60,477 nt of DNA from an uncultured Candidatus Nitrosopumilus sp. (GTDB lineage Archaea > Thermoproteota > Nitrososphaeria > Nitrososphaerales > Nitrosopumilaceae), in contig CAJQSS010000005.1 in assembly GCA_905616385.1 (NCBI GenBank), positions 1 to 60,477 of the forward strand, written 5' to 3'. The position numbers and the translations under genes are program-made. Below the pieces are notes generated by a model. The model did not search any database and was not told where the DNA came from. It saw only the letters and a list, made by a program, of their open reading frames with translations. Within the stretch, counting starts at the first letter, position 1; the number at the start of each line of letters is the position of its first letter. Positions 1 to 60,477 of the stretch are shown here, piece after piece.

Positions 1-116
1 TATGAAATAACCCCCCTATTTGGATTCAATTTTTGATAAACAATGAATAAAAAATAAAAAATTAGCGATGTTAGAAATTACGTTGCAACTATATATCAAA
101 AAAAGATGTAAATTTT

Positions 117-602
117 ATGGCACGTATGGGTCTAGTAATAGTAATTGGAGCAATAATTGGTTCAATGGTACTTGCAAATTACGTGTATACACAATATCAA
201 ACAAATTTCATCGAAATAAATGCAGGAGAACTTGTGGCGGTAGGACCAGTAGAATACACAGTTACATTTGAAGGTACACATGAAGGCAGTAAAGAAGTAA
301 AACCTGAAAATACATTTGTAAAAATTGGAATTACTGCAAAAAATACTGGTAGTGAAAAAACACTGCTATCAGGGGGGCAATTTTACCTAGTTGATCAAAA
401 AAATCAAAATCATAAAGCAGTTTTTGGTGAATTTACATCAAAAGATCTATGGTTAGAATGGTTAGAACCAAACAAACCCATTGAAGTTACAACTCAATTT
501 GACATTCCATTTGATGAAGATGTAAACTACAAAATCATCATCAGACCAACAAAAGAACAAGCAACAGTAGATACTGCATCAATTTGTTTAACAAATTGCT
601 GA
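117..602 (+). CDS. Membrane-anchored protein with DUF4352-like domain
   Basis: 161 aa. Residues 5-25 form one hydrophobic segment that could be a signal anchor; the rest is hydrophilic and predicted extracytoplasmic. The body, with an ITAKNTGSEKTLLSGGQFYLVDQ-type beta pattern (about residues 67-95), resembles the immunoglobulin-like DUF4352 family often found in archaeal and bacterial surface proteins. Two cysteines near the C-terminus (CLTNC) could form a disulfide. The start is an ATG a few bases after a short hydrophilic leader; no strong Shine-Dalgarno sequence is present. The precise role is unknown; family placement is by eye. Confidence 0.7.
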   Translation: MARMGLVIVIGAIIGSMVLANYVYTQYQTNFIEINAGELVAVGPVEYTVTFEGTHEGSKEVKPENTFVKIGITAKNTGSEKTLLSGGQFYLVDQKNQNHKAVFGEFTSKDLWLEWLEPNKPIEVTTQFDIPFDEDVNYKIIIRPTKEQATVDTASICLTNC

Positions 603-704
603 TCGATAAATTATAAAAAACAAAAAAAGTGTCAAATTTTATTATAACAAGCGTAGTATTGTATGACTTTTACCATATAACACTCACCATTTTTGAAAAA
701 AGTC

Positions 705-1100
705 ATGGCAGCATCTAAAGCCAAAAGAGCAGCAGCAGCAAAAAAAGCAGCAGCAACTCGAAAGAGAAATGCAGCAGCAAAAGCAGCAGCAGCACTAAAG
801 GCAGCAGCAACTCGTAAGAGAAGGGCAGCAGCAACTCGAAGGAAAAATGCAGGAAAGAAAGCAGCTCCAAAGAGAAAAGCAGCAAAACGCAAAGCCGCTC
901 CAAAACGAAAAGCAGCTAAAAAGAAAGCAGCTCCAAAGAGAAAAGCAGCAAAACGCAAAGCAGCTCCAAAGAGAAAATCTGCAGCAAAAAAAGCAGCTCC
1001 AAAGAGAAAGGCAGCTAAAAGGAAGGCAGCACCTAAACGTAAGGCTGCTTCTAAACGCAAAGCCGCTCCAAAGAGAAAGGCAGCTAAACGTAAACGTTAA
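705..1100 (+). CDS. Lys/Ala-rich histone H1-like protein
   Basis: 131 aa from the ATG at 705; a TTG at 693 would add four residues. The protein is almost entirely Ala, Lys, Arg and Pro. The first 45 residues are Ala-rich with KAAATRKR blocks, followed by many copies of a short AAPKRKAAKRK unit. This matches the tail of eukaryotic histone H1 and bacterial Hc1/AlgP-like DNA-binding proteins. It has no folded globular core, so the likely role is DNA or RNA compaction by charge. The repetitive DNA can expand or contract by slippage, so length probably varies between strains. The strand choice is clear because the opposite frame would give a nonsensical Ala/Phe-rich protein. Confidence 0.8.
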   Translation: MAASKAKRAAAAKKAAATRKRNAAAKAAAALKAAATRKRRAAATRRKNAGKKAAPKRKAAKRKAAPKRKAAKKKAAPKRKAAKRKAAPKRKSAAKKAAPKRKAAKRKAAPKRKAASKRKAAPKRKAAKRKR

Positions 1101-1147
1101 GCTGTCTATGCACCTTTTTTCTAATCTAGCATACTAAGTTTATTATG

Positions 1148-1169
1148 TTTCTAAATTCGAATTTAGAAA
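1148..1169. repeat. Perfect 22-bp palindrome between convergent genes
   Basis: The sequence reads identically on both strands, with half site TTTCTAAATTC. It lies between the 3' ends of the H1-like gene (plus strand) and the flavin-binding gene (minus strand). A transcript from either side could form a hairpin, so a bidirectional terminator or transcript-end stabiliser is plausible. A symmetric protein-binding site is the alternative. Confidence 0.6.
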
Positions 1170-1192
1170 TATAGTTAATCTTTACCCGTAAG

Positions 1193-1612
1193 TTAGTCAT
1201 TCATTTTCAATTCAGGTAAAACAAAAACTTTGTGTGGTTTAATTTTTAAAATAATTCTTTTCTCATCATCACGTTTAAACGGATAATGGCTACGGCCTAT
1301 GTATTGTTGAGTTAATTTATCAGCATGATGATATTCAATATCAGAAATTATTTCCACCACAGTTCCACGAATAGTTGTCATATCAAGAGGATTATCATTA
1401 GAAGTAACAGAAACAGCTACACGAGGATCACGTAAAATATTTTTATGTTTTACTCTACCTTCTGCAGTATTTACTAAAATGAATCCAGATTCATAATTTG
1501 CCCAAACTGGAGACAATTGAGGTGAACCATCTTTCATAATAGTTGCAATAAAAACAAGATTTTTTTCTGAAAATAATTTTATTACTTTTTCATCAATCAT
1601 GTCTTCATTCAT
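1193..1612 (-). CDS. Pyridoxamine 5'-phosphate oxidase-like (PPOX) F420/flavin-binding protein
   Basis: 139 aa. It is a split-barrel fold protein of the PPOX class F420-dependent family, which carries out F420- or FMN-linked reductions. Visible family signatures are the opening strand FIATIMKDGSPQLSPVWA (about residues 19-36), the second-strand pattern ILVNTAEGRVKHKNILRDPRVAVSV (about 46-70) and an IRGTVVEI strand. Length is typical. No neighbouring gene points to the substrate. Ammonia-oxidising archaea make F420, so F420 is the more likely cofactor, but this cannot be settled from sequence alone. Confidence 0.85.
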   Translation of the reverse strand: MNEDMIDEKVIKLFSEKNLVFIATIMKDGSPQLSPVWANYESGFILVNTAEGRVKHKNILRDPRVAVSVTSNDNPLDMTTIRGTVVEIISDIEYHHADKLTQQYIGRSHYPFKRDDEKRIILKIKPHKVFVLPELKMND

Positions 1613-1743
1613 CAGGTTTCATCAATAGAATATTGTTCAAATAATGTTTCAAAGTTAATTTCATCATATTTTTACTTGTTTTAATTCAAAATAACATTTA
1701 CTAATTGATCGCAATAAAGAAAAAATAGAATGCAAAATAAAAA

Positions 1744-2247
1744 TTATTTTGTATTAGATTTTTCAAGAACGTTAGTCATTGCTCTATTCATAATCTCCAT
1801 GACTAAGTATTGAGAATATTCTGCAGATTTTTTACCCTTTGATTTACTAGTTTTAGGTCCTAATGCTTTGAGAATTTTTTCAATTTTTATGGATGTATTA
1901 TCAATGATTTTTGAATATGTCGAATCAAAGTTTTCAGGAGTTTGAAAATCCAATAATTTTGTGGATGTACTATAAAATTTAGTAATTGCTCCTCTAGATT
2001 CCTCAATTCTTGCAATCTCAATCAATCCAGAATTTTTCAAAATTTCCAAATGATGTCTAACCGTAGTTAGTGCTTTTTTGAAACCATGTTTCTTCAATGA
2101 GACAGAAATTTGATCAGCAGATAATGATTGATGATATAGAATTTCAACAATTTTTGCACGTGCAGGGTCGTCAATTGCACGGGCGTGTCCAGTATTCGTA
2201 GTAACGGTACGATTTACTTTAATCTCTTTTTCTAATAATGTAGACAT
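1744..2247 (-). CDS. ArsR-like winged-helix transcriptional regulator
   Basis: 167 aa. The N-terminal half carries a winged helix: DPARAKIVEILYHQ, SADQISVSLKKHGFKKALTTVRHHLEILKNSGLI (about residues 27-76), followed by a wing containing RIEESRGAITKFYS. This is the ArsR/HTH_20 pattern, including the VRHHLEIL recognition helix. The C-terminal 80 residues are helical and may mediate dimerisation. I see no Cys pair typical of metal-sensing ArsR proteins, so the inducer is unknown. It is transcribed alone and flanked by gaps. Confidence 0.8.
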   Translation of the reverse strand: MSTLLEKEIKVNRTVTTNTGHARAIDDPARAKIVEILYHQSLSADQISVSLKKHGFKKALTTVRHHLEILKNSGLIEIARIEESRGAITKFYSTSTKLLDFQTPENFDSTYSKIIDNTSIKIEKILKALGPKTSKSKGKKSAEYSQYLVMEIMNRAMTNVLEKSNTK

Positions 2248-2603
2248 ACAAGACTAGATTTCAATCTGATCTAAAAGATCCTTGTATCATATTTTTTTGT
2301 CTATTCGCATCAATTTTTGTCTACTTTGATAAACATAGTACCGCTATGAAAAATAGATAATTGGATACAATGAATTTAGTAGTATATCTAATAATAGTAG
2401 TAGCACTATTAGAAATATAGTTTAGATATCAAATAAGTGATAGCAGTAATAAAATTATTGTAACAGTTTCAAAAATATAAAAAAATGAAATTTCTAAAAC
2501 ATGCATTGGCAAATTTATCACACATAGGGCATTATTGAAAATATGTAAAGTATGATTCGAGTTGAAAGTTAACTAATAGTCAACATTATGTATAGAATTT
2601 AAA
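2248..2603. other. 356-bp intergenic region with no convincing gene
   Basis: This AT-rich gap separates the ArsR-like gene and purC, both on the minus strand, so it holds the purC 3' flank and the regulator's promoter. I found no tRNA, no long inverted repeat and no C/D-box RNA. The only open frame of note is a 16-codon hydrophobic one on the plus strand near 2370-2420, too short to call. Confidence 0.5.
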
Positions 2604-3428
2604 TTAAAAAGATTGTCCAGTTAATTTTTCATATGCAATGACATATCGTTCAGTAATTGTTTCAATGATTTCAGATGGAATTTGAGGTGCAGTGGGTTCC
2701 TTCCCTTCATTTCTTTCATTCTCAAACTGTTTTTGATAACCATTAGTAGTCAACCAATCACGTAAAATTTGTTTATCATAAGATTCTTGAATTTTTCCAA
2801 CAGCAAACGAGTCTTTTGGCCATAACCTATATTCATCAGGACCAATTGAATCACCTAAAACAATTTCACCATCTAAAATTCCAAATTCTAATTTTAGATC
2901 AGCCAAAATAAAACCAACACTATTAGCAATGGTTGCCATTTGATTATAGATATCAATTGATGTTTTTTCCAACCAATGGTATTGTTCTTCAGAAACTAAA
3001 TTCATCTCTAAAGCTTTTACTTTGTCAACAGGAATATCATGTTCAGATTTAGTAGTAGGATCAAATAGTGGCTTAGTTAATTTTGCTGCAAGAGTTGTAT
3101 CAGTATTTTCAGGTAATTGTATAAAACCATCTTTCCATCTACCAATCAAACTTCCATAAAAATAACCTCTAACTATACATTCCATAGGAATCATTTTCAT
3201 TTTTTTAACTAAAATTTTAGTATTAGATTCACGCGATATGAAATGATTTGGAACATCCAGTTTATTGAACCAAAATTCTGCAAATCGACATAAAACTTCA
3301 CCCTTTTTTGGAATATCCTGACTAAATTTTACATCATAAGCAGAAACTCTATCAGAAAATTGGAAAAGTAGTGAATTTACATCCACATCATAAAGATCCT
3401 TTACTTTTCCACTAGTTAGAAACTTCAA
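2604..3428 (-). CDS. purC: SAICAR synthetase
   Basis: 274 aa. Phosphoribosylaminoimidazole-succinocarboxamide synthase joins aspartate to CAIR using ATP in de novo purine synthesis. The protein opens with LTSGKVKDLYDVD (nucleotide-binding strand). It contains RFAEFWFNKL and IPMECIVRGYFYGS (about residues 80-93), and later ADLKLEFG and GDSIGPDEYRLW (about 176-205), all PurC hallmarks. Length fits the family. It is the last gene of a minus-strand purine cluster, separated from purF by a DUF427 gene. No regulatory site is obvious. Confidence 0.97.
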   Translation of the reverse strand: MKFLTSGKVKDLYDVDVNSLLFQFSDRVSAYDVKFSQDIPKKGEVLCRFAEFWFNKLDVPNHFISRESNTKILVKKMKMIPMECIVRGYFYGSLIGRWKDGFIQLPENTDTTLAAKLTKPLFDPTTKSEHDIPVDKVKALEMNLVSEEQYHWLEKTSIDIYNQMATIANSVGFILADLKLEFGILDGEIVLGDSIGPDEYRLWPKDSFAVGKIQESYDKQILRDWLTTNGYQKQFENERNEGKEPTAPQIPSEIIETITERYVIAYEKLTGQSF

Positions 3429-3491
3429 TTAATTATATTGAATTTTAATAGAATTTAACTGATAGGAAAATAAAGTAGAAAAAATAGGAAT

Positions 3492-3770
3492 TTACTGGAT
3501 ATCGATACCATTCCAAAATGCTACCATTCCTTTTATCTTAGAAGCAGCATCATTTGGTTCAGCATAATACCATGCACAGTCCTTGTTGGTTTTTCCATCA
3601 ACAGTTACAGAGTAATAATTAGCCTTTCCTTTCCAACCACAAACAGTAGTTAGTTCAGTTTTTACAAAATATTCAGATTTTAGGGAATCAAATGGAAAAT
3701 AATGATTACCATCAATAATTTCAGTGGAATTACTTTCAGCAATTACAACATTATTCCACATAGCTTTCAT
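3492..3770 (-). CDS. DUF427 domain protein
   Basis: 92 aa. The whole protein is one DUF427 domain, a small beta-barrel family of unknown function. Signatures are MWNNVVIAES near the start, the central HYFPFDSLKSEYF and CGWKGKANYYSV (about residues 23-53), and the closing AWYYAEPNDAASKIKGMVAFW. It sits between purC and purF in the same direction, so it may be co-transcribed with purine genes, but nothing known ties the family to purine synthesis. Confidence 0.85.
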   Translation of the reverse strand: MKAMWNNVVIAESNSTEIIDGNHYFPFDSLKSEYFVKTELTTVCGWKGKANYYSVTVDGKTNKDCAWYYAEPNDAASKIKGMVAFWNGIDIQ

Positions 3771-3811
3771 ATTATTATGCTAATTCAAACCATATTTAAT
3801 TAAATCTTAAA

Positions 3812-5254
3812 CTAGATTTTTGCTTTTACTTGTTCACGTTTGGTAAAATCAGGTTTAATTCCAAGTGAATCATAATTTCCAGAGGAACACGTAAAGCACA
3901 TAGAGTCCTTTGGCATTCCTACTGCATCAGCAAGATTTTCAGCATCATTGTATCCCAAAAAGTCAACTCCAATACTTTTTCTAACCATTTCAGTAATCTC
4001 ATCAATACTCATATCTTTACCATTAGTGAATGTTGCAAGTTCTTCTTGAGAAGGGAAATCAATTCCAGCATAACAAGGGTAATTAATTTGAGGATAAGTA
4101 ATCAACATGCTAATTTTTTTAGCACCAGCACGACGTAGTGCTTTGATTATAGCTTTAGAACTAGTACCTCTAACTAAACTGTCGTCAATAACTACAACAT
4201 GTTTGTCACGAATTATTTCACTAATTGGAATAATCCAACGATTAATCTCCACTCTATCACTTTGATGAGGTTCAATGAAACTTCTCAATGGGCCTTTCTT
4301 GCTATATCTATCTTTGAGTAGTCCTTCATCAAAAGATACTCCCAGTTCTTGGGCATAACCAAGTGCGGCAGGTCTTGCAGAATCAGGCACAGGTATTACT
4401 AAATCAGCATCATTAATGGGAAATTTCTTTGCCATAAATCGCCCAATATTTTTCCTTGAAACGTAAATGTTGTGTCCTTCCATGTTACTTGATGGATGTG
4501 CAAAATATGTGAATTCAAATGAGCAATGTGCTCTAGATTTATCATCTGAAAATTTTTCAGTTTCAATTCCATTTTTACTTAATTTAATTAATTCACCTGG
4601 AACTACATCTCTTTGAAGAGTAGCACCAACTGCAGTAACAGCAGCAGACTCAGAAGTTACAATGTAAGTATCATCAGATTCTTTATGTCCTAAAACCATT
4701 GGACGAAAGCCCTTTGGGTCTCGTGCAGCATACACAGAATTATCATCAGAAATAAAAGTAAAGCAGTATGATCCAACCATCTCATTTTTTAAAATTGAAA
4801 GCGCTTTTCCCATTTCACCATTTTCAGAAATTAATGAAACTAATCTTTGTGCAGCAACTAAAGTATCACTTGCATTTTGAGGAGTAAAAGAGCACCCACC
4901 AACTAAATTAGATAATTCTTGAGCATTAGCAATTGTTCCATTATGTGCAATACAAAGATCTTTCACTTTGAGGGGTTGTGCATTTTCTAATGTACTAGTT
5001 CCCATTGTTGAATATCTCACATGTCCTATAACACAAGGAGAGGAATATTCTTGTGCAATTTTTTTAAATTCTGATGATGAATGTGAAACTAGTCCTATTT
5101 TCTTAAATGGAGTTTTATTTGGAACTGCAAATCCCCAAGCTTCTTGACCTCTATGTTGTAAAGCACGTAATGCATCAAAAACCATTGGAACAACATTCTT
5201 TCCAGAAAGACTGTAAATTCCTACAACACCACAATTTTCTTTTACTTTAGGCAT
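3812..5254 (-). CDS. purF: Amidophosphoribosyltransferase
   Basis: 480 aa. It catalyses the first committed step of purine synthesis, transferring ammonia from glutamine to PRPP. After a seven-residue propeptide the Ntn-hydrolase nucleophile is Cys8 (CGVVGIYS). The glutaminase domain shows ALQHRGQEAWG and GHVRYSTMG. The PRPP loop is VVVIDDSLVRGTSS (about residue 355). Cysteines in AHCSFEF, YPCYAGID and CFTC match the four ligands of the Bacillus-type enzyme, so an Fe-S cluster and an O2-sensitive enzyme are expected. Its start overlaps the purL stop by 8 bp, suggesting translational coupling. Confidence 0.97.
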   Translation of the reverse strand: MPKVKENCGVVGIYSLSGKNVVPMVFDALRALQHRGQEAWGFAVPNKTPFKKIGLVSHSSSEFKKIAQEYSSPCVIGHVRYSTMGTSTLENAQPLKVKDLCIAHNGTIANAQELSNLVGGCSFTPQNASDTLVAAQRLVSLISENGEMGKALSILKNEMVGSYCFTFISDDNSVYAARDPKGFRPMVLGHKESDDTYIVTSESAAVTAVGATLQRDVVPGELIKLSKNGIETEKFSDDKSRAHCSFEFTYFAHPSSNMEGHNIYVSRKNIGRFMAKKFPINDADLVIPVPDSARPAALGYAQELGVSFDEGLLKDRYSKKGPLRSFIEPHQSDRVEINRWIIPISEIIRDKHVVVIDDSLVRGTSSKAIIKALRRAGAKKISMLITYPQINYPCYAGIDFPSQEELATFTNGKDMSIDEITEMVRKSIGVDFLGYNDAENLADAVGMPKDSMCFTCSSGNYDSLGIKPDFTKREQVKAKI

Positions 5255-7412
5255 GCATTACCATCTCCTTTAACGAATTTAACCAAGTTTTTTGTGCCTT
5301 ATCAACGCTTAGATCAAGGATAGGTTTAGAATCAGCAGTAAATTGTATTGACTCTCCACCAAATTCACCAATAGTTTTGAATGAGACATTATGTTTTTTT
5401 AATAATTCTTCTAAATTTTGAAGATTTTTCTTCTCAAAAGTTACTAAATATCTAGAATGGCTTTCAGAAAATAAAATTTTGTCATTATCTAATTTATCAC
5501 CAGGGACATTTTCCAAAGACACAGTACAACCAATTAGATTGGTCATACAAAGTTCAGAAACTGCTACTGCCAATCCACCTTTTGAACAATCATGTGCAGA
5601 TTTAATTAATTCAGTTTTAATAATTTCCAATACAGCATTCATATTTTTCTTAGAGTCTGAAAAATCAACAACAGGACATTTACCTCCAATGAATTTATGA
5701 ATATATTCAGAATATTCAGAACCACCCAACTCATCTTTAGTATTACCAATCATGATTAAACAATCACCAGAATTAATTTTTTGAATCCTCAAAGGTGTCT
5801 TATCAATTAATCCAAGTACTCCAATTACAGGTGTTGGTTTAATCGAGCCTTTTGGAGTTTCATTATACAAACTAACTTTACCACCAATACAAGGAATTTC
5901 AAAGTCTTTTGCAAAATCAGTTAAACCCTTCAATGATTCTAAAAAGGTCCAGAAAATTTCAGGGTCTTTGGGATTTCCAAATTGAAGATGATCAAGCATT
6001 CCAATAGGTTTTGCTCCTGTACACACAACATTTCGACAGGCTTCCTCAAAACAACCAATTGCACCTTCACGTGGATTGATGTAACATTGTTTAGGATTTC
6101 CATCAATCTTAATTGAAAGAAATTTACCATTATCTAGCCTCAAAACAGATGCATCATAACCGGGTTTAACTACAGTTCGAATTCCTACCTCATGATCATA
6201 TTGTCCATAAACCCAAATTTTGCTTGCAATATTAGGAGAAGCAAGTAGTATTAGCATTACTTCAGAATAATCAGATAGCAAGGGGAAAGATTTTGTATTT
6301 TCAATATTTTCTAAATAAATTGGTTTTTTTGAAGGTAAATCAAGAAGAGTAGCATTTGCAACAATGTCTGTAGAAATATTTGCAATTGTTTTTCCACTTT
6401 TTTTAACATGCATTTTATTATCAAATGTAACATGACCAATTACAGAGCAATCAATTCTAAATTTTTTACAAATATCTTGTAATTTAATTAATTTCTCACT
6501 ATCAGTAACAATCAACATTCTTTCTTGAGATTCAGATATCATTATTTCATCAGAATGCATATCAGATTCACGAGTGTGAACTTTATCAACATCCATTTCA
6601 ATTCCAATATCCAAAGAATCGGCAGTTTCAGATACTGCACAAGACAATCCACCACCACCAAGATCTTTCATAGCATGAATTAATTTTTCATTTCTAGCTT
6701 CCAAAATTGCTTCAATGATTAATTTTTCAATAAAAGGATCAGGAATTTGAACTGCAGAACGATCTTCAGATTCTAAAGAATCAGAAGCAAATTGAGAACC
6801 TCCAATTCCATCTCTACCTGTTGCTCCTCCCAGTAACACCACCAAATCACCTTTTTTTGCATGATTTTTAATTAGATTTTCTTTTTTACCAAATCCAATC
6901 GCTGCAACATCTACCATTGCATAATTTGTATAGCACTCATCAAATTCTACTTCCCCGCCAACAGTGGGGATACCCAAACAATTACCATAATCTGCAATTC
7001 CAGTAACAGCATTTTTAAAAAGCCATTTTGCATGTTGATCTTTTTCAATATCACCAAAACGTAATCCATCTAAAAGTGCAATAGGACGAGTGCCAGCAGA
7101 TAAAATATCTCTAATTACGCCACCAACTCCAGTTGCAGCTCCACCATATGGTTCGACAGCAGAAGGATGATTATGGCTTTCAATGTGTGCAGTTATGACA
7201 TATCCATCACCCACATCTAAAACTCCAGAATCATATCCTTTTTCCTTTATTACTAAAGGACCATCCATAGGCAACATTTTGAGATGTTTTTTAGATGATT
7301 TGTAAGAGCAGTGTTCAGACCATTCAGCAGCTACAATTTGTAATTCAGTAGAAGTGGGTTCTCTACCAATTTTTGATTTTAATTCCTCTAATTCATGGGA
7401 TTCTAGATTCAA
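5247..7412 (-). CDS. purL: FGAM synthase subunit II
   Basis: 721 aa. This is the ATP-dependent synthetase subunit of the three-part PurS-PurQ-PurL formylglycinamidine ribonucleotide synthase. The length matches the small PurL type. Visible motifs are EWSEHCSYKSS near residue 30, ESHNHPSAVEPYGGAATGVGG (about 78-98), LLGGATGRDGIGG and the central DLGGGGLSCAVSE. A second half-domain contains VKPGYDASVLRLDNGKF and HDCSKGGLAVAVSE. It overlaps purQ upstream by 4 bp and purF downstream by 8 bp, so the three genes form one tightly packed operon. Confidence 0.97.
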   Translation of the reverse strand: MNLESHELEELKSKIGREPTSTELQIVAAEWSEHCSYKSSKKHLKMLPMDGPLVIKEKGYDSGVLDVGDGYVITAHIESHNHPSAVEPYGGAATGVGGVIRDILSAGTRPIALLDGLRFGDIEKDQHAKWLFKNAVTGIADYGNCLGIPTVGGEVEFDECYTNYAMVDVAAIGFGKKENLIKNHAKKGDLVVLLGGATGRDGIGGSQFASDSLESEDRSAVQIPDPFIEKLIIEAILEARNEKLIHAMKDLGGGGLSCAVSETADSLDIGIEMDVDKVHTRESDMHSDEIMISESQERMLIVTDSEKLIKLQDICKKFRIDCSVIGHVTFDNKMHVKKSGKTIANISTDIVANATLLDLPSKKPIYLENIENTKSFPLLSDYSEVMLILLASPNIASKIWVYGQYDHEVGIRTVVKPGYDASVLRLDNGKFLSIKIDGNPKQCYINPREGAIGCFEEACRNVVCTGAKPIGMLDHLQFGNPKDPEIFWTFLESLKGLTDFAKDFEIPCIGGKVSLYNETPKGSIKPTPVIGVLGLIDKTPLRIQKINSGDCLIMIGNTKDELGGSEYSEYIHKFIGGKCPVVDFSDSKKNMNAVLEIIKTELIKSAHDCSKGGLAVAVSELCMTNLIGCTVSLENVPGDKLDNDKILFSESHSRYLVTFEKKNLQNLEELLKKHNVSFKTIGEFGGESIQFTADSKPILDLSVDKAQKTWLNSLKEMVMHA

Positions 7413-8089
7413 TTATTAACACCCATTTTTTTTAGTAGTGATTCAAAAATTAATGATGAGGGTTTATTATCGTGAGGATTTATTTCGGATTCAACAGCTC
7501 TTTCAGGATGAGGCATCATGCCAACAATATTTCCATCATCGTTACAAACACCAGCAATTTGATTGGAAGAGCCATTTACAACTTGATCATATTTGAAAAC
7601 AATTTGATTTTTTCTTTCAAGTTGGTCTAAAGTTTCATCATCTACAAAATAACGTCCTTCACCATTTGCAATAGGAATTGGAATTTTTTGATTTAATTCA
7701 AATTGATTTGTAAATGGAGTTTTATTATTTTCAACTGTTAGATTAGTCCACTCACACATAAAATTAAGAGAATCATTTTTGAGTAAAACACCTGGAAGTA
7801 ATCCAGATTCTACAAGAATTTGAAATCCATTACATACACCCAAAATAGGAATTCCTTTTTCAGATATTTTTTTAATATCTTGAATGATTGGACTGTGGGC
7901 AGCTATTACCCCGGCTCTAAGTCTATCACCATAGGAGAATCCCCCCGGTAAAACCACAGCATCAAGATTTTCAGGAAGAGGCTTAGCATGCCAACAATAA
8001 TGAGCATTTAGATTAAAGACATCAGATAATACGTGAAACATATCGCGATCACAGTTACTTCCTGGGAAAACTACAACTCCAACATTCAC
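7409..8089 (-). CDS. purQ: FGAM synthase subunit I (glutaminase)
   Basis: 226 aa. This class I glutamine amidotransferase feeds ammonia to PurL. The opening is VGVVVFPGSNCDRDM. The oxyanion segment is LPGGFSYGDRLRAG, the catalytic nucleophile is Cys86 in GVCNGFQ, and the His/Glu of the triad are in MPHPERAVE near residue 200. Length is normal. The stop overlaps the purL start (ATGA-type overlap of 4 bp), and purS lies about 70 bp upstream. Together with PurS and PurL it completes the complex. Confidence 0.97.
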   Translation of the reverse strand: MNVGVVVFPGSNCDRDMFHVLSDVFNLNAHYCWHAKPLPENLDAVVLPGGFSYGDRLRAGVIAAHSPIIQDIKKISEKGIPILGVCNGFQILVESGLLPGVLLKNDSLNFMCEWTNLTVENNKTPFTNQFELNQKIPIPIANGEGRYFVDDETLDQLERKNQIVFKYDQVVNGSSNQIAGVCNDDGNIVGMMPHPERAVESEINPHDNKPSSLIFESLLKKMGVNN

Positions 8090-8161
8090 AATTATTTTTA
8101 GATTCAGAGTTATTTAATTTGAGCCAGTCAGATACAAATTTTATTAGAATTGTCAGTCAAG

Positions 8162-8431
8162 TTAAGCATCAAATGCATCTATTGTAACTACACTGACCAT
8201 GGGATTGTAAATACGTAATTCATCACAAATTTCCCGAACCTTTGATTGTGCCGATTCTTTATTGTTTTCAGTAATTGTGAATTTTAACATTTTTGCAGTA
8301 TTAATTTTAGATACATTTTGGTGAGTTCCCTTTAACACTAAATCATTCAAAATTGTTTTTCCTTCAGGATCACTAATTCCAGGTTTATTTTCTATCGTAA
8401 CATGGACACAATAATCAACCATTATGATCAA
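8162..8431 (-). CDS. purS: FGAM synthase subunit PurS
   Basis: 89 aa; an internal ATG at 8422 (MVDYCVHVTI) is an equally good start. PurS is a small structural subunit that bridges PurQ and PurL and helps channel ammonia. The features are the DYCVHVTIENKPGISDPEGKTI N-terminus, the central VSKINTAKMLKFTI strand and the end CDELRIYNPMVSVVTID, all typical of PurS. It is the first gene of the purSQLF cluster, so the operon promoter should lie in the 48 bp upstream. Confidence 0.93.
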   Translation of the reverse strand: MIIMVDYCVHVTIENKPGISDPEGKTILNDLVLKGTHQNVSKINTAKMLKFTITENNKESAQSKVREICDELRIYNPMVSVVTIDAFDA

Positions 8432-8479
8432 TAAATTAGAATAGTGGTTAATCTATCTTCCGAATAATTTTATTGTATA

Positions 8480-9643
8480 TCACAATAATCCACTTTGTTT
8501 CAAAAAATCTTTTAATTTTTCTTTAGTATTCACATCATCAAATTTATCATCTTGATCAATAACAAAAAGACGCGCTCCATTCAATATTAAATTATGAGGT
8601 CCAAGATCTTTAGCATTTTCAATTTTTAAATTATCAATTAAATTAATTATTTCATTATTTGTAGGATACACGCCATTATTTTCTAAGAAAGTTCTTAAAT
8701 CAATACCTTGAATCCAAGTTCTTTTTTCATCTCTCAAACCATAATCAATGTCAATTTTATCAAAATTGGATTTTATACTTATGTGATTACCAGGACCAAA
8801 CTCTTCATCATATTTACTAGCACCTCTCCAGCCACGATCAATTGTTTTGGATTGCAGATTCTGTAGTAACCAAAGATTTCGTTCTAATTTTTGATTAAAA
8901 GAATTACCAAGACCAGATTTATTTTTGGTTAATAAAATAGGGTCAAAAGAACCAAGATTCAATTTTTCGGTTTCAAGTCGTTGAGAATTTTTTGTAGACT
9001 TATTTTCCAAAGGATTTGGATGCTCTAGAAAACAAAATGAACTCATTGAAACCAGAGTATCAAGGACATCTTGAAAAGGTTCATCAAAATGATGAATGAT
9101 ATTCAAGGCTAAGACAACATCAAAATGTTGAACTTCTTTGAGATTTTTTAAATTTTTTAAATTCATTTGTTTGTCTAAAAGAAGTACTTTACGATTATCG
9201 TTTTTTATACATAATTCCAATAATTTTCGTTCTGGATTACTTTCTACAGCGATAAAAACTCCAGAAAAGTCCTCAGATAATCTAAATGTAAAATAACCTT
9301 CAGCTGCCCCCAAATCTAAAACAGAAATGGGGCGATTAAATTTTTTACAAAACTTGAATATTTCATTATATCTTTTTTCAGAATTTCTATATCCAGATGA
9401 AATTATTTTTCCTTTTATTCTGATATCATTGTAAGTATCAATAGAACAGGTTTCAAGTTCAGGAATTTTTTGATGTTTTAGTAATTCTTTAGATTCGTTG
9501 GAATTTCTGAGAATCAGAATTAGATCATTTAATTCTATTCGATTAGTTTCTAATTCATTAGAATAATAATCCAAATCATCTAAATTAGGTTCTCTGTCTA
9601 AAAACTTCAAATATTGTGCCCGAACAGATTTTCGTATATCCAT
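8480..9643 (-). CDS. Multidomain SAM-dependent methyltransferase-like protein
   Basis: 387 aa in three parts. Residues 1-60 (QYLKFLDREPNLDDLDYYSNEL) resemble the DUF4214/phycobilisome-linker-like repeat. Residues about 95-200 form a Rossmann methyltransferase: motif I is VLDLGAAEGYF, followed by an acidic residue in FIAVESNP, then FDVVLALNIIHHF. The last 90 residues contain DLGPHNLILNGARLFVIDQDD, which recalls the catalytic loop (Asp...Asn) and the following Ile-Asp of aminoglycoside-phosphotransferase-like kinases, although no kinase N-lobe is visible. A cell-surface glycan role is plausible but inferred. It is divergent from the gene at 9736. Confidence 0.7.
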   Translation of the reverse strand: MDIRKSVRAQYLKFLDREPNLDDLDYYSNELETNRIELNDLILILRNSNESKELLKHQKIPELETCSIDTYNDIRIKGKIISSGYRNSEKRYNEIFKFCKKFNRPISVLDLGAAEGYFTFRLSEDFSGVFIAVESNPERKLLELCIKNDNRKVLLLDKQMNLKNLKNLKEVQHFDVVLALNIIHHFDEPFQDVLDTLVSMSSFCFLEHPNPLENKSTKNSQRLETEKLNLGSFDPILLTKNKSGLGNSFNQKLERNLWLLQNLQSKTIDRGWRGASKYDEEFGPGNHISIKSNFDKIDIDYGLRDEKRTWIQGIDLRTFLENNGVYPTNNEIINLIDNLKIENAKDLGPHNLILNGARLFVIDQDDKFDDVNTKEKLKDFLKQSGLL

Positions 9644-9735
9644 TCTAAAGTATTTGATTAGGTCAGTAATTTAGATTTCTAGAGTACAAAATTAGGGTTA
9701 GATAGTTATATCAGAATAATTGAACTGAATATAAC

Positions 9736-10206
9736 ATGGCAAGAAAAGAAAGAATGAGATATTGGAAAGTTACTGCAGAGGAAACAGATAATTTTGATTA
9801 TGATGAAAGCAAATTACTAAATTGGGAAATCAAATGTATCAGAGAGCCTGAAGAGGAAGCACATTTTATTGGAGTTTTCATGTATAGAAAGGGAACAGCA
9901 TATGATTATGAATCAGTAAAAGGAATATGTTATTTTTACAACAACATAGATAGAAATGAACTTCCAAAAATTACCAAATTTCTTCAAAGTAGATTTGGAG
10001 GTAAAGAAATGGAAAAGGGAGACAGAATAATTCTAAAAGATTCAAAACAAATATTCTCAAGCAAAGAAATAGGAGCATTAGCAAAAGAAATGGAAACTGA
10101 ATTTAACACAAAAGCAATCATATCTTTAGAATTTGAAGATATTTCAGCTGAAGCACTTAAAGAATTAGGCTTGCCAGAAGCAAAACTATTACCAATTCCA
10201 AAGTAG
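9736..10206 (+). CDS. Conserved hypothetical protein upstream of tatC
   Basis: 156 aa, soluble, acidic and basic residues mixed, no signal peptide or membrane span. I do not recognise the family. It starts with a basic MARKERMRYWKVTAEE stretch and contains aromatic strands (EEEAHFIGVFMYRKGTAYDYESVKGICYFY, about residues 40-68), suggesting an alpha/beta fold. It is 56 bp upstream of tatC in the same direction and could be co-transcribed, but no link to protein export can be shown. The ATG follows an AT-rich promoter region shared with the divergent methyltransferase. Confidence 0.75.
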   Translation: MARKERMRYWKVTAEETDNFDYDESKLLNWEIKCIREPEEEAHFIGVFMYRKGTAYDYESVKGICYFYNNIDRNELPKITKFLQSRFGGKEMEKGDRIILKDSKQIFSSKEIGALAKEMETEFNTKAIISLEFEDISAEALKELGLPEAKLLPIPK

Positions 10207-10262
10207 AAAAATTCTTCCAAAAAATATACATTTTCATATATCATCAGATAAAACGATACCAG

Positions 10263-11054
10263 ATGGCAGATTTAGAAAGTGTAAACAAACATCTTGAAGA
10301 ATTAAGAAAAAGGTTACTTCGAATTGTTTTAGTAATTGGGGTAATTACAATGGTTCTTCTAACTTGTCATGCAGAACCAATAGAAATAGGAGAAGTTACA
10401 TTATACTACCCACTGCTAGAACCTCAAAACAATATTGCAGCTCAAATTACTAACCATATGAAACAAAATTTAGTACCAGAAGGAGTCCAATTAATTCAAA
10501 CAGCTCCAGGTCAAGCTTTCTTTGCTCAATTGTATGTTTCAGCTCTTGTAGGAATGGTAATTGGAATGCCAGTTATTATCAGAGAGTTTGTAGGGTTTAT
10601 CAAACCAGCATTAAAGGAAAATGAAATTAATGTTAGTAGAAATATTTCATTACCGGCTTTAGGATTATTTATTGCAGGTTGTATATTTTCATATAATTTT
10701 GTGATTCCATTTATTTTAGAATTTTTATATAGATACGGGGAATCAGCTGGATTAATTACATTCCTAAATGTAATGGAGTTTGTAACTTTTGTATTACAAT
10801 TTTTATTGGCATTTGGATTTTCATTTCAACTTCCACTTGTAATGTATGCAATATCAATGTCAGAAATGGTAGACAAAGATTTTTGGAGAAAAAATGCAAG
10901 ATACGCAATTGTTATCATAATAATTTTTGGAGCAGTCATCACTCCAGATGGAACAGGTGTAACAATGATGCTTGTTGCAGGTCCAATGATAGGATTGTAT
11001 TTTGTAGGCATGTTATTCATCGAGCGTAAACAACGAAAAAAGTTGAACATTTAA
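10263..11054 (+). CDS. tatC: Sec-independent protein translocase TatC
   Basis: 263 aa. TatC is the membrane receptor for twin-arginine signal peptides and moves folded proteins, often cofactor-containing, across the membrane. The cytoplasmic N-terminus contains the conserved HLEELRKRLLRIV (about residues 10-22). About six hydrophobic segments follow, with a conserved proline-rich loop in VGFIKPALKENE and the ITPDGTGVTM segment near the end. It is 27 bp upstream of tatA in the same direction, forming a minimal Tat operon. In ammonia oxidisers likely clients are copper and Rieske proteins (inference). Confidence 0.96.
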   Translation: MADLESVNKHLEELRKRLLRIVLVIGVITMVLLTCHAEPIEIGEVTLYYPLLEPQNNIAAQITNHMKQNLVPEGVQLIQTAPGQAFFAQLYVSALVGMVIGMPVIIREFVGFIKPALKENEINVSRNISLPALGLFIAGCIFSYNFVIPFILEFLYRYGESAGLITFLNVMEFVTFVLQFLLAFGFSFQLPLVMYAISMSEMVDKDFWRKNARYAIVIIIIFGAVITPDGTGVTMMLVAGPMIGLYFVGMLFIERKQRKKLNI

Positions 11055-11081
11055 ATCTGAAATCAGACAAGTGTGAGTATA

Positions 11082-11387
11082 ATGTTAGGAAGTACTGAGA
11101 TTATCGTATTAGTGGTAGTAATTGGCGTACTAATTTTTGGTGCAAAAAAGATTCCAGAACTTGCAAAAACATTTGGTAAAGCCAAAGGAGAATTTGAGAA
11201 AGGAAAAATTCAAGGAGATAAAGAACTCAAAGACTTTAAAGGCGAAATAGATAATGCTGCCAAAGATACCGTAAACAAAGATAATGCTGAGAAAGACAAC
11301 GTTACCAAAGATAATGCTGAGAAAGACAACGTTACCAAAGATAATGCTGAGAAAGACAACGTTACCAAAGAAGCAAAATCAGATTAA
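11082..11387 (+). CDS. tatA: TatA/E family twin-arginine translocase subunit
   Basis: 101 aa from the ATG at 11082; a GTG at 11073 would add three residues. One N-terminal membrane span (TEIIVLVVVIGVLIFGAKKIPELAKTFGKAKGEF) is followed by the amphipathic helix typical of TatA. The C-terminal tail is an imperfect-then-perfect tandem repeat of DNAEKDNVTK, encoded by 30-bp units, giving a long, highly charged disordered tail. The core is canonical, while the tail is unusual. The gene follows tatC directly; the next gene runs in the opposite direction and overlaps its stop by 4 bp. Confidence 0.93.
   Translation: MLGSTEIIVLVVVIGVLIFGAKKIPELAKTFGKAKGEFEKGKIQGDKELKDFKGEIDNAAKDTVNKDNAEKDNVTKDNAEKDNVTKDNAEKDNVTKEAKSD
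11251..11370 (+). repeat. 30-bp tandem repeat inside tatA (one degenerate plus three exact copies)
   Basis: Three identical 30-bp units occupy 11281-11370 and a diverged copy occupies 11251-11280. Each encodes ten residues (DNAEKDNVTK) and keeps the reading frame. Exact copies at DNA level, including wobble positions, indicate recent duplication by slippage or recombination. Confidence 0.92.
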
Positions 11388-11851
11388 TTTTCACATAAAA
11401 TAGTCAAATCATTCAATAAATTAGAATAATTTTCAATTAATTTTGATTTGTCAAGTACTTTTGGAATTTTCATCAATCCAGTTAATTTCAAATCCACATC
11501 AATCAAAATTTTAGTGCCTTCAGGAATTTCAACAAACTCCTGTTTGATGTAACTGCCCTTAGATTTTCCACCAATTACATAAACCTCATGTAAAACAAAT
11601 GGTGTTGCAACATGTTTAGACATTAGTACCAATTCTAAATCACCTAATTTCAGATGCTCTTCAACTACGGCAGTGTTACCCCTAACTGAGCGAATTCTAA
11701 TGGACGGAAAATATTGAGGAATTAATTTTTCATAATCCTCATAATTTGAAAAAATCTTAAAAACATCTTTTCGTTTTGCATGAATTATTTTTTCTAAAGA
11801 AAATGCAGTCAATGGTATTTTAGAAACTACCCCAACGAGGGTATAAATCAT
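11384..11851 (-). CDS. START/polyketide-cyclase-like ligand-binding protein
   Basis: 155 aa. The pattern SLEKIIHAKRKDVFKIFSNYEDYEKLIPQYFPSIRIRSV, followed by alternating beta strands and a long C-terminal helix, matches the SRPBCC/coenzyme-Q-binding (COQ10/CyaY-like START) superfamily, which binds hydrophobic ligands such as quinones. It overlaps the 3' end of the UbiX-like gene by 32 bp on the same strand, so the two are probably translated together. A role in handling a prenylated quinone intermediate is an attractive inference. The start codon is uncertain; the first 17 residues may not be used. Confidence 0.75.
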   Translation of the reverse strand: MIYTLVGVVSKIPLTAFSLEKIIHAKRKDVFKIFSNYEDYEKLIPQYFPSIRIRSVRGNTAVVEEHLKLGDLELVLMSKHVATPFVLHEVYVIGGKSKGSYIKQEFVEIPEGTKILIDVDLKLTGLMKIPKVLDKSKLIENYSNLLNDLTILCEN

Positions 11852-12377
11852 GATCTATATCAAATTGGTCTAAACATTTTCCAACGCCATGATTTACAAT
11901 ATCATCTATTGTTTTTGGTTTTGTATAAAATTCTGTAACAGGGGGTAAAATAATCACACCCAATCTAGAGAGCTTCAACATATTTTCTAAATGAATTGCA
12001 GACAAAGGAGTTTCTCTAACCATTAAAATTAATTTTCTGTCTTCTTTTATTGTGACACCAGCAGATCTTGCAACAAGAGTATCATCATAACCATTTGCAA
12101 TTGCAGCCAACGTCTTCATACTACATGGAGCAACTATCATACCATTAATTCTATGAGTTCCACTAGAAACACTTGCAGCCATATTTTTTTCATCAGAAAT
12201 ATTTGTAGCAAGAGATTTTACATATTCAATAGTATAATCCGTTTCCATGGAAATACATTTTTCTCCCCATTCAGACATTACCAAATGTGTTTCAATGTTT
12301 AATTTTTTTAATGTTTCAAGCATTCTAACACCATAAATTACACCAGTACTACCAGTAATTCCAATAATTAATTTCAT
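11820..12377 (-). CDS. ubiX: UbiX-like flavin prenyltransferase
   Basis: 185 aa. UbiX attaches a dimethylallyl group to FMN, making prenyl-FMN for UbiD decarboxylases. The N-terminal IIGITGSTGVIYGVRMLETL is the flavin-binding loop. The later VSSGTHRINGMIVAPCSMKTLAAIANGYDDTLVARSAGVTIKEDRKLILMVRETPLS region, with conserved Ser, Cys and Arg residues, and the ILPPVTEFYTKP end are characteristic. In this lineage it would serve futalosine-type menaquinone synthesis or another UbiD reaction; the MqnD- and MqnE-like genes in this window support the former. No ubiD is in the window. Confidence 0.92.
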   Translation of the reverse strand: MKLIIGITGSTGVIYGVRMLETLKKLNIETHLVMSEWGEKCISMETDYTIEYVKSLATNISDEKNMAASVSSGTHRINGMIVAPCSMKTLAAIANGYDDTLVARSAGVTIKEDRKLILMVRETPLSAIHLENMLKLSRLGVIILPPVTEFYTKPKTIDDIVNHGVGKCLDQFDIDHDLYPRWGSF

Positions 12378-12451
12378 TGATTATTCTGGAAAATAGTAGT
12401 ATTTACAATAGACTTTTGATCAGAACAATTTTTAAAATTATCATGCGACAT
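12374..12451 (-). CDS. Possible 25-aa leader ORF coupled to ubiX
   Basis: A 25-codon frame (starting MSHDNFKNCSD) ends with a TGA that overlaps the ubiX ATG in an ATGA arrangement. There is no recognisable domain. Overlap of this kind is typical of translational coupling, so a leader peptide is possible. Chance is also plausible for such a short frame in AT-rich DNA. Confidence 0.25.
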   Translation of the reverse strand: MSHDNFKNCSDQKSIVNTTIFQNNQ

Positions 12452-12760
12452 TTTTCAGTACCCCCTCATCATATGTACAATAATTATCAGATAAATAGCA
12501 TGATTATTAGTCATAAATTACAAAATATAAAAAAAGATGTTCAAGTAAATTAATTCAGAGCAGGCTGAGATCGATACTAGATTTGACCAATTACCTTGAA
12601 TATTTTTTTTATAGAAACTAAGCCTATGAATTACAAAAATAGATATGAGCATAACTTCACAGGGTTTAAAATTTTATCAAAAAAGATGTGTAGTAATTGT
12701 AAATAAAAAGAATCCTAGCCTATTTCAAAAATAAATTTTTAATATAAAATAACAACAGGA
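12452..12760. other. Intergenic region without a convincing gene
   Basis: Roughly 310 bp between the ubiX leader and the 48-aa membrane microprotein. There is a CTGAGA motif near 12569, but the pairing needed for a TPP riboswitch is absent. A 26-codon frame ending in CSNCK (plus strand, from about 12626) was seen but is too weak to call. Confidence 0.4.
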
Positions 12761-12907
12761 TCATATATCTTCAGAAACATCATGCTCTAGGGATTCATTA
12801 GATTCTTTTTCTAATTTTCTACGTTTTAGCCATAATGAAATTCCACCTGCAAGCATAGCCGTAAGTAAAATTACACCTGCCATTTGAAGCTCAAAAGAGT
12901 AAAACAT
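12761..12907 (-). CDS. Single-span membrane microprotein (48 aa)
   Basis: A 48-codon frame that starts with MFYSFELQMAGVILLTAM. It has one clear hydrophobic helix (about residues 9-27, ending in the aromatic LW) followed by a KRRK positive-inside stop-transfer patch and an acidic tail. This layout, neat topology and proper ATG/TGA make a real gene likely despite the length. The function is unknown; such proteins often accompany membrane complexes. It is divergent from purP, sharing about 100 bp of promoter DNA. Confidence 0.6.
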   Translation of the reverse strand: MFYSFELQMAGVILLTAMLAGGISLWLKRRKLEKESNESLEHDVSEDI

Positions 12908-13006
12908 GATTTTTCATAGATAACAATTGAAAAAAACATTGTGGTCAATTACGATCTATCAAATCAAAAATTTTACATATATTAGATGCCAACATTTAGG
13001 CATAAT

Positions 13007-14098
13007 ATGATCAAAAGTTCTGAGATCAAGAAAATAGTTAATGATTATTCAGATGTAAAAATAGGGGTACTAGGAAGTCATTCCGCCTTAGAAATTATGG
13101 ATGGTGCAAAAGATGAAAATTTTGAAACAACTGTTTTTTGTCAAAAAGGCAGAGAAGGACCGTATCAAAGATTTAACAGAATTGCTGATCAAATAGTAAT
13201 TTTGAATAAATTCAAAGACATGGCATCTGCAAAAAATCAAAAGATGTTAAGGGATTCAAATACAATAGTTGTTCCACATAGATCCCTCACAGTCTATTTA
13301 GGATACAAAACAATTGAAGATTCATTTAAAGTTCCAATTTTTGGAAATAGAAAATTATTCCAAGCTGAAGAAAGAACTGTAAAGAAAGGACAGTATTATT
13401 TGTTAGAGAAGGCTAGAATAAAATATCCAAAATTATTCAAGGATCCTAAAAGAATCAATAAACCATGTATTGTAAAAGTTCAGGAAAAAAAGAGGCCGTT
13501 AGAAAGGGCATTTTTTACAGTATCATCATACAAGGACTATAAAGAAAAATCAGAAGTAAAAATTAAACAAGGCATAATTGCAAGAAAGGATTTACAAAAA
13601 GCAAGCATAGAGGAATTAGCAATAGGAACATACATGAATTTCAATTTCTTCCATACCCCCATTTCAAAACAAGTTGATTTTATTGGAATTGAAAGAAGGC
13701 TTCAAACAAATATTCATGATTATAATGCATTGCCAGCAAAAGAACAATTAGAAATGGATATTGATTTACAAAATATTGAGGTGGGTCACACTCCTGCAAG
13801 TATTAGAGAGTCATTACTTGAAAAAGTGATTAAAATGGGAGACAAATTTGTGGCAGCTGTCAAAAAAGAATATGCACCAGGCATAATTGGACCATTTTCA
13901 CTTCAAAGTGTAATTACAAAAGATTTAGAATTAATTGTGTATGATGTATCACTACGAGTTCCAGGAAATCCAATAGTTGCAACAACTAGCCCATATACAA
14001 AATATCAATACGGTCAAACATTTGGAGTTGGAAGAAGAATTGCAATGGAAATCAAACGAGCACAAGAAGAAGACAGATTAGATGAAATAGTTACATAA
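13007..14098 (+). CDS. purP: FAICAR synthetase, formate-dependent
   Basis: About 363 aa. PurP is the archaeal ATP-grasp enzyme that makes FAICAR from AICAR, formate and ATP, replacing the bacterial PurH transformylase. Recognisable segments are IGVLGSHSALEIMDGAKDE near the start, FCQKGREGPYQRF, VPHRSLTVYLGY, PIFGNRKLFQAEE, and the C-terminal GPFSLQSVIT and FGVGRRIAMEIKRA. I chose the ATG at 13007 because a TATA-like TTTACATAT at 12972-12980 lies about 27 bp upstream of it, fitting a leaderless mRNA; an ATG at 12986 adds seven residues. It is separated from the pur cluster. Confidence 0.95.
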   Translation: MIKSSEIKKIVNDYSDVKIGVLGSHSALEIMDGAKDENFETTVFCQKGREGPYQRFNRIADQIVILNKFKDMASAKNQKMLRDSNTIVVPHRSLTVYLGYKTIEDSFKVPIFGNRKLFQAEERTVKKGQYYLLEKARIKYPKLFKDPKRINKPCIVKVQEKKRPLERAFFTVSSYKDYKEKSEVKIKQGIIARKDLQKASIEELAIGTYMNFNFFHTPISKQVDFIGIERRLQTNIHDYNALPAKEQLEMDIDLQNIEVGHTPASIRESLLEKVIKMGDKFVAAVKKEYAPGIIGPFSLQSVITKDLELIVYDVSLRVPGNPIVATTSPYTKYQYGQTFGVGRRIAMEIKRAQEEDRLDEIVT

Positions 14099-14130
14099 AA
14101 TTTAAAAAAAATATAATTTAATAGAAATAA

Positions 14131-14260
14131 AGAGGCGTAAGCCCACTAAATTGCAGAACATTAAGAGATTTCCTCTTGTGGTCAGTCGTCTAAACGCCTG
14201 ATTGCCTTTTTTCGTTCTGCGGGGCTACGCAAGTTATTCATTAGTTTTTTGAACTAACGA
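14131..14260 (+). ncRNA. Candidate structured RNA A (closing stem with two hairpins)
   Basis: The segment is visibly richer in G+C than its surroundings and folds well by hand. A 9-bp stem with one bulge pairs 14135-14144 with 14222-14230. A 7-bp stem pairs GCAGAAC (14153-14159) with GTTCTGC (14214-14220). Inside are a 5-bp hairpin (14163-14177) and a TCAG/CTGA hairpin (14182-14201) capped by CGT-CTAA-ACG. A 6-bp hairpin (14241-14257) follows. A TTTAAAAA promoter-like run at 14101-14108 sits about 27 bp upstream. I cannot match it to SRP, RNase P or a known riboswitch. The strand is inferred from the promoter. Confidence 0.55.
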
Positions 14261-14383
14261 CATCATTTATTATAAGACATACAACTATTTATCATTATTA
14301 TATAATTATTTCAATAAATAATTAATTTTATGTAATTTTTATTATTAATTCATGCCTATGAAATCCAATGATAGTGATAACTT

Positions 14384-14392
14384 CTATATTTA
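14384..14392 (+). promoter_or_regulatory. TATA box for candidate RNA B
   Basis: CTATATTTA is centred about 26 bp before 14413, which is exactly where the closing stem of the second folded element begins. Archaeal transcription normally starts at that distance. Confidence 0.5.
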
Positions 14393-14411
14393 GAACGGAG
14401 AAAAACTCTCT

Positions 14412-14514
14412 TGTTAATTGGTTAGATAGGGAAATATGTTGAATACCCTTCATTCTAATTTCAGATGATTAAAGCGGTTTGACATCTGAAATGGATTGCT
14501 GATACCAATTAACA
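14412..14514 (+). ncRNA. Candidate structured RNA B (three-way junction)
   Basis: An 11-bp perfect inverted repeat (14412-14422 with 14504-14514, core GTTAATTGGT) closes the element. Inside are a 10-bp perfect hairpin (14458-14467 with 14483-14492, core TTTCAGATG, 15-nt loop) and a 4-bp AGGG/CCCT hairpin (14428-14431 with 14446-14449). Two long perfect stems nested in about 100 bp of AT-rich DNA are unlikely by chance. It could be an independent small RNA or a 5' UTR element of the gene at 14553. A TTTATT-type TATA near 14523-14528 suggests that gene has its own promoter. Confidence 0.5.
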
Positions 14515-14552
14515 TTACAAACTTTATTGTGGGGAATTAATGAATAAAAAAT

Positions 14553-14813
14553 ATGAGTAAAATGATATTCATTAAAGAAATCATAAGCATAGCAAAAGAA
14601 CCAAGACTTTGTCCAACATGTCAAAAAGAGGATAAATTAGAAAAAGATTTGATCAGAGAAGAGAGATCATGTGGAAAAACAATTCTATGCACAAGATGTG
14701 AAGCATTGATTGTAATAACAGCTAATAATTTGGTTAAAGTTGAATTATCATCCATTAAAGGAGATACCATTATGCTAAAAGAGCCACATTTAATTCGAAA
14801 AGTTACTTACTGA
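14553..14813 (+). CDS. Small zinc-ribbon-like protein
   Basis: 86 aa. A CPTC pair (about residue 20), a single Cys in RSCGK and a CTRC pair (about 47) form a likely zinc-binding unit. The rest consists of short strands (VIVITANNLVKVELSSIKGDTIMLKEP). No known family is recognised. It is preceded by two folded intergenic elements and ends within the 3' end of a minus-strand gene, with a 7-bp overlap. Function unknown; nucleic-acid or protein binding is typical for such ribbons. Confidence 0.7.
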   Translation: MSKMIFIKEIISIAKEPRLCPTCQKEDKLEKDLIREERSCGKTILCTRCEALIVITANNLVKVELSSIKGDTIMLKEPHLIRKVTY

Positions 14814-15184
14814 TCTTTAGACTTTGCAAGTAATTCCTTAATCACGTAACTTCGGACATTGGCAAATTCCCATTCTTTCAAATCAGCTATTTTGCATTCT
14901 TCCTTAATGATAAGCCCCGCAAGACCATCACTCCAAATATGACGCTTTAAGTCATAAACTTCAATAATTTTGCCATGTTTTGTAATTTTGATTGCACCGT
15001 GACATCTTTTGATTATTTGTAAAGCCACTCTTTTGTAGATTTTTTCAAAATTTGCCATAGTGGAAACTTGATTCCACATATGAAAAAGGTTCTGATTTAA
15101 AGTACAATAACAATTTACAGATAGCTTTTGTGGATTATATTTTTCAGGAACAAAATTTAACCAATAGTTCTCATGGCGGCACAT
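14807..15184 (-). CDS. Conserved hypothetical protein
   Basis: 125 aa from the internal ATG at 15184 (MCRHENYWLNFVPEKYN); an ATG at 15208 would add eight residues. The protein has early cysteines (CRH, CYC), then a helical segment (VALQIIKRCHGAIKITKHGKIIEVYDLKRHIWSDGLAGLII). No domain is recognised. It overlaps the end of the upstream 84-aa gene in a different frame, by 28 or 52 bp depending on start, which implies coupled translation or, less likely, a frameshifted fusion. Confidence 0.65.
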   Translation of the reverse strand: MCRHENYWLNFVPEKYNPQKLSVNCYCTLNQNLFHMWNQVSTMANFEKIYKRVALQIIKRCHGAIKITKHGKIIEVYDLKRHIWSDGLAGLIIKEECKIADLKEWEFANVRSYVIKELLAKSKDQ

Positions 15185-15411
15185 TGCTTGTTTCCTTTGC
15201 TCCAACATTTACAAGAACAAGAAACAGCTTTTCCAGTTTCCAAGTCTTTAACGACTTTATGAAAAACTCCTTCTCTAATTTTTGATTCAATCGTTATTGT
15301 TTCATATCTATCAGGGTCTTGATCCGAGGTAACCAATACTAATGTCAGTACACTAGCTGATAAAAATATTACAAAAATCCATACACAACAAATGCATAGA
15401 TACCATAACAA
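15157..15411 (-). CDS. Small membrane protein with Cys-rich tail
   Basis: 84 aa. The first 27 residues are strongly hydrophobic, a likely signal anchor. The tail ends in a cysteine cluster (CSCKCWSKGNKQC), perhaps a metal or Fe-S site; it does not match the CDGSH signature. A TTG at about 15336 would give a 59-aa soluble version. Its 3' end overlaps the next minus-strand gene out of frame. The upstream DNA is occupied by a C/D-box sRNA on the opposite strand. Function unknown. Confidence 0.5.
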   Translation of the reverse strand: MLWYLCICCVWIFVIFLSASVLTLVLVTSDQDPDRYETITIESKIREGVFHKVVKDLETGKAVSCSCKCWSKGNKQCAAMRTIG

Positions 15412-15434
15412 TATACAACAGAATAATCACAAAG

Positions 15435-15506
15435 TGGTTGCTGATGATTAATCAAACTCTCTAAGCTATACTGATAAAATGATGAGCATTGCCGAATTAT
15501 GAAGCA
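15435..15506 (+). ncRNA. C/D-box guide sRNA (copy 1)
   Basis: Box C is CTGATGA (15441-15447), D' is CTGA (15471-15474), C' is ATGATGA (15479-15485) and D is a degenerate ATGA (15499-15502). C to D spans 62 nt, typical for archaea. Guide 1 is 15448-15470 and guide 2 is 15486-15498 (GCATTGCCGAATT). The element aligns with copy 2 at 28632-28701 in its 5' end (AGTGGTTGCTGATGAT against AGTGGCTAATGATGAT) and in TTGCCGAATT-TGAAGC at the 3' end. Guide 2 is complementary to AATTCGGCAA, which I believe occurs in a conserved 23S rRNA segment. A TATA-like sequence at 15409-15417 fits transcription from about 15437. Confidence 0.7.
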
Positions 15507-15522
15507 TATTAAAAATATCTAA

Positions 15523-15735
15523 TTATTCATGATCATGACCACAATCACATGAAGGGTCATCACCATGTGGTGACCTCATTTTGTCAACTAATTCATCATG
15601 AATTTTAAGTAAATCAGTAACTTGGTTTTTTAGTTCTTCAGTATTCCAATTTTCTTGTTGTAATGTTCTAACAGTTTCAACAATTTCAAGATCAACATTG
15701 AGAATGGTATCCATTAATTCTTCTTGTTCATTCAT
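15523..15735 (-). CDS. Small acidic helical protein with His/Cys tail
   Basis: 70 aa. Residues 5-50 form a long coiled-coil-like helix (EELMDTILNVDLEIVETVRTLQQENW), and the last 16 residues hold GDDPSCDCGHDHE, a possible metal-binding tail rich in Asp, Cys and His. No known family is recognised. It is single-transcribed and convergent with the sRNA copy 1. The ATG is clear and the frame is well used. Confidence 0.65.
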   Translation of the reverse strand: MNEQEELMDTILNVDLEIVETVRTLQQENWNTEELKNQVTDLLKIHDELVDKMRSPHGDDPSCDCGHDHE

Positions 15736-15787
15736 AACAAACAGTCAAAGTACTGGGAAAAAAACTATTCTAATTCAATATTAAAAA

Positions 15788-16225
15788 TTATGCTTCCATT
15801 TGTTCTTTAAGTAATTTTTTTCTAACCAAAATTGGGATTTTGTAATATGCCCCCAAAGCCATAGCATCGGAAGCTCGATGATTTCGTAAGACTAGATCTT
15901 TTTTGCCAGTAAAGTAAAGATTTGCCCTTAAGACATCACCACTCCCATAGATTTTTACTTTAACCAAAGTTATCTCATTTTGTTCACAAATTTCTTCAAT
16001 CATTCGATAGATTGAAGGTGTCGGTTCACCTTCAGTGTCATCAAAACTAGAGATATGTTTTGCAACTTCGCCAGAAAATGCACGCATATGAAATTCTTTT
16101 CCATTATCAGCCTTCATAACCACCATTCCTTCAACAGCATAAGGATCAACAAATCCAACATAGTCAATTTTTACAGAGTCATAATCAGGTTCTGGCGCTT
16201 GATCAATATTCATCGTTTTACGCAT
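15788..16225 (-). CDS. Bifunctional nuclease (DUF151/BFN) domain protein
   Basis: 145 aa; MNIDQ at 16213 is an alternative start. The sequence from VKIDYVGFVDPYAVEGMVVMKADNGKEFHMRAFSGEVAKHI (about residues 18-60) through RNHRASDAMALGAYYKIPILVRKKLL near the end is the DUF151 domain. In plants, homologues have nuclease activity; in bacteria the role is less clear. The conserved RASDAMALA-type motif is present. It is divergent from the TrkH gene across a promoter region holding an exact 19-bp repeat. Confidence 0.85.
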   Translation of the reverse strand: MRKTMNIDQAPEPDYDSVKIDYVGFVDPYAVEGMVVMKADNGKEFHMRAFSGEVAKHISSFDDTEGEPTPSIYRMIEEICEQNEITLVKVKIYGSGDVLRANLYFTGKKDLVLRNHRASDAMALGAYYKIPILVRKKLLKEQMEA

Positions 16226-16282
16226 AAACTTTGGATATATTGTTTATAAAGATAGCAAAATTTGTAGATCAAAAATGAAAAT

Positions 16283-16341
16283 AATTATTTAAAATCCCGA
16301 TCGTTATTGACATACAACCCCAAATTATTTAAAATCCCGAT
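16283..16341 (+). promoter_or_regulatory. Duplicated promoter element (two exact 19-bp copies) upstream of the CBS-TrkH gene
   Basis: AATTATTTAAAATCCCGAT occurs at 16283-16301 and again at 16323-16341, exactly 40 bp apart. Each contains a TTTAAAA TATA box. The second box is about 24-26 bp before the ATG at 16355, which predicts a leaderless mRNA. The adjacent TCCCGAT may be a regulator site, and the repeat may be a doubled operator or tandem promoters. Confidence 0.6.
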
Positions 16342-16354
16342 ATAAGGTAGCTTA

Positions 16355-18169
16355 ATGTCAACTAATCCAGAAAAAGCAGTTTCGTATGTTCTAAGTAAAT
16401 ACGTTACAGAGTACATGGACAAGGATGTTCTGAAATTAGACATGGATACACGAACAAGAGAAGCTGCAACAATGTTACGACATTATGAAAGAGATGATAT
16501 CATTGTAATTGATAAACAAAAACTTCCAATAGGAATTGTAACAGACGAAGATATACTCAGTAAAGTGAGTGATGCAACTGTTTACGCAGAGGCAACTACA
16601 TTAAAAGAAATAATGAGTCAGCCATTAATTACAATAAGCGATAAATCAACATTACAAGATGCCTTGTATAAAATGCGGGACAATAACATTAGAAAACTTC
16701 CAATCATATCAAAGAAAAATCAAGTTGTAGGAATGTTATTTCAATCAACAATTGCAAATGCAATTAGAGATGCAACTGCCACTACCCCCCGACTTTTAAG
16801 CCCGCCAATAAAAGCAGTATTAGGAAACTTAGGATTTGTATTACAATTTGCAGGGGTATTATTACTTGTTCCAGCTGTAGTTGCAACATTATTAGAGGAT
16901 ACAGTTACTGCTTCAGGAATTTATTTGACCACAGTTCTTTTGTTAGTTACAGGGTTTTTCCTAAATTCGTATGGAGAAAAAGCAAGTCTGAATCTACAGC
17001 AGGCGTCAATACTAGTATTTGCTAGTCTGTTTTTACTATCATTATTTGGCACCATACCATATCTTTACGTATTTCCAAGTGATGAAACACCAGGAGAAGT
17101 ATTTGCAAATGCATTCTTTTCAAGTGCTGCAGGTTTTACCACTGGCGGGATATCATTATTTGATGAACCTGAAAAATTGTCACAAAGTTTCACGTTTTTC
17201 CGTAGTTACACACAGTTAGTAGGAGGAATGAGTTTCATCTATCTTGTAATGACTGCATTCTATCCAGAATCAAAATTGCAAGCAATGCGTGGATTTATTT
17301 CAGGAAAAACACTACACATGAAAGAATTATTTCTTACAATTACAGTTATTTTTACAATTTATATCGTAATTGTAGCTTCCTTGTTGTACATATTTGGAGA
17401 GCGAAATATTATTGATAATTTCTCGTTGGCGATGAGTACACTTTCAACGGGAGGATTTACACCCACATCGACAATTTTGAATGGTTTGTTATGGCAGGAA
17501 CATGTTGTATTAATGGGTGCAATGATACTAGGGGCTCTACCATTTACATTCCACTATGCTTTTGTTAGAAAAAAATTCTTGTCGCCAAAACTAGGAAAAG
17601 AAGTATTAACATATTTTGCAATTTTAGGAGGTGCAACTATTTTATTTGCAGGAATTAGTGGTTTGGATCCAATGCAAAGTGTATTTTATTCAGTATCAGC
17701 TAGTACCACTGCAGGGTTACAAATGGAAAGTTTAGCAGGTCTTAGTGGGGGAGCGCATACAATTCTAATTATTTTGATGTTTATTGGAGGATGTGGATTT
17801 TCAACTGCAGGCGGTCTGAAAATTTTTAGATTATTCCATCTTGTAGATATCAAAGCATATTTCTCAAAAATAAAAAGAAGTGAGTTATCAAGCCAAAGTA
17901 AAAAAGAACTCTTATCAACTTTAATTATTCTTGCATTATTCCCAACCATATCTGCAATTACAGGAGCACACCTTGCAGCAATAGAGGATGTACCATATCA
18001 AGATGCATTCTTTGAAGCAGCAGGAATAATTACCACAGGAGGATTATCAGCAGGAATAATTGATTCAGATACTGACCCTGCAACAATGGTAGTTTTAGGA
18101 TTTTTAATGATTTTTGGAAGACTAGAGATTATTGCAATTATCTACATATTTGTGCCTAGACTTAGTTAA
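16355..18169 (+). CDS. trkH: CBS-domain TrkH-type K+ transporter
   Basis: 604 aa. Residues 10-145 contain two CBS motifs (REAATMLRHYERDDIIVIDKQKLPIGIVTDEDIL and STLQDALYKMRDNNIRKLPIISKKNQVVGML), which bind adenine nucleotides and probably gate transport. From about 165 on it is a TrkH/KtrB-like channel with four pore repeats. Filter motifs are AAGFTTGGIS, LSTGGFTP, SASTTAGLQ and ITTGGLS. A CBS-TrkH fusion is unusual compared with TrkH, which relies on separate TrkA/KtrA proteins. No trkA is in the window. Confidence 0.92.
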   Translation: MSTNPEKAVSYVLSKYVTEYMDKDVLKLDMDTRTREAATMLRHYERDDIIVIDKQKLPIGIVTDEDILSKVSDATVYAEATTLKEIMSQPLITISDKSTLQDALYKMRDNNIRKLPIISKKNQVVGMLFQSTIANAIRDATATTPRLLSPPIKAVLGNLGFVLQFAGVLLLVPAVVATLLEDTVTASGIYLTTVLLLVTGFFLNSYGEKASLNLQQASILVFASLFLLSLFGTIPYLYVFPSDETPGEVFANAFFSSAAGFTTGGISLFDEPEKLSQSFTFFRSYTQLVGGMSFIYLVMTAFYPESKLQAMRGFISGKTLHMKELFLTITVIFTIYIVIVASLLYIFGERNIIDNFSLAMSTLSTGGFTPTSTILNGLLWQEHVVLMGAMILGALPFTFHYAFVRKKFLSPKLGKEVLTYFAILGGATILFAGISGLDPMQSVFYSVSASTTAGLQMESLAGLSGGAHTILIILMFIGGCGFSTAGGLKIFRLFHLVDIKAYFSKIKRSELSSQSKKELLSTLIILALFPTISAITGAHLAAIEDVPYQDAFFEAAGIITTGGLSAGIIDSDTDPATMVVLGFLMIFGRLEIIAIIYIFVPRLS

Positions 18170-18216
18170 GATAGGATTTAATTTAATTAAAAAAAGTGAT
18201 GTGACAAGAGACAAAT

Positions 18217-19032
18217 ATGAAAACCAACAATAAAGGTAAAAAATTAATCATTGTGGGATTTGCATCAATTGTAATATTATTTCTATTATATGGTAGATAT
18301 CAAAACCCTGAAGTATTTACACCCAGTGCCTTAGAATCAATTCAAAGAATTGCTTTGGGGTTTTACATTACGATAATCATATCTTTTGGAGGAATTGCTT
18401 TTGGAATGTACAAATATCATAAAAGTAAAGTGGAAAATAAAGGTAAAGACATACTAACAATAATTGCAATCACCACATACAATTCAAAATCACGTAAAAT
18501 TTTTATTACTATTTTTATTACGTATGGAATATTTTTTTCACTAGTTTCTGGAACATTGGTTTATCAACCAGAAGTAAATTTTGTAACACATTATGGAGCA
18601 ACAATTCCATCAGGATTTATTGCACCGTGTTGTGACGGCCCAGGGTATATGCCAAAAATCATCATATACCTCACAGAACATGTAGGATTACAAATTATTC
18701 CAATAAATTTAACATTACAAATTATAGTATCATATTTAGTTGCATTAAATGCATCAATTGCAATTAATGCATATGCAATTTCTAAAAAGGGTAGAGGTAT
18801 GAGTAGTGTAGGTGCAGCAACCGGTTTATTTATTGCATGCCCAACATGTGCAGGTACTTTTCTTTCAATATTTATTGGAACTGCAAGTGGAATTGGATTA
18901 TCAGTAGTATTAACACAGTTACAGACATTGTTCATTGCATTGTCAATACCAATTTTGATAATTACACCATATATCATGGCAAAAAAATTACAAAACTCAG
19001 ATGGAAGCTGTAAAATAAATTTTAAGGACTGA
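18217..19032 (+). CDS. Polytopic membrane protein with conserved Cys motifs
   Basis: 271 aa with about six membrane spans (residues 12-26, 46-68, 103-122, 155-185, 205-226, 232-253). A loop holds GFIAPCCDGPGYMP (about residues 134-147), and a later span carries IACPTCAGTFLSIFIG. CC and CPTC pairs in or near the membrane suggest a thiol-redox or metal (possibly copper) role. The motif layout resembles no transporter I can name. It is 47 bp after the TrkH gene in the same direction, so co-transcription is possible. Copper handling would suit an ammonia oxidiser, but that is inference. Confidence 0.7.
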   Translation: MKTNNKGKKLIIVGFASIVILFLLYGRYQNPEVFTPSALESIQRIALGFYITIIISFGGIAFGMYKYHKSKVENKGKDILTIIAITTYNSKSRKIFITIFITYGIFFSLVSGTLVYQPEVNFVTHYGATIPSGFIAPCCDGPGYMPKIIIYLTEHVGLQIIPINLTLQIIVSYLVALNASIAINAYAISKKGRGMSSVGAATGLFIACPTCAGTFLSIFIGTASGIGLSVVLTQLQTLFIALSIPILIITPYIMAKKLQNSDGSCKINFKD

Positions 19033-19276
19033 AGGATTTGACTTCAGGAATTTTATAATTTCCAATATCATATCCGTCTCTTCGAAGAAATTTCAGAGTT
19101 AATTTGTAAACTAATTCATCGTGATCTACTGCTTCTAATATTTCAGTCCATAAAATTTTATGATTTTGATCAATCTGTTTTTTAAAATCAGGATTTAGTG
19201 ATTCAGCAATTGCCTTACATTCATCCATGGTTTTCCCATTTTTATAAGCACGAACACGTCTATCGCAACTATCCAT
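19022..19276 (-). CDS. Conserved hypothetical protein
   Basis: 84 aa, soluble and mainly helical, with two cysteines in the N-terminal part (DSCDRRV and DECKAI). No recognised family. Its 3' end overlaps the end of the membrane-protein gene by 11 bp in convergent orientation. Codon use and AT bias match its neighbours. It may be a small thaumarchaeal-specific protein. Confidence 0.6.
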   Translation of the reverse strand: MDSCDRRVRAYKNGKTMDECKAIAESLNPDFKKQIDQNHKILWTEILEAVDHDELVYKLTLKFLRRDGYDIGNYKIPEVKSFSP

Positions 19277-19355
19277 GACTAATTCAAGTAAAAATTGTAA
19301 ATAAACCTAGTTTACAAGTACTTCAAACAAATACTAGATAAAATAAAAATAAAAA

Positions 19356-19595
19356 ATGGGAATAAAAACAACTGAAGAATATGTAGATTTTTTTTTAAAT
19401 CTCAACATGGGAAAAGAAGTCAGTTTGATAAGTTTTGTCAATAATGAAAGAATGGTATTAAAAGGAAAATTACAAAATAAAATAAATGAAAAAGAACCAA
19501 TAAAAAAAGGAATTATGATTTTAGAGGGATTAATAAAAGAAATTGGGGAAAATGGTGAATCAATAGTTTTACAAAAATATCAAAAGAAAAGATGA
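19356..19595 (+). CDS. Small hypothetical protein
   Basis: 79 aa, strongly basic and beta-rich (GKEVSLISFVNNERMVLKGKL). The pattern is vaguely Sm/OB-like but I cannot assign a family. It lies 6 bp upstream of the winged-helix gene at 19602 on the same strand, so the two form an operon. Confidence 0.6.
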   Translation: MGIKTTEEYVDFFLNLNMGKEVSLISFVNNERMVLKGKLQNKINEKEPIKKGIMILEGLIKEIGENGESIVLQKYQKKR

Positions 19596-19601
19596 AGATA
19601 A

Positions 19602-20168
19602 ATGGATAAAAACTCAGAAATTATTAAAACAGAAATAATTAGAATTCTTAACGAAAATGGCAAAATACGAGCAACTGAATTAGCTAAAAGAGTGATAGAA
19701 AAGGTAGGTAATGAAAAAATAGTATACAGAGAAATCAGTGCATTAGTAGAATCAGGAGAAGTAGAAAAAAAAGTTCACAGCAGAGCCCACATAGAATATG
19801 AATTAATTAATTTGTATGAGTCAGTAAACAATCAACTTAAAAATTTACATAAAGAAATTAATATAATATTTGAAGAAATAATGAATTTTGAAAATATAAG
19901 TCAACAAGAAAAATTTTCTTTTCATGAGAGACTAAGATCTATGATACACCTAATACACATTGTACAATCAACAGATGGAATAATGAAGTTGTTATCATAT
20001 TATCCTACATTTAAAAAAGATAAAATGTTTCCACAAATAAAAAGAAAGATAGATGATTGTTGGGAATTAATAATGAATAATATATCACATCAGACTGAGG
20101 AAGATTTTTTAAATAAAATTCTTGAAAACCTACGAGTAAGTCAGATGGATTCAAAAAATGTTAATTAA
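19602..20168 (+). CDS. Winged-helix protein with helical C-terminal domain
   Basis: 188 aa. Residues 5-65 look like a winged helix: IIKTEIIRILNENGKIRATELAKRVIEKVGNEKIVYREISALVESGEVEKKVHSRAHIEYEL. The remaining 120 residues are all helical and probably form a ligand-binding or dimer domain. Similar layouts occur at 23142, 24053 and 37855, so this may be a lineage-specific regulator family. It is the second gene of a two-gene operon. Regulator function is inferred from the fold only. Confidence 0.7.
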   Translation: MDKNSEIIKTEIIRILNENGKIRATELAKRVIEKVGNEKIVYREISALVESGEVEKKVHSRAHIEYELINLYESVNNQLKNLHKEINIIFEEIMNFENISQQEKFSFHERLRSMIHLIHIVQSTDGIMKLLSYYPTFKKDKMFPQIKRKIDDCWELIMNNISHQTEEDFLNKILENLRVSQMDSKNVN

Positions 20169-20437
20169 GAATTTTTTAATTTTTCTAAAACAATTTTAAA
20201 AATAGCATCATTATCAAGCAAGACATATGGTAAATTATTTTCATCACAGGCCTGGCCACTTTCAGTATCACGAGTAACAAGGATCATATTATTTTCTTTA
20301 GCATAATTAATTACAGAATAATCAGTTCTTAGTTTATGACCATCAGTGCGTAATTTTTTAACACTGTATGCATCAAATCCTAATTCCTGAAGTTTTTCAT
20401 CCCAGCCATCATCCATTTCATCGATAAGTATTTTCAT
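20165..20437 (-). CDS. DUF5615 (PIN-like) protein
   Basis: 90 aa from the ATG at 20437; the longer frame to 20506 would add 23 unlike residues. MKILIDEMDDGWDEKLQELGFDAYSV begins with the PIN-like pattern (a strand followed by Asp residues). VINYAKENNMILVTRDTESGQACDENNLPYVLL holds the second acidic strand (VTRDTE). This is the DUF5615/Mut7-C type, seen in toxin-like and RNA-processing proteins. No partner antitoxin is adjacent. The stop overlaps the previous gene's stop by 4 bp. Confidence 0.7.
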   Translation of the reverse strand: MKILIDEMDDGWDEKLQELGFDAYSVKKLRTDGHKLRTDYSVINYAKENNMILVTRDTESGQACDENNLPYVLLDNDAIFKIVLEKLKNS

Positions 20438-20572
20438 ATAATTTTGTAATTTATTTATAATATTAGTGTAGTATTCATAATTCTCAAAAAAATTAGGACT
20501 GAACATAGATAATTTTTAAAATAAAAATTTCAAAAGATCAAGTACTTATTTCTAATAAACGGGCAATAAAAT

Positions 20573-20806
20573 ATGGATGAAAAAATTGAAGATAAATCTG
20601 AAAATTCAAAGAAAAATCATTTGATATACTATAGATCACTAAGTAAAATAATTACAGATATAGAAACAGAAATGAGTCAAAAGGGAGAACCTGCAATTCA
20701 GGAACATTTAGCCTCCAGAATCGAGGCAATAGAGAAAGATAGAAAACGAATCAGAGAGTTATTTCCAGATATAAACAAAGAGGAATGGAATGGCAACTCC
20801 AGCTGA
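20573..20806 (+). CDS. Small helical hypothetical protein
   Basis: 77 aa, highly charged and helical (EHLASRIEAIEKDRKRIRELFPDI). No recognised domain. Its 3' end overlaps the next gene's start by 17 bp, so the two are very likely translated as a unit. The partner is also helical, so they could form a complex. Confidence 0.6.
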   Translation: MDEKIEDKSENSKKNHLIYYRSLSKIITDIETEMSQKGEPAIQEHLASRIEAIEKDRKRIRELFPDINKEEWNGNSS

Positions 20807-20996
20807 AAAAAATCACAATAAGCACCTAGACTTATTGCACGATTACAAAATACATTTAGTAAAATATGTTACAGAATTAGAAAAAATGGACCAACAATCA
20901 GAATTTTTAAAAAAATGGAATGAGACCACAATAAAAGACAGAAAACAAGAAATTCAAGTAATTGATAAAATTTTAAAAAATGTAATTAGATTCTAA
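20790..20996 (+). CDS. Small helical hypothetical protein
   Basis: 68 aa, coiled-coil-like (HLDLLHDYKIHLVKYVTELEKMDQQSEFLKKWNETT). The start lies inside the previous gene in a different frame (17-bp overlap), typical of a coupled pair. Function unknown. Confidence 0.55.
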   Translation: MATPAEKNHNKHLDLLHDYKIHLVKYVTELEKMDQQSEFLKKWNETTIKDRKQEIQVIDKILKNVIRF

Positions 20997-21346
20997 TTAT
21001 GAGATTTTTGGCTTAAATCATATAGACTTCTACATATGAAATCTACATGATCAGATGAAACACCATCAATCCAGATTAGTTCCTCATTAACACTATAATC
21101 ATTAAATGAATTTTTACAATTTGAATTTACAAATTCTATTTCATCCTGAATTAATTTTTTAATTTCATTTTGTTCAGATTTTGAAAACACATAGTTACAT
21201 GTCATTAGATCCACAGTGATAGAGGAATTACCATGTGCAGGATTTATTTTTGATTTGATAAATGGTTTATTTTGTTGCTGACATTCTCGATAGTGTCGAT
21301 CATATTCAAACATTTTAGAATCTGCAAGATATTTGTGAAAAGGCAT
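20993..21346 (-). CDS. Conserved hypothetical protein
   Basis: 117 aa, soluble. It has a basic, aromatic N-terminus (MPFHKYLADSKMFEYDRHYRECQQQ) and an alpha/beta middle (SITVDLMTCNYVFSKSEQNEIKKLIQDEIEF). Four cysteines are scattered, with no clear metal site. Convergent with the preceding plus-strand pair, overlapping by 4 bp. Not recognised. Confidence 0.6.
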   Translation of the reverse strand: MPFHKYLADSKMFEYDRHYRECQQQNKPFIKSKINPAHGNSSITVDLMTCNYVFSKSEQNEIKKLIQDEIEFVNSNCKNSFNDYSVNEELIWIDGVSSDHVDFICRSLYDLSQKSHN

Positions 21347-21380
21347 TAGAATTTAAAAATACCCAATACTTATGATGTGA

Positions 21381-21761
21381 CTAAATATCAGTAGTAAGTT
21401 TCTTTATTTTTGTAATTAATTTAATTTTAGTACTCATTGGAGTTTCAGGTTCCATTGTGAAAAATACAATATTTCTTTTTGTATAAATGACTAATTGAGA
21501 TACCTTTTCTCTTTCAACATGAATATATCGTACCTTTCCTAAAGAACGATCAAATTCTTTTCTCATGGTTCTTCTTTGAGCTACCTGTGCACAGAAATGT
21601 TCTTCTTCTTTTTGAGAATTAAGACTAGTCTGACCTTTTTTCATAATACCTTCACGAATATGTCCTTGAGCATCAATAATTGCTGCAAATCTCATTTTAG
21701 AATTTAACCCAACAATTTCTTGAATGATTTTTAAAAGATCAATCTTTTTTTTAGCAACCAT
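21381..21761 (-). CDS. DUF6659-like protein
   Basis: 126 aa. The series of MRFAAIIDAQGHIREGIMKKGQT, AQRRTMRKEFDRSLGKVRYIHVEREKVSQLVIYTKRNIVFFTMEPE matches the thaumarchaeal family I know as DUF6659 and looks like a roadblock/profilin-type fold, with an RMxxKE-like central helix and a following strand pair. Ammonia-oxidising archaea carry many paralogues. The function is unproven; a role as a scaffold or small-molecule sensor has been suggested by fold only. Confidence 0.7.
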   Translation of the reverse strand: MVAKKKIDLLKIIQEIVGLNSKMRFAAIIDAQGHIREGIMKKGQTSLNSQKEEEHFCAQVAQRRTMRKEFDRSLGKVRYIHVEREKVSQLVIYTKRNIVFFTMEPETPMSTKIKLITKIKKLTTDI

Positions 21762-21873
21762 TATGAATCAAAAAATACTAGTGGTAAATATAAGCTATTA
21801 AAAAAATGAAAATAATTATGGATCTATAGTAGATTTATGTCATTTATTAATCAGAAATAGCGTTGTAAAATGG

Positions 21874-22089
21874 ATGAAAACAGGAGTGCCATTAATGATC
21901 ATAGGCGGAAGTATGTTCATTTTAGGATTAATGTTATTTTATTTAATAGATGGAGGGGAGATATTAAAATTTATTAAAAATATGGGCACATTTGTGGGTC
22001 TAAGTGGGATAGGGGTTACTGTAGCTGGAATTTTATTATATTTAATTAAGAAAAATGAACAACCAATAAAAGAAAATTATGATATTTGA
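21874..22089 (+). CDS. Two-span small membrane protein
   Basis: 71 aa with two hydrophobic helices (residues 5-24 and 38-58) joined by a loop, and a basic then acidic C-terminal tail (KKNEQPIKENYDI). No family recognised. It is transcribed alone. The ATG at 21869 is in another frame and gives no protein. Confidence 0.6.
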   Translation: MKTGVPLMIIGGSMFILGLMLFYLIDGGEILKFIKNMGTFVGLSGIGVTVAGILLYLIKKNEQPIKENYDI

Positions 22090-22178
22090 ATTTAATTGGA
22101 AAAAATAATAATTTTAAATTTATGTGATAATTAATTCAATAAATAAATTATAATAATACATAAAAATATATTTTATAA

Positions 22179-22604
22179 ATGTCTAAAAAATCATGGATTG
22201 GAGGAATTTATCTTAAAGAAGAAGGGGGTTATCAAATTATTTTAAAATCTTTAGTTCATTATAAAAAAAGATTACAAACAATTCATGCAAGTCCAGAATT
22301 AAAAGAAGCTGCTGCAATGTTTGCACCAGTATTGCAATCACAAGCAAAAAAAAGAATTCCAATTATTGAGGAAGTGAAAGAAAAAATGGAGCAAAGTTTA
22401 CTTAACATAATATCAGTACAATCACTAGAACAGGATTTAGAAATTTTAGTAAAAGCATTAGAATGTCGTCAGGCAGATATTAAAAAAGCTGAAGATACAG
22501 GTGCAGAATATTTTATTAAACTATTAGGGAATATGCAAGAAGCAAGTAAAGATTTAGAATCAATTAAAATTGGTCTTGTAAAAATTAAACAGTATTCAGA
22601 ATAA
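22179..22604 (+). CDS. Helical hypothetical protein
   Basis: 141 aa, almost fully alpha-helical, with charged heptads (LEQDLEILVKALECRQADIKKAEDTGAEYF) that suggest a coiled coil or helical bundle. The N-terminus (SKKSWIGGIYLKEEGGYQIILKSLVHYKKRL) is basic. No known domain. Transcribed alone and convergent with the next gene. Confidence 0.6.
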   Translation: MSKKSWIGGIYLKEEGGYQIILKSLVHYKKRLQTIHASPELKEAAAMFAPVLQSQAKKRIPIIEEVKEKMEQSLLNIISVQSLEQDLEILVKALECRQADIKKAEDTGAEYFIKLLGNMQEASKDLESIKIGLVKIKQYSE

Positions 22605-22606
22605 AT

Positions 22607-22867
22607 CTATAATCCTTGTAAATACCAATCCAGATAAGGCAAAAGTAATTTACATTGTTTTTTTTTCTCAATCTCATCTGTAAGATTGGTTATCTTTTGA
22701 ATTTTACCTGTGAGGTATTCAATTGTCAAATTACTTTTAAATTCATGCATAATTTCACCTAAAATTCTTAAAAAATCATCAGAATTTATGCCCTCAAAAT
22801 CATTTAAAATAGTTTTAATTTGGATTTCTAAAGACATGCTAACAATTGTATTTATTTTATTTGGCAA
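22607..22867 (-). CDS. Small helical hypothetical protein
   Basis: 86 aa; MSLEIQIKT at 22837 is a plausible alternative start. Helical throughout (NSDDFLRILGEIMHEFKSNL). Not recognised. It lies just 2 bp from the 3' end of the plus-strand gene and follows the 81-aa gene on the same strand. Confidence 0.5.
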   Translation of the reverse strand: MPNKINTIVSMSLEIQIKTILNDFEGINSDDFLRILGEIMHEFKSNLTIEYLTGKIQKITNLTDEIEKKKQCKLLLPYLDWYLQGL

Positions 22868-22869
22868 AT

Positions 22870-23115
22870 TTAAACAATATCATCATTATTCCAAGTTAAC
22901 CTAAATTTTCCAGTTACTCGAAACATATGAAATTTAGCACCATTTTTAAAAATTAATTTATATGATTTATGAGAAGTATCTTCAATTTCTAATGAAACAT
23001 CATCTTTTTGAGTTTGGAAAATTATTGGATTAGTTGAAATTTGTTTCCATTCATTTTCATCAAAATCCATATAGAATTTGGTATAAAGTAATCCCATTAA
23101 ATTATGATAAAACAA
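22870..23115 (-). CDS. Small hypothetical protein
   Basis: 81 aa; the ATG at 23070 (MDFDENEWKQIS) would give a 66-aa soluble product and may be the better start. A beta-rich pattern follows (DVSLEIEDTSHKSYKLIFKNGAKFHMFRVTGKFRLTW). It is 2 bp upstream of the next minus-strand gene, so probably coupled. No family recognised. Confidence 0.5.
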   Translation of the reverse strand: MFYHNLMGLLYTKFYMDFDENEWKQISTNPIIFQTQKDDVSLEIEDTSHKSYKLIFKNGAKFHMFRVTGKFRLTWNNDDIV

Positions 23116-23141
23116 CCCTGAATAAATAACTAGATAAAATT

Positions 23142-23723
23142 TTACTCATCAGGAGCATATTTTGGAAGATTTACCTGGTGGTAACTTACAATTGTGGGGA
23201 AAATTAACTCATAGTCTACATCTTTTTTAATAATTTTAAAAACATGAAAAATTAATTGTTGAATCATTAAATGTTCATCACGATACAATGTTTTTTTAGG
23301 ATTTTTTATAGAATCCAAAATAGTGAACCCACTATCCGTTTCAAGAAGACTTTTGAAAAGGGCGGTTGCAATAGATATTTTTTCATCAACATCTTTGTGT
23401 GGATAATCAGAATCCAATCTATTAATTTTTAATTTTAGATCATGAAATGTTTTATTGGTATTTTGTTCAAGACGTTGCTGTGATTTTTCAGCATAATTAG
23501 GAGTAGGAACATAAAATTTCATGTTGCCTTTATTTTCTACAAAAATTATACCCTTATTCAATAGAGAATCCCTAGATTTTTCAAAAGTTGTTTTAGCCAT
23601 AAACTTAGGAACAATTATTTTCACTAGAGCATTATGATGTGATTCAGGGTTATTTTGAATACACTGTAAAACAATTCTTTCACGCTCATAGATGTTAAAG
23701 TTGGGCTCAGAACGATTTATCAT
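23142..23723 (-). CDS. Winged-helix-like regulator (hypothetical)
   Basis: 193 aa. The first 70 residues look like a winged helix (RERIVLQCIQNNPESHHNALVKIIVPKFMAKTTFEKSRDSLLNKGIIFVENKGNMKFYV). The rest is helical. Same architecture and length as the genes at 19602 and 24053. No ligand or target is known. It precedes the 81-aa and 86-aa genes on the same strand, which may be its operon. Confidence 0.65.
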   Translation of the reverse strand: MINRSEPNFNIYERERIVLQCIQNNPESHHNALVKIIVPKFMAKTTFEKSRDSLLNKGIIFVENKGNMKFYVPTPNYAEKSQQRLEQNTNKTFHDLKLKINRLDSDYPHKDVDEKISIATALFKSLLETDSGFTILDSIKNPKKTLYRDEHLMIQQLIFHVFKIIKKDVDYELIFPTIVSYHQVNLPKYAPDE

Positions 23724-23782
23724 ATCTAGGTCGACCTATATTAAACAGGTTGACTATTAAATTTTATTGTTTAGGAATAACA

Positions 23783-23929
23783 TTATCGAAATAATTCTAA
23801 TTCTTGTAAGATTTTACTCATTGAATGTTTCCAACGCCTCATTGCATCAATATCATGGGGCCTATTATCTTCCAGATCTTTCTTTTCTTTTAGTAACTCA
23901 TGAAATCGTTTATTATCAATTCGGACCAT
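23783..23929 (-). CDS. 48-aa basic/acidic helical microprotein
   Basis: A 48-codon frame (starting MVRIDNKRFHELLKEKKDLE) that is fully helical, strongly charged and well formed from start to stop. The plus-strand frame across this region is lower quality. It lies upstream of, and in line with, the winged-helix gene at 23142. Function unknown; a DNA- or protein-binding partner is possible. Confidence 0.5.
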   Translation of the reverse strand: MVRIDNKRFHELLKEKKDLEDNRPHDIDAMRRWKHSMSKILQELELFR

Positions 23930-24052
23930 TTCAGCTAAATTGTAAATTAAATGATAATTTAAGTTCTAAAAAAATAAGTTTTAACCTAAATCCACCAACA
24001 TATCAGAAGAACTAGACATATTAGAAAATAAAAATAGATATCTTTTATCAAA

Positions 24053-24619
24053 TTGACAACAAAATATGATGATGAAATATTGGAATTATCTACACAGTGG
24101 ATTAGTATGGATGAGATAGTTAAAGATCATAATGAAGATAAACAAAACATAATTCAAGCAGTCAATAGACTTGAGAATATGGGTTATTTAGAATCTAGAA
24201 ATATTAAAAATATAATTTTGTATAAGAATCAAAATAAAGTTCAAGACCATATACAATTTTCAACAATGATGGAAACGTTTCTAGTAAATCAAAAAAAAGA
24301 AATTGAAGATATTAAAATTATTCCCACAATCATGTTGAGTGATGGAAGTCAATTTGGATTTAGTAAAAAAGGTCTAGAGTTATTGGAACATGTTCAAGAG
24401 GAAATAGATAGAGTCCACATGATAATCACTAGGACAGATTATCAAGATAAAATAAGAACATTACAGCATCCAATTGCACAACAAAGAATAAAGAAATTAG
24501 AAAAACATATCAATAAAATTATGAATGTAATGCTAGATACATACAAAGATGTACGCTCCAATGTTATAATACAAGAATACTTTCAAAATCACACAGATGA
24601 ATTAAAATTTAGAAAGTAA
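24053..24619 (+). CDS. Winged-helix-like regulator (hypothetical)
   Basis: 188 aa with a TTG start. Residues 8-60 show a winged helix (ILELSTQWISMDEIVKDHNEDKQNIIQAVNRLENMGYLESRNIKNIILYKN). The C-terminal half is helical (LELLEHVQEEIDRVHMI and KLEKHINKIMNVMLDTYKDV). It is of the same architectural type as the genes at 19602 and 23142. Transcribed alone, convergent with the EF-2 gene. The DNA target is unknown. Confidence 0.65.
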   Translation: MTTKYDDEILELSTQWISMDEIVKDHNEDKQNIIQAVNRLENMGYLESRNIKNIILYKNQNKVQDHIQFSTMMETFLVNQKKEIEDIKIIPTIMLSDGSQFGFSKKGLELLEHVQEEIDRVHMIITRTDYQDKIRTLQHPIAQQRIKKLEKHINKIMNVMLDTYKDVRSNVIIQEYFQNHTDELKFRK

Positions 24620-24651
24620 TTTAAAAATAATTTTACTGTAAAATAAGAAAG

Positions 24652-26844
24652 TTATTCTTTATCGATGAATTCGCCAACACCAGGTGGGTCGGGAGCCAAT
24701 CCTTTTCTTTTTCTAATATCAGCAATGGCACTTGTCAACATAGATTTTGGAACTTCAGTCCATTCCTTAAATGACGTATTCCATGTTGCACGTCCTGCAG
24801 TTTGACCCCTCATAGCTTCAGATAAGGTGAAAGTTTCAGAAGCAGGAATTTCACCAATAACAATACTAGATGCACCTTTTTGTTGCATATCTAGAACCTT
24901 GCCACGTTTACCAGAAAGTATTGTTGCCACATTTCCAACTAAATCAGTTGGAACACGAACTTCAATAGCTAATGTTGGTTCTAACACAGCAGTACCTGCA
25001 GTGAGTAATGAACCCATACAAGCTCTACGAGATGCAGGGCCTAATTGAGACAAACCTCTGTGTGCAGTATCCTCGTGAGGAACAAAGTGAGTGAAGATAA
25101 ATTTACAATTTCTCATTTGTTCTTTACAGAGAGGGCCTTCTTTCATTACATCATCAAATCCAGAATTAATAGAATCAGTGGACTCGTGAACAAATTGAAC
25201 ACCTTTTGTTCCATTAATCAAAACATTTCCACGAGAATCAAATCTCATTACTCTTTTAATGGTATCAGTATCCCATCCAGCACCCTTTAACAATTCAGCA
25301 ACAACTTTCTTATCTTTCATATCGCTGATTTCACCAGTTCTTAGCATATGTGCAATTGCAGGCTCTAAAGGTTCTACTTTCATGAAAATCTTATTGTGTC
25401 TGTTTGGGGATTTTGCCATAACGGGTTCACATCCAGATTTCACGGTTTCTCTATAGTTAATCAAAGGTTCAGAGGTAATAATGTCACATTTTGCATCTTG
25501 AATTCTATGGGTTGCGACATCTAAGTGTAATACACCCATACCTGCAACAATTGTCTCACCACTTTCTTCATCAATTTTTACAATTAGATTTGGATCTTCA
25601 ATAGTTAGTTGTCTTAAAATTTCTACAAGTTTAGGTAAATCCTTAGGATGTTTTGGCTCAATTGCAATTTGAACAACAGGTTCTGAAACATATTTGACCC
25701 CTTCAAACATTGGGATGTCTTTAACAGATGACAAAGTATTTCCTGCACGACATTCAGTTAAACCCAATAATGCAGGAATATTTCCTGCCCCTAGTTCGCC
25801 AACTTGTTCTCTTTGATTACCCATAAAGAAATTAACAGATTGAACTCGTCCCTCTCTTTTCTCATCTATAATGTGAAGTGTTTGTCCATCTTTGATAGTT
25901 CCAGAGAACAATCGTCCAATTGCAACAGGACCTGCTGCAGGATCCAATACCATATTCACAACCATCATAATTGTTGGACCATCATCTTCACCAGCAAGCA
26001 AAGCTTTACCAATATCAGATTCTAAATCACCTTTCCAAATTTGTGGAATTCTATATTTGATAGCATCTTGTGGTGCAGGATGATGTTTTACAACCATTCC
26101 AAGAACGGCATCAGCTAATGGTGCTTTTTCTACAAGTTCTGGAAGTTTTTCATCAGTATATGCATCAATTACATCTTTGAAGTTAATTCCTCTTTCTTTC
26201 ATTAAATCAGCATTAATTGCCCATCTATCTTTAGCTGAACCAAATGTAACACTTGAATCCTGAATAGATACTTTCCATTTTTCCTTGTACTCAGGTTCAG
26301 CATATGTGTCAACTAATTGATTAAAGGTAGAAACAACGTCTGCTAATTGAGCCTGCATTTTTTCAGGAGTCAATCTTAGTTCTTTGATTAATCTATCTAC
26401 TTTATTGATAAACAAAACAGGTCTTACTCTTTCTTCAAGTGCCATTCTAGTTACAGTTTCAGTTTGAGTCATAATACCCTCTACGGCATCACATACAACT
26501 ACAGCACCATCAATTGCTCTAAGACTTCGAATTACCCTCCCACTAAAATCGACGTGTCCAGGTGTATCAATCATGTTAATTACATATTCTTGATCTTTTT
26601 GAGAAAACAGTAAAGTTACATTTGCTTGATAAATGGTAATTCCTCTTTCTTGCTCTTCTTTATCAAAGTCCATTGCAAGTGCTTTTCCAGCAGCTGAGGG
26701 TGCAATAATTCCAGAATAAGCCAAAAGACTATCACTCATGGTTGTCTTTCCATGATCAACGTGTGCAATTACACCAAAGTTACGAATATTCTGTTTATTC
26801 TTGATAATTTTCATAACTTCTGCAGTTGACTTGAATTTTGTCAT
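24652..26844 (-). CDS. fusA: Translation elongation factor EF-2
   Basis: 730 aa, full length. EF-2 drives GTP-dependent ribosomal translocation. The G domain shows IAHVDHGKTTMSDSL (G1), RGITI (G2), DTPGHVDF (G3) and NKVDR (G4). The diphthamide loop in domain IV is HEDTAHRGLSQLGPASRRA (about residue 603), where the His is the site modified by Dph enzymes. A palindromic TATTATATAATG upstream lies about 28 bp before the ATG, predicting a leaderless mRNA. It is the archaeal, not bacterial, type. Confidence 0.98.
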   Translation of the reverse strand: MTKFKSTAEVMKIIKNKQNIRNFGVIAHVDHGKTTMSDSLLAYSGIIAPSAAGKALAMDFDKEEQERGITIYQANVTLLFSQKDQEYVINMIDTPGHVDFSGRVIRSLRAIDGAVVVCDAVEGIMTQTETVTRMALEERVRPVLFINKVDRLIKELRLTPEKMQAQLADVVSTFNQLVDTYAEPEYKEKWKVSIQDSSVTFGSAKDRWAINADLMKERGINFKDVIDAYTDEKLPELVEKAPLADAVLGMVVKHHPAPQDAIKYRIPQIWKGDLESDIGKALLAGEDDGPTIMMVVNMVLDPAAGPVAIGRLFSGTIKDGQTLHIIDEKREGRVQSVNFFMGNQREQVGELGAGNIPALLGLTECRAGNTLSSVKDIPMFEGVKYVSEPVVQIAIEPKHPKDLPKLVEILRQLTIEDPNLIVKIDEESGETIVAGMGVLHLDVATHRIQDAKCDIITSEPLINYRETVKSGCEPVMAKSPNRHNKIFMKVEPLEPAIAHMLRTGEISDMKDKKVVAELLKGAGWDTDTIKRVMRFDSRGNVLINGTKGVQFVHESTDSINSGFDDVMKEGPLCKEQMRNCKFIFTHFVPHEDTAHRGLSQLGPASRRACMGSLLTAGTAVLEPTLAIEVRVPTDLVGNVATILSGKRGKVLDMQQKGASSIVIGEIPASETFTLSEAMRGQTAGRATWNTSFKEWTEVPKSMLTSAIADIRKRKGLAPDPPGVGEFIDKE

Positions 26845-26867
26845 TAGTCCGAAAATCTGACGAGCAT

Positions 26868-26880
26868 TATATAATGTATG
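26868..26880 (-). promoter_or_regulatory. TATA box of the EF-2 gene
   Basis: ATTATATAAT, read on the minus strand, is centred about 28 bp before the ATG of EF-2, the normal archaeal TATA-to-start distance for a leaderless transcript of a highly expressed gene. Confidence 0.55.
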
Positions 26881-27043
26881 TGATATTTAGTCGTGAAATT
26901 GCATTATTAATTTTTTAATATCTACATTACATAATTTTAAAATTAAACAATAAGGATACAATATAAAAAAAATGATCGAGGTCTATCAAATTTTAAATTT
27001 TTCTATGATTTTGATTTTTATTACGATTGTTTAAGATAAAGAT

Positions 27044-27871
27044 ATGGAAATTTCTGTGGGTCATACTCCTGATTCTGATGATGCATTCATGTTTTATGGA
27101 ATGTTTACAGGAAAAGTACCATCCACAGACTTTACAGTAAATCATGTAATTGAGGACATTGAAAATTTGAATCTTAAAGCAACTAATCCAGAATTAGACG
27201 TTACAGCAGTTTCAGTTCATGCATGTGCATACATTCCAGGATACACAATTTTAAGAAGTGGTGGAAGTTTTGGAATTAATTATGGTCCAATAGTTACAGC
27301 AAAAAAACAAATGACAATTGAAGAATTAAAAAAATGTAAAATAGCAATTCCAGGTAAAATGACATCAGCATTTTTGTTGCTACAATTAATGATTGGAAAA
27401 TTTGACTATGTTGAAATGAATTTCAGTGATATCCCTAAAGCTGTTGAATCAGGAGAAGTAGATGTGGGATTAGTAATTCATGAAACTCAGTTATCGTATG
27501 AACAAGAAGGAAATGTAAAAATTTTAGATGTAGGAGAATGGTGGGATAAAACCACAAATGGACTACCAGTACCATTAGGAATTAACGTAATGAAAACAGA
27601 TTTGGGTATGGAGACAATCGTCAAATTTGATAAATATCTACAAGCATCAATTGAATTTGGAATAAAGAATTTTGATGATGCCTTAGAATATGCAATGCAA
27701 TATTCCAGAGGAAAAGGAAGAAAATTAATTGAAAAATTTGTAAAAATGTATGTAAATCAAGTTACAGTTAACATGGGAGATCCTGGTGAACAAGCCATTA
27801 GAAAATTATTTGAGATGGCTAAAGAAAAAGGATTAGTGCCAGATTTTGAAATCAGTATAGCCACCAAGTAA
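27044..27871 (+). CDS. mqnD: MqnD-like 1,4-dihydroxy-6-naphthoate synthase
   Basis: 275 aa. The periplasmic-binding-like fold is visible in the opening ISVGHTPDSDDAFMFYGMFTGKV and in VSVHACAYIPGYTILRSGGSFG and VDVGLVIHETQLSYEQEG. The HTPDSDD pattern is characteristic of MqnD (cyclic dehypoxanthine futalosine cleavage), late in futalosine-pathway menaquinone synthesis. An MqnE-like gene at 31 kb and UbiX at 12 kb support that context. The next gene is 26 bp downstream. Related MqnA is the alternative family assignment. Confidence 0.85.
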   Translation: MEISVGHTPDSDDAFMFYGMFTGKVPSTDFTVNHVIEDIENLNLKATNPELDVTAVSVHACAYIPGYTILRSGGSFGINYGPIVTAKKQMTIEELKKCKIAIPGKMTSAFLLLQLMIGKFDYVEMNFSDIPKAVESGEVDVGLVIHETQLSYEQEGNVKILDVGEWWDKTTNGLPVPLGINVMKTDLGMETIVKFDKYLQASIEFGIKNFDDALEYAMQYSRGKGRKLIEKFVKMYVNQVTVNMGDPGEQAIRKLFEMAKEKGLVPDFEISIATK

Positions 27872-27897
27872 TTATAGAACAAAAAAATAATTACATC

Positions 27898-28197
27898 ATG
27901 ACAGATGAACTTGAGGGAGACGGAATTGGGGGAGCAGTTTTAGAAATTTTAACAGGAAGTGCTTTTAGATTACTTGTGAGTCACACTAGAAAAGATAACA
28001 AAGGAGATTACGGAAAAACAGAAAAAATAATCATGGGCTTGATTAAAGAATCAGAAGATGGACAACGTCCAGAACAAACTAAAGAAGATTTAGAGAGAGC
28101 ATTGAAAGGTAAATTTGTCACATGTAAAGTTCAACATAGGGATAAAAAAACAGATGCACTTGTTTGTAACGTATTTGTTCAAAGACCGCCAGAATAG
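27898..28197 (+). CDS. Conserved hypothetical protein downstream of mqnD
   Basis: 99 aa, acidic and soluble. The middle (TGSAFRLLVSHTRKDNKGDYGKTEKIIMGLIKESEDG) and the end (CKVQHRDKKTDALVCNVFVQRPPE) are alpha/beta. No recognised domain. It follows mqnD by 26 bp in the same direction and is probably co-transcribed; a role in quinone metabolism cannot be inferred beyond that. Confidence 0.6.
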   Translation: MTDELEGDGIGGAVLEILTGSAFRLLVSHTRKDNKGDYGKTEKIIMGLIKESEDGQRPEQTKEDLERALKGKFVTCKVQHRDKKTDALVCNVFVQRPPE

Positions 28198-28237
28198 TTA
28201 ATTTATTTTTTTAAATAATTTTAATATACATTAGAAA

Positions 28238-28561
28238 TTAATTTTTCATTTTTTCTAACCATGTTTTTAAAAAAATATGATGTTTTTCACCAATCAAATT
28301 TAAATTGTAACCAACCTCACCTTCTTTTTTTATAATTGGAGTAAGAATTCCTTGTTTTTTCATAATTTGTAAAGTTGGATTATTTTTGAAGGGGTAACCA
28401 GGATCTTTGTTTAAAATTTTGAAATATTCTTTACCCTTAGTAGTTAATGTAAAAACAATATTTTGTCGATCAATAGAGTCAACAATAGGTTCTAAAATCC
28501 AATCATTTACCAAGTCAGATAAAATCAAATTATCATTAGATTTATTTTCAGTTATTCCCAC
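28238..28561 (-). CDS. Winged-helix-like small protein
   Basis: 107 aa. The pattern DLVNDWILEPIVDSIDRQNIVFTLTTKGKEYFKIL suggests a wing-like strand pair (FTLTTKGKEYF) of a winged helix, with a second similar segment at GILTPIIKKEGEVGYNLNLIGEKH. It may be a small DNA-binding or RNA-binding protein. It is divergent from the sRNA copy 2. Not assigned to a family. Confidence 0.55.
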   Translation of the reverse strand: MGITENKSNDNLILSDLVNDWILEPIVDSIDRQNIVFTLTTKGKEYFKILNKDPGYPFKNNPTLQIMKKQGILTPIIKKEGEVGYNLNLIGEKHHIFLKTWLEKMKN

Positions 28562-28631
28562 AAATATTAAAAAACTATAGACTATATGAAATTTGAATAG
28601 GATTATTTACTTTAAAAATTATAAAAACAGT

Positions 28632-28701
28632 GGCTAATGATGATACCAACGGGTTCTATCTGATTCCTCAATTTGATGATATTTTGCCGAATTTTGAAGC
28701 C
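28632..28701 (+). ncRNA. C/D-box guide sRNA (copy 2)
   Basis: Box C is ATGATGA (28637-28643), D' is CTGA (28660-28663), C' is TTGATGA (28673-28679), and D is a degenerate TTGA (28694-28697). Outside them GGCT (28632-28635) pairs with AGCC (28698-28701), the closing stem of a kink-turn sRNA. Guide 1 is 28644-28659 and guide 2 is 28680-28693 (TATTTTGCCGAATT). By the D+5 rule guide 2 would direct 2'-O-methylation of the C in AATTCGGCAAAATA. The same guide core is in copy 1 at 15.4 kb. A TTTACTTTAAAA promoter-like sequence is at 28603-28614. Confidence 0.75.
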
Positions 28702-28708
28702 CAATATT

Positions 28709-29062
28709 TTAAAGCTGAATTTGATTTGCAAGAATTATAGTAATAGTGCCATACACAATTAAAGAAAGTGCAAAAATAAAACATCCCCAATTTACAATTT
28801 TTTCATATTTGAATCCACTTCTGTAATCAAGTAAAATTCCTCGAAGCCCATTAAATCCATGAACAGATACTAAAATCAATATTAATTCTAAAAGTAGCGC
28901 ATAAGTAAGATTTTGATAGTTAGAAATTACATATTCATATGATAATGATGCTGCAAAATTTCCAGTTGCAAATCTAACAGAAATATGCAATGCAACTAAT
29001 CCTATAGCACCTAAAGCTGTACTGTAATGAATTTTTCTAATATGACTTTCTCTTATTCTCAA
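28709..29062 (-). CDS. sdhD: Succinate dehydrogenase membrane subunit D
   Basis: 117 aa from a TTG at 29062, whose TTG overlaps the sdhC stop as TTGA; this is preferred over the ATG at 29131 because it gives tight coupling with sdhC. The protein is hydrophobic with about three spans (HYSTALGAIGLVALHISVRFA, TYALLLELILILVSVHGFNGLRGIL, IVNWGCFIFALSLIVYGTITIIL). The H...HGFNGLRGILLDY pattern recalls SdhC/D anchor subunits. No sdhA or sdhB lies next to it. Confident as a fumarate/succinate reductase anchor subunit, less so as to letter. Confidence 0.75.
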   Translation of the reverse strand: MRIRESHIRKIHYSTALGAIGLVALHISVRFATGNFAASLSYEYVISNYQNLTYALLLELILILVSVHGFNGLRGILLDYRSGFKYEKIVNWGCFIFALSLIVYGTITIILANQIQL

Positions 29063-29448
29063 AATTTGAAAAACACATCCAATGCACAGTATAATGCTAA
29101 TGCAGAAACACCCATGGTGACATAAATACACAATCTATTTTTTTTGCCCATTGATTGAATTTGATATGGATAATCAGGTCGAGTAGGAGTTCCAATTCCA
29201 ATTCCACCTTGATTTAACATCAATCTAATTCCATTAAGACAATGAAATGCAGCTAAACCAATCATTACAGATAAGACAACAAAACCTAATGGAGAATATG
29301 TTAAAAATAATAATTGTCCCCAAGTCATTCGATCAAGAATAGACATCGCATGAATTACATGCACAATAAAAAATACTAATAAATAAATTCCAGAAATTCT
29401 CATAAGTAACCATGAAACTCGGCTTATCCCATAACCTGTTGGATTCAA
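29059..29448 (-). CDS. sdhC: Succinate dehydrogenase cytochrome b556-type subunit C
   Basis: 129 aa, TTG start. RVSWLLMRISGIYLLVFFIVHVIHAM (about residues 10-35) and FHCLNGIRLMLNQGGIGIG carry the conserved Arg-Ser-Gly and the His that ligate haem b in the SdhC family. Three spans are visible. The sequence upstream still encodes TWLNPTGYG in frame without a stop for about 20 codons, so the true N-terminus may be longer, with a non-ATG start. Its stop overlaps the sdhD start. sdhAB are not adjacent, which is unusual in bacteria. Confidence 0.85.
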   Translation of the reverse strand: MNPTGYGISRVSWLLMRISGIYLLVFFIVHVIHAMSILDRMTWGQLLFLTYSPLGFVVLSVMIGLAAFHCLNGIRLMLNQGGIGIGTPTRPDYPYQIQSMGKKNRLCIYVTMGVSALALYCALDVFFKF

Positions 29449-29575
29449 CCATGTTCTAATTCCCTTTTTATTTTCTTTATTCAGACTCTGACTAATTTTA
29501 GGCAGTATATAGCGTCAGATTACTTTAATTCGCTGGTGCCAAAATCATATAATACAGATAAACTGGACATTGGTC

Positions 29576-29833
29576 ATGGCAGATAATGTATGTGATTTTT
29601 GTAAAGGAGCAGGATCAAGTTCAACAAATGTATGTGTCTATTGTAATGGAACAGGAGAATGGAATCAAGCTGCTCAATCATATGTAAAAAATCACATTTG
29701 TCAATGTATTGTATTAGATAGAAAATTCTGTCCAGTGTGTAACAAACCATGCCATCATGATACAAGTCTAAATCCAAAACAAACAATTGATTCAGGTTAT
29801 GGCGGAATGTCAGTGCCTGGAATACCAATGTAA
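29576..29833 (+). CDS. Zinc-ribbon protein with DnaJ-type Cys repeats
   Basis: 85 aa from the ATG at 29576; an in-frame TTG at 29570 adds two residues. CDFCKGAGSSSTNVCVYCNGTGEW is the CxxCxGxG pair of the DnaJ cysteine-rich domain. CPVCNKPCHH is a second cluster. A DnaJ-like zinc finger without J-domain may act as a redox or protein-binding element. It is divergent from the sdhC gene. Confidence 0.75.
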   Translation: MADNVCDFCKGAGSSSTNVCVYCNGTGEWNQAAQSYVKNHICQCIVLDRKFCPVCNKPCHHDTSLNPKQTIDSGYGGMSVPGIPM

Positions 29834-29949
29834 TGAAATAAAGACTCAAAATAGAATTTTAAAAAAAATAAGAATAGCCAATTAATTAAAAAAATAACAG
29901 AATTTCACAACAGTTTAATTACAACATGAATCGATGAAATTTAGAAATT

Positions 29950-30285
29950 ATGTCATACAATAGAGAAGATAGAGAAATGTTTGATGCAAAATGCGGAGAT
30001 TGTGGAACGGATTGTCAAGTACCATTCCAACCAAAACAAGACAGACCCGTATATTGCAGAGAATGCTTCCAAAATCACAAACCAGAGCCACGACAAGGTG
30101 GTGGTAGATTTGGTGGAAGATCAGGTGGAAATGATAGAGGTTCTAGATTTGGTAATAGAGATGAAAGACCACGAGAAATGCATGACGCAAAATGCGGAGA
30201 TTGTGGAAATGATTGTCAAGTACCATTTAGACCAAAGGAAGACAGACCTGTATATTGCAGAGATTGCTTCCAAAATCACAGATAA
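29950..30285 (+). CDS. Duplicated zinc-ribbon protein with Arg/Gly linker
   Basis: 111 aa. Two nearly identical domains (residues 11-44 and 79-111), each CGDCGxDCQVPFxPKxDRPVYCRxCFQNH, joined by a GGGRFGGRSGGNDRGSRFGNR linker. CxxC...CxxC spacing suggests one zinc per domain, and RGG-type linkers typically bind RNA. The duplication with near-identical nucleotides suggests a recent internal event. The domain is of the CxxC-x-CxxC type common in thaumarchaea. RNA binding is inference. Confidence 0.85.
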   Translation: MSYNREDREMFDAKCGDCGTDCQVPFQPKQDRPVYCRECFQNHKPEPRQGGGRFGGRSGGNDRGSRFGNRDERPREMHDAKCGDCGNDCQVPFRPKEDRPVYCRDCFQNHR

Positions 30286-30410
30286 CATAAGCAAATTGTT
30301 TTGAGAAAACACTCAGGACTTTGTATCTTTTATTAGAATCAAAATTTAAAAACTCACGCAAATTTTAATTAAAAAAATAAAGATCAAACAAAAATTAAAT
30401 TCCCTAATAT

Positions 30411-30716
30411 ATGATGGAATTTAATAAATTTCAAAGAATGGTTCTAGTAAATAAAAAAATTTTAGCAGGAGGAATGTCAATGGTAATTGTAGGATTAATA
30501 CTAACCATAAACATCAATGCTACAGTTCCAGTAGGTCAAGCAGGAATGACTGATGAAGAAAAGCTTGATTTGATGTTAGCAGAACAAGAAAATGAAGATT
30601 ATAACACATTAGCAGGAATTTTGTTTGGTTTAGGATTTTTACTAGTATTGATTAGTTTTGGAGCAAGAAGGAAAAAAGGTAAACCAATAAAGAAAGTAGA
30701 GAAAAAAGCAGAATAA
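30411..30716 (+). CDS. Membrane protein with two spans
   Basis: 101 aa. Basic N-terminus, a hydrophobic helix (ILAGGMSMVIVGLILTINI), an acidic loop (EEKLDLMLAEQENEDY), a second helix (LAGILFGLGFLLVLISFGA), then a Lys-rich tail (RRKKGKPIKKVEKKAE). MM at the start: the second Met at 30414 is equally likely. No family recognised. Confidence 0.6.
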   Translation: MMEFNKFQRMVLVNKKILAGGMSMVIVGLILTININATVPVGQAGMTDEEKLDLMLAEQENEDYNTLAGILFGLGFLLVLISFGARRKKGKPIKKVEKKAE

Positions 30717-30754
30717 TTAAAACATTTTAATCTTAAATTATTCTAAAAAACTTG

Positions 30755-31060
30755 ATGATTCAAGCAGAAATTAGCATATATCCAATTGCAACAAGAACTA
30801 CCAGCGTTAGTTTTTACATTGCAAAAGCAATTGAATCAATTAAAGACATAGAAAATTTAAGATATTCCATTAATTCAATGGGCACAGTTTTGGAATCTGT
30901 GGATATTGATACAATCAATAGAGCAGTAAAAAATATGACAGAAACAGTTCATAATTTAGGGGTTAGTAGAGTTGAAGTAATAATAAAGATTGATTCAAGA
31001 AGAGACAAACAAGTGAAAATGGAAGAAAAAATTGAATCTATTAAAAAGCAAATGAGTTAA
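30755..31060 (+). CDS. MTH1187/YkoF-family thiamine-binding protein (DUF77)
   Basis: 101 aa from the ATG at 30755; a TTG at 30752 adds one residue. MIQAEISIYPIATRTTSVSFYIAKAIESIKD and SINSMGTVLESVDIDTINRAVKNMTETVHNLGVSRVEVIIKIDSR are the ferredoxin-like MTH1187 fold, binding thiamine in YkoF. A role as a thiamine or pyrimidine sensor is known for the family. Convergent with the MqnE-like gene (4-bp overlap). Confidence 0.85.
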   Translation: MIQAEISIYPIATRTTSVSFYIAKAIESIKDIENLRYSINSMGTVLESVDIDTINRAVKNMTETVHNLGVSRVEVIIKIDSRRDKQVKMEEKIESIKKQMS

Positions 31061-32169
31061 AATTTTTTTAAAATTCCAAAATGAGTATTTCTTTGTGCAG
31101 GTATACGTCCAATTTCTTTTACCATGGTAGCTAATTCATCAACAGATGAAGTCGTAGGTTTACCAGCTGCACGGTAAATTTCTTCAGAAAATGCAGTTCC
31201 TACCAAATCACTTCCACCATTAGATAATGCAACTTGAGCCAATTTTTTTCCATATGCAACCCAATAAACAGAAATATTGTTTAGTGTATTTGCAAGCATT
31301 AATCTAGATAAGGCAGTTATTCTTAAATCATAAACTGAAGAGCATTCATTGTTCACCAAATTGTCTTGTTCTAATTCAGTATTATCCAAACTGAATTTTA
31401 ATGGGATTAGTGTTACAAACCCATTAGTTTTCTTTTGTAATTCACGAATTTTTATCAAATGATCAACGATATGTTCAGGTTTTTCAATATGTCCATAGAG
31501 CATAGTGACATTACTTTTAATTCCCATATTATGGGCTTCTTCAATTACATCAAGCCACTGTTGACCAGTACATTTACCTCGTACAATTTTTCCACGAACA
31601 TCAGGATGGAATAGTTCTGCACCCCCACCAGGCATAGAATCTAATCCAGCATCCTTTAAACGAGATAAAATTTCTTTAGTAGAAATTTTTGTAAGTTTAG
31701 ATAAATAAAAAATTTCAGCTGCAGTTAATGCTTTGATATTTAATTCAGGATAACTTGTTTTAATGGTCTTCATCATATCTTCGTAATACTCTAAAGGAAG
31801 TTTGGGATGAAATCCACCAACAATATGGACTTCAGTTGCACCCATTTGCTTAGCAATTCCAACACGCTGTTCAATTTCTTTAGGAGTTAAGGTGTATGCA
31901 TCATCCTCATCCCCTTTTCGATAAAATGCACACATTTGACAACTTGCAGCACAGACATTAGTGTAATTCATGTAATAGGATGCTGCAAAAGTTACAGTAT
32001 CACCGACTAATTTTTTTCTTGTAGAATCAGCAACTGCACCAAGTAAATGTAAATTATCATAATCCATCAATTCCATACCATCTTTGTAAGATAATTCATC
32101 ACCAGCAAGAGCTCTATCCAATGCCTGAGAATCCCCAACAAGCTGTTCTAACATACTCATCAACTTCAT
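31057..32169 (-). CDS. mqnE: MqnE/CofH-like radical SAM enzyme
   Basis: 370 aa. Radical SAM Cys cluster NVCAASCQMCAFYRK (about residues 72-86) binds 4Fe-4S. Key features: VHIVGGFHPKLPLEYYED, SMPGGGAELFHPDVRGKI, NVTMLYGHIEKPEHIVDHL. The GGGAE pattern points to the menaquinone branch (MqnE, aminofutalosine synthase, or MqnC), not to F420's CofG/CofH, which usually show GTAAE. I call MqnE; MqnC is the second choice. Convergent with the MTH1187-like gene. Confidence 0.8.
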   Translation of the reverse strand: MKLMSMLEQLVGDSQALDRALAGDELSYKDGMELMDYDNLHLLGAVADSTRKKLVGDTVTFAASYYMNYTNVCAASCQMCAFYRKGDEDDAYTLTPKEIEQRVGIAKQMGATEVHIVGGFHPKLPLEYYEDMMKTIKTSYPELNIKALTAAEIFYLSKLTKISTKEILSRLKDAGLDSMPGGGAELFHPDVRGKIVRGKCTGQQWLDVIEEAHNMGIKSNVTMLYGHIEKPEHIVDHLIKIRELQKKTNGFVTLIPLKFSLDNTELEQDNLVNNECSSVYDLRITALSRLMLANTLNNISVYWVAYGKKLAQVALSNGGSDLVGTAFSEEIYRAAGKPTTSSVDELATMVKEIGRIPAQRNTHFGILKKF

Positions 32170-32228
32170 TATGATGATATATTCCTTATACTGTTAAGAA
32201 ATAAGTAACCAACCCAATGTAAGATATC

Positions 32229-32402
32229 ATGGTACTACCATTAGTAGATGAACACAAACCAAAATGCTACTTGTGTCATGAAGGTTTTGAAGATATTGAA
32301 AAACTAAGAGAGCATCAAAATACAAAACATAGTGAATTCTTGGAATCTATTGAAAAGAAACCTACAAGAGAACCAGCACCAGGCGACGTTACAGTATTTT
32401 AG
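32229..32402 (+). CDS. C2H2 zinc-finger microprotein
   Basis: 57 aa. CYLCHEGFEDIEKLREHQNTKH is a classic C-X2-C-X12-H-X4-H zinc finger (Cys13, Cys16, His29, His34), followed by a proline-rich tail. Single C2H2 fingers of this kind are common in archaea and likely bind DNA or RNA. Starts divergently about 60 bp from the MqnE-like gene and overlaps the end of the TPR gene by 14 bp. Confidence 0.75.
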   Translation: MVLPLVDEHKPKCYLCHEGFEDIEKLREHQNTKHSEFLESIEKKPTREPAPGDVTVF

Positions 32403-32976
32403 ATTTTTTCTCTCGTATTGATTTTAGAAGTTCTTGAGCAGTGTCTTGAGATATTTGTGCAAGATCATAATGTTTGTCAATAGATAAGGCATTTTTAAAA
32501 TAAGCAATTGCTTCTTTTAGTTGACCCAATTCAGCCAAAGAAAGTCCTTTGTATGCAAGAGCCATAGGACATTTTTTATCAATTTTAAGAGCCCTATCAT
32601 AACAAGATATAGCATCAGAGTATTTTTTATCTAAATGAAAAGCAGATCCTTTGTTTACTAATACATCAATATTGTCAGGAGATACATCAAGTGCCTTATC
32701 ATATGAACGAATAGCCAATTTTATTCGACCTAGATTTTGTAGAGTTGTGCCCTTATCAATTAGAGCATGAAGATTTTTTGAATCTTCTTTCAATATTAAA
32801 TCATAAAATATCAAAGATTCTAAAAAATTTTCATCATCAATACAATCATTGGCTTGTGAAAATAATTCATCTATGTTACTATTCAATACAGATGGTAATA
32901 TTTTATCAATAATATAGTGATCCTCATAAATGTCTAGATGAATTTCTTCGTTTAAAACAGAAATTAACTTTGACAT
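32389..32976 (-). CDS. TPR-repeat protein
   Basis: 195 aa. After an N-terminal helical region, about four TPR units follow in the last 150 residues (LHALIDKGTTLQNLGRIKLAIRSYDKALDVSPDN, VLVNKGSAFHLDKKYSDAISCYDRALKID, ALAYKGLSLAELGQLKEAIAYFKNALSID). TPRs bind partner proteins. A second, shorter TPR gene is at 33260. Target proteins unknown. Confidence 0.85.
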   Translation of the reverse strand: MSKLISVLNEEIHLDIYEDHYIIDKILPSVLNSNIDELFSQANDCIDDENFLESLIFYDLILKEDSKNLHALIDKGTTLQNLGRIKLAIRSYDKALDVSPDNIDVLVNKGSAFHLDKKYSDAISCYDRALKIDKKCPMALAYKGLSLAELGQLKEAIAYFKNALSIDKHYDLAQISQDTAQELLKSIREKKSKIL

Positions 32977-33109
32977 AATAAAAATATAAAATATTTTTAA
33001 TTAAAACCCAAGTGATTTCAATATAACCTATCAAAAAGGATAAAATCAATTAATCACAAATTAGTCATGAAAATAATAAAAAGTAAAAGAGGATAAGAAA
33101 TCTTTTACT

Positions 33110-33214
33110 TTATGAACAATCACTACAATTAGGATCAACACATACTGGATTATGTTTTCCATCTCTTGTAGGATGAGCACTATCTCTTCTTCTTTGTGTT
33201 CTAGTCATAATCAT
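33110..33214 (-). CDS. 34-aa Cys/Arg-rich microprotein
   Basis: 34 codons (start MIMTRTQRRRDSAHPTRDGK; an internal ATG at 33208 would drop two residues). It ends in CVDPNCSDCS, a three-Cys cluster suitable for metal binding. Basic N-terminus suggests nucleic-acid contact. Short but with a sensible composition and a clear start and stop. Confidence 0.5.
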   Translation of the reverse strand: MIMTRTQRRRDSAHPTRDGKHNPVCVDPNCSDCS

Positions 33215-33259
33215 TATAGGACATTATAATTAAAAAAGCTGATCATAAACTACAGATTA

Positions 33260-33487
33260 TCATGAGGCAAATTTATCTCTAGGATCAATTTTTAATGAAT
33301 TATTAAAACAATCAATAGATTCAGCATATCGGCCCAAACTTCTAAGAACAATTCCCTTATAGTTCCAAAGATCAGGATTTTTTGGATTTAGTAGAAGAGC
33401 CTGTTCAAAAAAATCTAATGCTTTATCAAAATCACCAGATTCCAAAAAGGATTTTCCTCTTAATACAAATTCTTCAATATCATCCAT
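33260..33487 (-). CDS. Short TPR protein
   Basis: 75 aa with two TPR units (FVLRGKSFLESGDFDKALDFFEQALLLNPKN and LWNYKGIVLRSLGRYAESIDCFNNSLKIDPRDKFA). It resembles the repeats of the 195-aa TPR protein nearby, so a common origin is likely. Function: protein-protein binding. Confidence 0.8.
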   Translation of the reverse strand: MDDIEEFVLRGKSFLESGDFDKALDFFEQALLLNPKNPDLWNYKGIVLRSLGRYAESIDCFNNSLKIDPRDKFAS

Positions 33488-33608
33488 AATTTTTATAATT
33501 TTTATTTGTATTAAATTTAAAGAGTAAAAAATGAGAAAATTAAAATGTATTTAAACAAATTTACAAAAATTCATTGAAAATTTAAATAATTTTTTACCAA
33601 TACAGTGT

Positions 33609-34052
33609 ATGACTTTAGATACACTAGATAAAAAAATTCTTAACAATCTAACAGTAGATGCAAGGCAATCTGCAAGACAATTGGCGTTAAAATTAGGAGT
33701 TTCAACGGTCACAATATTATCAAGAATGAAAAAATTAGAAAAGGAAAAAATAATTTTGGGGTATGCTGTAACAATTGATCATGAAAGGATAGGATATTCT
33801 TTGACAGCCATTATTGAAATTATGGCTAAAAAGGATAGAATTGTAGATATTGAAGAAGAAATATCAAAGTTTGAAAATGTTTGTGGAGTGTACGATATCA
33901 CTGGGACTACAGATACCATAATTATAGCAAAATTCAAAGAAAGAAATGAATTAAGCACATTTGTAAAGGGCTTAGCATCAATACCAAATGTGGAAAATAC
34001 AATAACACATCTAGTTCTAAATACTGCAAAAGAAGATTTCAGACTAACATAG
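33609..34052 (+). CDS. Lrp/AsnC-family transcriptional regulator
   Basis: 147 aa. N-terminal HTH (LDKKILNNLTVDARQSARQLALKLGVSTVTILSRMKKLEKEKIILGYAVTIDHERIG) and C-terminal RAM ligand domain (IIEIMAKKDRIVDIEEEISKFENVCGVYDITGTTDTIIIAKFKE). Lrp/AsnC proteins bind amino acids and regulate metabolism as octamers or dimers. It is followed 10 bp later by the J-domain gene, probably in one transcript. Target genes unknown. Confidence 0.93.
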   Translation: MTLDTLDKKILNNLTVDARQSARQLALKLGVSTVTILSRMKKLEKEKIILGYAVTIDHERIGYSLTAIIEIMAKKDRIVDIEEEISKFENVCGVYDITGTTDTIIIAKFKERNELSTFVKGLASIPNVENTITHLVLNTAKEDFRLT

Positions 34053-34062
34053 GAAAAACATA

Positions 34063-34605
34063 ATGGATGAATTTAAAATTATTGTAATTTTCTTAATAAT
34101 ATTTGGAACAATACAAACATCATATGCAGAAACAAATGAATTAGTAGTTTCAGATGAAGAAAAAATAATTTTATTTACAGGGTTCTCAATTGTAGTGATT
34201 TCAATATTCTTATTTCTAGCAAGAGACGTCATTTTAAGGAAAAAAACATCATACGATAAACAAGAACATGAATCAAAAAAAGATAGAACGTATGAAAAAT
34301 ATCATTCAGGTTGGGGAGATGATTATGAAGAAATTGGTAAACGGGGAAATAGTAAAGAAGAAAATGAATTTAGAGAAAGTGTAGCAAATAACAATTTACC
34401 AAATTATTATGATATCCTAGGAGTAGAGATTAATGCAACTGCAGAAGAAATAAAGAAAAATTTTAGAGAATTAGCAAAGAAAACACACCCAGATAAAACA
34501 AAAGATGATTCTGAAGAAGAGATGATAAAAATCAATAAGGCATATGAGGTGTTATCAGATGAAACATCAAAAGAAAGGTATGATAAATATCTAAAAAAAG
34601 ATTAG
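34063..34605 (+). CDS. Membrane-anchored J-domain protein
   Basis: 180 aa. A signal-like N-terminus (IIVIFLIIFGTIQTSYA), a second span (IILFTGFSIVVISIFLFLA, about residues 36-54) and a long charged linker precede a C-terminal J-domain (NYYDILGVEINATAEEIKKNFRELAKKTHPDKT, residues about 114-148) with the HPD motif needed to stimulate Hsp70 ATPase. The J-domain is at the C-terminus facing the cytoplasm if the second span is used. It may recruit DnaK to the membrane. Confidence 0.85.
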   Translation: MDEFKIIVIFLIIFGTIQTSYAETNELVVSDEEKIILFTGFSIVVISIFLFLARDVILRKKTSYDKQEHESKKDRTYEKYHSGWGDDYEEIGKRGNSKEENEFRESVANNNLPNYYDILGVEINATAEEIKKNFRELAKKTHPDKTKDDSEEEMIKINKAYEVLSDETSKERYDKYLKKD

Positions 34606-35006
34606 GTTAATTCTAATTTTATAATAATCATACTAAGTTCAATTGAATTTGGCGTTTGTACACTATTTGTTAAATTAGTAAAAATATCAATAGGAGTAAT
34701 TTTTCCTTTAAATTCAATTTGACTAGAAATTTTTAATTCGCCAAACTCAGTATTAGGACCAAGCATTTTTTTTGTTAATAAAGGAATTATTGTAAGATCA
34801 TCAATATTGCCTTTCATCTTATACGCAAATTTTTCGGAAAAATAAACGCCCCCACGAGTTGTTGGTTCATTTACAGGTATTGAAGAATTTTCAATAGTGA
34901 CACTAAGTATATCATATAATGCATCATTTAGATGAAGAGTAAATTGTGGAGAATATTCAGCATTATACTTCATTAAATTTTCAAGCAGAACAGAATCCAC
35001 AGACAT
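34602..35006 (-). CDS. Conserved hypothetical protein
   Basis: 134 aa, beta-rich soluble protein. Strands such as FTLHLNDALYDILSVTIENSSI and ELKISSQIEFKGKIT are visible. No known domain. Its stop overlaps the J-domain gene's stop by 4 bp in convergent orientation. Confidence 0.6.
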   Translation of the reverse strand: MSVDSVLLENLMKYNAEYSPQFTLHLNDALYDILSVTIENSSIPVNEPTTRGGVYFSEKFAYKMKGNIDDLTIIPLLTKKMLGPNTEFGELKISSQIEFKGKITPIDIFTNLTNSVQTPNSIELSMIIIKLELT

Positions 35007-35139
35007 TAAAAAAAATGTAAAAAGTAATTGTATTGAATCTTGTGCTTAAGCACAATAGATTATTAGCGGATTAAAATTTTAAAATAATTAAAGAGTATTC
35101 TGGATCACCTTTAAAAAGTCAAATTATGATCGAAGTATA

Positions 35140-36456
35140 ATGCAACAATTTGCAAATACCCATTCAATGAGAAATGAGATTCTAAGTCAAATGGCACAGA
35201 ATGGATTAGAAGATGATTGTTATGTAGAAATGTTAGATTATACAATTGATTTATTTGAAAGTCAAGGTCTAGGAACAGAATATTATGGATATCATAACAT
35301 CAATCACGAATTAGAAGTAACATATGTATCACTATTAGCTATAAATCAAGAAAAAATTCAATTCACAGAAGAGGATAAAAAATATCTATATGTTGCAGCG
35401 CTGTTTCACGATTTTGATCCTCAAAAAAATGTAGATAAACCACATGAAAAAAGTGTTTTAGAGTTTATTTTGAGAGATAAAAAACTTCGTCAATTTATGG
35501 CAGATGCCAAAATAGATTTAGAAATAATTAAAGTATTGATCTTAAGAACAACATATCCGTGGAGTGGAGATGTAAGAAAAGAAGCAGAAAAAGAAATTAA
35601 GAAATGTTTTGAAACTTCAGAATTAACAAAAAATGATCAACAATTACAACAACATATTATGGAAATTGGATGGTATCTATCAGTCGTAGATAGAATTGGC
35701 GGTTATGCATTAGGAGATTTTACAAAATCTATGGAAATGGCAAAAATGAATGCACATGCACTTGCATGGAGACCATCAATAATTATAAGAACTGCTGTTG
35801 CATATTTTGAAGAAATATTGAATAAAGAAACAGTGATGTCAAAAGAAATTCTCAAAGCATTACCAAAAGAAATGAGGAAAAATTTCTTTAATACAGTTTT
35901 GTCCTTCATGAGAATTAGACAGCAAGAAGTAACCATTCAAGCAGATTATGCATATGAGAATCTTAAATTAATTCCAACTATTGAAAATCAAAAACAGCAA
36001 GCAGACCCAGAATTTATTCAAACACTATTTGACATATTTTTGGAATTACCAAAACCATTACAATTTGGAAAAGAAAATTTTAAAAAATCAATAATGGAAC
36101 CAGAAACAATAATCAATACATTAAGATTAAACGATAGTAACGGGGAGGTAGTGGGATTCTCTAAAGGAGGACCGCTGGAAAAATATCAATTACGTGAAGA
36201 AATAAGAGATGAAAATTATGGTCTAAAAAATACTATATTTTTAGAACCTCTAGCACTAAAAATGGGATACTGGGGATTACGAGGAGGTAGTGAAATGAGA
36301 CACATGTTTATCATGCAAGCACATGCTATGAAATACAAATATTTGACAAGTTTTGCTTTACGTGATGTAATTAAAGCAAGAATAGACAAAGAAGATGCAG
36401 AATTTGTCGCATTGTTTGATCCTGAAAGATGGGATTATTATCGAATAAAACTTTAA
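35140..36456 (+). CDS. HD-domain protein with GNAT-like C-terminal domain
   Basis: 438 aa. Residues 45-200 form a metal-dependent HD domain: His52/His56 (YHNINHELEV), His90-Asp91 (ALFHDFDP) and a later Asp in VVDRIGG (about 187). HD domains hydrolyse phosphoesters or nucleotides. The C-terminal 110 residues (VVGFSKGGPLEKYQ, ALKMGYWGLRGGSEMRHMFIMQAHAMKYKYLTSFALRDVIKARI) match the GNAT acetyltransferase pattern with the acetyl-CoA binding loop GLRGGSEMRHM. HD-GNAT is an unusual fusion. Substrates unknown. Confidence 0.8.
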   Translation: MQQFANTHSMRNEILSQMAQNGLEDDCYVEMLDYTIDLFESQGLGTEYYGYHNINHELEVTYVSLLAINQEKIQFTEEDKKYLYVAALFHDFDPQKNVDKPHEKSVLEFILRDKKLRQFMADAKIDLEIIKVLILRTTYPWSGDVRKEAEKEIKKCFETSELTKNDQQLQQHIMEIGWYLSVVDRIGGYALGDFTKSMEMAKMNAHALAWRPSIIIRTAVAYFEEILNKETVMSKEILKALPKEMRKNFFNTVLSFMRIRQQEVTIQADYAYENLKLIPTIENQKQQADPEFIQTLFDIFLELPKPLQFGKENFKKSIMEPETIINTLRLNDSNGEVVGFSKGGPLEKYQLREEIRDENYGLKNTIFLEPLALKMGYWGLRGGSEMRHMFIMQAHAMKYKYLTSFALRDVIKARIDKEDAEFVALFDPERWDYYRIKL

Positions 36457-36587
36457 GAAAAAAATAAATTAAAAATCCGATACGAAAAAAGTCGTTACGG
36501 AACAGAAAAAATGAGATCAGATGTTTGCCTATTTGTAAAAAAAGTTCAACAAGATCTCGCTAATATAACAATGAGCCTAATTGAACT

Positions 36588-36731
36588 ATGACAATAGGAT
36601 ATTGTGTAAAGTGTCGCGACAAACGAGAAATCGGTAGTCCAGCACCATACACCATGAAAAATGGAAAACCTGCAATCAAAGGCACATGCCCTACATGTAG
36701 TACAGCCATTTTTAGAATTGGTAGAGGATAA
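36588..36731 (+). CDS. DUF5679-type zinc-ribbon protein
   Basis: 47 aa. YCVKCRDKREI and GTCPTCSTAIFRIGRG form a compact CxxC...CxxC zinc ribbon, the DUF5679 type found as single-domain proteins in thaumarchaea. The minus-strand reading frame over this segment is a shadow. Function unknown. Confidence 0.8.
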   Translation: MTIGYCVKCRDKREIGSPAPYTMKNGKPAIKGTCPTCSTAIFRIGRG

Positions 36732-36748
36732 AATTTTCAGTAGAAAAT

Positions 36749-37000
36749 TTAAGTCGGCCAATCACTAGTAAGGCCATGCCATAGCGAAAGCAATGGCGAT
36801 GGATCTTTTTCTATTTCTTGAGTAATTCTATTTTTTAGCACGAAAGAAAAATTTTCTAAAGCATCAACTCCGCCATCAGCATAAATTTCACCACCGATTT
36901 CAGTAATTCTAGCATGTTTATCAGGTAGTTCTAAAGAATTAGGATTTTGTAGACAAAATGTCATTAGATCAATTAATTCTTCTTCAAGCATCATATCCAT
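36749..37000 (-). CDS. Conserved hypothetical protein
   Basis: 83 aa from the ATG at 37000 (MDMMLEEELIDLMTFCLQ); the frame to 37012 adds four residues. Helical, with ALENFSFVLKNRITQEIEKDPSPLLSLWHGL at the end. Convergent with the zinc-ribbon gene. No family recognised. Confidence 0.6.
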   Translation of the reverse strand: MDMMLEEELIDLMTFCLQNPNSLELPDKHARITEIGGEIYADGGVDALENFSFVLKNRITQEIEKDPSPLLSLWHGLTSDWPT

Positions 37001-37042
37001 AAAAATTATCAAAATAGTATTCCTAATGAATCTTTTTTAGAA

Positions 37043-37144
37043 TTAAAGAAAAATTATTCCAAAAGCTTGTGCAAGTATTGCAATTATAGTAGCAATTACA
37101 ATTTTTTTCCCAAGACTTAATTTTTTTAAGGATTCAAATTTCAT
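37043..37144 (-). CDS. 33-aa single-span membrane microprotein
   Basis: 33 codons (starting MKFESLKKLSLGKKIVIAT): a basic N-terminus, then one hydrophobic helix to the C-terminus (positive-inside). Small size limits confidence but its topology is textbook-like. Lies between sod and the 83-aa gene on the same strand. Confidence 0.45.
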   Translation of the reverse strand: MKFESLKKLSLGKKIVIATIIAILAQAFGIIFL

Positions 37145-37184
37145 CGCATTAAAATTTATAAAAATTTTCATTAATGTGTTACCA

Positions 37185-37805
37185 TCAGGATAATTCAGAA
37201 AAACGATTACCTACATAGTCCCAATTAATAAGATTCCACCAGGCATCAATATAATCAGATTTTTTATTTTTGTATTTTAAATAATATGCATGCTCCCACA
37301 TGTCCAATCCAAGTAAGGGGGTTTTTTGAAGAGTCCAAGGACTATCTTGATTAGCAGTTGTAATAATTTCAATTTTATGATATGTTGCATTAAAAACTAA
37401 CCAACACCAACCACTACCTTGAATTGACATAGCCATTGCTGAAAATACTTTTTTAAAATTATCAAAGCTATCAAAATAGACATCAATTTGATCTTCCAAT
37501 TTTCCTTCAGGAATTTTATCACTGTTTGGAATCAACGTCTCCCAAAATAATCTATGATTTTCAAATCCACCACCAAAAAAATTGATTGCAGATCTTCCAG
37601 ATTCAGGAATTGTAGTTAATTCAGATAAAATTGCAGAAATATATTTCGGATGAGATTCAGCACCAATTTGGGCAAGAGATTTGTTTAGTCCATCAACATA
37701 TGCTTGATGGTGTTTTGTATGATGTATTTTCATAGTTTCAGCATCAATAAATGGCTCTAATTCATGATATTCATAAGATAATTTAGGAAGCTGGTAAAGG
37801 ACCAT
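37185..37805 (-). CDS. sod: Fe/Mn superoxide dismutase
   Basis: 206 aa from the ATG at 37805 (MVLYQLPKLSYEYHELEP). The frame to 37829 adds eight residues unlike the family. Metal ligands are the His in IHHTKHHQAY (first two), the Asp and His in DMWEHAYYLKYKNKK. The family disposes of superoxide, produced by aerobic ammonia oxidation. GGGFENHRLFWETL is a conserved helix. Fe versus Mn cannot be told reliably. Confidence 0.95.
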   Translation of the reverse strand: MVLYQLPKLSYEYHELEPFIDAETMKIHHTKHHQAYVDGLNKSLAQIGAESHPKYISAILSELTTIPESGRSAINFFGGGFENHRLFWETLIPNSDKIPEGKLEDQIDVYFDSFDNFKKVFSAMAMSIQGSGWCWLVFNATYHKIEIITTANQDSPWTLQKTPLLGLDMWEHAYYLKYKNKKSDYIDAWWNLINWDYVGNRFSELS

Positions 37806-37854
37806 ACAATATACAAAGATAATCCACATATAATCTTCAAGTTAAAATAAAAAT

Positions 37855-38469
37855 ATGAGAAAATTGGGGACTGTGGATTTAGAAATATTGAGTCTAGCAA
37901 TTAAAGGAAAAGGAACATTTAATGAAAATAATTTAGAAAATTCAGATTTAAAAAGATATGGTGTTGGAAAAATTTTAGATGCATTAGCATCATTAAAAGA
38001 TAGAAAATTTATTTCATTAAATAGTGATGGATCATTTACCATTACTGAATTAGCTCGAGAAATACTTTGGAGTTCAAATATTCCAATATGGGGAAGAATA
38101 CTAAGATTGTTACAAATAAAATCATGTAATCTAAATCAAATCATAGAAGCTCTAGCAATTAATGAAGATAAAATTATACATGAAATAGAACAATTAAGAA
38201 AAAATCAACTTGTTTTAATGTCACCACAAAGACAAGACGATAAATTAATTAAAATTTATGAGATATTGCCAGAAGGAATTCACAAAATAGACAAAACAGA
38301 AACAGAAGGATTCGATCAAATTAATTTTGGAGAATCAAGATTAAATGGAGAAATTTTAGAAATCATAGATGAAATAAAAGAAGAAATTCAAATAACAAAT
38401 ATTCCAGAATCTGAAAAAAATAACATCATAGTAAAACTAAACAATTTAAAAAATAGACTTGAAATATAA
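37855..38469 (+). CDS. Winged-helix-like regulator (hypothetical)
   Basis: 204 aa. Two HTH-like segments: LGTVDLEILSLAIKGKG..RYGVGKILDALASLKDRKFISLNSDGSFTITELAREILW and IWGRILRLLQIKSCNLNQIIEALAINEDKIIHEIEQLRKNQLVLMSPQ. The remaining C-terminus is helical. A tandem winged-helix arrangement suggests a DNA-binding regulator. Divergent from sod. Confidence 0.65.
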   Translation: MRKLGTVDLEILSLAIKGKGTFNENNLENSDLKRYGVGKILDALASLKDRKFISLNSDGSFTITELAREILWSSNIPIWGRILRLLQIKSCNLNQIIEALAINEDKIIHEIEQLRKNQLVLMSPQRQDDKLIKIYEILPEGIHKIDKTETEGFDQINFGESRLNGEILEIIDEIKEEIQITNIPESEKNNIIVKLNNLKNRLEI

Positions 38470-38494
38470 TTTAGGAATTAAATTTCTCAAAGTA

Positions 38495-38890
38495 TTATTG
38501 TGGATGAGAGCACAATTCAGCTAAAACACCATTTAATGATTTAGGATGGATGAAAGTAACTTTAGTGCCTGCAGAACCAGGTCTAATTTTACCTAAAAAC
38601 TGAATTCCACATCCTTCCATTCTTTCTACTTCACCTTCAATGTCATCAGTATCCAATGCCATATGATGAAGTCCTTGACCTTTTTTATCAAGAAATTTTT
38701 TAATTGGACTGGAGTCATTGGTGGGTTGCATTAATTCAATACGTCCATTTTCTAATTCAATTATAGCAATTTTGACACCTTCAGATTCTACAGTTTCAAA
38801 TTCAACATGGTCTGCACCCAATGCTTGTTGATACACTTTTGCAGATTCTTCAACATCATTTACAGCAATTGCAATATGATCAATTTTCAT
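38495..38890 (-). CDS. mce: Methylmalonyl-CoA epimerase
   Basis: 131 aa, vicinal-oxygen-chelate fold. Key motifs: IDHIAIAVNDVEESAKVYQQALG, HMALDTDDIEGEVERMEGCG, IHPKSLNGVLAELCSH. The two His and the Glu bind the metal. It interconverts R- and S-methylmalonyl-CoA, needed by the mutase in the next gene and by the hydroxypropionate/hydroxybutyrate cycle. Immediately follows the mutase with no gap, in one operon. Confidence 0.95.
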   Translation of the reverse strand: MKIDHIAIAVNDVEESAKVYQQALGADHVEFETVESEGVKIAIIELENGRIELMQPTNDSSPIKKFLDKKGQGLHHMALDTDDIEGEVERMEGCGIQFLGKIRPGSAGTKVTFIHPKSLNGVLAELCSHPQ

Positions 38891-40492
38891 CTAAAAGACC
38901 TCTTTTGGACGATATTCGCCAAATACTTCACGGAGAGTATTACTAATTTCGCCAGTGGTTGCAAACGCTTTGGCAGCTGTAACAATGTAGGGCATAAGAT
39001 TTTCTTCAGTAGCAGCAGCACTTTGCATTGCAGACAATGCTTTTTCTAATTTTTTAGAATCCCTATCTGCACGTAATTTTTTGAGAGCCTTCTTTTGTTG
39101 AATCTCAATTCTACCATCAATTCTAAGTAATTCAGGTTGTTCTTCTTCTTCAGAATATTTGTTGACACCAACAATAATTCTATCTTCGTTATCAGTTTCT
39201 TTTTTAAGACGATATGCATTTGCTCTAATTTCAGATTGGAAAAATCCTTTTTCAATTGCTTTAACAGAACCGCCCATTCTTTCTATTTTCTTCAGATATT
39301 TCCAGACATCAGCCTCAATTTGATCACATAATTCTTCAAGATAGTATGAGCCTGCAAGAGGATCAGCAGTTTTTGTAATTCCACTTTCATGGGCAACAAT
39401 TTGTTGAGTTCTAAGAGCAATTTTTGCAGATTCCTGAGTAGGAAGTGCAAGTGCTTCATCTCTTGAATTAGTATGAAGTGATTGTGTACCACCTGCAACA
39501 GCTGCCATAGTTTGAATTGCGACACGTACAATGTTGTTGTTGGGTTGTTGTGCAGTTAATGATTCACCGCTAGTTTGAGTATGGAATTTTAATTGTAATG
39601 AACGAGGATTTTTGGCATGAAATTTTTCTTTTAGAATTTTTGCATATATTTTTCTTGCAACTCTAAACTTTGCAACTTCTTCAAAGAATTCAATAGTACA
39701 ACAAAAGAAAAATGACAAACGAGGTGCAAAGTCATCAATTTTTAATCCTTTATCCAAACAAGTTTGAATGTATGCAATTGCGTTTGCCAAAGTGAATGCT
39801 ATCTCTTGTGTGGCAGTGCAACCAGCTTCTCTCATATGATAACCAGAAATCGAAACAGGGTACCATGATGGAACTTTTTCTGCACAAAATTCAATCATAT
39901 CACCAATTAATCGCATAGAAGGTTCTGGAGGATAAATGTAAGTATTTCGTGCAATGTATTCTTTTAAAATATCATTTTGAGTTGTTCCTCTAAGTTCAGT
40001 ACTTTTGAATCCTTGAGATTCACCAACTGCAATATAGTATGCAAGTAATGTCGATGCAGTTGAATTAATTGTCATAGAAGAACTAACTTTTCCAAGAGGA
40101 ATTCCTTCAAAAGCAGTCATCATATCCTTAATTGATGTAATAGAAACTCCAACTTTTCCAACTTCACCCTCAGCTTGAGGAGAATCAGAATCATAGCCAA
40201 TTTGAGTTGGTAAGTCAAATGCCATACTGAGACCAGTTTGTCCTTTTTCAAGCATAAATTTGAATCTCTCATTAGTTAGTTTTGCATCACCAAATCCAGA
40301 ATATTGTCTCATGGTCCAGAATCTTTCACGGAACATTCCAGGATGTATACCTCTAGTAAAAGGATATTTTCCAGCATCTTCAGTTGGTTTTTTCTTTGGA
40401 GATTTTTGATAAATGCGTTTTACAGAATATTCGGAATCTGTAAATATTTTCTTTTCAGGTGCCTTTGATTTTGTGGATTTTTTTGTTGTCAT
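38891..40492 (-). CDS. mcmA1: Methylmalonyl-CoA mutase, large (catalytic) subunit
   Basis: 533 aa. It is the catalytic N-terminal half; the B12-binding half is the separate gene at 45.9 kb. Motifs: YPFTRGIHPGMFRERFWTMRQYSGFGD, SMAFDLPTQIGYDSDSP, LQLKFHTQTSGESLTAQQPNNNI, TQSLHTNSRDEALALPTQE. It catalyses the succinyl-CoA/methylmalonyl-CoA interconversion of the archaeal carbon-fixation cycle. Gene order on the transcript is meaB, mcmA1, mce, all tightly packed. Confidence 0.97.
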   Translation of the reverse strand: MTTKKSTKSKAPEKKIFTDSEYSVKRIYQKSPKKKPTEDAGKYPFTRGIHPGMFRERFWTMRQYSGFGDAKLTNERFKFMLEKGQTGLSMAFDLPTQIGYDSDSPQAEGEVGKVGVSITSIKDMMTAFEGIPLGKVSSSMTINSTASTLLAYYIAVGESQGFKSTELRGTTQNDILKEYIARNTYIYPPEPSMRLIGDMIEFCAEKVPSWYPVSISGYHMREAGCTATQEIAFTLANAIAYIQTCLDKGLKIDDFAPRLSFFFCCTIEFFEEVAKFRVARKIYAKILKEKFHAKNPRSLQLKFHTQTSGESLTAQQPNNNIVRVAIQTMAAVAGGTQSLHTNSRDEALALPTQESAKIALRTQQIVAHESGITKTADPLAGSYYLEELCDQIEADVWKYLKKIERMGGSVKAIEKGFFQSEIRANAYRLKKETDNEDRIIVGVNKYSEEEEQPELLRIDGRIEIQQKKALKKLRADRDSKKLEKALSAMQSAAATEENLMPYIVTAAKAFATTGEISNTLREVFGEYRPKEVF

Positions 40493-40496
40493 GATA

Positions 40497-41414
40497 TTAC
40501 TTTAACAAAGATTTTGTAATTTTGTCAGCAGCAGCAAATGGATCTATTTTTTTTGATTGTAATTTTTTAAGATAAGTAAAGAAAGTTTTATCAGATTCTA
40601 GCATTTCATCAATCTTTTCTTTGATGTTATTTAAAACAATATCTTTCAATTCTACTTCAAATCGTTCCAAATCCTTTTCAGTTTTAAATTTCTTTTTAAT
40701 GACCATCATATCTTTTAGAGTTTTTGCAAAAACAGCAATACCGGAATTCTTTTTTACAGATGTTTTTAAAATAGTGGGATTTCTTTTAGAGTCTCCAATA
40801 TAATCACGGACTGCATCAAAAAGTTGATTGGTTCCAGCAAGATCACTTTTGTTTACTACATAGATATCGCCAATTTCAGTTAAACCAGCTTTAATGGTTT
40901 GAATACTATCACCAGTATTTGGATTAAAAACAACTACAGTGATATCTGCAATATTAGAAATTTCAACTTCAGTTTGTCCAGCTCCAACACTTTCAATAAT
41001 TATTGGGTTAAAACCAGCATATTCTAAAACTCGAATACTATTTCGTAATGAGCGTGAAACAGCTCCAGTTGCACCTCTTGATGCAATACTTCGAATATAG
41101 GTTCCAGAATCAGTGGATTCACTCATTCTAACTCTATCACCCAAAATAGCACCTCCAGTTACATGACTAGTAGGATCAATTGCCAAAACAGCAGGCTTGG
41201 TTCGTAATTTTTTTAATGAAATGACAGTTTTGTTAATTAAAGAACTTTTTCCAGATCCAGCAGGTCCAGTAATTCCAATTATACTTGAATTACCAGAATC
41301 TTTAAAAATTTTTTTTAATAATTTTTTTGTTTCTTTTTGATCATTTTCAACAATAGTAATTGCTTTTGCTATTGCTCCGCGTTTTCCTTTTTTTAAATCA
41401 GAAAGTAAATCCAT
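40497..41414 (-). CDS. meaB: MeaB/ArgK-type GTPase, methylmalonyl-CoA mutase chaperone
   Basis: 305 aa. P-loop IIGITGPAGSGKSSLINK (about residues 40-57), VLAIDPTSHVTGGAILGDRVRM, ESVGAGQTEVEI, NKSDLAGTN (G4). MeaB binds the mutase and protects or loads adenosylcobalamin. It is the first gene of the mutase operon, 4 bp before mcmA1, so function is firmly tied to the pathway. Confidence 0.95.
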   Translation of the reverse strand: MDLLSDLKKGKRGAIAKAITIVENDQKETKKLLKKIFKDSGNSSIIGITGPAGSGKSSLINKTVISLKKLRTKPAVLAIDPTSHVTGGAILGDRVRMSESTDSGTYIRSIASRGATGAVSRSLRNSIRVLEYAGFNPIIIESVGAGQTEVEISNIADITVVVFNPNTGDSIQTIKAGLTEIGDIYVVNKSDLAGTNQLFDAVRDYIGDSKRNPTILKTSVKKNSGIAVFAKTLKDMMVIKKKFKTEKDLERFEVELKDIVLNNIKEKIDEMLESDKTFFTYLKKLQSKKIDPFAAADKITKSLLK

Positions 41415-41458
41415 TATACAATAAGATTTAGAGGGTACAATAAAATCTTGTATGTGAT

Positions 41459-41866
41459 CTATGAGACATCATAGATAGTATTTGGAATAGTAGTATCAAG
41501 TTCATGAATTTCAGTTTTAATTTGAACATGACCAAATTCTTCATGTTCAACTTCCAGAACTATTGGATGAATTGACCAACCATATTTTGGCTTACTTGTA
41601 AATTGGACAATTTCTATAAATTCAGAATCTGTAAAAGATTTTTGAAATGAATTTTCCATTCCAAGTATTTCAAGTACAACTGAGGTAGTTTTATCAGATT
41701 TATCAAGATAAGAAATTTCAACATAACCGGTATCATAATAAATTGCTTCTAATTGAAAATTTTCACGAAGTGGGTCCTTATCATCAGTAGCACCACCAGT
41801 TAAAAATACAATTGCTAAAACAGTAAAAACACCAAGAAATATTGGAGGTCCTAATTTTTTAGCCAT
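41459..41866 (-). CDS. Membrane-anchored hypothetical protein
   Basis: 135 aa. One N-terminal span (PPIFLGVFTVLAIVFLTGGA), remainder extracytoplasmic, beta-rich. It may be a surface or lipid-anchored protein. Overlaps the stop of the M1 aminopeptidase by 8 bp on the same strand. No family recognised. Confidence 0.65.
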   Translation of the reverse strand: MAKKLGPPIFLGVFTVLAIVFLTGGATDDKDPLRENFQLEAIYYDTGYVEISYLDKSDKTTSVVLEILGMENSFQKSFTDSEFIEIVQFTSKPKYGWSIHPIVLEVEHEEFGHVQIKTEIHELDTTIPNTIYDVS

Positions 41867-44360
41867 TTTTGAATTCTTTTCGCATGGTTCTTAAGAATTT
41901 AGAATTAATTCGAATTCGTTCTAATGTTTGACTTTGTGTTCTTTCAGTACCAGGAGTAGGATTATTTTTAAAAAATAATTTAATTTCGTTTTCCATAGAG
42001 TCATCAGCTACACCAGCAATACTAGCCACAATACGATTAAACAGTGGATTGCCATGTCCAACTTTTTTATTGATATTTTTCCAATTTTTCTTTAACCATG
42101 GCCATAAAACTTTCTCACCATATGGATTACCAGCAACTTTCATTATTGGTAATTGCATGTTTTGAGAACGAACTTCAGGAGTTTGAGAAAAATTAAGTGT
42201 TCTAACAAGTAATTTTTTATCTTGAAATCCACACATTGCACCTAAGAAACGAAGTTTTTCCTCCATTGTTTTGGCATTTGTATATAATTTTTTTAATTCA
42301 GCAAAAGTTTTTGAATTTCCATTCCAAGCTGCAATGGAACAGGTTGTTTCAATCAAATCAGGAGATAAAGAACTAGGAGATTTTAAGAATTTTTGATATT
42401 TTCTAATTGCCTCATCAGTAACAGAATCATCATTCATTTTTCCTAAAACAGCTATTGTGAATGTACGTAATAATGCATCAGTATGTTTATCAGATTTTTG
42501 TGGTTCCCATCCAAGATTGGATAATATTTTTCGGAAGTAATTGATAGCATAACTTCGAATTTCTTCTATAAATTTTTCATCAAATGCACGGAAATATAAT
42601 GATGCCAAATTATGTGCAACATTAACAGATGCAAGGTAACTATCTTCATCAAAATATGCATCAGAGAAATCAAGATAATTTCTAACTTGTTCATCACCTG
42701 AAACACAAAGAGAAAATAAATCATTTTGTATAGCCCATCTATCAATTGGAGGTATACGTTTTTGATCAACTAACATTTTAAGATCAAGTAAAATTCCTTC
42801 ATCATATTTTACACGGTAGAATCCTTTTCGACCATAATTTGCAACAAAACCAATTGTATTTTTAGGTAATTTTACTGACATGGATTTTTTAGAAAATAAT
42901 GTTTTGGAAGTTTCTTTTTCTAAACCTAATGATAAAGGAATTGACCATAACCCCTTACTGAATTTTTTATCAGATTCAAGCAGGTATCGTTTTTGTTTGA
43001 TTTTTAAATTATTACCATCCTGATTAATTTCAACAAGAGGAAATCCAGGTTGTTTTAACCAAGTATTAATCATAGCAGTTACAGGCATGCCCGAAGCCTT
43101 GCCAATAGCATCCCACAAATCTTGACCTTTAGCATTTTTATATTTAAAATCAGAAAGATACTTTTTCAATCCTTTTTGGAAATTTGGCTCCCCAACATAG
43201 TTCTCCAACATTCGCAATACGCATCCACCTTTATCATATGAAATTGCATCAAAGATTTCTCGAATTTCAGCAGGAGAATTAACTTTGACATCAATTGGAT
43301 GAGTTGTCTTGAGTGAATCAAGTCCCATTGCTACATTCATTGCATCTTCAACAAATTGATTCCACAAATCCCATTCAGGATAAAATTTATCGACAAATTT
43401 TGTTGCCATAAAGGTTGCAAAACTTTCATTTAACCATAAATCATTCCACCATTTCATAGTAACCAAATTTCCAAACCACATGTGTGCAATTTCATGGGAA
43501 ATGACTTCTGCAATGAATTGTTTAGTTCTAGTTGAAGATGTTTTTGGATCATAAAGTAAAATTGTTTCTCTAAAAGTAATAGCACCCCAATTTTCCATAG
43601 CACCTGCAGCAAAATCAGGAACTGCAATTAAATCAAGTTTAGGTAAAGGGAATTTAATTCCAAAATATTTTTCATATGAAGTAAGAAGTTTTTTTCCTAA
43701 TTCTAAAGAGAATTTTCCTTTAGAAGTATTGCCTTTTGTAGTAACAACTCTAATCTGAATTTTACCAGCTTTACCTGTAAGATATTCAAATTCGCCTACT
43801 CCAAGATAAATTAAATATGTTGAAACAAGAGGTGTTTTTTGAAAATTATAAGTTGTTTTATTTCCAGTTTTTTTCTTTGTTTTAATGGGCATATTAGAAA
43901 TTGCAGTGAATTTATTATCAGTAATAATTGAAATTTCAAAAGTGGCTTTAGCCTCAGGCTCATCCCAACATGGAAATGCGCGTCTAGCATCTGCAGCTTC
44001 AAATTGAGTAGTTGCAAGATATTTGGTTTTACCATTTTGCTGATATTTACTACGATAGAATCCCAACAATCTATCATTTAAAATTCCTTCAAATTCTAAA
44101 TCAACAGTACATAAACCTCGAATTTTCTCTCCAAGTTTAATTTGTAATTCCTCTTTTTTTTCATTAATTTTAGGAGTAGATTCAATTATTTTCTGACCAG
44201 ATTTCACAATACAAGATTTTATTTTTAATTCAGCACAATTCATAGTTATTATATTTACAGATTTTTTACAATTAATTGAAATAGATTCTAAACCATCAAA
44301 AGTAAATTTTTTTAGATCAGGTTCAAAAGTTAATTTATAATTTAGAGGAGAAGGATCCAT
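41859..44360 (-). CDS. M1-family aminopeptidase
   Basis: 833 aa. Substrate-binding GAMENWGAITF (about residue 256), zinc site HEIAHMWFGNLVTMKWWNDLWLNESFATF (HEXXH-X18-E, about residues 291-319), and the catalytic Tyr in SYDKGGCVLRML. A long C-terminal ERAP1-like helical domain follows. Cleaves N-terminal amino acids from peptides, likely after proteasomal degradation. No signal peptide, so cytoplasmic. Confidence 0.97.
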   Translation of the reverse strand: MDPSPLNYKLTFEPDLKKFTFDGLESISINCKKSVNIITMNCAELKIKSCIVKSGQKIIESTPKINEKKEELQIKLGEKIRGLCTVDLEFEGILNDRLLGFYRSKYQQNGKTKYLATTQFEAADARRAFPCWDEPEAKATFEISIITDNKFTAISNMPIKTKKKTGNKTTYNFQKTPLVSTYLIYLGVGEFEYLTGKAGKIQIRVVTTKGNTSKGKFSLELGKKLLTSYEKYFGIKFPLPKLDLIAVPDFAAGAMENWGAITFRETILLYDPKTSSTRTKQFIAEVISHEIAHMWFGNLVTMKWWNDLWLNESFATFMATKFVDKFYPEWDLWNQFVEDAMNVAMGLDSLKTTHPIDVKVNSPAEIREIFDAISYDKGGCVLRMLENYVGEPNFQKGLKKYLSDFKYKNAKGQDLWDAIGKASGMPVTAMINTWLKQPGFPLVEINQDGNNLKIKQKRYLLESDKKFSKGLWSIPLSLGLEKETSKTLFSKKSMSVKLPKNTIGFVANYGRKGFYRVKYDEGILLDLKMLVDQKRIPPIDRWAIQNDLFSLCVSGDEQVRNYLDFSDAYFDEDSYLASVNVAHNLASLYFRAFDEKFIEEIRSYAINYFRKILSNLGWEPQKSDKHTDALLRTFTIAVLGKMNDDSVTDEAIRKYQKFLKSPSSLSPDLIETTCSIAAWNGNSKTFAELKKLYTNAKTMEEKLRFLGAMCGFQDKKLLVRTLNFSQTPEVRSQNMQLPIMKVAGNPYGEKVLWPWLKKNWKNINKKVGHGNPLFNRIVASIAGVADDSMENEIKLFFKNNPTPGTERTQSQTLERIRINSKFLRTMRKEFKNG

Positions 44361-44426
44361 ACTCCAGAGAGATTTTTAGCCTTTATGTAGATTTTCTATT
44401 TAATGGGGCGGAATTATTTTTAAAAA

Positions 44427-45356
44427 TTATTCAGAAACAGTTTTTGGTTTTGGAGTTTGATCTGCTTTTAATCCCTTGTACCGATTTCTAATTGTTACTT
44501 CTGTAACCCCTGCGGCTTCTGCAAGATCTCTTTGAGTAATGGATACTCCATTTTTAACACATGATAGATACAATGCTGTTGCTGCAAGACCCATTGGATC
44601 CTTACCTGCGGACTCTTTGCGTTCTTGTGCTTCTTTTAGTACCTTGACTGCATACCGTTTTGTTTTTTCAGATATTTCCAACTTGCTAGAAATTCTTGCA
44701 ATACATTGGATAGAATCCACAACAGGCATTTTTAATTCTAATTCATGATGAAGTAATCTATAACATCTTGCAATATCTTTTCTTTTTACGTTTGCAGAAT
44801 CGGCAATATCTTTTAAAGTTCTAGGGGTTGCAGTGTCTCGACATGCAGCATAAAGAGATGCAGCAATCATTGCAGAAATAGAACGTCCTCTAACTAATTT
44901 TTTTTCTAATGCTTTTCTGTAAATGTAAGCTGCTTTTTCAAGAACATTTGCAGGAACTGAAACTTTATCTTTTAATTTATTTAAATCACTAAGAGCTTGT
45001 CTAAGATTTCTATCAACAGGTTCATGAACTTGACTTCTACTATCCCAAGTTCTAAGACGTTCAATTGTACTTTTCATTGTTGTTGATAATGGTTTTCCAG
45101 ATGCATCTTTGTTTAGGGGATTGATTACAGTGGATAATCCCATATCATGGATCATTAGCGATGATGGTGCACCAGTTCTTGCAGGATCAGCTCCTCCATC
45201 TTTTTGAAATGATCTCCATTCAGGTCCAGATTCCTGAGATTTTTCTGAAACTACATAACCACATTTTGAGCAAAATTGCTCACCAGTAACATCATCAGTT
45301 AATAGAGAATTCTTCCCACAACGCAAGCAACTAGGAATTGAATTGGCAGTAACCAT
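44427..45356 (-). CDS. tfb: Transcription initiation factor IIB
   Basis: 309 aa. N-terminal zinc ribbon (CLRCGKNSLLTDDVTGEQFCSKCG), B-finger region (ESGPEWRSF), then two cyclin repeats (about residues 110-200 and 210-300). RDLAEAAGVTEVTIRNRYKGL in the second repeat forms the BRE-binding HTH. It recruits RNA polymerase to TBP-bound promoters. Archaea often carry several TFBs; this is one. Located 11 bp before the alba stop in the same direction. Confidence 0.97.
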   Translation of the reverse strand: MVTANSIPSCLRCGKNSLLTDDVTGEQFCSKCGYVVSEKSQESGPEWRSFQKDGGADPARTGAPSSLMIHDMGLSTVINPLNKDASGKPLSTTMKSTIERLRTWDSRSQVHEPVDRNLRQALSDLNKLKDKVSVPANVLEKAAYIYRKALEKKLVRGRSISAMIAASLYAACRDTATPRTLKDIADSANVKRKDIARCYRLLHHELELKMPVVDSIQCIARISSKLEISEKTKRYAVKVLKEAQERKESAGKDPMGLAATALYLSCVKNGVSITQRDLAEAAGVTEVTIRNRYKGLKADQTPKPKTVSE

Positions 45357-45366
45357 ATTGATAACC

Positions 45367-45651
45367 TTATGCAGCAGTCCTTTTTATAGAAATGTCTATT
45401 GTTGAAACGTCCCTGTTTCTACCATCTGAAGCTACTAATGCTTCTGAACCAATTCTAACATCTTCAATTTGAAATGCAGGGTGAGTTTTCTTTAGAACTA
45501 CCTGTGCCACATCAATGGCAATAGCAGTAGTTAGACCTCTTGCTTTGATTGTAACTAAAGGTTGAGTAGCTAATTGAATAATTGCAGAAGTAACATAAGT
45601 CATCAAGGGTTTTTTACCAATATAGATCGTATCTTTTGAATTATTAGACAT
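45367..45651 (-). CDS. albA: Alba DNA/RNA-binding chromatin protein
   Basis: 94 aa. TIYIGKKPLMTYVTSAIIQLATQ is the conserved Alba N-terminus with Lys for nucleic acid binding. TIKARGLTTAIAIDVAQVVLKK follows. Alba packages DNA and binds RNA, and is acetylated on the N-terminal Lys in some archaea. It is the first gene of an Alba-TFB operon, and also interacts logically with the H1-like protein at 0.7 kb as nucleoid components. Confidence 0.95.
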   Translation of the reverse strand: MSNNSKDTIYIGKKPLMTYVTSAIIQLATQPLVTIKARGLTTAIAIDVAQVVLKKTHPAFQIEDVRIGSEALVASDGRNRDVSTIDISIKRTAA

Positions 45652-45854
45652 ACAAGATTAATTTTCAGGTCTAATTTAAAGGAGATAGTTCAATTAGTCA
45701 TGGATCAATTAAGGTAGAAAAGAGTCAAAGGGAGGAAAACAGAATTTTATTTTAAGTATTTGATGCATAATTAAATCAAAATAGAACAGTTTTTGATTTC
45801 ATATTAGATCAAAAAAAATAAACCTTTTAAAATATACACAATAAAACGATAATT

Positions 45855-46277
45855 ATGAAACAAAAAAATGCATCACGAAGCATCAAAATTTTAGTGGCTA
45901 AATTAGGATTAGATGGTCATGATAGAGGGGCATTGGTACTGTGTAGAGCATTTAGAGATGCAGGTATGGAAGTCATCTATTCAGGGTTATTTGCTACGCC
46001 AGATAGAATTGCACAAATTGCAGAAGATGAAGATGTAGATGCAGTTGCAATGAGTTTGTTAAATGGTGCACACGGAACATTGTTTCCAAGAGTGGTAAAA
46101 ACAATACAAAAGAAAGGTATCAAAGATGTTTTAATTGTAGGAGGAGGAGTAATTCCAGAAATAGATCATGCAGATTTAATTAAATCAGGAGTAGACCATG
46201 TATTTGGTCCAGGTACACCATTATCAACAATTATTGATCATATCAATACAGGTGTATCAAAATTAAGAAAAATATAA
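45855..46277 (+). CDS. mcmA2: Methylmalonyl-CoA mutase, B12-binding small subunit
   Basis: 140 aa. KILVAKLGLDGHDRGALVLCRAFRDAGMEVIYSG carries the DxHxxG cobalamin-ligand motif (DGHDRG). SLLNGAHGTLFP and IVGGGVIPEIDHADLI follow. It binds adenosylcobalamin and pairs with the large subunit encoded 5.4 kb away on the opposite strand. Split subunits are common in archaea. A clear ACACAATAAAACGATAATT spacer precedes the ATG. Confidence 0.96.
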   Translation: MKQKNASRSIKILVAKLGLDGHDRGALVLCRAFRDAGMEVIYSGLFATPDRIAQIAEDEDVDAVAMSLLNGAHGTLFPRVVKTIQKKGIKDVLIVGGGVIPEIDHADLIKSGVDHVFGPGTPLSTIIDHINTGVSKLRKI

Positions 46278-46289
46278 AATAAAAAAAGA

Positions 46290-47288
46290 TTATTCTGTGG
46301 AATCAGGCCACATCATTTTACGCATTTGTTTACCAACTTTTTCAATTTGGTGTTCATCATTTTTCTTCATGTATTGATCAAATGCATCTTTACCTTTACT
46401 TTGATATTCAGATATCCACTCGCTGTTGAAAGTACCATCTTGAATCATGGTGAGAACTTTTTTCATGTTATCTTTGCTTGCAGCATCCATAACCATAGGT
46501 CCACGTGTCAAACCACCATATCTAGCAGTTTCACTTACACGTCTCCACATACCATTAATTCCATATCGTTGAATCATATCTACAATTAGTTTGAGTTCAT
46601 GTAAAACTTCAAAGTATGCAATTTCAGGTTGATATCCTCCTTCAACTAAAGTTTCAAATGCATTTGTTACCATAGAAGCTGCACCACCACAAAGGTCTGC
46701 TTGTTCACCAAACCAATCAGTTTCAACTTCTTCTTTGAAAGTTGTTTTGATTAATCCAGCTCGTGCACTACCAATTGCTTTTGCAATTCCTAAAGTTCTA
46801 TCCCAAGCTTTTCCTGAAAAATCTTGTTCAACTGCAACAATAGATGGAGTTCCAAAGTTATCAAGATAAGTTTCTCTAACTTTAGAGCCAGGTCCCTTTG
46901 GAGCGACCATAATGAGATCAACATTACTTGATGCTTCAATCCATTTCCAATAAATTGCAGCTGCATGAGAAAATGACAATGCTTTTCCTTCTGAAAGATT
47001 TGGTTCGATTTCATCTTTGTAAATTTGACCCTGAATCATATCTGGAATTAAGATGTGAATAATATCTCCTTGTTTGGTTGCATCTGCAACAGACATTACT
47101 TTATGACCATCAGCTTCGGCTTTTTTCCAGCTTTTACCACCTTCTTTAAGACCGACAATAACATTGAGACCAGAGTCTTTCATGTTATTTGCTTGCGCAT
47201 CACCTTGAATTCCATAACCGATTACAGCGACAATTTGATCCTTTATAGGATCTAGACTGATATCGTTATCTTTCCATGTTTTTGCCAT
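46290..47288 (-). CDS. ilvC: Ketol-acid reductoisomerase
   Basis: 332 aa from the ATG at 47288 (MAKTWKDNDISLDPIK); the longer frame adds an unlike hydrophobic leader. Rossmann GYGIQGDAQANNMKDSG, the substrate domain VAPKGPGSKVRETY and DWFGEQADLCGG. Converts acetolactate to the valine/leucine precursor using NADPH and Mg. Class I (short) KARI. Convergent with mcmA2 (12-bp gap). Confidence 0.97.
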   Translation of the reverse strand: MAKTWKDNDISLDPIKDQIVAVIGYGIQGDAQANNMKDSGLNVIVGLKEGGKSWKKAEADGHKVMSVADATKQGDIIHILIPDMIQGQIYKDEIEPNLSEGKALSFSHAAAIYWKWIEASSNVDLIMVAPKGPGSKVRETYLDNFGTPSIVAVEQDFSGKAWDRTLGIAKAIGSARAGLIKTTFKEEVETDWFGEQADLCGGAASMVTNAFETLVEGGYQPEIAYFEVLHELKLIVDMIQRYGINGMWRRVSETARYGGLTRGPMVMDAASKDNMKKVLTMIQDGTFNSEWISEYQSKGKDAFDQYMKKNDEHQIEKVGKQMRKMMWPDSTE

Positions 47289-47344
47289 AACTATCATAAA
47301 AAATGTGCAAATATTAACTATGAAATACATTCAAGGTAAAAAAA

Positions 47345-47464
47345 CTAAATTTCAATAACATTGTCACATGAACGACATTTTACAGTGACTTTTTCTCCTG
47401 AAAGTCGTATGAATCTTTTAGAACCACATTTAGGACAAATAGGGCAAGAACGTGGGGACTCCAT
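47345..47464 (-). CDS. Zinc-ribbon microprotein (39 aa)
   Basis: 39 codons (starting MESPRSCPICPKCGSKRF) with CPKCG and CRSCD pairs and a beta-hairpin between them, the classic zinc-ribbon layout of 35-40 residues. A real gene is likely on the basis of motif completeness. It lies between ilvC and the EF-Tu-like gene on the same strand. Confidence 0.7.
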   Translation of the reverse strand: MESPRSCPICPKCGSKRFIRLSGEKVTVKCRSCDNVIEI

Positions 47465-47486
47465 CAAATAGTTAAGATAATGTAGA

Positions 47487-48407
47487 TTATATTATTTTTC
47501 CACTACCCAAGATACGAATAGTTGTAGATTCAGGTTTTAAAATTACAGCAATATCATTTTTTTTACAAACAATTGGTTTCTCAAAAATTAGTTTTAATGG
47601 AGATATTGATAAAAATTTTGCAGCTTTAACTTGCAACCCAATACTAACAAGACAACCTTGGTTTTCTGTAATGTCATTTTTATAAAATGGACTTTTCTTA
47701 AAGTCCAATTCAATTTCAGTTTTAACATCAACAACATTTTCAGCAGAGATAACATCACCACGTCCAACTTCATCAGGTTTTGCGCCCTTTACTGCAATTC
47801 CAACTCTTGCAGGATAAACAGATTCAGTAACAGGATCATCATGCATTTGAATGGATTTTATTAAAACATCAATTCCCTGAGGGTATAATTTCAAATTATC
47901 ATATTGTTTTATTGTTCCACCAGTAACCTTGCCTAAAATTACAGTTCCAACACCTTTAACATCAAAACAATGATCAATTACCATCTCAGGAGGATCAGTG
48001 CTAGCTAGAAGTTGTAGTTTATTCATTTCTTCTTTAATTTTATCAGGTTCAACTTTCAAATATTTTTCAACTACGGTTCCCTTAATCATCATGCCAAGTT
48101 TTGATTCATCAACATCAAAAGTATGAGACAAAATTCCTTTTTCCTTACCTAAAGAATCAAGGGCGATGATTTGCTCTCCAGTAAATTTATCTAATTTATC
48201 AACATGAAATATTACATACTCAGCCAAATTAATTGCTTGAAACAGAGGTTGAATTTTTTCAGGAAAACCATTTGGAACAACCCATGTTTTGATTATATCA
48301 GATTCCTTACGATCGTACAGAGTTAGATCAGTTTCAGTTCCCTTTTTTCCAAATTCAGATGCAAGGTCCTGTTTACCTAAAATTACAAAATTGATAGATT
48401 GAATCAT
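47487..48407 (-). CDS. EF-Tu/SelB-like protein with degenerate G domain
   Basis: 306 aa. Residues about 140-220 form EF-Tu domain II (VIDHCFDVKGVGTVILGKVTGGTIKQYDNLKLYP..RVGIAVKGAKPDEVGRGDVIS) and the C-terminal 80 form domain III. The N-terminal 130 residues keep the G-domain strand pattern, but lack the P-loop GxxxxGK[ST] and NKxD motifs (NFVILGKQDLASEFG), so GTP binding is doubtful. It is related to SelB/EF-1A but probably a non-GTPase paralogue. Real function unknown; an RNA-binding adaptor is possible. Confidence 0.8.
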   Translation of the reverse strand: MIQSINFVILGKQDLASEFGKKGTETDLTLYDRKESDIIKTWVVPNGFPEKIQPLFQAINLAEYVIFHVDKLDKFTGEQIIALDSLGKEKGILSHTFDVDESKLGMMIKGTVVEKYLKVEPDKIKEEMNKLQLLASTDPPEMVIDHCFDVKGVGTVILGKVTGGTIKQYDNLKLYPQGIDVLIKSIQMHDDPVTESVYPARVGIAVKGAKPDEVGRGDVISAENVVDVKTEIELDFKKSPFYKNDITENQGCLVSIGLQVKAAKFLSISPLKLIFEKPIVCKKNDIAVILKPESTTIRILGSGKII

Positions 48408-48460
48408 AATTATTAAATAAAAAATTCGTTCTTATGAATTTTTGAATTCAAAAAGATGGA

Positions 48461-48577
48461 TTAATGTTTATGACTTTTGATACAACTATCACAAAATTCA
48501 GAACCACAGTCATCACAAGAGATTAGTTGTCCAGGGCGATATCCTGTAAAGCAATTATCGCAACTTGTACCATTCAT
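48461..48577 (-). CDS. Zinc-finger microprotein (38 aa)
   Basis: 38 codons (starting MNGTSCDNCFTGYRPGQLIS) with CDNC, CDDC and CDSC pairs and a His-rich end, suitable for one or two zinc ions (B-box or RING-like spacing). Complete start and stop. Function unknown. Confidence 0.65.
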   Translation of the reverse strand: MNGTSCDNCFTGYRPGQLISCDDCGSEFCDSCIKSHKH

Positions 48578-48619
48578 ATCATTGTAAATGACTTTAATTT
48601 TAAAAAGATATCAGTACGT

Positions 48620-48727
48620 TTAGCAAGGATATTCAGAAAGATCCAAATGAGTTTCAGATTTTTCATCTAAGATGTTAAAATGATACAAAATAGATTTGTT
48701 AGAAGAGAGCAATTTACTAGAGGTCAT
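48620..48727 (-). CDS. Possible 35-aa microprotein
   Basis: 35 codons (starting MTSSKLLSSNKSILYHFNIL). Composition is ordinary, no known motif. A TATTGTATATG-like stretch just before the ATG looks promoter-like but too close. Reported with caution. Confidence 0.3.
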   Translation of the reverse strand: MTSSKLLSSNKSILYHFNILDEKSETHLDLSEYPC

Positions 48728-48799
48728 ATACAATAATTAATCAATATCCCTATAAAAAAATGACGTACCAAAGATACTAGTACCTACATAATTGAAAAT

Positions 48800-49552
48800 C
48801 TATGGAAATTTATTCAATACAGAAACATAACTTGCAAATCTATGATTTTTAGGCTTCAATAAAGTTTGGCGGTATTTTGAAATAGGTTTTCCAGTTGCAC
48901 CATTAAGACCCAATGGACCTTTAACGAATTTTTCCTTATCTGCCCAAGATAACACCTCATCTGATGGGGCATAGTGGTTTACAATTTTTGTATTAACAGT
49001 ATCTTGAAGAATTTTTGCATATTTTTTTGATGAGGGAACATCATTAGTGATAGATGCACCAAAAAAATACACACTTTCAACGATCCCAATATTTTTTTTC
49101 TTTTTTGTAAGATATTCTAAGGTACTGAGAATTACCTGAGTGCCAAGAGAATGACCAATTAAACGAATTTTTGTATTAGGACTATTCACTTTAAAATCTT
49201 CAATAAACTTTCCAAGATTACGCCCATTTTTCTTTGCAATAACTTGTCCTGCAGCCAATGATCTTTTGGCATGTTTGATTAAATGAGCACCAGTTATGTT
49301 AGAATCATAACTATATCCAATTACAGGATATGAATAGTTTAATTTTTTTAATTTATTTTTTGCCAAAACAACTTTTGCAATTGCTCCAGCATTATCATTT
49401 CTTAACCCATGAATCATAATTGTTAATTCTTTGGAATCAATTAATTTTTTAAAATCTTTTTTTGGATATAGATAGTATGAATTATTTTTAATAGTTTTTC
49501 CGGTTAGTAAATCATAATACCCACGAGTTGAAATTCGGGCAACAGGTTTCAT
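48800..49552 (-). CDS. Alpha/beta-hydrolase (lipase/esterase-like)
   Basis: 250 aa. Nucleophile elbow GHSLGTQVIL (Ser about residue 137), preceded by ELTIMIHGLRND (oxyanion strand). DEVLSW and a later His (KNHRFASY) complete a probable Ser-Asp-His triad. It resembles DUF726/lipase-like hydrolases. Substrate unknown. Begins 2 bp after metG stop, probably co-transcribed. Confidence 0.8.
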   Translation of the reverse strand: MKPVARISTRGYYDLLTGKTIKNNSYYLYPKKDFKKLIDSKELTIMIHGLRNDNAGAIAKVVLAKNKLKKLNYSYPVIGYSYDSNITGAHLIKHAKRSLAAGQVIAKKNGRNLGKFIEDFKVNSPNTKIRLIGHSLGTQVILSTLEYLTKKKKNIGIVESVYFFGASITNDVPSSKKYAKILQDTVNTKIVNHYAPSDEVLSWADKEKFVKGPLGLNGATGKPISKYRQTLLKPKNHRFASYVSVLNKFP

Positions 49553-49554
49553 AG

Positions 49555-51210
49555 TTATTCAGAGGGACCTAATTCTGTTTTATATTTTTCAATATCAGAT
49601 TTTTCAATTCTGGCAAACAACGGAGAAGGATCACCCAATATGTGTCCAGATGAAATACCCAATTCAGATTGGGAGGACCATGAAATATCTGCTACATTTC
49701 CAGCAATTCCAAGCTGATTCCAAATTTTTTGGGCAGATTCAGGCATAAATGGGAAGATTGCTATGGCAAAACTTCTAACAGCATTTACAGAAAGGTATAC
49801 ACAATTTGTAGTACCAGGGCCATTTTTCCAAGGTTCCTTGTGTTGAAAGTACTGGTTGAAAAAAGAAGAGGCTTCCATTATTTTCTTTAGTGCCCTATCC
49901 AAATGATTTTGCTCCATTAAAGTAGAAACATCAGCTGCAAGTGATTTTATTTTTTGCTCTGCTTCAGAATCTTTTTCATCAAATGATTCAGTCTCAGGAA
50001 TTTTTCCATCAAATGTTTTTTTTGTAAATCCTAAAGCACGATTAACAAAGTTTCCAAGATTGCCAATTAATTCAGAATTTATTCTAGTTGTAAAATCATC
50101 CCAATCAAAATTCAAATCATCTTGAGAATACGGATTAATAGAAACAAGATAAAATCTCAAATAATCAGCAGGGTAATATTCTAAAAATTGCTTTAATCCA
50201 ATATACCAATTTCTACTTTTTGATATTTTTTTTCCTTGAAGTGTAAGATGACCTCGTGTTGGAATATAATCAGGTAACTTGTATTCTTGATTAATACCCA
50301 ATCTCATTGCAGGTAAGAAAAGATAATGATGATACACAATATCTTTTCCAATAAAATGATAAATGTCTGCAGAGTTCCAAAACTCTTTTCCATCTATTCC
50401 CTTATCATTAAGGAATTTTAATGCAGTTGAAATGTATGCCAAGTGATTGTCAAACCAACCATAAAACACCTTACCTTCTGCACCATCAAGAGGTACAGGA
50501 ACACCCCAAGGAATATCTCTTGTAATATCCCAATCAATTAATCCAGATTTTATCCAATTTTGAACGTATTTTTTTACATCTTTTTGAAGAGTAGTAGTTT
50601 CATCTAGCCATTTGGATAATGAATCAGCAAAATTTTTGAGTTTAAAAAAATAATGATTAGTTTTTTCTTTAGTTGGAGTTTGACCGCAAAGAGAACATTT
50701 AGGGTCAGTGATTTCTTCAGGCACACGTCCACAACTTTCACATAAATCAGAATATTGATCCTCAGCCTTACAATAAGGGCAAATACCTTTTACATATCTG
50801 TCAGGAAGGAATTTTTTATCATTATTACAGTAAAATTGAATTATTTCTTTTTGATAAATATGACCAGCATCATTTAATTTCTTAAAAACATCTTGAACAA
50901 ATTCAATATTTTCTGAAGAACTTGTTTTGTAAAAATAATCAAAATCAATACCAAATGCAGTAAAATCATCATAATCACGTTTATTCCAATGAGCAACATA
51001 ATCTGCAGGGGTTTTTCCTTGTTTTTCAGATTGAATTAGAATTGGAGTTCCAAAATCATCAGATGCACAAACATAGTATGCCTCAACTCCATTTTGTTTT
51101 AAGAATCTAGTTGTAACATCAGCAGGAAGATATGTAGATGCAACATGGCCCAAATGGATCTCACCGTTTGCATATGGTAAGGCACTTGTAATTATAGCTC
51201 TTTTATTCAT
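49555..51210 (-). CDS. metG: Methionyl-tRNA synthetase
   Basis: 551 aa. Class I motif HLGH (YANGEIHLGHVAS) and KISKS (GKKISKSRNW). Two zinc knuckles (CPYCKAEDQYSDLCESCG and CSLCG) about residues 140-180. C-terminal anticodon-binding helices. No appended tRNA-binding (Trbp111-like) domain, so it is a monomer-type enzyme. Charges Met-tRNA for initiation and elongation. Confidence 0.97.
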   Translation of the reverse strand: MNKRAIITSALPYANGEIHLGHVASTYLPADVTTRFLKQNGVEAYYVCASDDFGTPILIQSEKQGKTPADYVAHWNKRDYDDFTAFGIDFDYFYKTSSSENIEFVQDVFKKLNDAGHIYQKEIIQFYCNNDKKFLPDRYVKGICPYCKAEDQYSDLCESCGRVPEEITDPKCSLCGQTPTKEKTNHYFFKLKNFADSLSKWLDETTTLQKDVKKYVQNWIKSGLIDWDITRDIPWGVPVPLDGAEGKVFYGWFDNHLAYISTALKFLNDKGIDGKEFWNSADIYHFIGKDIVYHHYLFLPAMRLGINQEYKLPDYIPTRGHLTLQGKKISKSRNWYIGLKQFLEYYPADYLRFYLVSINPYSQDDLNFDWDDFTTRINSELIGNLGNFVNRALGFTKKTFDGKIPETESFDEKDSEAEQKIKSLAADVSTLMEQNHLDRALKKIMEASSFFNQYFQHKEPWKNGPGTTNCVYLSVNAVRSFAIAIFPFMPESAQKIWNQLGIAGNVADISWSSQSELGISSGHILGDPSPLFARIEKSDIEKYKTELGPSE

Positions 51211-51443
51211 TATACAATTCTCAAAAGTAAGATTAGAGTTAAGAAGTTTTACCAGAAATCCATCATTACATCAAACAACCTGATGACTAGGAAGCAATTA
51301 ATTTCATAAATATCATGTACAGTTGAGAATGCTATTGAAACCAATAATAATTGTTGGAATTAGAAAAATAAAATATCTATAGAAAATTAGGCGTGAAATT
51401 TTGACAATACGTCAGTATATACCAGTAAGAATCATGAGACGGT

Positions 51444-51596
51444 ATGTTCAAAAAAATAATTTCAAAATTAAGTTTTGGTTCTTGTAAAACTAAAACCACC
51501 AACGATATAGACGCATGTAAAGAATTTGAAATAAAACATGAAGGTAAAGATGAGTGTTGTTCAACTGAAATAAAACATGAAGGTAAAAGTGAATAA
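51444..51596 (+). CDS. 50-aa Cys-containing microprotein with internal repeat
   Basis: 50 codons (start MFKKIISKLSFGSCKTKTT). Two copies of EIKHEGK, encoded by a 22-bp exact direct repeat (51527-51548 and 51566-51587), flank a CC pair. First of three short Cys-rich frames in a row, the next begins 1 bp after its stop. Function unknown. Confidence 0.5.
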   Translation: MFKKIISKLSFGSCKTKTTNDIDACKEFEIKHEGKDECCSTEIKHEGKSE

Positions 51597-51597
51597 A

Positions 51598-51705
51598 ATG
51601 AATTACAAATGTAGTGATTGTAGTTTCAAATGGAGTGGAAATTCAGATACTTTTGAGAAAGTGATTATTCATGAAAGAATACATGCAAAAGGAGATGCAG
51701 ATTAA
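51598..51705 (+). CDS. C2H2 zinc-finger microprotein (35 aa)
   Basis: 35 codons (start MNYKCSDCSFKWSGNSDTF). CSDC, then two His (IIHERIHAK) spaced as in a C2H2 finger. Its TAA overlaps the ATG of the next frame (TAATG), a sign of translational coupling. Likely nucleic-acid or metal binding. Confidence 0.6.
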   Translation: MNYKCSDCSFKWSGNSDTFEKVIIHERIHAKGDAD

Positions 51706-51800
51706 TGGTTGTATGTACAAAATGTTCAGACACATATCATGATCAATGTATGGGTAAAGCTGGAATGTTTGATTGCACCTGTAAAATTTGTAAAAAATAA
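51705..51800 (+). CDS. 31-aa Cys-rich microprotein
   Basis: 31 codons (MVVCTKCSDTYHDQCMGKAG...). Seven-residue spaced Cys/His (CTKC, H, C, CTC, C) resembles a treble-clef or PHD-like fragment. Overlaps the previous stop by one base. With its two upstream neighbours it forms a mini-operon of Cys-rich peptides. Confidence 0.55.
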   Translation: MVVCTKCSDTYHDQCMGKAGMFDCTCKICKK

Positions 51801-51917
51801 TTCCCACCCTAACTTTACAATCTGTAAAATAAAAGCTCTTTTTTAAAATCAGAATTATTTTTGGGAAATCTTAGATGAGAATGAGCCTAAAGTTGTTTAA
51901 GTAAACTGACTAACTCT

Positions 51918-53159
51918 CTACCAGCTGTTGGCATATTTTACTTGTTGAGGAGTTAATTTATCAATTTTAACATCCATGGCTTTCAATGCATCAAATGCAA
52001 TCTGAATATCAATTTCTTTAGGAACATCAATAATTTTATTTTCCATTTTTTTGTGGTTTTTGAGAATATACATTACAGACAAAAGTTGGTTTGAAAATGA
52101 CTGAGCCATAACCTCTGGCGGATGCCCTTCTGCAGATACTAAGTTAGCAAGACGACCTTGGCCAATCAAGTAAACTTTTTTGCCATTTTTCAAAGTACAT
52201 TCATCAAGTGTAGGTCTGACTTCTTTAACAGATTTTGATTTTTTTAGTAAGAATTCAGCATCAATTTCAACATCAAAGTGACCAACATTACCCATAATTG
52301 CACCATCTTTCATTTTTAAAATATGCTCCTTTCGAATTACACTAGTCATTCCAGTACATGTGACAAACATATCACCAATTTTTGCTGCTTGTGACATTGG
52401 CATTACCTCAAATCCATCCATGTGAGCTTCAAGTGCTTTTACTGGATCAACCTCAGTTACAATTACTTTAGAGCCCATTCCATTAAATCTTGATGCGACA
52501 CCACGTCCAACCCAACCATATCCTACCACTACAACACGTTTTGATGCCATAAGTAAATTCATTGCACGCAAATAACCATCAATAGTACTTTGCCCAGTAC
52601 CATATCTATTATCAAACATATGCTTGGTATAGGCCTCATTAACCAAAATAACAGGATAGCGTAATTTACCTTGATTTTCTACGGCTCTAATTCTAGTCAC
52701 ACCAGCAGTAGTTTCTTCTGTTGCACCCAGAATTTCCATATCTTTGAATCGCTTATCAAAATGTGCTTTGATATTCATATCTGCACCATCGTCAGTTAGA
52801 ATCGTTGGTTTGTGTTTGAGTACTTGATCAATAGACCAATCATAGTCTTTAACAGATTGTCCATGCCATGCATAAACATTGATTCCTTCAGATGCCAAAA
52901 ATGCGGCAATATTGTCTTGAGTGGTTAAAGGATTACCGCCACAAACTGCAACTGTTGCACCTAATTCTTTAGCACCAATAAGTAAAACAGAAGTCTCTTT
53001 TGTAACGTGTAGGCAAAAACCAATAGTAATTCCCTTGAGGGGTTTTGATTTTTTTAATCGATTAATTGTATTATCTAAAATTTGCATATGAGATCTAGCC
53101 CATTCATAGGAAAGTTTACCCTCTTTGATTAATTTTGAACTAGATTTTACTTTACTCAA
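51918..53159 (-). CDS. ahcY: S-adenosylhomocysteine hydrolase
   Basis: 413 aa. NAD-binding VVVGYGWVGRGVASRF, substrate residues in TDDGADMN, EETTAGVTRIRAV, and KRVVVVGYG. The C-terminus lacks the ~40-residue insertion seen in many bacteria, as in other archaea. It removes SAH, the by-product of methylation. Divergent from the Rieske gene, sharing a short promoter region. Confidence 0.97.
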   Translation of the reverse strand: MSKVKSSSKLIKEGKLSYEWARSHMQILDNTINRLKKSKPLKGITIGFCLHVTKETSVLLIGAKELGATVAVCGGNPLTTQDNIAAFLASEGINVYAWHGQSVKDYDWSIDQVLKHKPTILTDDGADMNIKAHFDKRFKDMEILGATEETTAGVTRIRAVENQGKLRYPVILVNEAYTKHMFDNRYGTGQSTIDGYLRAMNLLMASKRVVVVGYGWVGRGVASRFNGMGSKVIVTEVDPVKALEAHMDGFEVMPMSQAAKIGDMFVTCTGMTSVIRKEHILKMKDGAIMGNVGHFDVEIDAEFLLKKSKSVKEVRPTLDECTLKNGKKVYLIGQGRLANLVSAEGHPPEVMAQSFSNQLLSVMYILKNHKKMENKIIDVPKEIDIQIAFDALKAMDVKIDKLTPQQVKYANSW

Positions 53160-53234
53160 TAAGCAAAATCCAGATAGGGGGTATAAAATACTATCATGCG
53201 AATGTAAATAAATGACAAATATTTCAATAAACCC

Positions 53235-53537
53235 ATGGCATGGAAAAAAATTGCAGAAAAAGGCGAAGTATCATCAGGAAAAGGTAAAGCATTCAAAATA
53301 GACGGAAAACAAATTGCAGTTTTTAATCAGGATGGGTATCATGCTATAGATGATCTTTGTGTTCATCAAGATGGGTCAATTGCACCAGGAAAATTAGAAG
53401 GCGATATAGTAGAATGTCCATTGCATTTTTGGAAATACAATATTAAAACAGGGCAACTTGTAGATTACCTTAAAGATGTCAAACTAGAAACATATTCAGT
53501 CCAGTCAAGAGATGATGGACTTTATGTCGATATTTAA
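53235..53537 (+). CDS. Rieske [2Fe-2S] ferredoxin
   Basis: 100 aa. Cluster ligands CVHQDG (C-x-H) and CPLHFWKYN (C-x2-H), the soluble-ferredoxin type that passes electrons to oxygenases or other acceptors. No membrane anchor. A partner oxygenase is not in the window. AOA carry several such small Rieske proteins. Confidence 0.93.
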   Translation: MAWKKIAEKGEVSSGKGKAFKIDGKQIAVFNQDGYHAIDDLCVHQDGSIAPGKLEGDIVECPLHFWKYNIKTGQLVDYLKDVKLETYSVQSRDDGLYVDI

Positions 53538-53685
53538 AAATAATTTAAATTAAAAAATTTAATTTTAAGTATAATTTTTATTCTTACATATTTTTTGTTA
53601 ACAGAATAACATTCTCAGGGCTTCAAAAACCTCACCAATACTTTCAACCCTCATGCTTAAGACAGGAAAGCATCGAGTTTAGAAT

Positions 53686-53826
53686 CTAATCTTTAGTGTT
53701 AATGTGTTCTCTAATCTTGTCTTCTAATCTGGCTATTTCTGCAAGTCGCTTTTTTTCTAATTCTTTAGAAAGTTTCACTTTTTCCAATTCTTCTTTTTTC
53801 TCATCTTTCCAATTACTATCAAACAT
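53686..53826 (-). CDS. 46-aa coiled-coil microprotein
   Basis: 46 codons (start MFDSNWKDEKKEELEKVKLS), all helical, Lys/Glu rich, suggesting a coiled coil. Complete ATG/TAG. Function unknown. Lies in the gap between the Rieske gene and nadE. Confidence 0.5.
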   Translation of the reverse strand: MFDSNWKDEKKEELEKVKLSKELEKKRLAEIARLEDKIREHINTKD

Positions 53827-53958
53827 AATGTTCATCAAAAAGACATGTTAGATTAAGTTTCTACGCGAAACTATCATTCAATGATAATAAGAAGTGCCTG
53901 TTTATCTAACAAAAGGGTTAACTAAATTTTTATTCTAAGATGTTTTTTAAAGAAATCA

Positions 53959-54750
53959 TTGAATCAAGATATTGTAAATGCAATAATTAATCAAAATTAT
54001 GCATCCATTACAGATAAAATTGAAAAATTCATAGAAAATGAAATTGAAAAAAATCAAGCAAAAGGAATCATTTTAGGATTAAGTGGAGGAATAGACTCAG
54101 CAGTATTAGCATACATTTGTAAAAGAAATCTAAAGGAAAAAACACTTGCAATAATAATGCCAGATACCACAATTACTCCAAGTATTGAAACTGAGGATGC
54201 AATGAAAATAATTTCGTTAACAGGAATTGAACATAAACTAATTGACATCAAACCAATTGTAAATGAATATTCAATGTATTTAGAACCAAATGAAAAAGCT
54301 AAAGGAAATTTAAGAGCAAGAGTTAGAACCAATATACTATATTATTATGCAAATATCAAAAATTATTTAGTTTTAGGATCAAGTGATAAAAGTGAATATC
54401 TAATAGGATATTTTACTAAATTTGGAGATGGTGCATCAGATTTAACACCAATTAGTTCATTATACAAATTACAAGTAAGAGAAATTGCTAAACATTTAGA
54501 AATTCCAGAAAACATAATATCAAAAAAGAGTAGCCCACATCTTTGGAAAGATCATGAAGCAGAAAAGGAGTTAGGAATACAGTATGAAGAAGTTGATTCG
54601 ATATTGTACTGTCTATTTGAGAAAAAACTTTCAGTTGAGGAAACAATTGAAATTACCAAAATAGAGAAAGAAATAGTTGAAAAAATTTATGAATTAAACA
54701 TAAACAGTGAACATAAAAGATTACAAGCACAAAAAATAGATAATGAGTAA
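53959..54750 (+). CDS. nadE: NAD+ synthetase (ammonia-dependent)
   Basis: 263 aa, TTG start. PP-loop GLSGGIDSAVLAYI (about residues 40-53) binds ATP; GSSDKSEYLIGYFTKFGDGASDLTPI is the deamido-NAD region. No N-terminal nitrilase domain, so it uses free ammonia, which suits an ammonia oxidiser. Overlaps cysS by 8 bp. Confidence 0.96.
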   Translation: MNQDIVNAIINQNYASITDKIEKFIENEIEKNQAKGIILGLSGGIDSAVLAYICKRNLKEKTLAIIMPDTTITPSIETEDAMKIISLTGIEHKLIDIKPIVNEYSMYLEPNEKAKGNLRARVRTNILYYYANIKNYLVLGSSDKSEYLIGYFTKFGDGASDLTPISSLYKLQVREIAKHLEIPENIISKKSSPHLWKDHEAEKELGIQYEEVDSILYCLFEKKLSVEETIEITKIEKEIVEKIYELNINSEHKRLQAQKIDNE

Positions 54751-56140
54751 GATGAATCTACAAGATACTCTATCTAACAGCGAACAAAAGTTAGATGTTT
54801 CAAAAAAAATCAAAATTTACCTATGTGGAGTTACAGTATATGATGAATCACATATAGGACATGCAAGAACAATCATAGTTTTTGATGTTTTAAGAAAATA
54901 TTTGGAGAGTAAAAAAGTAGAAATTGAATTTATTCAAAATTTCACAGATGTAGATGATAAAATCATAAATCGTGCAGCAACAGAAAATGTATCTACAGAA
55001 GAAATTAGTAGTAAATACATTAAAAATTATTTTAGAGATTTTGACGGATTAAACATCAAACGTGCAACAAATTATCCTAAAGCAACAGAACACATAGATG
55101 ATATCATAAAATTTGTGGAGAAATTAATTGAAAAAGAAATTGCGTATGTTTCAAAAAATGGAGTATATTTTTCAGTTTCAAAATTTCCAGAGTATGGAAA
55201 ATTATCAAAAAAGAAAATAGATGAATTACAATCAGGTTCAAGAGTACAAATTGATGAAACAAAAAAGGATCCACTAGATTTTGCAGTCTGGAAATTTTCA
55301 GATACAAACCCCATATGGGAAAGCCCTTGGGGAAAAGGAAGGCCAGGATGGCATATAGAATGTTCTGCAATGAGTATAAAGTATCTAGGAGAAAATTTTG
55401 ACATTCATGGTGGAGGAAGGGATTTAATTTTTCCACATCATGAAAATGAAATAGCTCAATCAGAATCACATACAGGTAAGCAATTTGCAAAAATTTGGAT
55501 GCATGTAGGAATGGTAACAATAACTGGAGAAAAAATGTCAAAATCATTAGGAAATACAAAATCAGTAAAACAAGTGTTAGAAAATTGGGGTCCAAACATA
55601 ATTAGATTATTTTGTTTATCTGGACACTACTCCAAAGTGATAGATTACTCAGAAAAAATGCTGAAAGAAAATCTTACAAAATGGAGACAAGTTGAAACAT
55701 GTTATTTTGAATTAATTCATGCAAATAATGAAAATCAGGAAAACATATCAGAAGATATCAAAAAAATAGGCATAGAATTTGATAAATCACTAGAGAGTGA
55801 TTTCAACACACATCTAGCTCTATCTGCATTTTTTCAATTAGTAAAAGAAACAAACAGATTGGCAGCAGAAGAAAAATTAGGAAAAGAAAATGCAATAATA
55901 ATTAAAAAAGAATTTGAAAGAATGACAAATATTTTAGGATTAACTGTTCCAGAAATGAACCAAAATGAAAAACATGAAATAGATAATTTAATTTTAAATA
56001 GAGAAAAAATGAGAAAAGAAAAACAATTTGAAAAAGCAGATAAAATTCGAGATGAATTAAATGAAATGAACATAGAATTAATTGATCATAAAGAAAGAAC
56101 AATTTGGATGAAAAAGGAAAAAATAAAATCAGAAAAATAA
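54743..56140 (+). CDS. cysS: Cysteinyl-tRNA synthetase
   Basis: 465 aa. HIGH motif SHIGHARTI, KMSKS motif EKMSKSLGNT, zinc ligands Cys in YLCGVTVYD, Cys and His in WHIECSAMS and HHENEIAQSES. C-terminal anticodon-binding helical bundle. Class I synthetase. Start ATG at 54743 overlaps nadE; a second ATG at 54752 is possible. Confidence 0.97.
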   Translation: MSKMNLQDTLSNSEQKLDVSKKIKIYLCGVTVYDESHIGHARTIIVFDVLRKYLESKKVEIEFIQNFTDVDDKIINRAATENVSTEEISSKYIKNYFRDFDGLNIKRATNYPKATEHIDDIIKFVEKLIEKEIAYVSKNGVYFSVSKFPEYGKLSKKKIDELQSGSRVQIDETKKDPLDFAVWKFSDTNPIWESPWGKGRPGWHIECSAMSIKYLGENFDIHGGGRDLIFPHHENEIAQSESHTGKQFAKIWMHVGMVTITGEKMSKSLGNTKSVKQVLENWGPNIIRLFCLSGHYSKVIDYSEKMLKENLTKWRQVETCYFELIHANNENQENISEDIKKIGIEFDKSLESDFNTHLALSAFFQLVKETNRLAAEEKLGKENAIIIKKEFERMTNILGLTVPEMNQNEKHEIDNLILNREKMRKEKQFEKADKIRDELNEMNIELIDHKERTIWMKKEKIKSEK

Positions 56141-56231
56141 AAATAATTTTATGCGTAAAAAAATTAGGCGACTCTAATTAGTCAAGTCTAATTTTAATAG
56201 CGTTTAATAGAATTAAAAAATAGTATAATGT

Positions 56232-56510
56232 ATGAATCCATGGGCTAAATTTTGGAATTGGTATGAAAATAAAATATTAGGAAGTATTATGATTATTGCA
56301 GTAATACAATTTATTCAAATACCACATATGGTATGGAATGCAGATATTATGCTTGAAGCAGGAATTGTTTCAAGAGTACATCCAATAATTGATTGGTTTC
56401 TATATGGAGTAGATTTAATTGAAATAGTTTCAATTATCAATGTTGGAATGATTATGTTTAGTTTAATTAAAAAAAGACGTGCAGATAAAAAACAAGCTAA
56501 AAAAGCCTAA
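56232..56510 (+). CDS. Membrane hypothetical protein
   Basis: 92 aa with an N-terminal aromatic stretch (NPWAKFWNWYENK), a hydrophobic helix (ILGSIMIIAVIQFIQIPHMVW), a second span (WFLYGVDLIEIVSIINVGMIMFSL) and a Lys/Arg-rich tail. No family recognised. Convergent with mscS, overlapping by 4 bp. Confidence 0.65.
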   Translation: MNPWAKFWNWYENKILGSIMIIAVIQFIQIPHMVWNADIMLEAGIVSRVHPIIDWFLYGVDLIEIVSIINVGMIMFSLIKKRRADKKQAKKA

Positions 56511-57331
56511 TCTTTTCCAGTCCAAATTACTCTTTGTGGGAAAGGAATTTCAATTCCAGATTTATCTAGAGCACGCTTAAGAATGGTTAAAAGAATAGGT
56601 TGAGCTTGACTCCAATCATCTCTAGGATGCCAAACAAAGACGTGAATGTTAACACTAGAATCACCTAATTCTTCTATTCGAAATTCAGGTTCAGGAATTT
56701 GAAGAACAAATGGCATAGTTTGTAGAATCTCATTTTTCATTACTAAAATTGCATGATCTATATCAGATTCATATGAAATTCCAACAGTTACATCCGCACG
56801 CCTAACAGTGGAGGTAGTAAGAGAACGAATATTAGATGTGAAAAATTTTTCATTTGGAATTCTAGTTACAGTACCGTCAAATCTTCTAACCTTACTAGAA
56901 AAAGTTCCAATATCAAGCAGAGTTCCAGTAATTCCCATATCAGGTAGTTCAATAGTATCGCCATGTTTTGCAGGCTTTTCAACAATTAAGAAAACACCAG
57001 AAATTAAATTGGAAACAACAGATTGTGTTGCAAAACCAATCACTACAGCAAATATTCCACCTGCAACCATAATTCCAGATAAATCAATTCCTTGACTTGA
57101 TGTAAATCCCAAAAAGGAAATTATTAAAATACCAAAATAAATTAATTTACTAATGTTTTTAGCAGTATCTTGGGGTAATGATGGTGCATAATATTTATGA
57201 AATAATAATTTTGCAATTTTTGCAATGATTACACCACCTGCCATAATAATACCACCAACCAATAAAGAGAGAACAGTTAATTCACCAACAATTTGCATTT
57301 CAGATAGACTCTGAAGAAGTTCTAATACCAT
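56507..57331 (-). CDS. mscS: MscS-family mechanosensitive channel
   Basis: 274 aa. Three N-terminal spans, then the pore-lining TM3 and beta domain motif AVVIGFATQSVVSNLISGVFLIVEKPAKHGDTIEL (about residues 90-125). It relieves osmotic pressure. The start overlaps the DUF432 stop by 1 bp (TAATG), forming a two-gene operon. Confidence 0.93.
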   Translation of the reverse strand: MVLELLQSLSEMQIVGELTVLSLLVGGIIMAGGVIIAKIAKLLFHKYYAPSLPQDTAKNISKLIYFGILIISFLGFTSSQGIDLSGIMVAGGIFAVVIGFATQSVVSNLISGVFLIVEKPAKHGDTIELPDMGITGTLLDIGTFSSKVRRFDGTVTRIPNEKFFTSNIRSLTTSTVRRADVTVGISYESDIDHAILVMKNEILQTMPFVLQIPEPEFRIEELGDSSVNIHVFVWHPRDDWSQAQPILLTILKRALDKSGIEIPFPQRVIWTGKD

Positions 57332-58092
57332 TATTCTAAATCCATCTCCATAGGAGTACTAGATACTTTATCTTCCCAAGTTGGAGACATAGTCCAATCA
57401 ATTTCAAGAGGAGTAGGTTTAACATCAGCAATATTTACAGCTGCACGCTTTTTCATGGTTATTTTTATTCCCTCAAGAATAGTTTTAGAATCTTGATAAT
57501 ACAATGCATTATCAGTAATTGGAAAAATTACTTTGCTAATTGTCTGCCCAAAAGATAAAGTGTTTTCAACAACAATTTGCATCACCCCTTCAACATAAGA
57601 ATTGGAATCATCATAACCAGTAGCTAGCGATACTTGAGCATATTTACATAAAGTTCCAGTATCGGGGGAGCCATACAAGCCAAATCGAGAATTCAAAGGG
57701 TTGCAAGTAATCCAATCAAGGGAATCATAATTTGAATCATGAATTAAAAAAATACCAATTTCAATAGGACAGTGAATAAAAATACTGGCAGCAGAATTTT
57801 TGCTAAGATAGATTTCCTTATCAAATTTTAAGAAAACATGGTTTGTTCGTCTTGCAGGATAATTGAGAGGTCTAATTGGAGCCAATTCAATTTTAAGATC
57901 ATTAGATTTTACAGGTATGATTTTTTCAACTATTTTCCCTTCAGAGTTTTCTCGAAAGTAAGAAAAAGCATTGTCACTTATTCTTTGAAATTTAATTGAA
58001 ACATTTGGAAGAGATAATTCAAGATCATCACCTAAATCATATATTCCATAATTTGAAAAAATATTTTTAGAATCATCACTCATTGCATTCAT
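57331..58092 (-). CDS. DUF432 domain protein
   Basis: 253 aa. The DUF432 archaeal family is recognised by NYGIYDLGDDLELSLPNVSIKFQRI, IRPLNYPARRTNHVFLKFDKEIYL and IFIHCPIEIGIFLI. Beta-rich, no spans, cytoplasmic. Coupled to mscS; in other archaea DUF432 is often beside an MscS gene (family knowledge). Suggests a regulatory or assembly partner. Confidence 0.85.
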   Translation of the reverse strand: MNAMSDDSKNIFSNYGIYDLGDDLELSLPNVSIKFQRISDNAFSYFRENSEGKIVEKIIPVKSNDLKIELAPIRPLNYPARRTNHVFLKFDKEIYLSKNSAASIFIHCPIEIGIFLIHDSNYDSLDWITCNPLNSRFGLYGSPDTGTLCKYAQVSLATGYDDSNSYVEGVMQIVVENTLSFGQTISKVIFPITDNALYYQDSKTILEGIKITMKKRAAVNIADVKPTPLEIDWTMSPTWEDKVSSTPMEMDLE

Positions 58093-58176
58093 TTCATTAT
58101 GGAAAAGTCGTCAATTTCCTTCATTTTAACAACTTTCATTGTCAAATGCATTAGAAATCATAGACAAGAAATTGGC

Positions 58177-58404
58177 CTAACTTCTAGTTCTCTTTTTTAT
58201 AGTTGCAATTTTCTTGGATGATCTAGATTCCTTTGCTTTTGAAGTTGATTTAGAAACTTTTCCTTCAGTTTTCATACTTTTCCCACTTCTTCTAGCAGCG
58301 CGAGATTGTTCTGCTCTTGTTTTTTGTTCTTTCTTTGTCTTTTCTTTTTCTTTTTCAGTTAACTTTGCTCGAACCACACAAAATGTAGATATTTTATCAT
58401 ACAT
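58177..58404 (-). CDS. Highly basic, Lys/Arg/Ser-rich protein
   Basis: 75 aa from the ATG at 58404 (MYDKISTFCVVRAKLTEKEK). The longer frame would overlap the BtuF-like gene further. About half of the residues are Lys, Arg, Ser or Glu; the tail (SKSTSKAKESRSSKKIATIKKRTRS) is probably disordered and nucleic-acid binding. Like the H1-like protein at 0.7 kb it may be a nucleoid or ribosome-associated factor. Confidence 0.65.
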   Translation of the reverse strand: MYDKISTFCVVRAKLTEKEKEKTKKEQKTRAEQSRAARRSGKSMKTEGKVSKSTSKAKESRSSKKIATIKKRTRS

Positions 58405-58414
58405 AAAGTAATTT

Positions 58415-59338
58415 TCAACAAATATGAAAAAAAGATCCTTGAGAAACAGGCAAATTAACAAATTTTTCAGATTGAATAATTTTTGCCAAAATTTCTAATC
58501 CCTCAACAGTCCGAATACTGGGTTTACTAAAGAAAGAATTTGCATCTACAGCAAAAATTTGATTATTTTTTACAGCATTTAGGGAATTCCAGGCAGAATT
58601 TTCCTTTAAAATTGAATTATATTCAGAGATTGTACGTTTAGTGTCAAATCCACATGGCATTAAAATAATGATATCAGGATCAGAATTCACAATCTCATTC
58701 ATATCCATACGTCGAGAATGCTCACCGGTTTTACTGATCAAATTAATCCCTCCAGCAAATTCAATCATTTCAGGAATCCAATGACCAGCAGTGAAAAAAG
58801 GTTCAATCCACTCTATTGCAAGAACTTTAGGTAGAATATTATTTTTTGAGTTTTTTATATTTTGAATTCTTTTTTCTAATCCAGTTACAATTTCTAAAGC
58901 TTTTTGATCTTGTTGTAAAATTTTTCCTAATTTTATGACAGACTGAATTATTTCATGAAGATTATGGGGATCCATGGAATACAATTCAGGTTTTTTTGGA
59001 AGAATTTCTAGCGCATTTTTAACTTGAGTAGTGTAAGCAGCACAAACCTCACAGGTTTCTTGGGAAATAATTAAATCAGGATTTGCATCTTTAAGATTTT
59101 TTTCATTTAATTGAAAAATATCTTTTCCTTCACTTAGCAGAGTACAAGTCAGGGTATTAATTTCATTACTAGTTAATTCATCAGAATTTATTACCGATGA
59201 AATTACTTGAGGTTTTAATTTTGCAGAATCAGGATATTTACATTCATGTGTGACTCCAAATAATTTATCCTCTACACCGAATTCATAAAGTAGTTCAGTA
59301 GCACTTGGTAAAAATGAAACAATTCGATCTACAACCAT
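58415..59338 (-). CDS. BtuF-like cobalamin-binding protein (periplasmic-binding fold)
   Basis: 307 aa. RIVSFLPSATELLYEFGVEDKLFGVTHECKYP is the start of the BtuF/FhuD-like (class III) fold. NPDLIISQETCEVCAAYTTQV follows, with SDPDIIILMPCGFD and a C-terminal lobe. It has no signal peptide visible, unlike true periplasmic BtuF, so it may act in the cytoplasm or be anchored via a partner. It fits the cobalamin demand of the mutase in this window. Confidence 0.85.
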   Translation of the reverse strand: MVVDRIVSFLPSATELLYEFGVEDKLFGVTHECKYPDSAKLKPQVISSVINSDELTSNEINTLTCTLLSEGKDIFQLNEKNLKDANPDLIISQETCEVCAAYTTQVKNALEILPKKPELYSMDPHNLHEIIQSVIKLGKILQQDQKALEIVTGLEKRIQNIKNSKNNILPKVLAIEWIEPFFTAGHWIPEMIEFAGGINLISKTGEHSRRMDMNEIVNSDPDIIILMPCGFDTKRTISEYNSILKENSAWNSLNAVKNNQIFAVDANSFFSKPSIRTVEGLEILAKIIQSEKFVNLPVSQGSFFHIC

Positions 59339-59428
59339 ATTTTGAAATAAAGATTACAAACTTTAAAGATTACACAACTGTTTTGAAAATTAGTCAACTT
59401 AATAGGCTTATTTTAGGCATAAATAACA

Positions 59429-60477
59429 ATGTCATCAGACTCTCAAGAAATACGACGATCAATATTAACAAAATGGCACGAATCATTATCAAAATATGGA
59501 AATTTATTTTCATCAGATTCAATTAGTGGAACAAGTCCACCATCAGTATTTGTTGGATCATATAATTATCCAAAAGTGTTTGTTGGTCCAATGGTTCCTC
59601 CAATTCATGGAAATACCGAATTATTGGATAGTCCAGAAAAATGGAAAGGGAAAACACTTGAAGAAATCATAAATTTTCGTTTAAACTTAGTTAGAGGAAT
59701 TAAAAAAACATCAATAGAACAAACAGAAGGCAGGTACATTGAAAATTTGCAGGAAGTTACAATGTCATCAAAACCAACAGATTTAGATTTAATATTTAAC
59801 AAAAATGTATCATCAAATATTTCCATAGATGGTGAAAGTGCACCTTTTGGTCCAGTTGGAGAAATAAAATCTGCAAAATTTTCAGGAAGTACATCTACCA
59901 AACCAATTGAAAAAATATTCTATGATAGAGATATGAAAGCACAAGATGCAGTTTTAAAGTTATATAATTCAGGAATTGAAATTTCAAAAATACAAAAATG
60001 TTTCAGTATTGGAATGTTAGGTAAAAAAAGAAAATTAGTTCCAACAAAATGGAGTATTACTGCAACAGATGACATTATATCAAAATCCATAATAGAGGAA
60101 ATTTTAGAAAATAGTCTAATTGACACATGTAAAATTTTCTCATATGAACATCTAGGAAATATATTTTCAGTAATTTTATTTCCTCATAGATGGATTTTTG
60201 AAATGATAGAGGCATGGTATTCAAATGGAATTTTAGGATTTGGTTCAGATAACGAAGATGCACGTGGAATTGACCATCCACCCAATATTGCAGGAGCATA
60301 TTTTGCAGCAAAATTAGGAGTTTCAGAATATTTATTAAAAAATAAAATTCAATCAGGGGTTTTAATTTTTAGAGAAATTCTACCAGAATATGCAATTCCA
60401 GTTGGAGTATGGCAAGTGCGTGAAGGAATTAGAGAAGCAATGAAACAAAAACCAAAAATTACTTCAGATTTTAATCA
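59429..60477 (+). CDS. nreA: NreA-type DNA repair protein (partial, runs off window)
   Basis: About 349 codons, continuing past the end. PPSVFVGSYNYPKVFVGPMVPP (residues about 37-58) is the archaeal Nre signature; FGPVGEIKSAKF, GILGFGSDNEDARGIDH and IFREILPEYAIPVGVWQVRE also match. NreA proteins protect against DNA damage in haloarchaea. The C-terminus with the PCNA-binding motif would lie outside the window. Confidence 0.93.
   Translation, partial: MSSDSQEIRRSILTKWHESLSKYGNLFSSDSISGTSPPSVFVGSYNYPKVFVGPMVPPIHGNTELLDSPEKWKGKTLEEIINFRLNLVRGIKKTSIEQTEGRYIENLQEVTMSSKPTDLDLIFNKNVSSNISIDGESAPFGPVGEIKSAKFSGSTSTKPIEKIFYDRDMKAQDAVLKLYNSGIEISKIQKCFSIGMLGKKRKLVPTKWSITATDDIISKSIIEEILENSLIDTCKIFSYEHLGNIFSVILFPHRWIFEMIEAWYSNGILGFGSDNEDARGIDHPPNIAGAYFAAKLGVSEYLLKNKIQSGVLIFREILPEYAIPVGVWQVREGIREAMKQKPKITSDFN

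Follow-up and report, generated by a model that had tools for sequence, protein, structure and literature searches.

The segment at positions 28632-28701 of the window (the whole 60,477-nt stretch of Candidatus Nitrosopumilus DNA analysed here) is, at a probability of roughly 0.87, the gene for a box C/D methylation-guide sRNA directed at C1800 of 23S rRNA. It has a sister gene (15.44 kb) that carries the same rRNA guide, and the two likely stem from one ancestor. In the following we refer to the sister as copy 1 (group A) and to the RNA at 28.63 kb as copy 2 (group B).

Architecture of the two RNAs

Copy 2 occupies a gap (28562-28708) that is flanked on both sides by minus-strand genes, namely an ORF at 28238-28561 on the left and a succinate dehydrogenase membrane-subunit gene (Sdh_cyt, PF01127; 28709-29131) on the right. 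On the plus strand it reads GGCU-AAU-GA-UGA ... CUGA ... UGAUGA ... UUGA-AGCC. Copy 1, about 13 kb away, reads UGCU-GAU-GA-UUA ... CUGA ... UGAUGA ... AUGA-AGCA, and both are free-standing intergenic genes (Table 1). At 28.63 kb the boxes lie where the original prediction had put them, in the order C, D', C', D and enclosed by a 4-bp closing stem. Both copies show every element expected of a kink-turn, namely the stem, a bulge of 3 nt, tandem GA and, between C-box nucleotide 6 and D-box nucleotide 1, a compatible pair. Both also have the internal C'/D' boxes (TGATGA, CTGA), which are conserved in orthologues.

Table 1. Positions of the two sRNA genes and of their parts within the window
Feature	Position	Strand	Remarks
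Copy 1 (group A) C/D-box sRNA	15439-15506	+	Grammar match; A-type orthologues in 29/37 genus genomes
Copy 1 probable TATA-like element AATATAC, upstream (inferred)	15410-15416	+	Conserved in A orthologues
Copy 1 closing stem UGCU/AGCA	ends of 15439-15506	+	
Copy 1 C box AUGAUUA	15444-15450	+	Register by kink-turn geometry
Copy 1 D' guide UCUAAGCUAUA	15460-15470	+	11 pairs (2 G-U) with 23S 1814-1824
Copy 1 D' box CTGA	15471-15474	+	
Copy 1 C' box TGATGA	15480-15485	+	
Copy 1 D guide UUGCCGAAUU	15489-15498	+	10 bp with 23S 1796-1805; G15494 opposite C1800
Copy 1 D box AUGA	15499-15502	+	
Copy 2 (group B) C/D-box sRNA, both stem arms included	28632-28701	+	Kink-turn grammar match, orthologue conservation
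Copy 2 probable promoter element TTATTTACTTTAAA (inferred)	28603-28616	+	About 25 nt upstream; block partly conserved in B orthologues
Copy 2 closing stem 5' arm GGCU	28632-28635	+	Pairs with AGCC 28698-28701; compensatory stem changes in relatives
Copy 2 C box AUGAUGA	28637-28643	+	Nucleotide 6 is G
Copy 2 D' guide CAACGGGUUCUAU	28647-28659	+	Conserved across Nitrosopumilus
Copy 2 D' box CUGA	28660-28663	+	
Copy 2 C' box UGAUGA	28674-28679	+	
Copy 2 D guide UUUGCCGAAUU	28683-28693	+	11 bp with 23S 1796-1806; G28689 (D+5) opposite C1800
Copy 2 D box UUGA	28694-28697	+	Nucleotide 1 is U, wobble partner of C-box G6
Copy 2 closing stem 3' arm AGCC	28698-28701	+	

Such an architecture is rare. When both strands of the window were scanned with a grammar comprising the closing stem, 3-nt bulge, GA pairs, compatible C6-D1 pair, D' and C', exactly two sites were recovered, 15440-15505 and 28633-28700, both on the plus strand. 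There were no matches in 200 dinucleotide-preserving shuffles of the window, a result that gauges rarity and not discovery power, since the grammar was shaped on these same two RNAs. The exact 10-mer TTGCCGAATT, contained in both D guides, is found within the window at the two sRNA sites only; with one mismatch allowed, it is no more frequent there than by chance. No Rfam family exceeded its gathering score in the window, and the sub-threshold matches across 28632-28701 were almost all to C/D snoRNA families.

The shared guide and its predicted 23S rRNA target

The conserved 23S segment to which the shared guide had been matched, AATTCGGCAA, is present once in the 23S gene of the same genome (G000:C18:24707-27704), at nucleotides 1796-1805. 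Aligned with this gene, the D guides of copies 1 and 2 form 10 and 11 bp, respectively. The same G five bases upstream of the D box had been noticed in both copies, and in both it does stand opposite a cytidine, C1800, which aligns to E. coli A1672. The two RNAs very probably direct a methyl group onto the same rRNA nucleotide. In terms of score, the pairing is only marginal (24 and 26 for the D guides against the own 23S, compared with 25 at the 95th percentile of shuffled guides). Conservation therefore matters, and it is the grammar scan together with the comparative data that carries the case.

If the gene is expressed, as we infer, the ends of the RNA would form a C/D kink-turn recruiting L7Ae, Nop5 and fibrillarin. 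The D guide of copy 2 would then pair with 23S 1796-1806, and fibrillarin would methylate the 2'-OH of C1800. The sister RNA, having the same D guide, would use its D' guide to address a site 17-18 nt further on. That D' guide predicts G1818; shuffled guides score comparably, but the site adjoins that of the D guide. An additional base ahead of D' moves the prediction to A1817 in many relatives. Taken with C1800, this places the two predicted A sites 17-18 nt apart.

The same 23S site comes up in a different genomic context. Two DPANN tRNA-Met(CAU) genes (L169:3753-3905 and L191:5441-5593) have a 76-nt intron holding a C/D-box RNA of the order TGATGA-GTTTGCCGAGTT-ATGA-GGCGG-CGATGA-TTTTGTGTTACGGCG-CTGA. 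Its first guide appears to fit the 23S site of the window RNAs, and its second guide is similar to the complement of the 23S segment next to that site, so that the same sites would be served in the opposite guide order.

Distribution and conservation

The pattern TGATGA-N(1-12)-TTGCCGARTTNTGA was found in 32 of the 61 genomes searched, every one of them in the window's genus. It was absent from 24 genomes of other families, and the reversed-pattern control gave no match in the 61 genomes. Within the genus (37 genomes), A occurs in 29 and B in 21, with both in at least 17 by our own count from the flanks and from matches to the B D' guide. A scan of 84,980 species genomes returned at least 118 stretches. 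Among the matches listed, these belonged overwhelmingly to Nitrosopumilaceae (Nitrosopumilus, Nitrosarchaeum, Nitrosopelagicus and Nitrosomaritimum); besides them there were the two DPANN genomes, plus a small number of bacterial matches that lack the upstream boxes and are put down to chance. A-type RNAs are spread across Nitrosopumilaceae, and B-type RNAs are found in Nitrosopumilus and Nitrosopelagicus.

The boxes are kept in both A and B orthologues. Conservation is high over the sRNA and its promoter and falls off in the flanks; in 25 deduplicated B orthologues, 20-nt blocks average about 0.8-0.9 identity inside and about 0.5 outside. The A locus is syntenic, its downstream neighbour (window 15788-16225) being found near 93 of 115 A loci. 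Further on, at 16355-18169 (+), the window encodes a transporter of the TrkH type, in which CBS domains are matched twice, most strongly near the N-terminus.

Given the short gap adjoining the Sdh_cyt gene, copy 2 might be taken for a piece of coding sequence, or for a kink-turn that regulates the adjacent minus-strand genes in cis. We regard this as highly improbable. Differences of single nucleotides in the D'-C' spacer of B orthologues speak against coding, and group B resides in at least two gene neighbourhoods.

The boxes and the closing stem do not vary independently. Across 107 A and B sequences, C-box nucleotide 6 and D-box nucleotide 1 form U-A in 96 and G-U in 8, the latter being the window's B clade; the remaining three, listed as G-A, are in our reading alternative registers, U-A once the usual register is applied. 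The outer stem pair, too, has changed in the B clade of the window, to G-C, and in four sequences the inner pair of the closing stem has changed to C-G. The original prediction was right about the NUGA form of the D boxes. However, calling them degenerate needs correction: kink-turn geometry makes AUGAUUA the C box at 15.44 kb, and the coupled C6-D1 pairs indicate that the C-box partner compensates. The change from AUGA to UUGA is one event in one clade and therefore does not count as many.

These observations bear on whether both copies might simply be chance C/D-like sequences in A+T-rich DNA. The boxes are short, the guide-target score by itself is marginal and the one-mismatch 10-mer is not enriched within the window, all of which would fit such an explanation. 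Yet the shuffled windows yielded nothing, the RNAs are kept in most of the genus, and changes in the closing stem and boxes are coupled. We consider chance vanishingly improbable and already refuted by conservation.

Relationship between the two copies

As judged from its distribution, the A/B pair is old and not a local duplication, and A and B most likely, though not provably, descend from one ancestral RNA. Identity of the D guides by itself leaves common descent likely but unproven, because the guide bases are forced by the 23S target. More telling is a 26-nt module, TGATGAGTTTGCCGAATTATGAAGCA, that the two groups have in common in Nitrosopelagicus and several further lineages. Since it includes the unusual AUGA box and a G that is unpaired with the target, it favours common descent. 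Under such a scenario A would have kept the layout of two adjacent sites, while B would have kept the D half together with a different, conserved D' guide.

An alternative is that the two RNAs arose independently, or that one acquired the C'-guide-D module of the other by recombination and not through duplication of the whole gene; the guide would then be common to both because selection favoured one 23S site. For such cases, Dennis et al. 2015 (PMC4644070) name recombination, convergence and the mobilisation of guides as alternatives. The target does require guide identity, a nearly identical module sits in a tRNA intron of two DPANN archaea, and B occupies two different neighbourhoods: EF-2/MqnA/Sdh in the window's clade and, in many other relatives, the vicinity of a GCD14/TrmI-type methyltransferase gene. 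Against it stand the 26 nt common to A and B in several lineages, whose unpaired G and AUGA are not required by the target, and the placement of the guide, which in both RNAs is on the D side, together with a closing stem that they share. On balance, we find separate origin or module transfer doubtful, though a serious contender, and prefer common ancestry.

The suggestion of a duplicated guide RNA with one half re-targeted can accordingly be retained with corrections. One guide is shared, as the D guide for rRNA, and the first (D') guides are unlike each other, just as had been described; the local duplication has to be dropped, and re-targeting is unproven, the B guide being conserved and no target having been found for it. 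Likewise, the near-identity reported for the 5' ends holds for stem and C box but does not extend to the AGTGG beyond them, which is not conserved in orthologues; its presence upstream of both window copies is probably due to chance.

Resemblance of the ends is in any case to be read with caution. In G006, a close relative that is 98% complete (the window's own genome, G000, is about 60% complete), a candidate C/D sRNA at 907138 (-) (L363) has the GATGCTGATGATTA 5' end and the AGCAT 3' stem as in group A. Its guides differ from those of group A, and its D' guide forms 10 bp to 23S C2615. Shared ends without shared guides mean that stem and C-box style are no proof of paralogy.

The D' guide of group B

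The B D' guide is CAACGGGUUCU in Nitrosopumilus, where it is nearly invariant, GACGAGGUUCU in Nitrosopelagicus and CCAAGGUGUUCU-like elsewhere. It has no lineage-wide target in 16S or 23S rRNA, no convincing one among the tRNAs of G006 (43 tRNA matches) and nothing convincing in SRP, RNase P or 5S RNA. Several candidates were considered and rejected. The best tRNA match, the variable arm of tRNA-Ser(GCU), offers 9 contiguous pairs (one G-U) and more past a mismatch, but was discarded because, from species to species, changes in the guide are not mirrored in the tRNA. With 23S A2408 there are 9 pairs from position -5 and a mismatch at -4, no better than for shuffled guides, and the changed B D' guides of other lineages lack a recurring homologous site. 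Pairings with the 16S helix-45 loop, 16S 863-873 and 16S 150-157 are not kept across lineages. Recurrent matches of GAACCCGTTG in genus genomes were the sRNA itself, with no tRNA among the loci retrieved. In two relatives a stretch downstream near B (L015:2237-2246 and L037:4137-4146) contains GAACCCGTTG and is complementary to the B D' guide; as the genome of the window has GAACCCGTTG nowhere but in the sRNA, these copies are probably fortuitous.

It is conceivable that both RNAs are working guides and that B's main job is done by the D' guide on a non-ribosomal RNA, its 23S guide being a redundant relic. Near-invariance of the D' guide across Nitrosopumilus and the lack of a fitting rRNA target speak for this. 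However, the B D guide is conserved equally well, and the D box and stem of B have changed in a compensated way, from which it follows that the D guide is probably used. We therefore consider this reading rather unlikely. The idea that the B D' guide acts on some non-ribosomal RNA (an mRNA, possibly), directing its modification or serving as its chaperone, is in itself tentative and we give it little credence; if true, a single sRNA of a mesophilic archaeon would link a 23S site with a second RNA species. The GCD14/TrmI-type tRNA methyltransferase gene beside B in many relatives might be a hint or a coincidence.

One-sided guide replacement is not confined to the A/B pair. Some A-type orthologues (L018, L083, L119, L190, L011 and L133) have kept the 23S D guide next to an entirely different D' guide, and are thus further cases of it.

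C/D machinery in a close relative

Genes for fibrillarin (PF01269), Nop5 (PF01798) and L7Ae (PF01248) were found in G006. Those for Nop5 and fibrillarin are adjacent at L333:347-2507 (-); the fibrillarin has a VVEEK-rich repeat at its N-terminus, and the Nop5 a GGRRE-rich repeat at its C-terminus. When the whole genome of G006 was scanned with a simple grammar, A and B ranked first and second, and few other candidates rose above shuffled controls, although such a scan is not a census. A strong candidate double-guide C/D sRNA for 23S A2046 and A2020 (G006 numbering) lies at 1127890 (-) (L374), about 40 nt downstream of a same-strand tRNA gene, and could form a tRNA-sRNA dicistron with it.

Comparison with known systems

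The gene class is well known, and the pair adds a clear new case to it, with one guide kept and the other swapped; our literature search for Nitrosopumilus C/D sRNAs found no paper. Like archaeal box C/D sRNAs in general, the window RNAs carry two guides and have their boxes in the order C, D', C', D, with a kink-turn closed by a stem; they obey the N+5 rule and have an rRNA target. Most archaeal sRNAs that target rRNA are dual guides for sites within 100 nt of each other, and the two predicted targets of A are likewise less than 100 nt apart (PMC7994747). The window RNAs differ in having AUGA or UUGA as D box with a compensating C box, in that no Rfam family reaches threshold for the pair, and in their host, a mesophile with few detectable C/D RNAs. 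The coupled change of C and D boxes shows that seemingly degenerate D boxes are best judged as a kink-turn pair, which would improve C/D gene finding in these poorly charted archaea.

The intron-encoded C/D sRNA of Pyrococcus pre-tRNA-Trp (sR50; PMC7994747) belongs to the same RNA class. The DPANN tRNA-Met intron RNA even carries the 23S guide of the window pair, whereas the window RNAs are free-standing and intergenic.

The closest precedents are duplicate archaeal sRNAs sharing one guide, as described by Dennis et al. 2015 (PMC4644070). In Methanopyrus kandleri, sR24/sR25 and sR56/sR103 similarly have one guide in common while the other guides differ, but the second guides of sR24/25 are indel variants (PMC4644070), whereas the D' guides of the window pair are unrelated. 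Among the seven species compared in that study, shared-site duplicates occurred only in M. kandleri and I. hospitalis, the two richest in sRNA genes (PMC4644070). By comparison, the present pair has an unusual host setting: in place of hyperthermophiles with very large repertoires (PMC4644070), its hosts are mesophiles with a small detectable C/D repertoire, and the same-site pair persists across their genus. It thereby offers a many-species record of archaeal guide evolution, in which the rRNA site fixes one guide while the other half changes.
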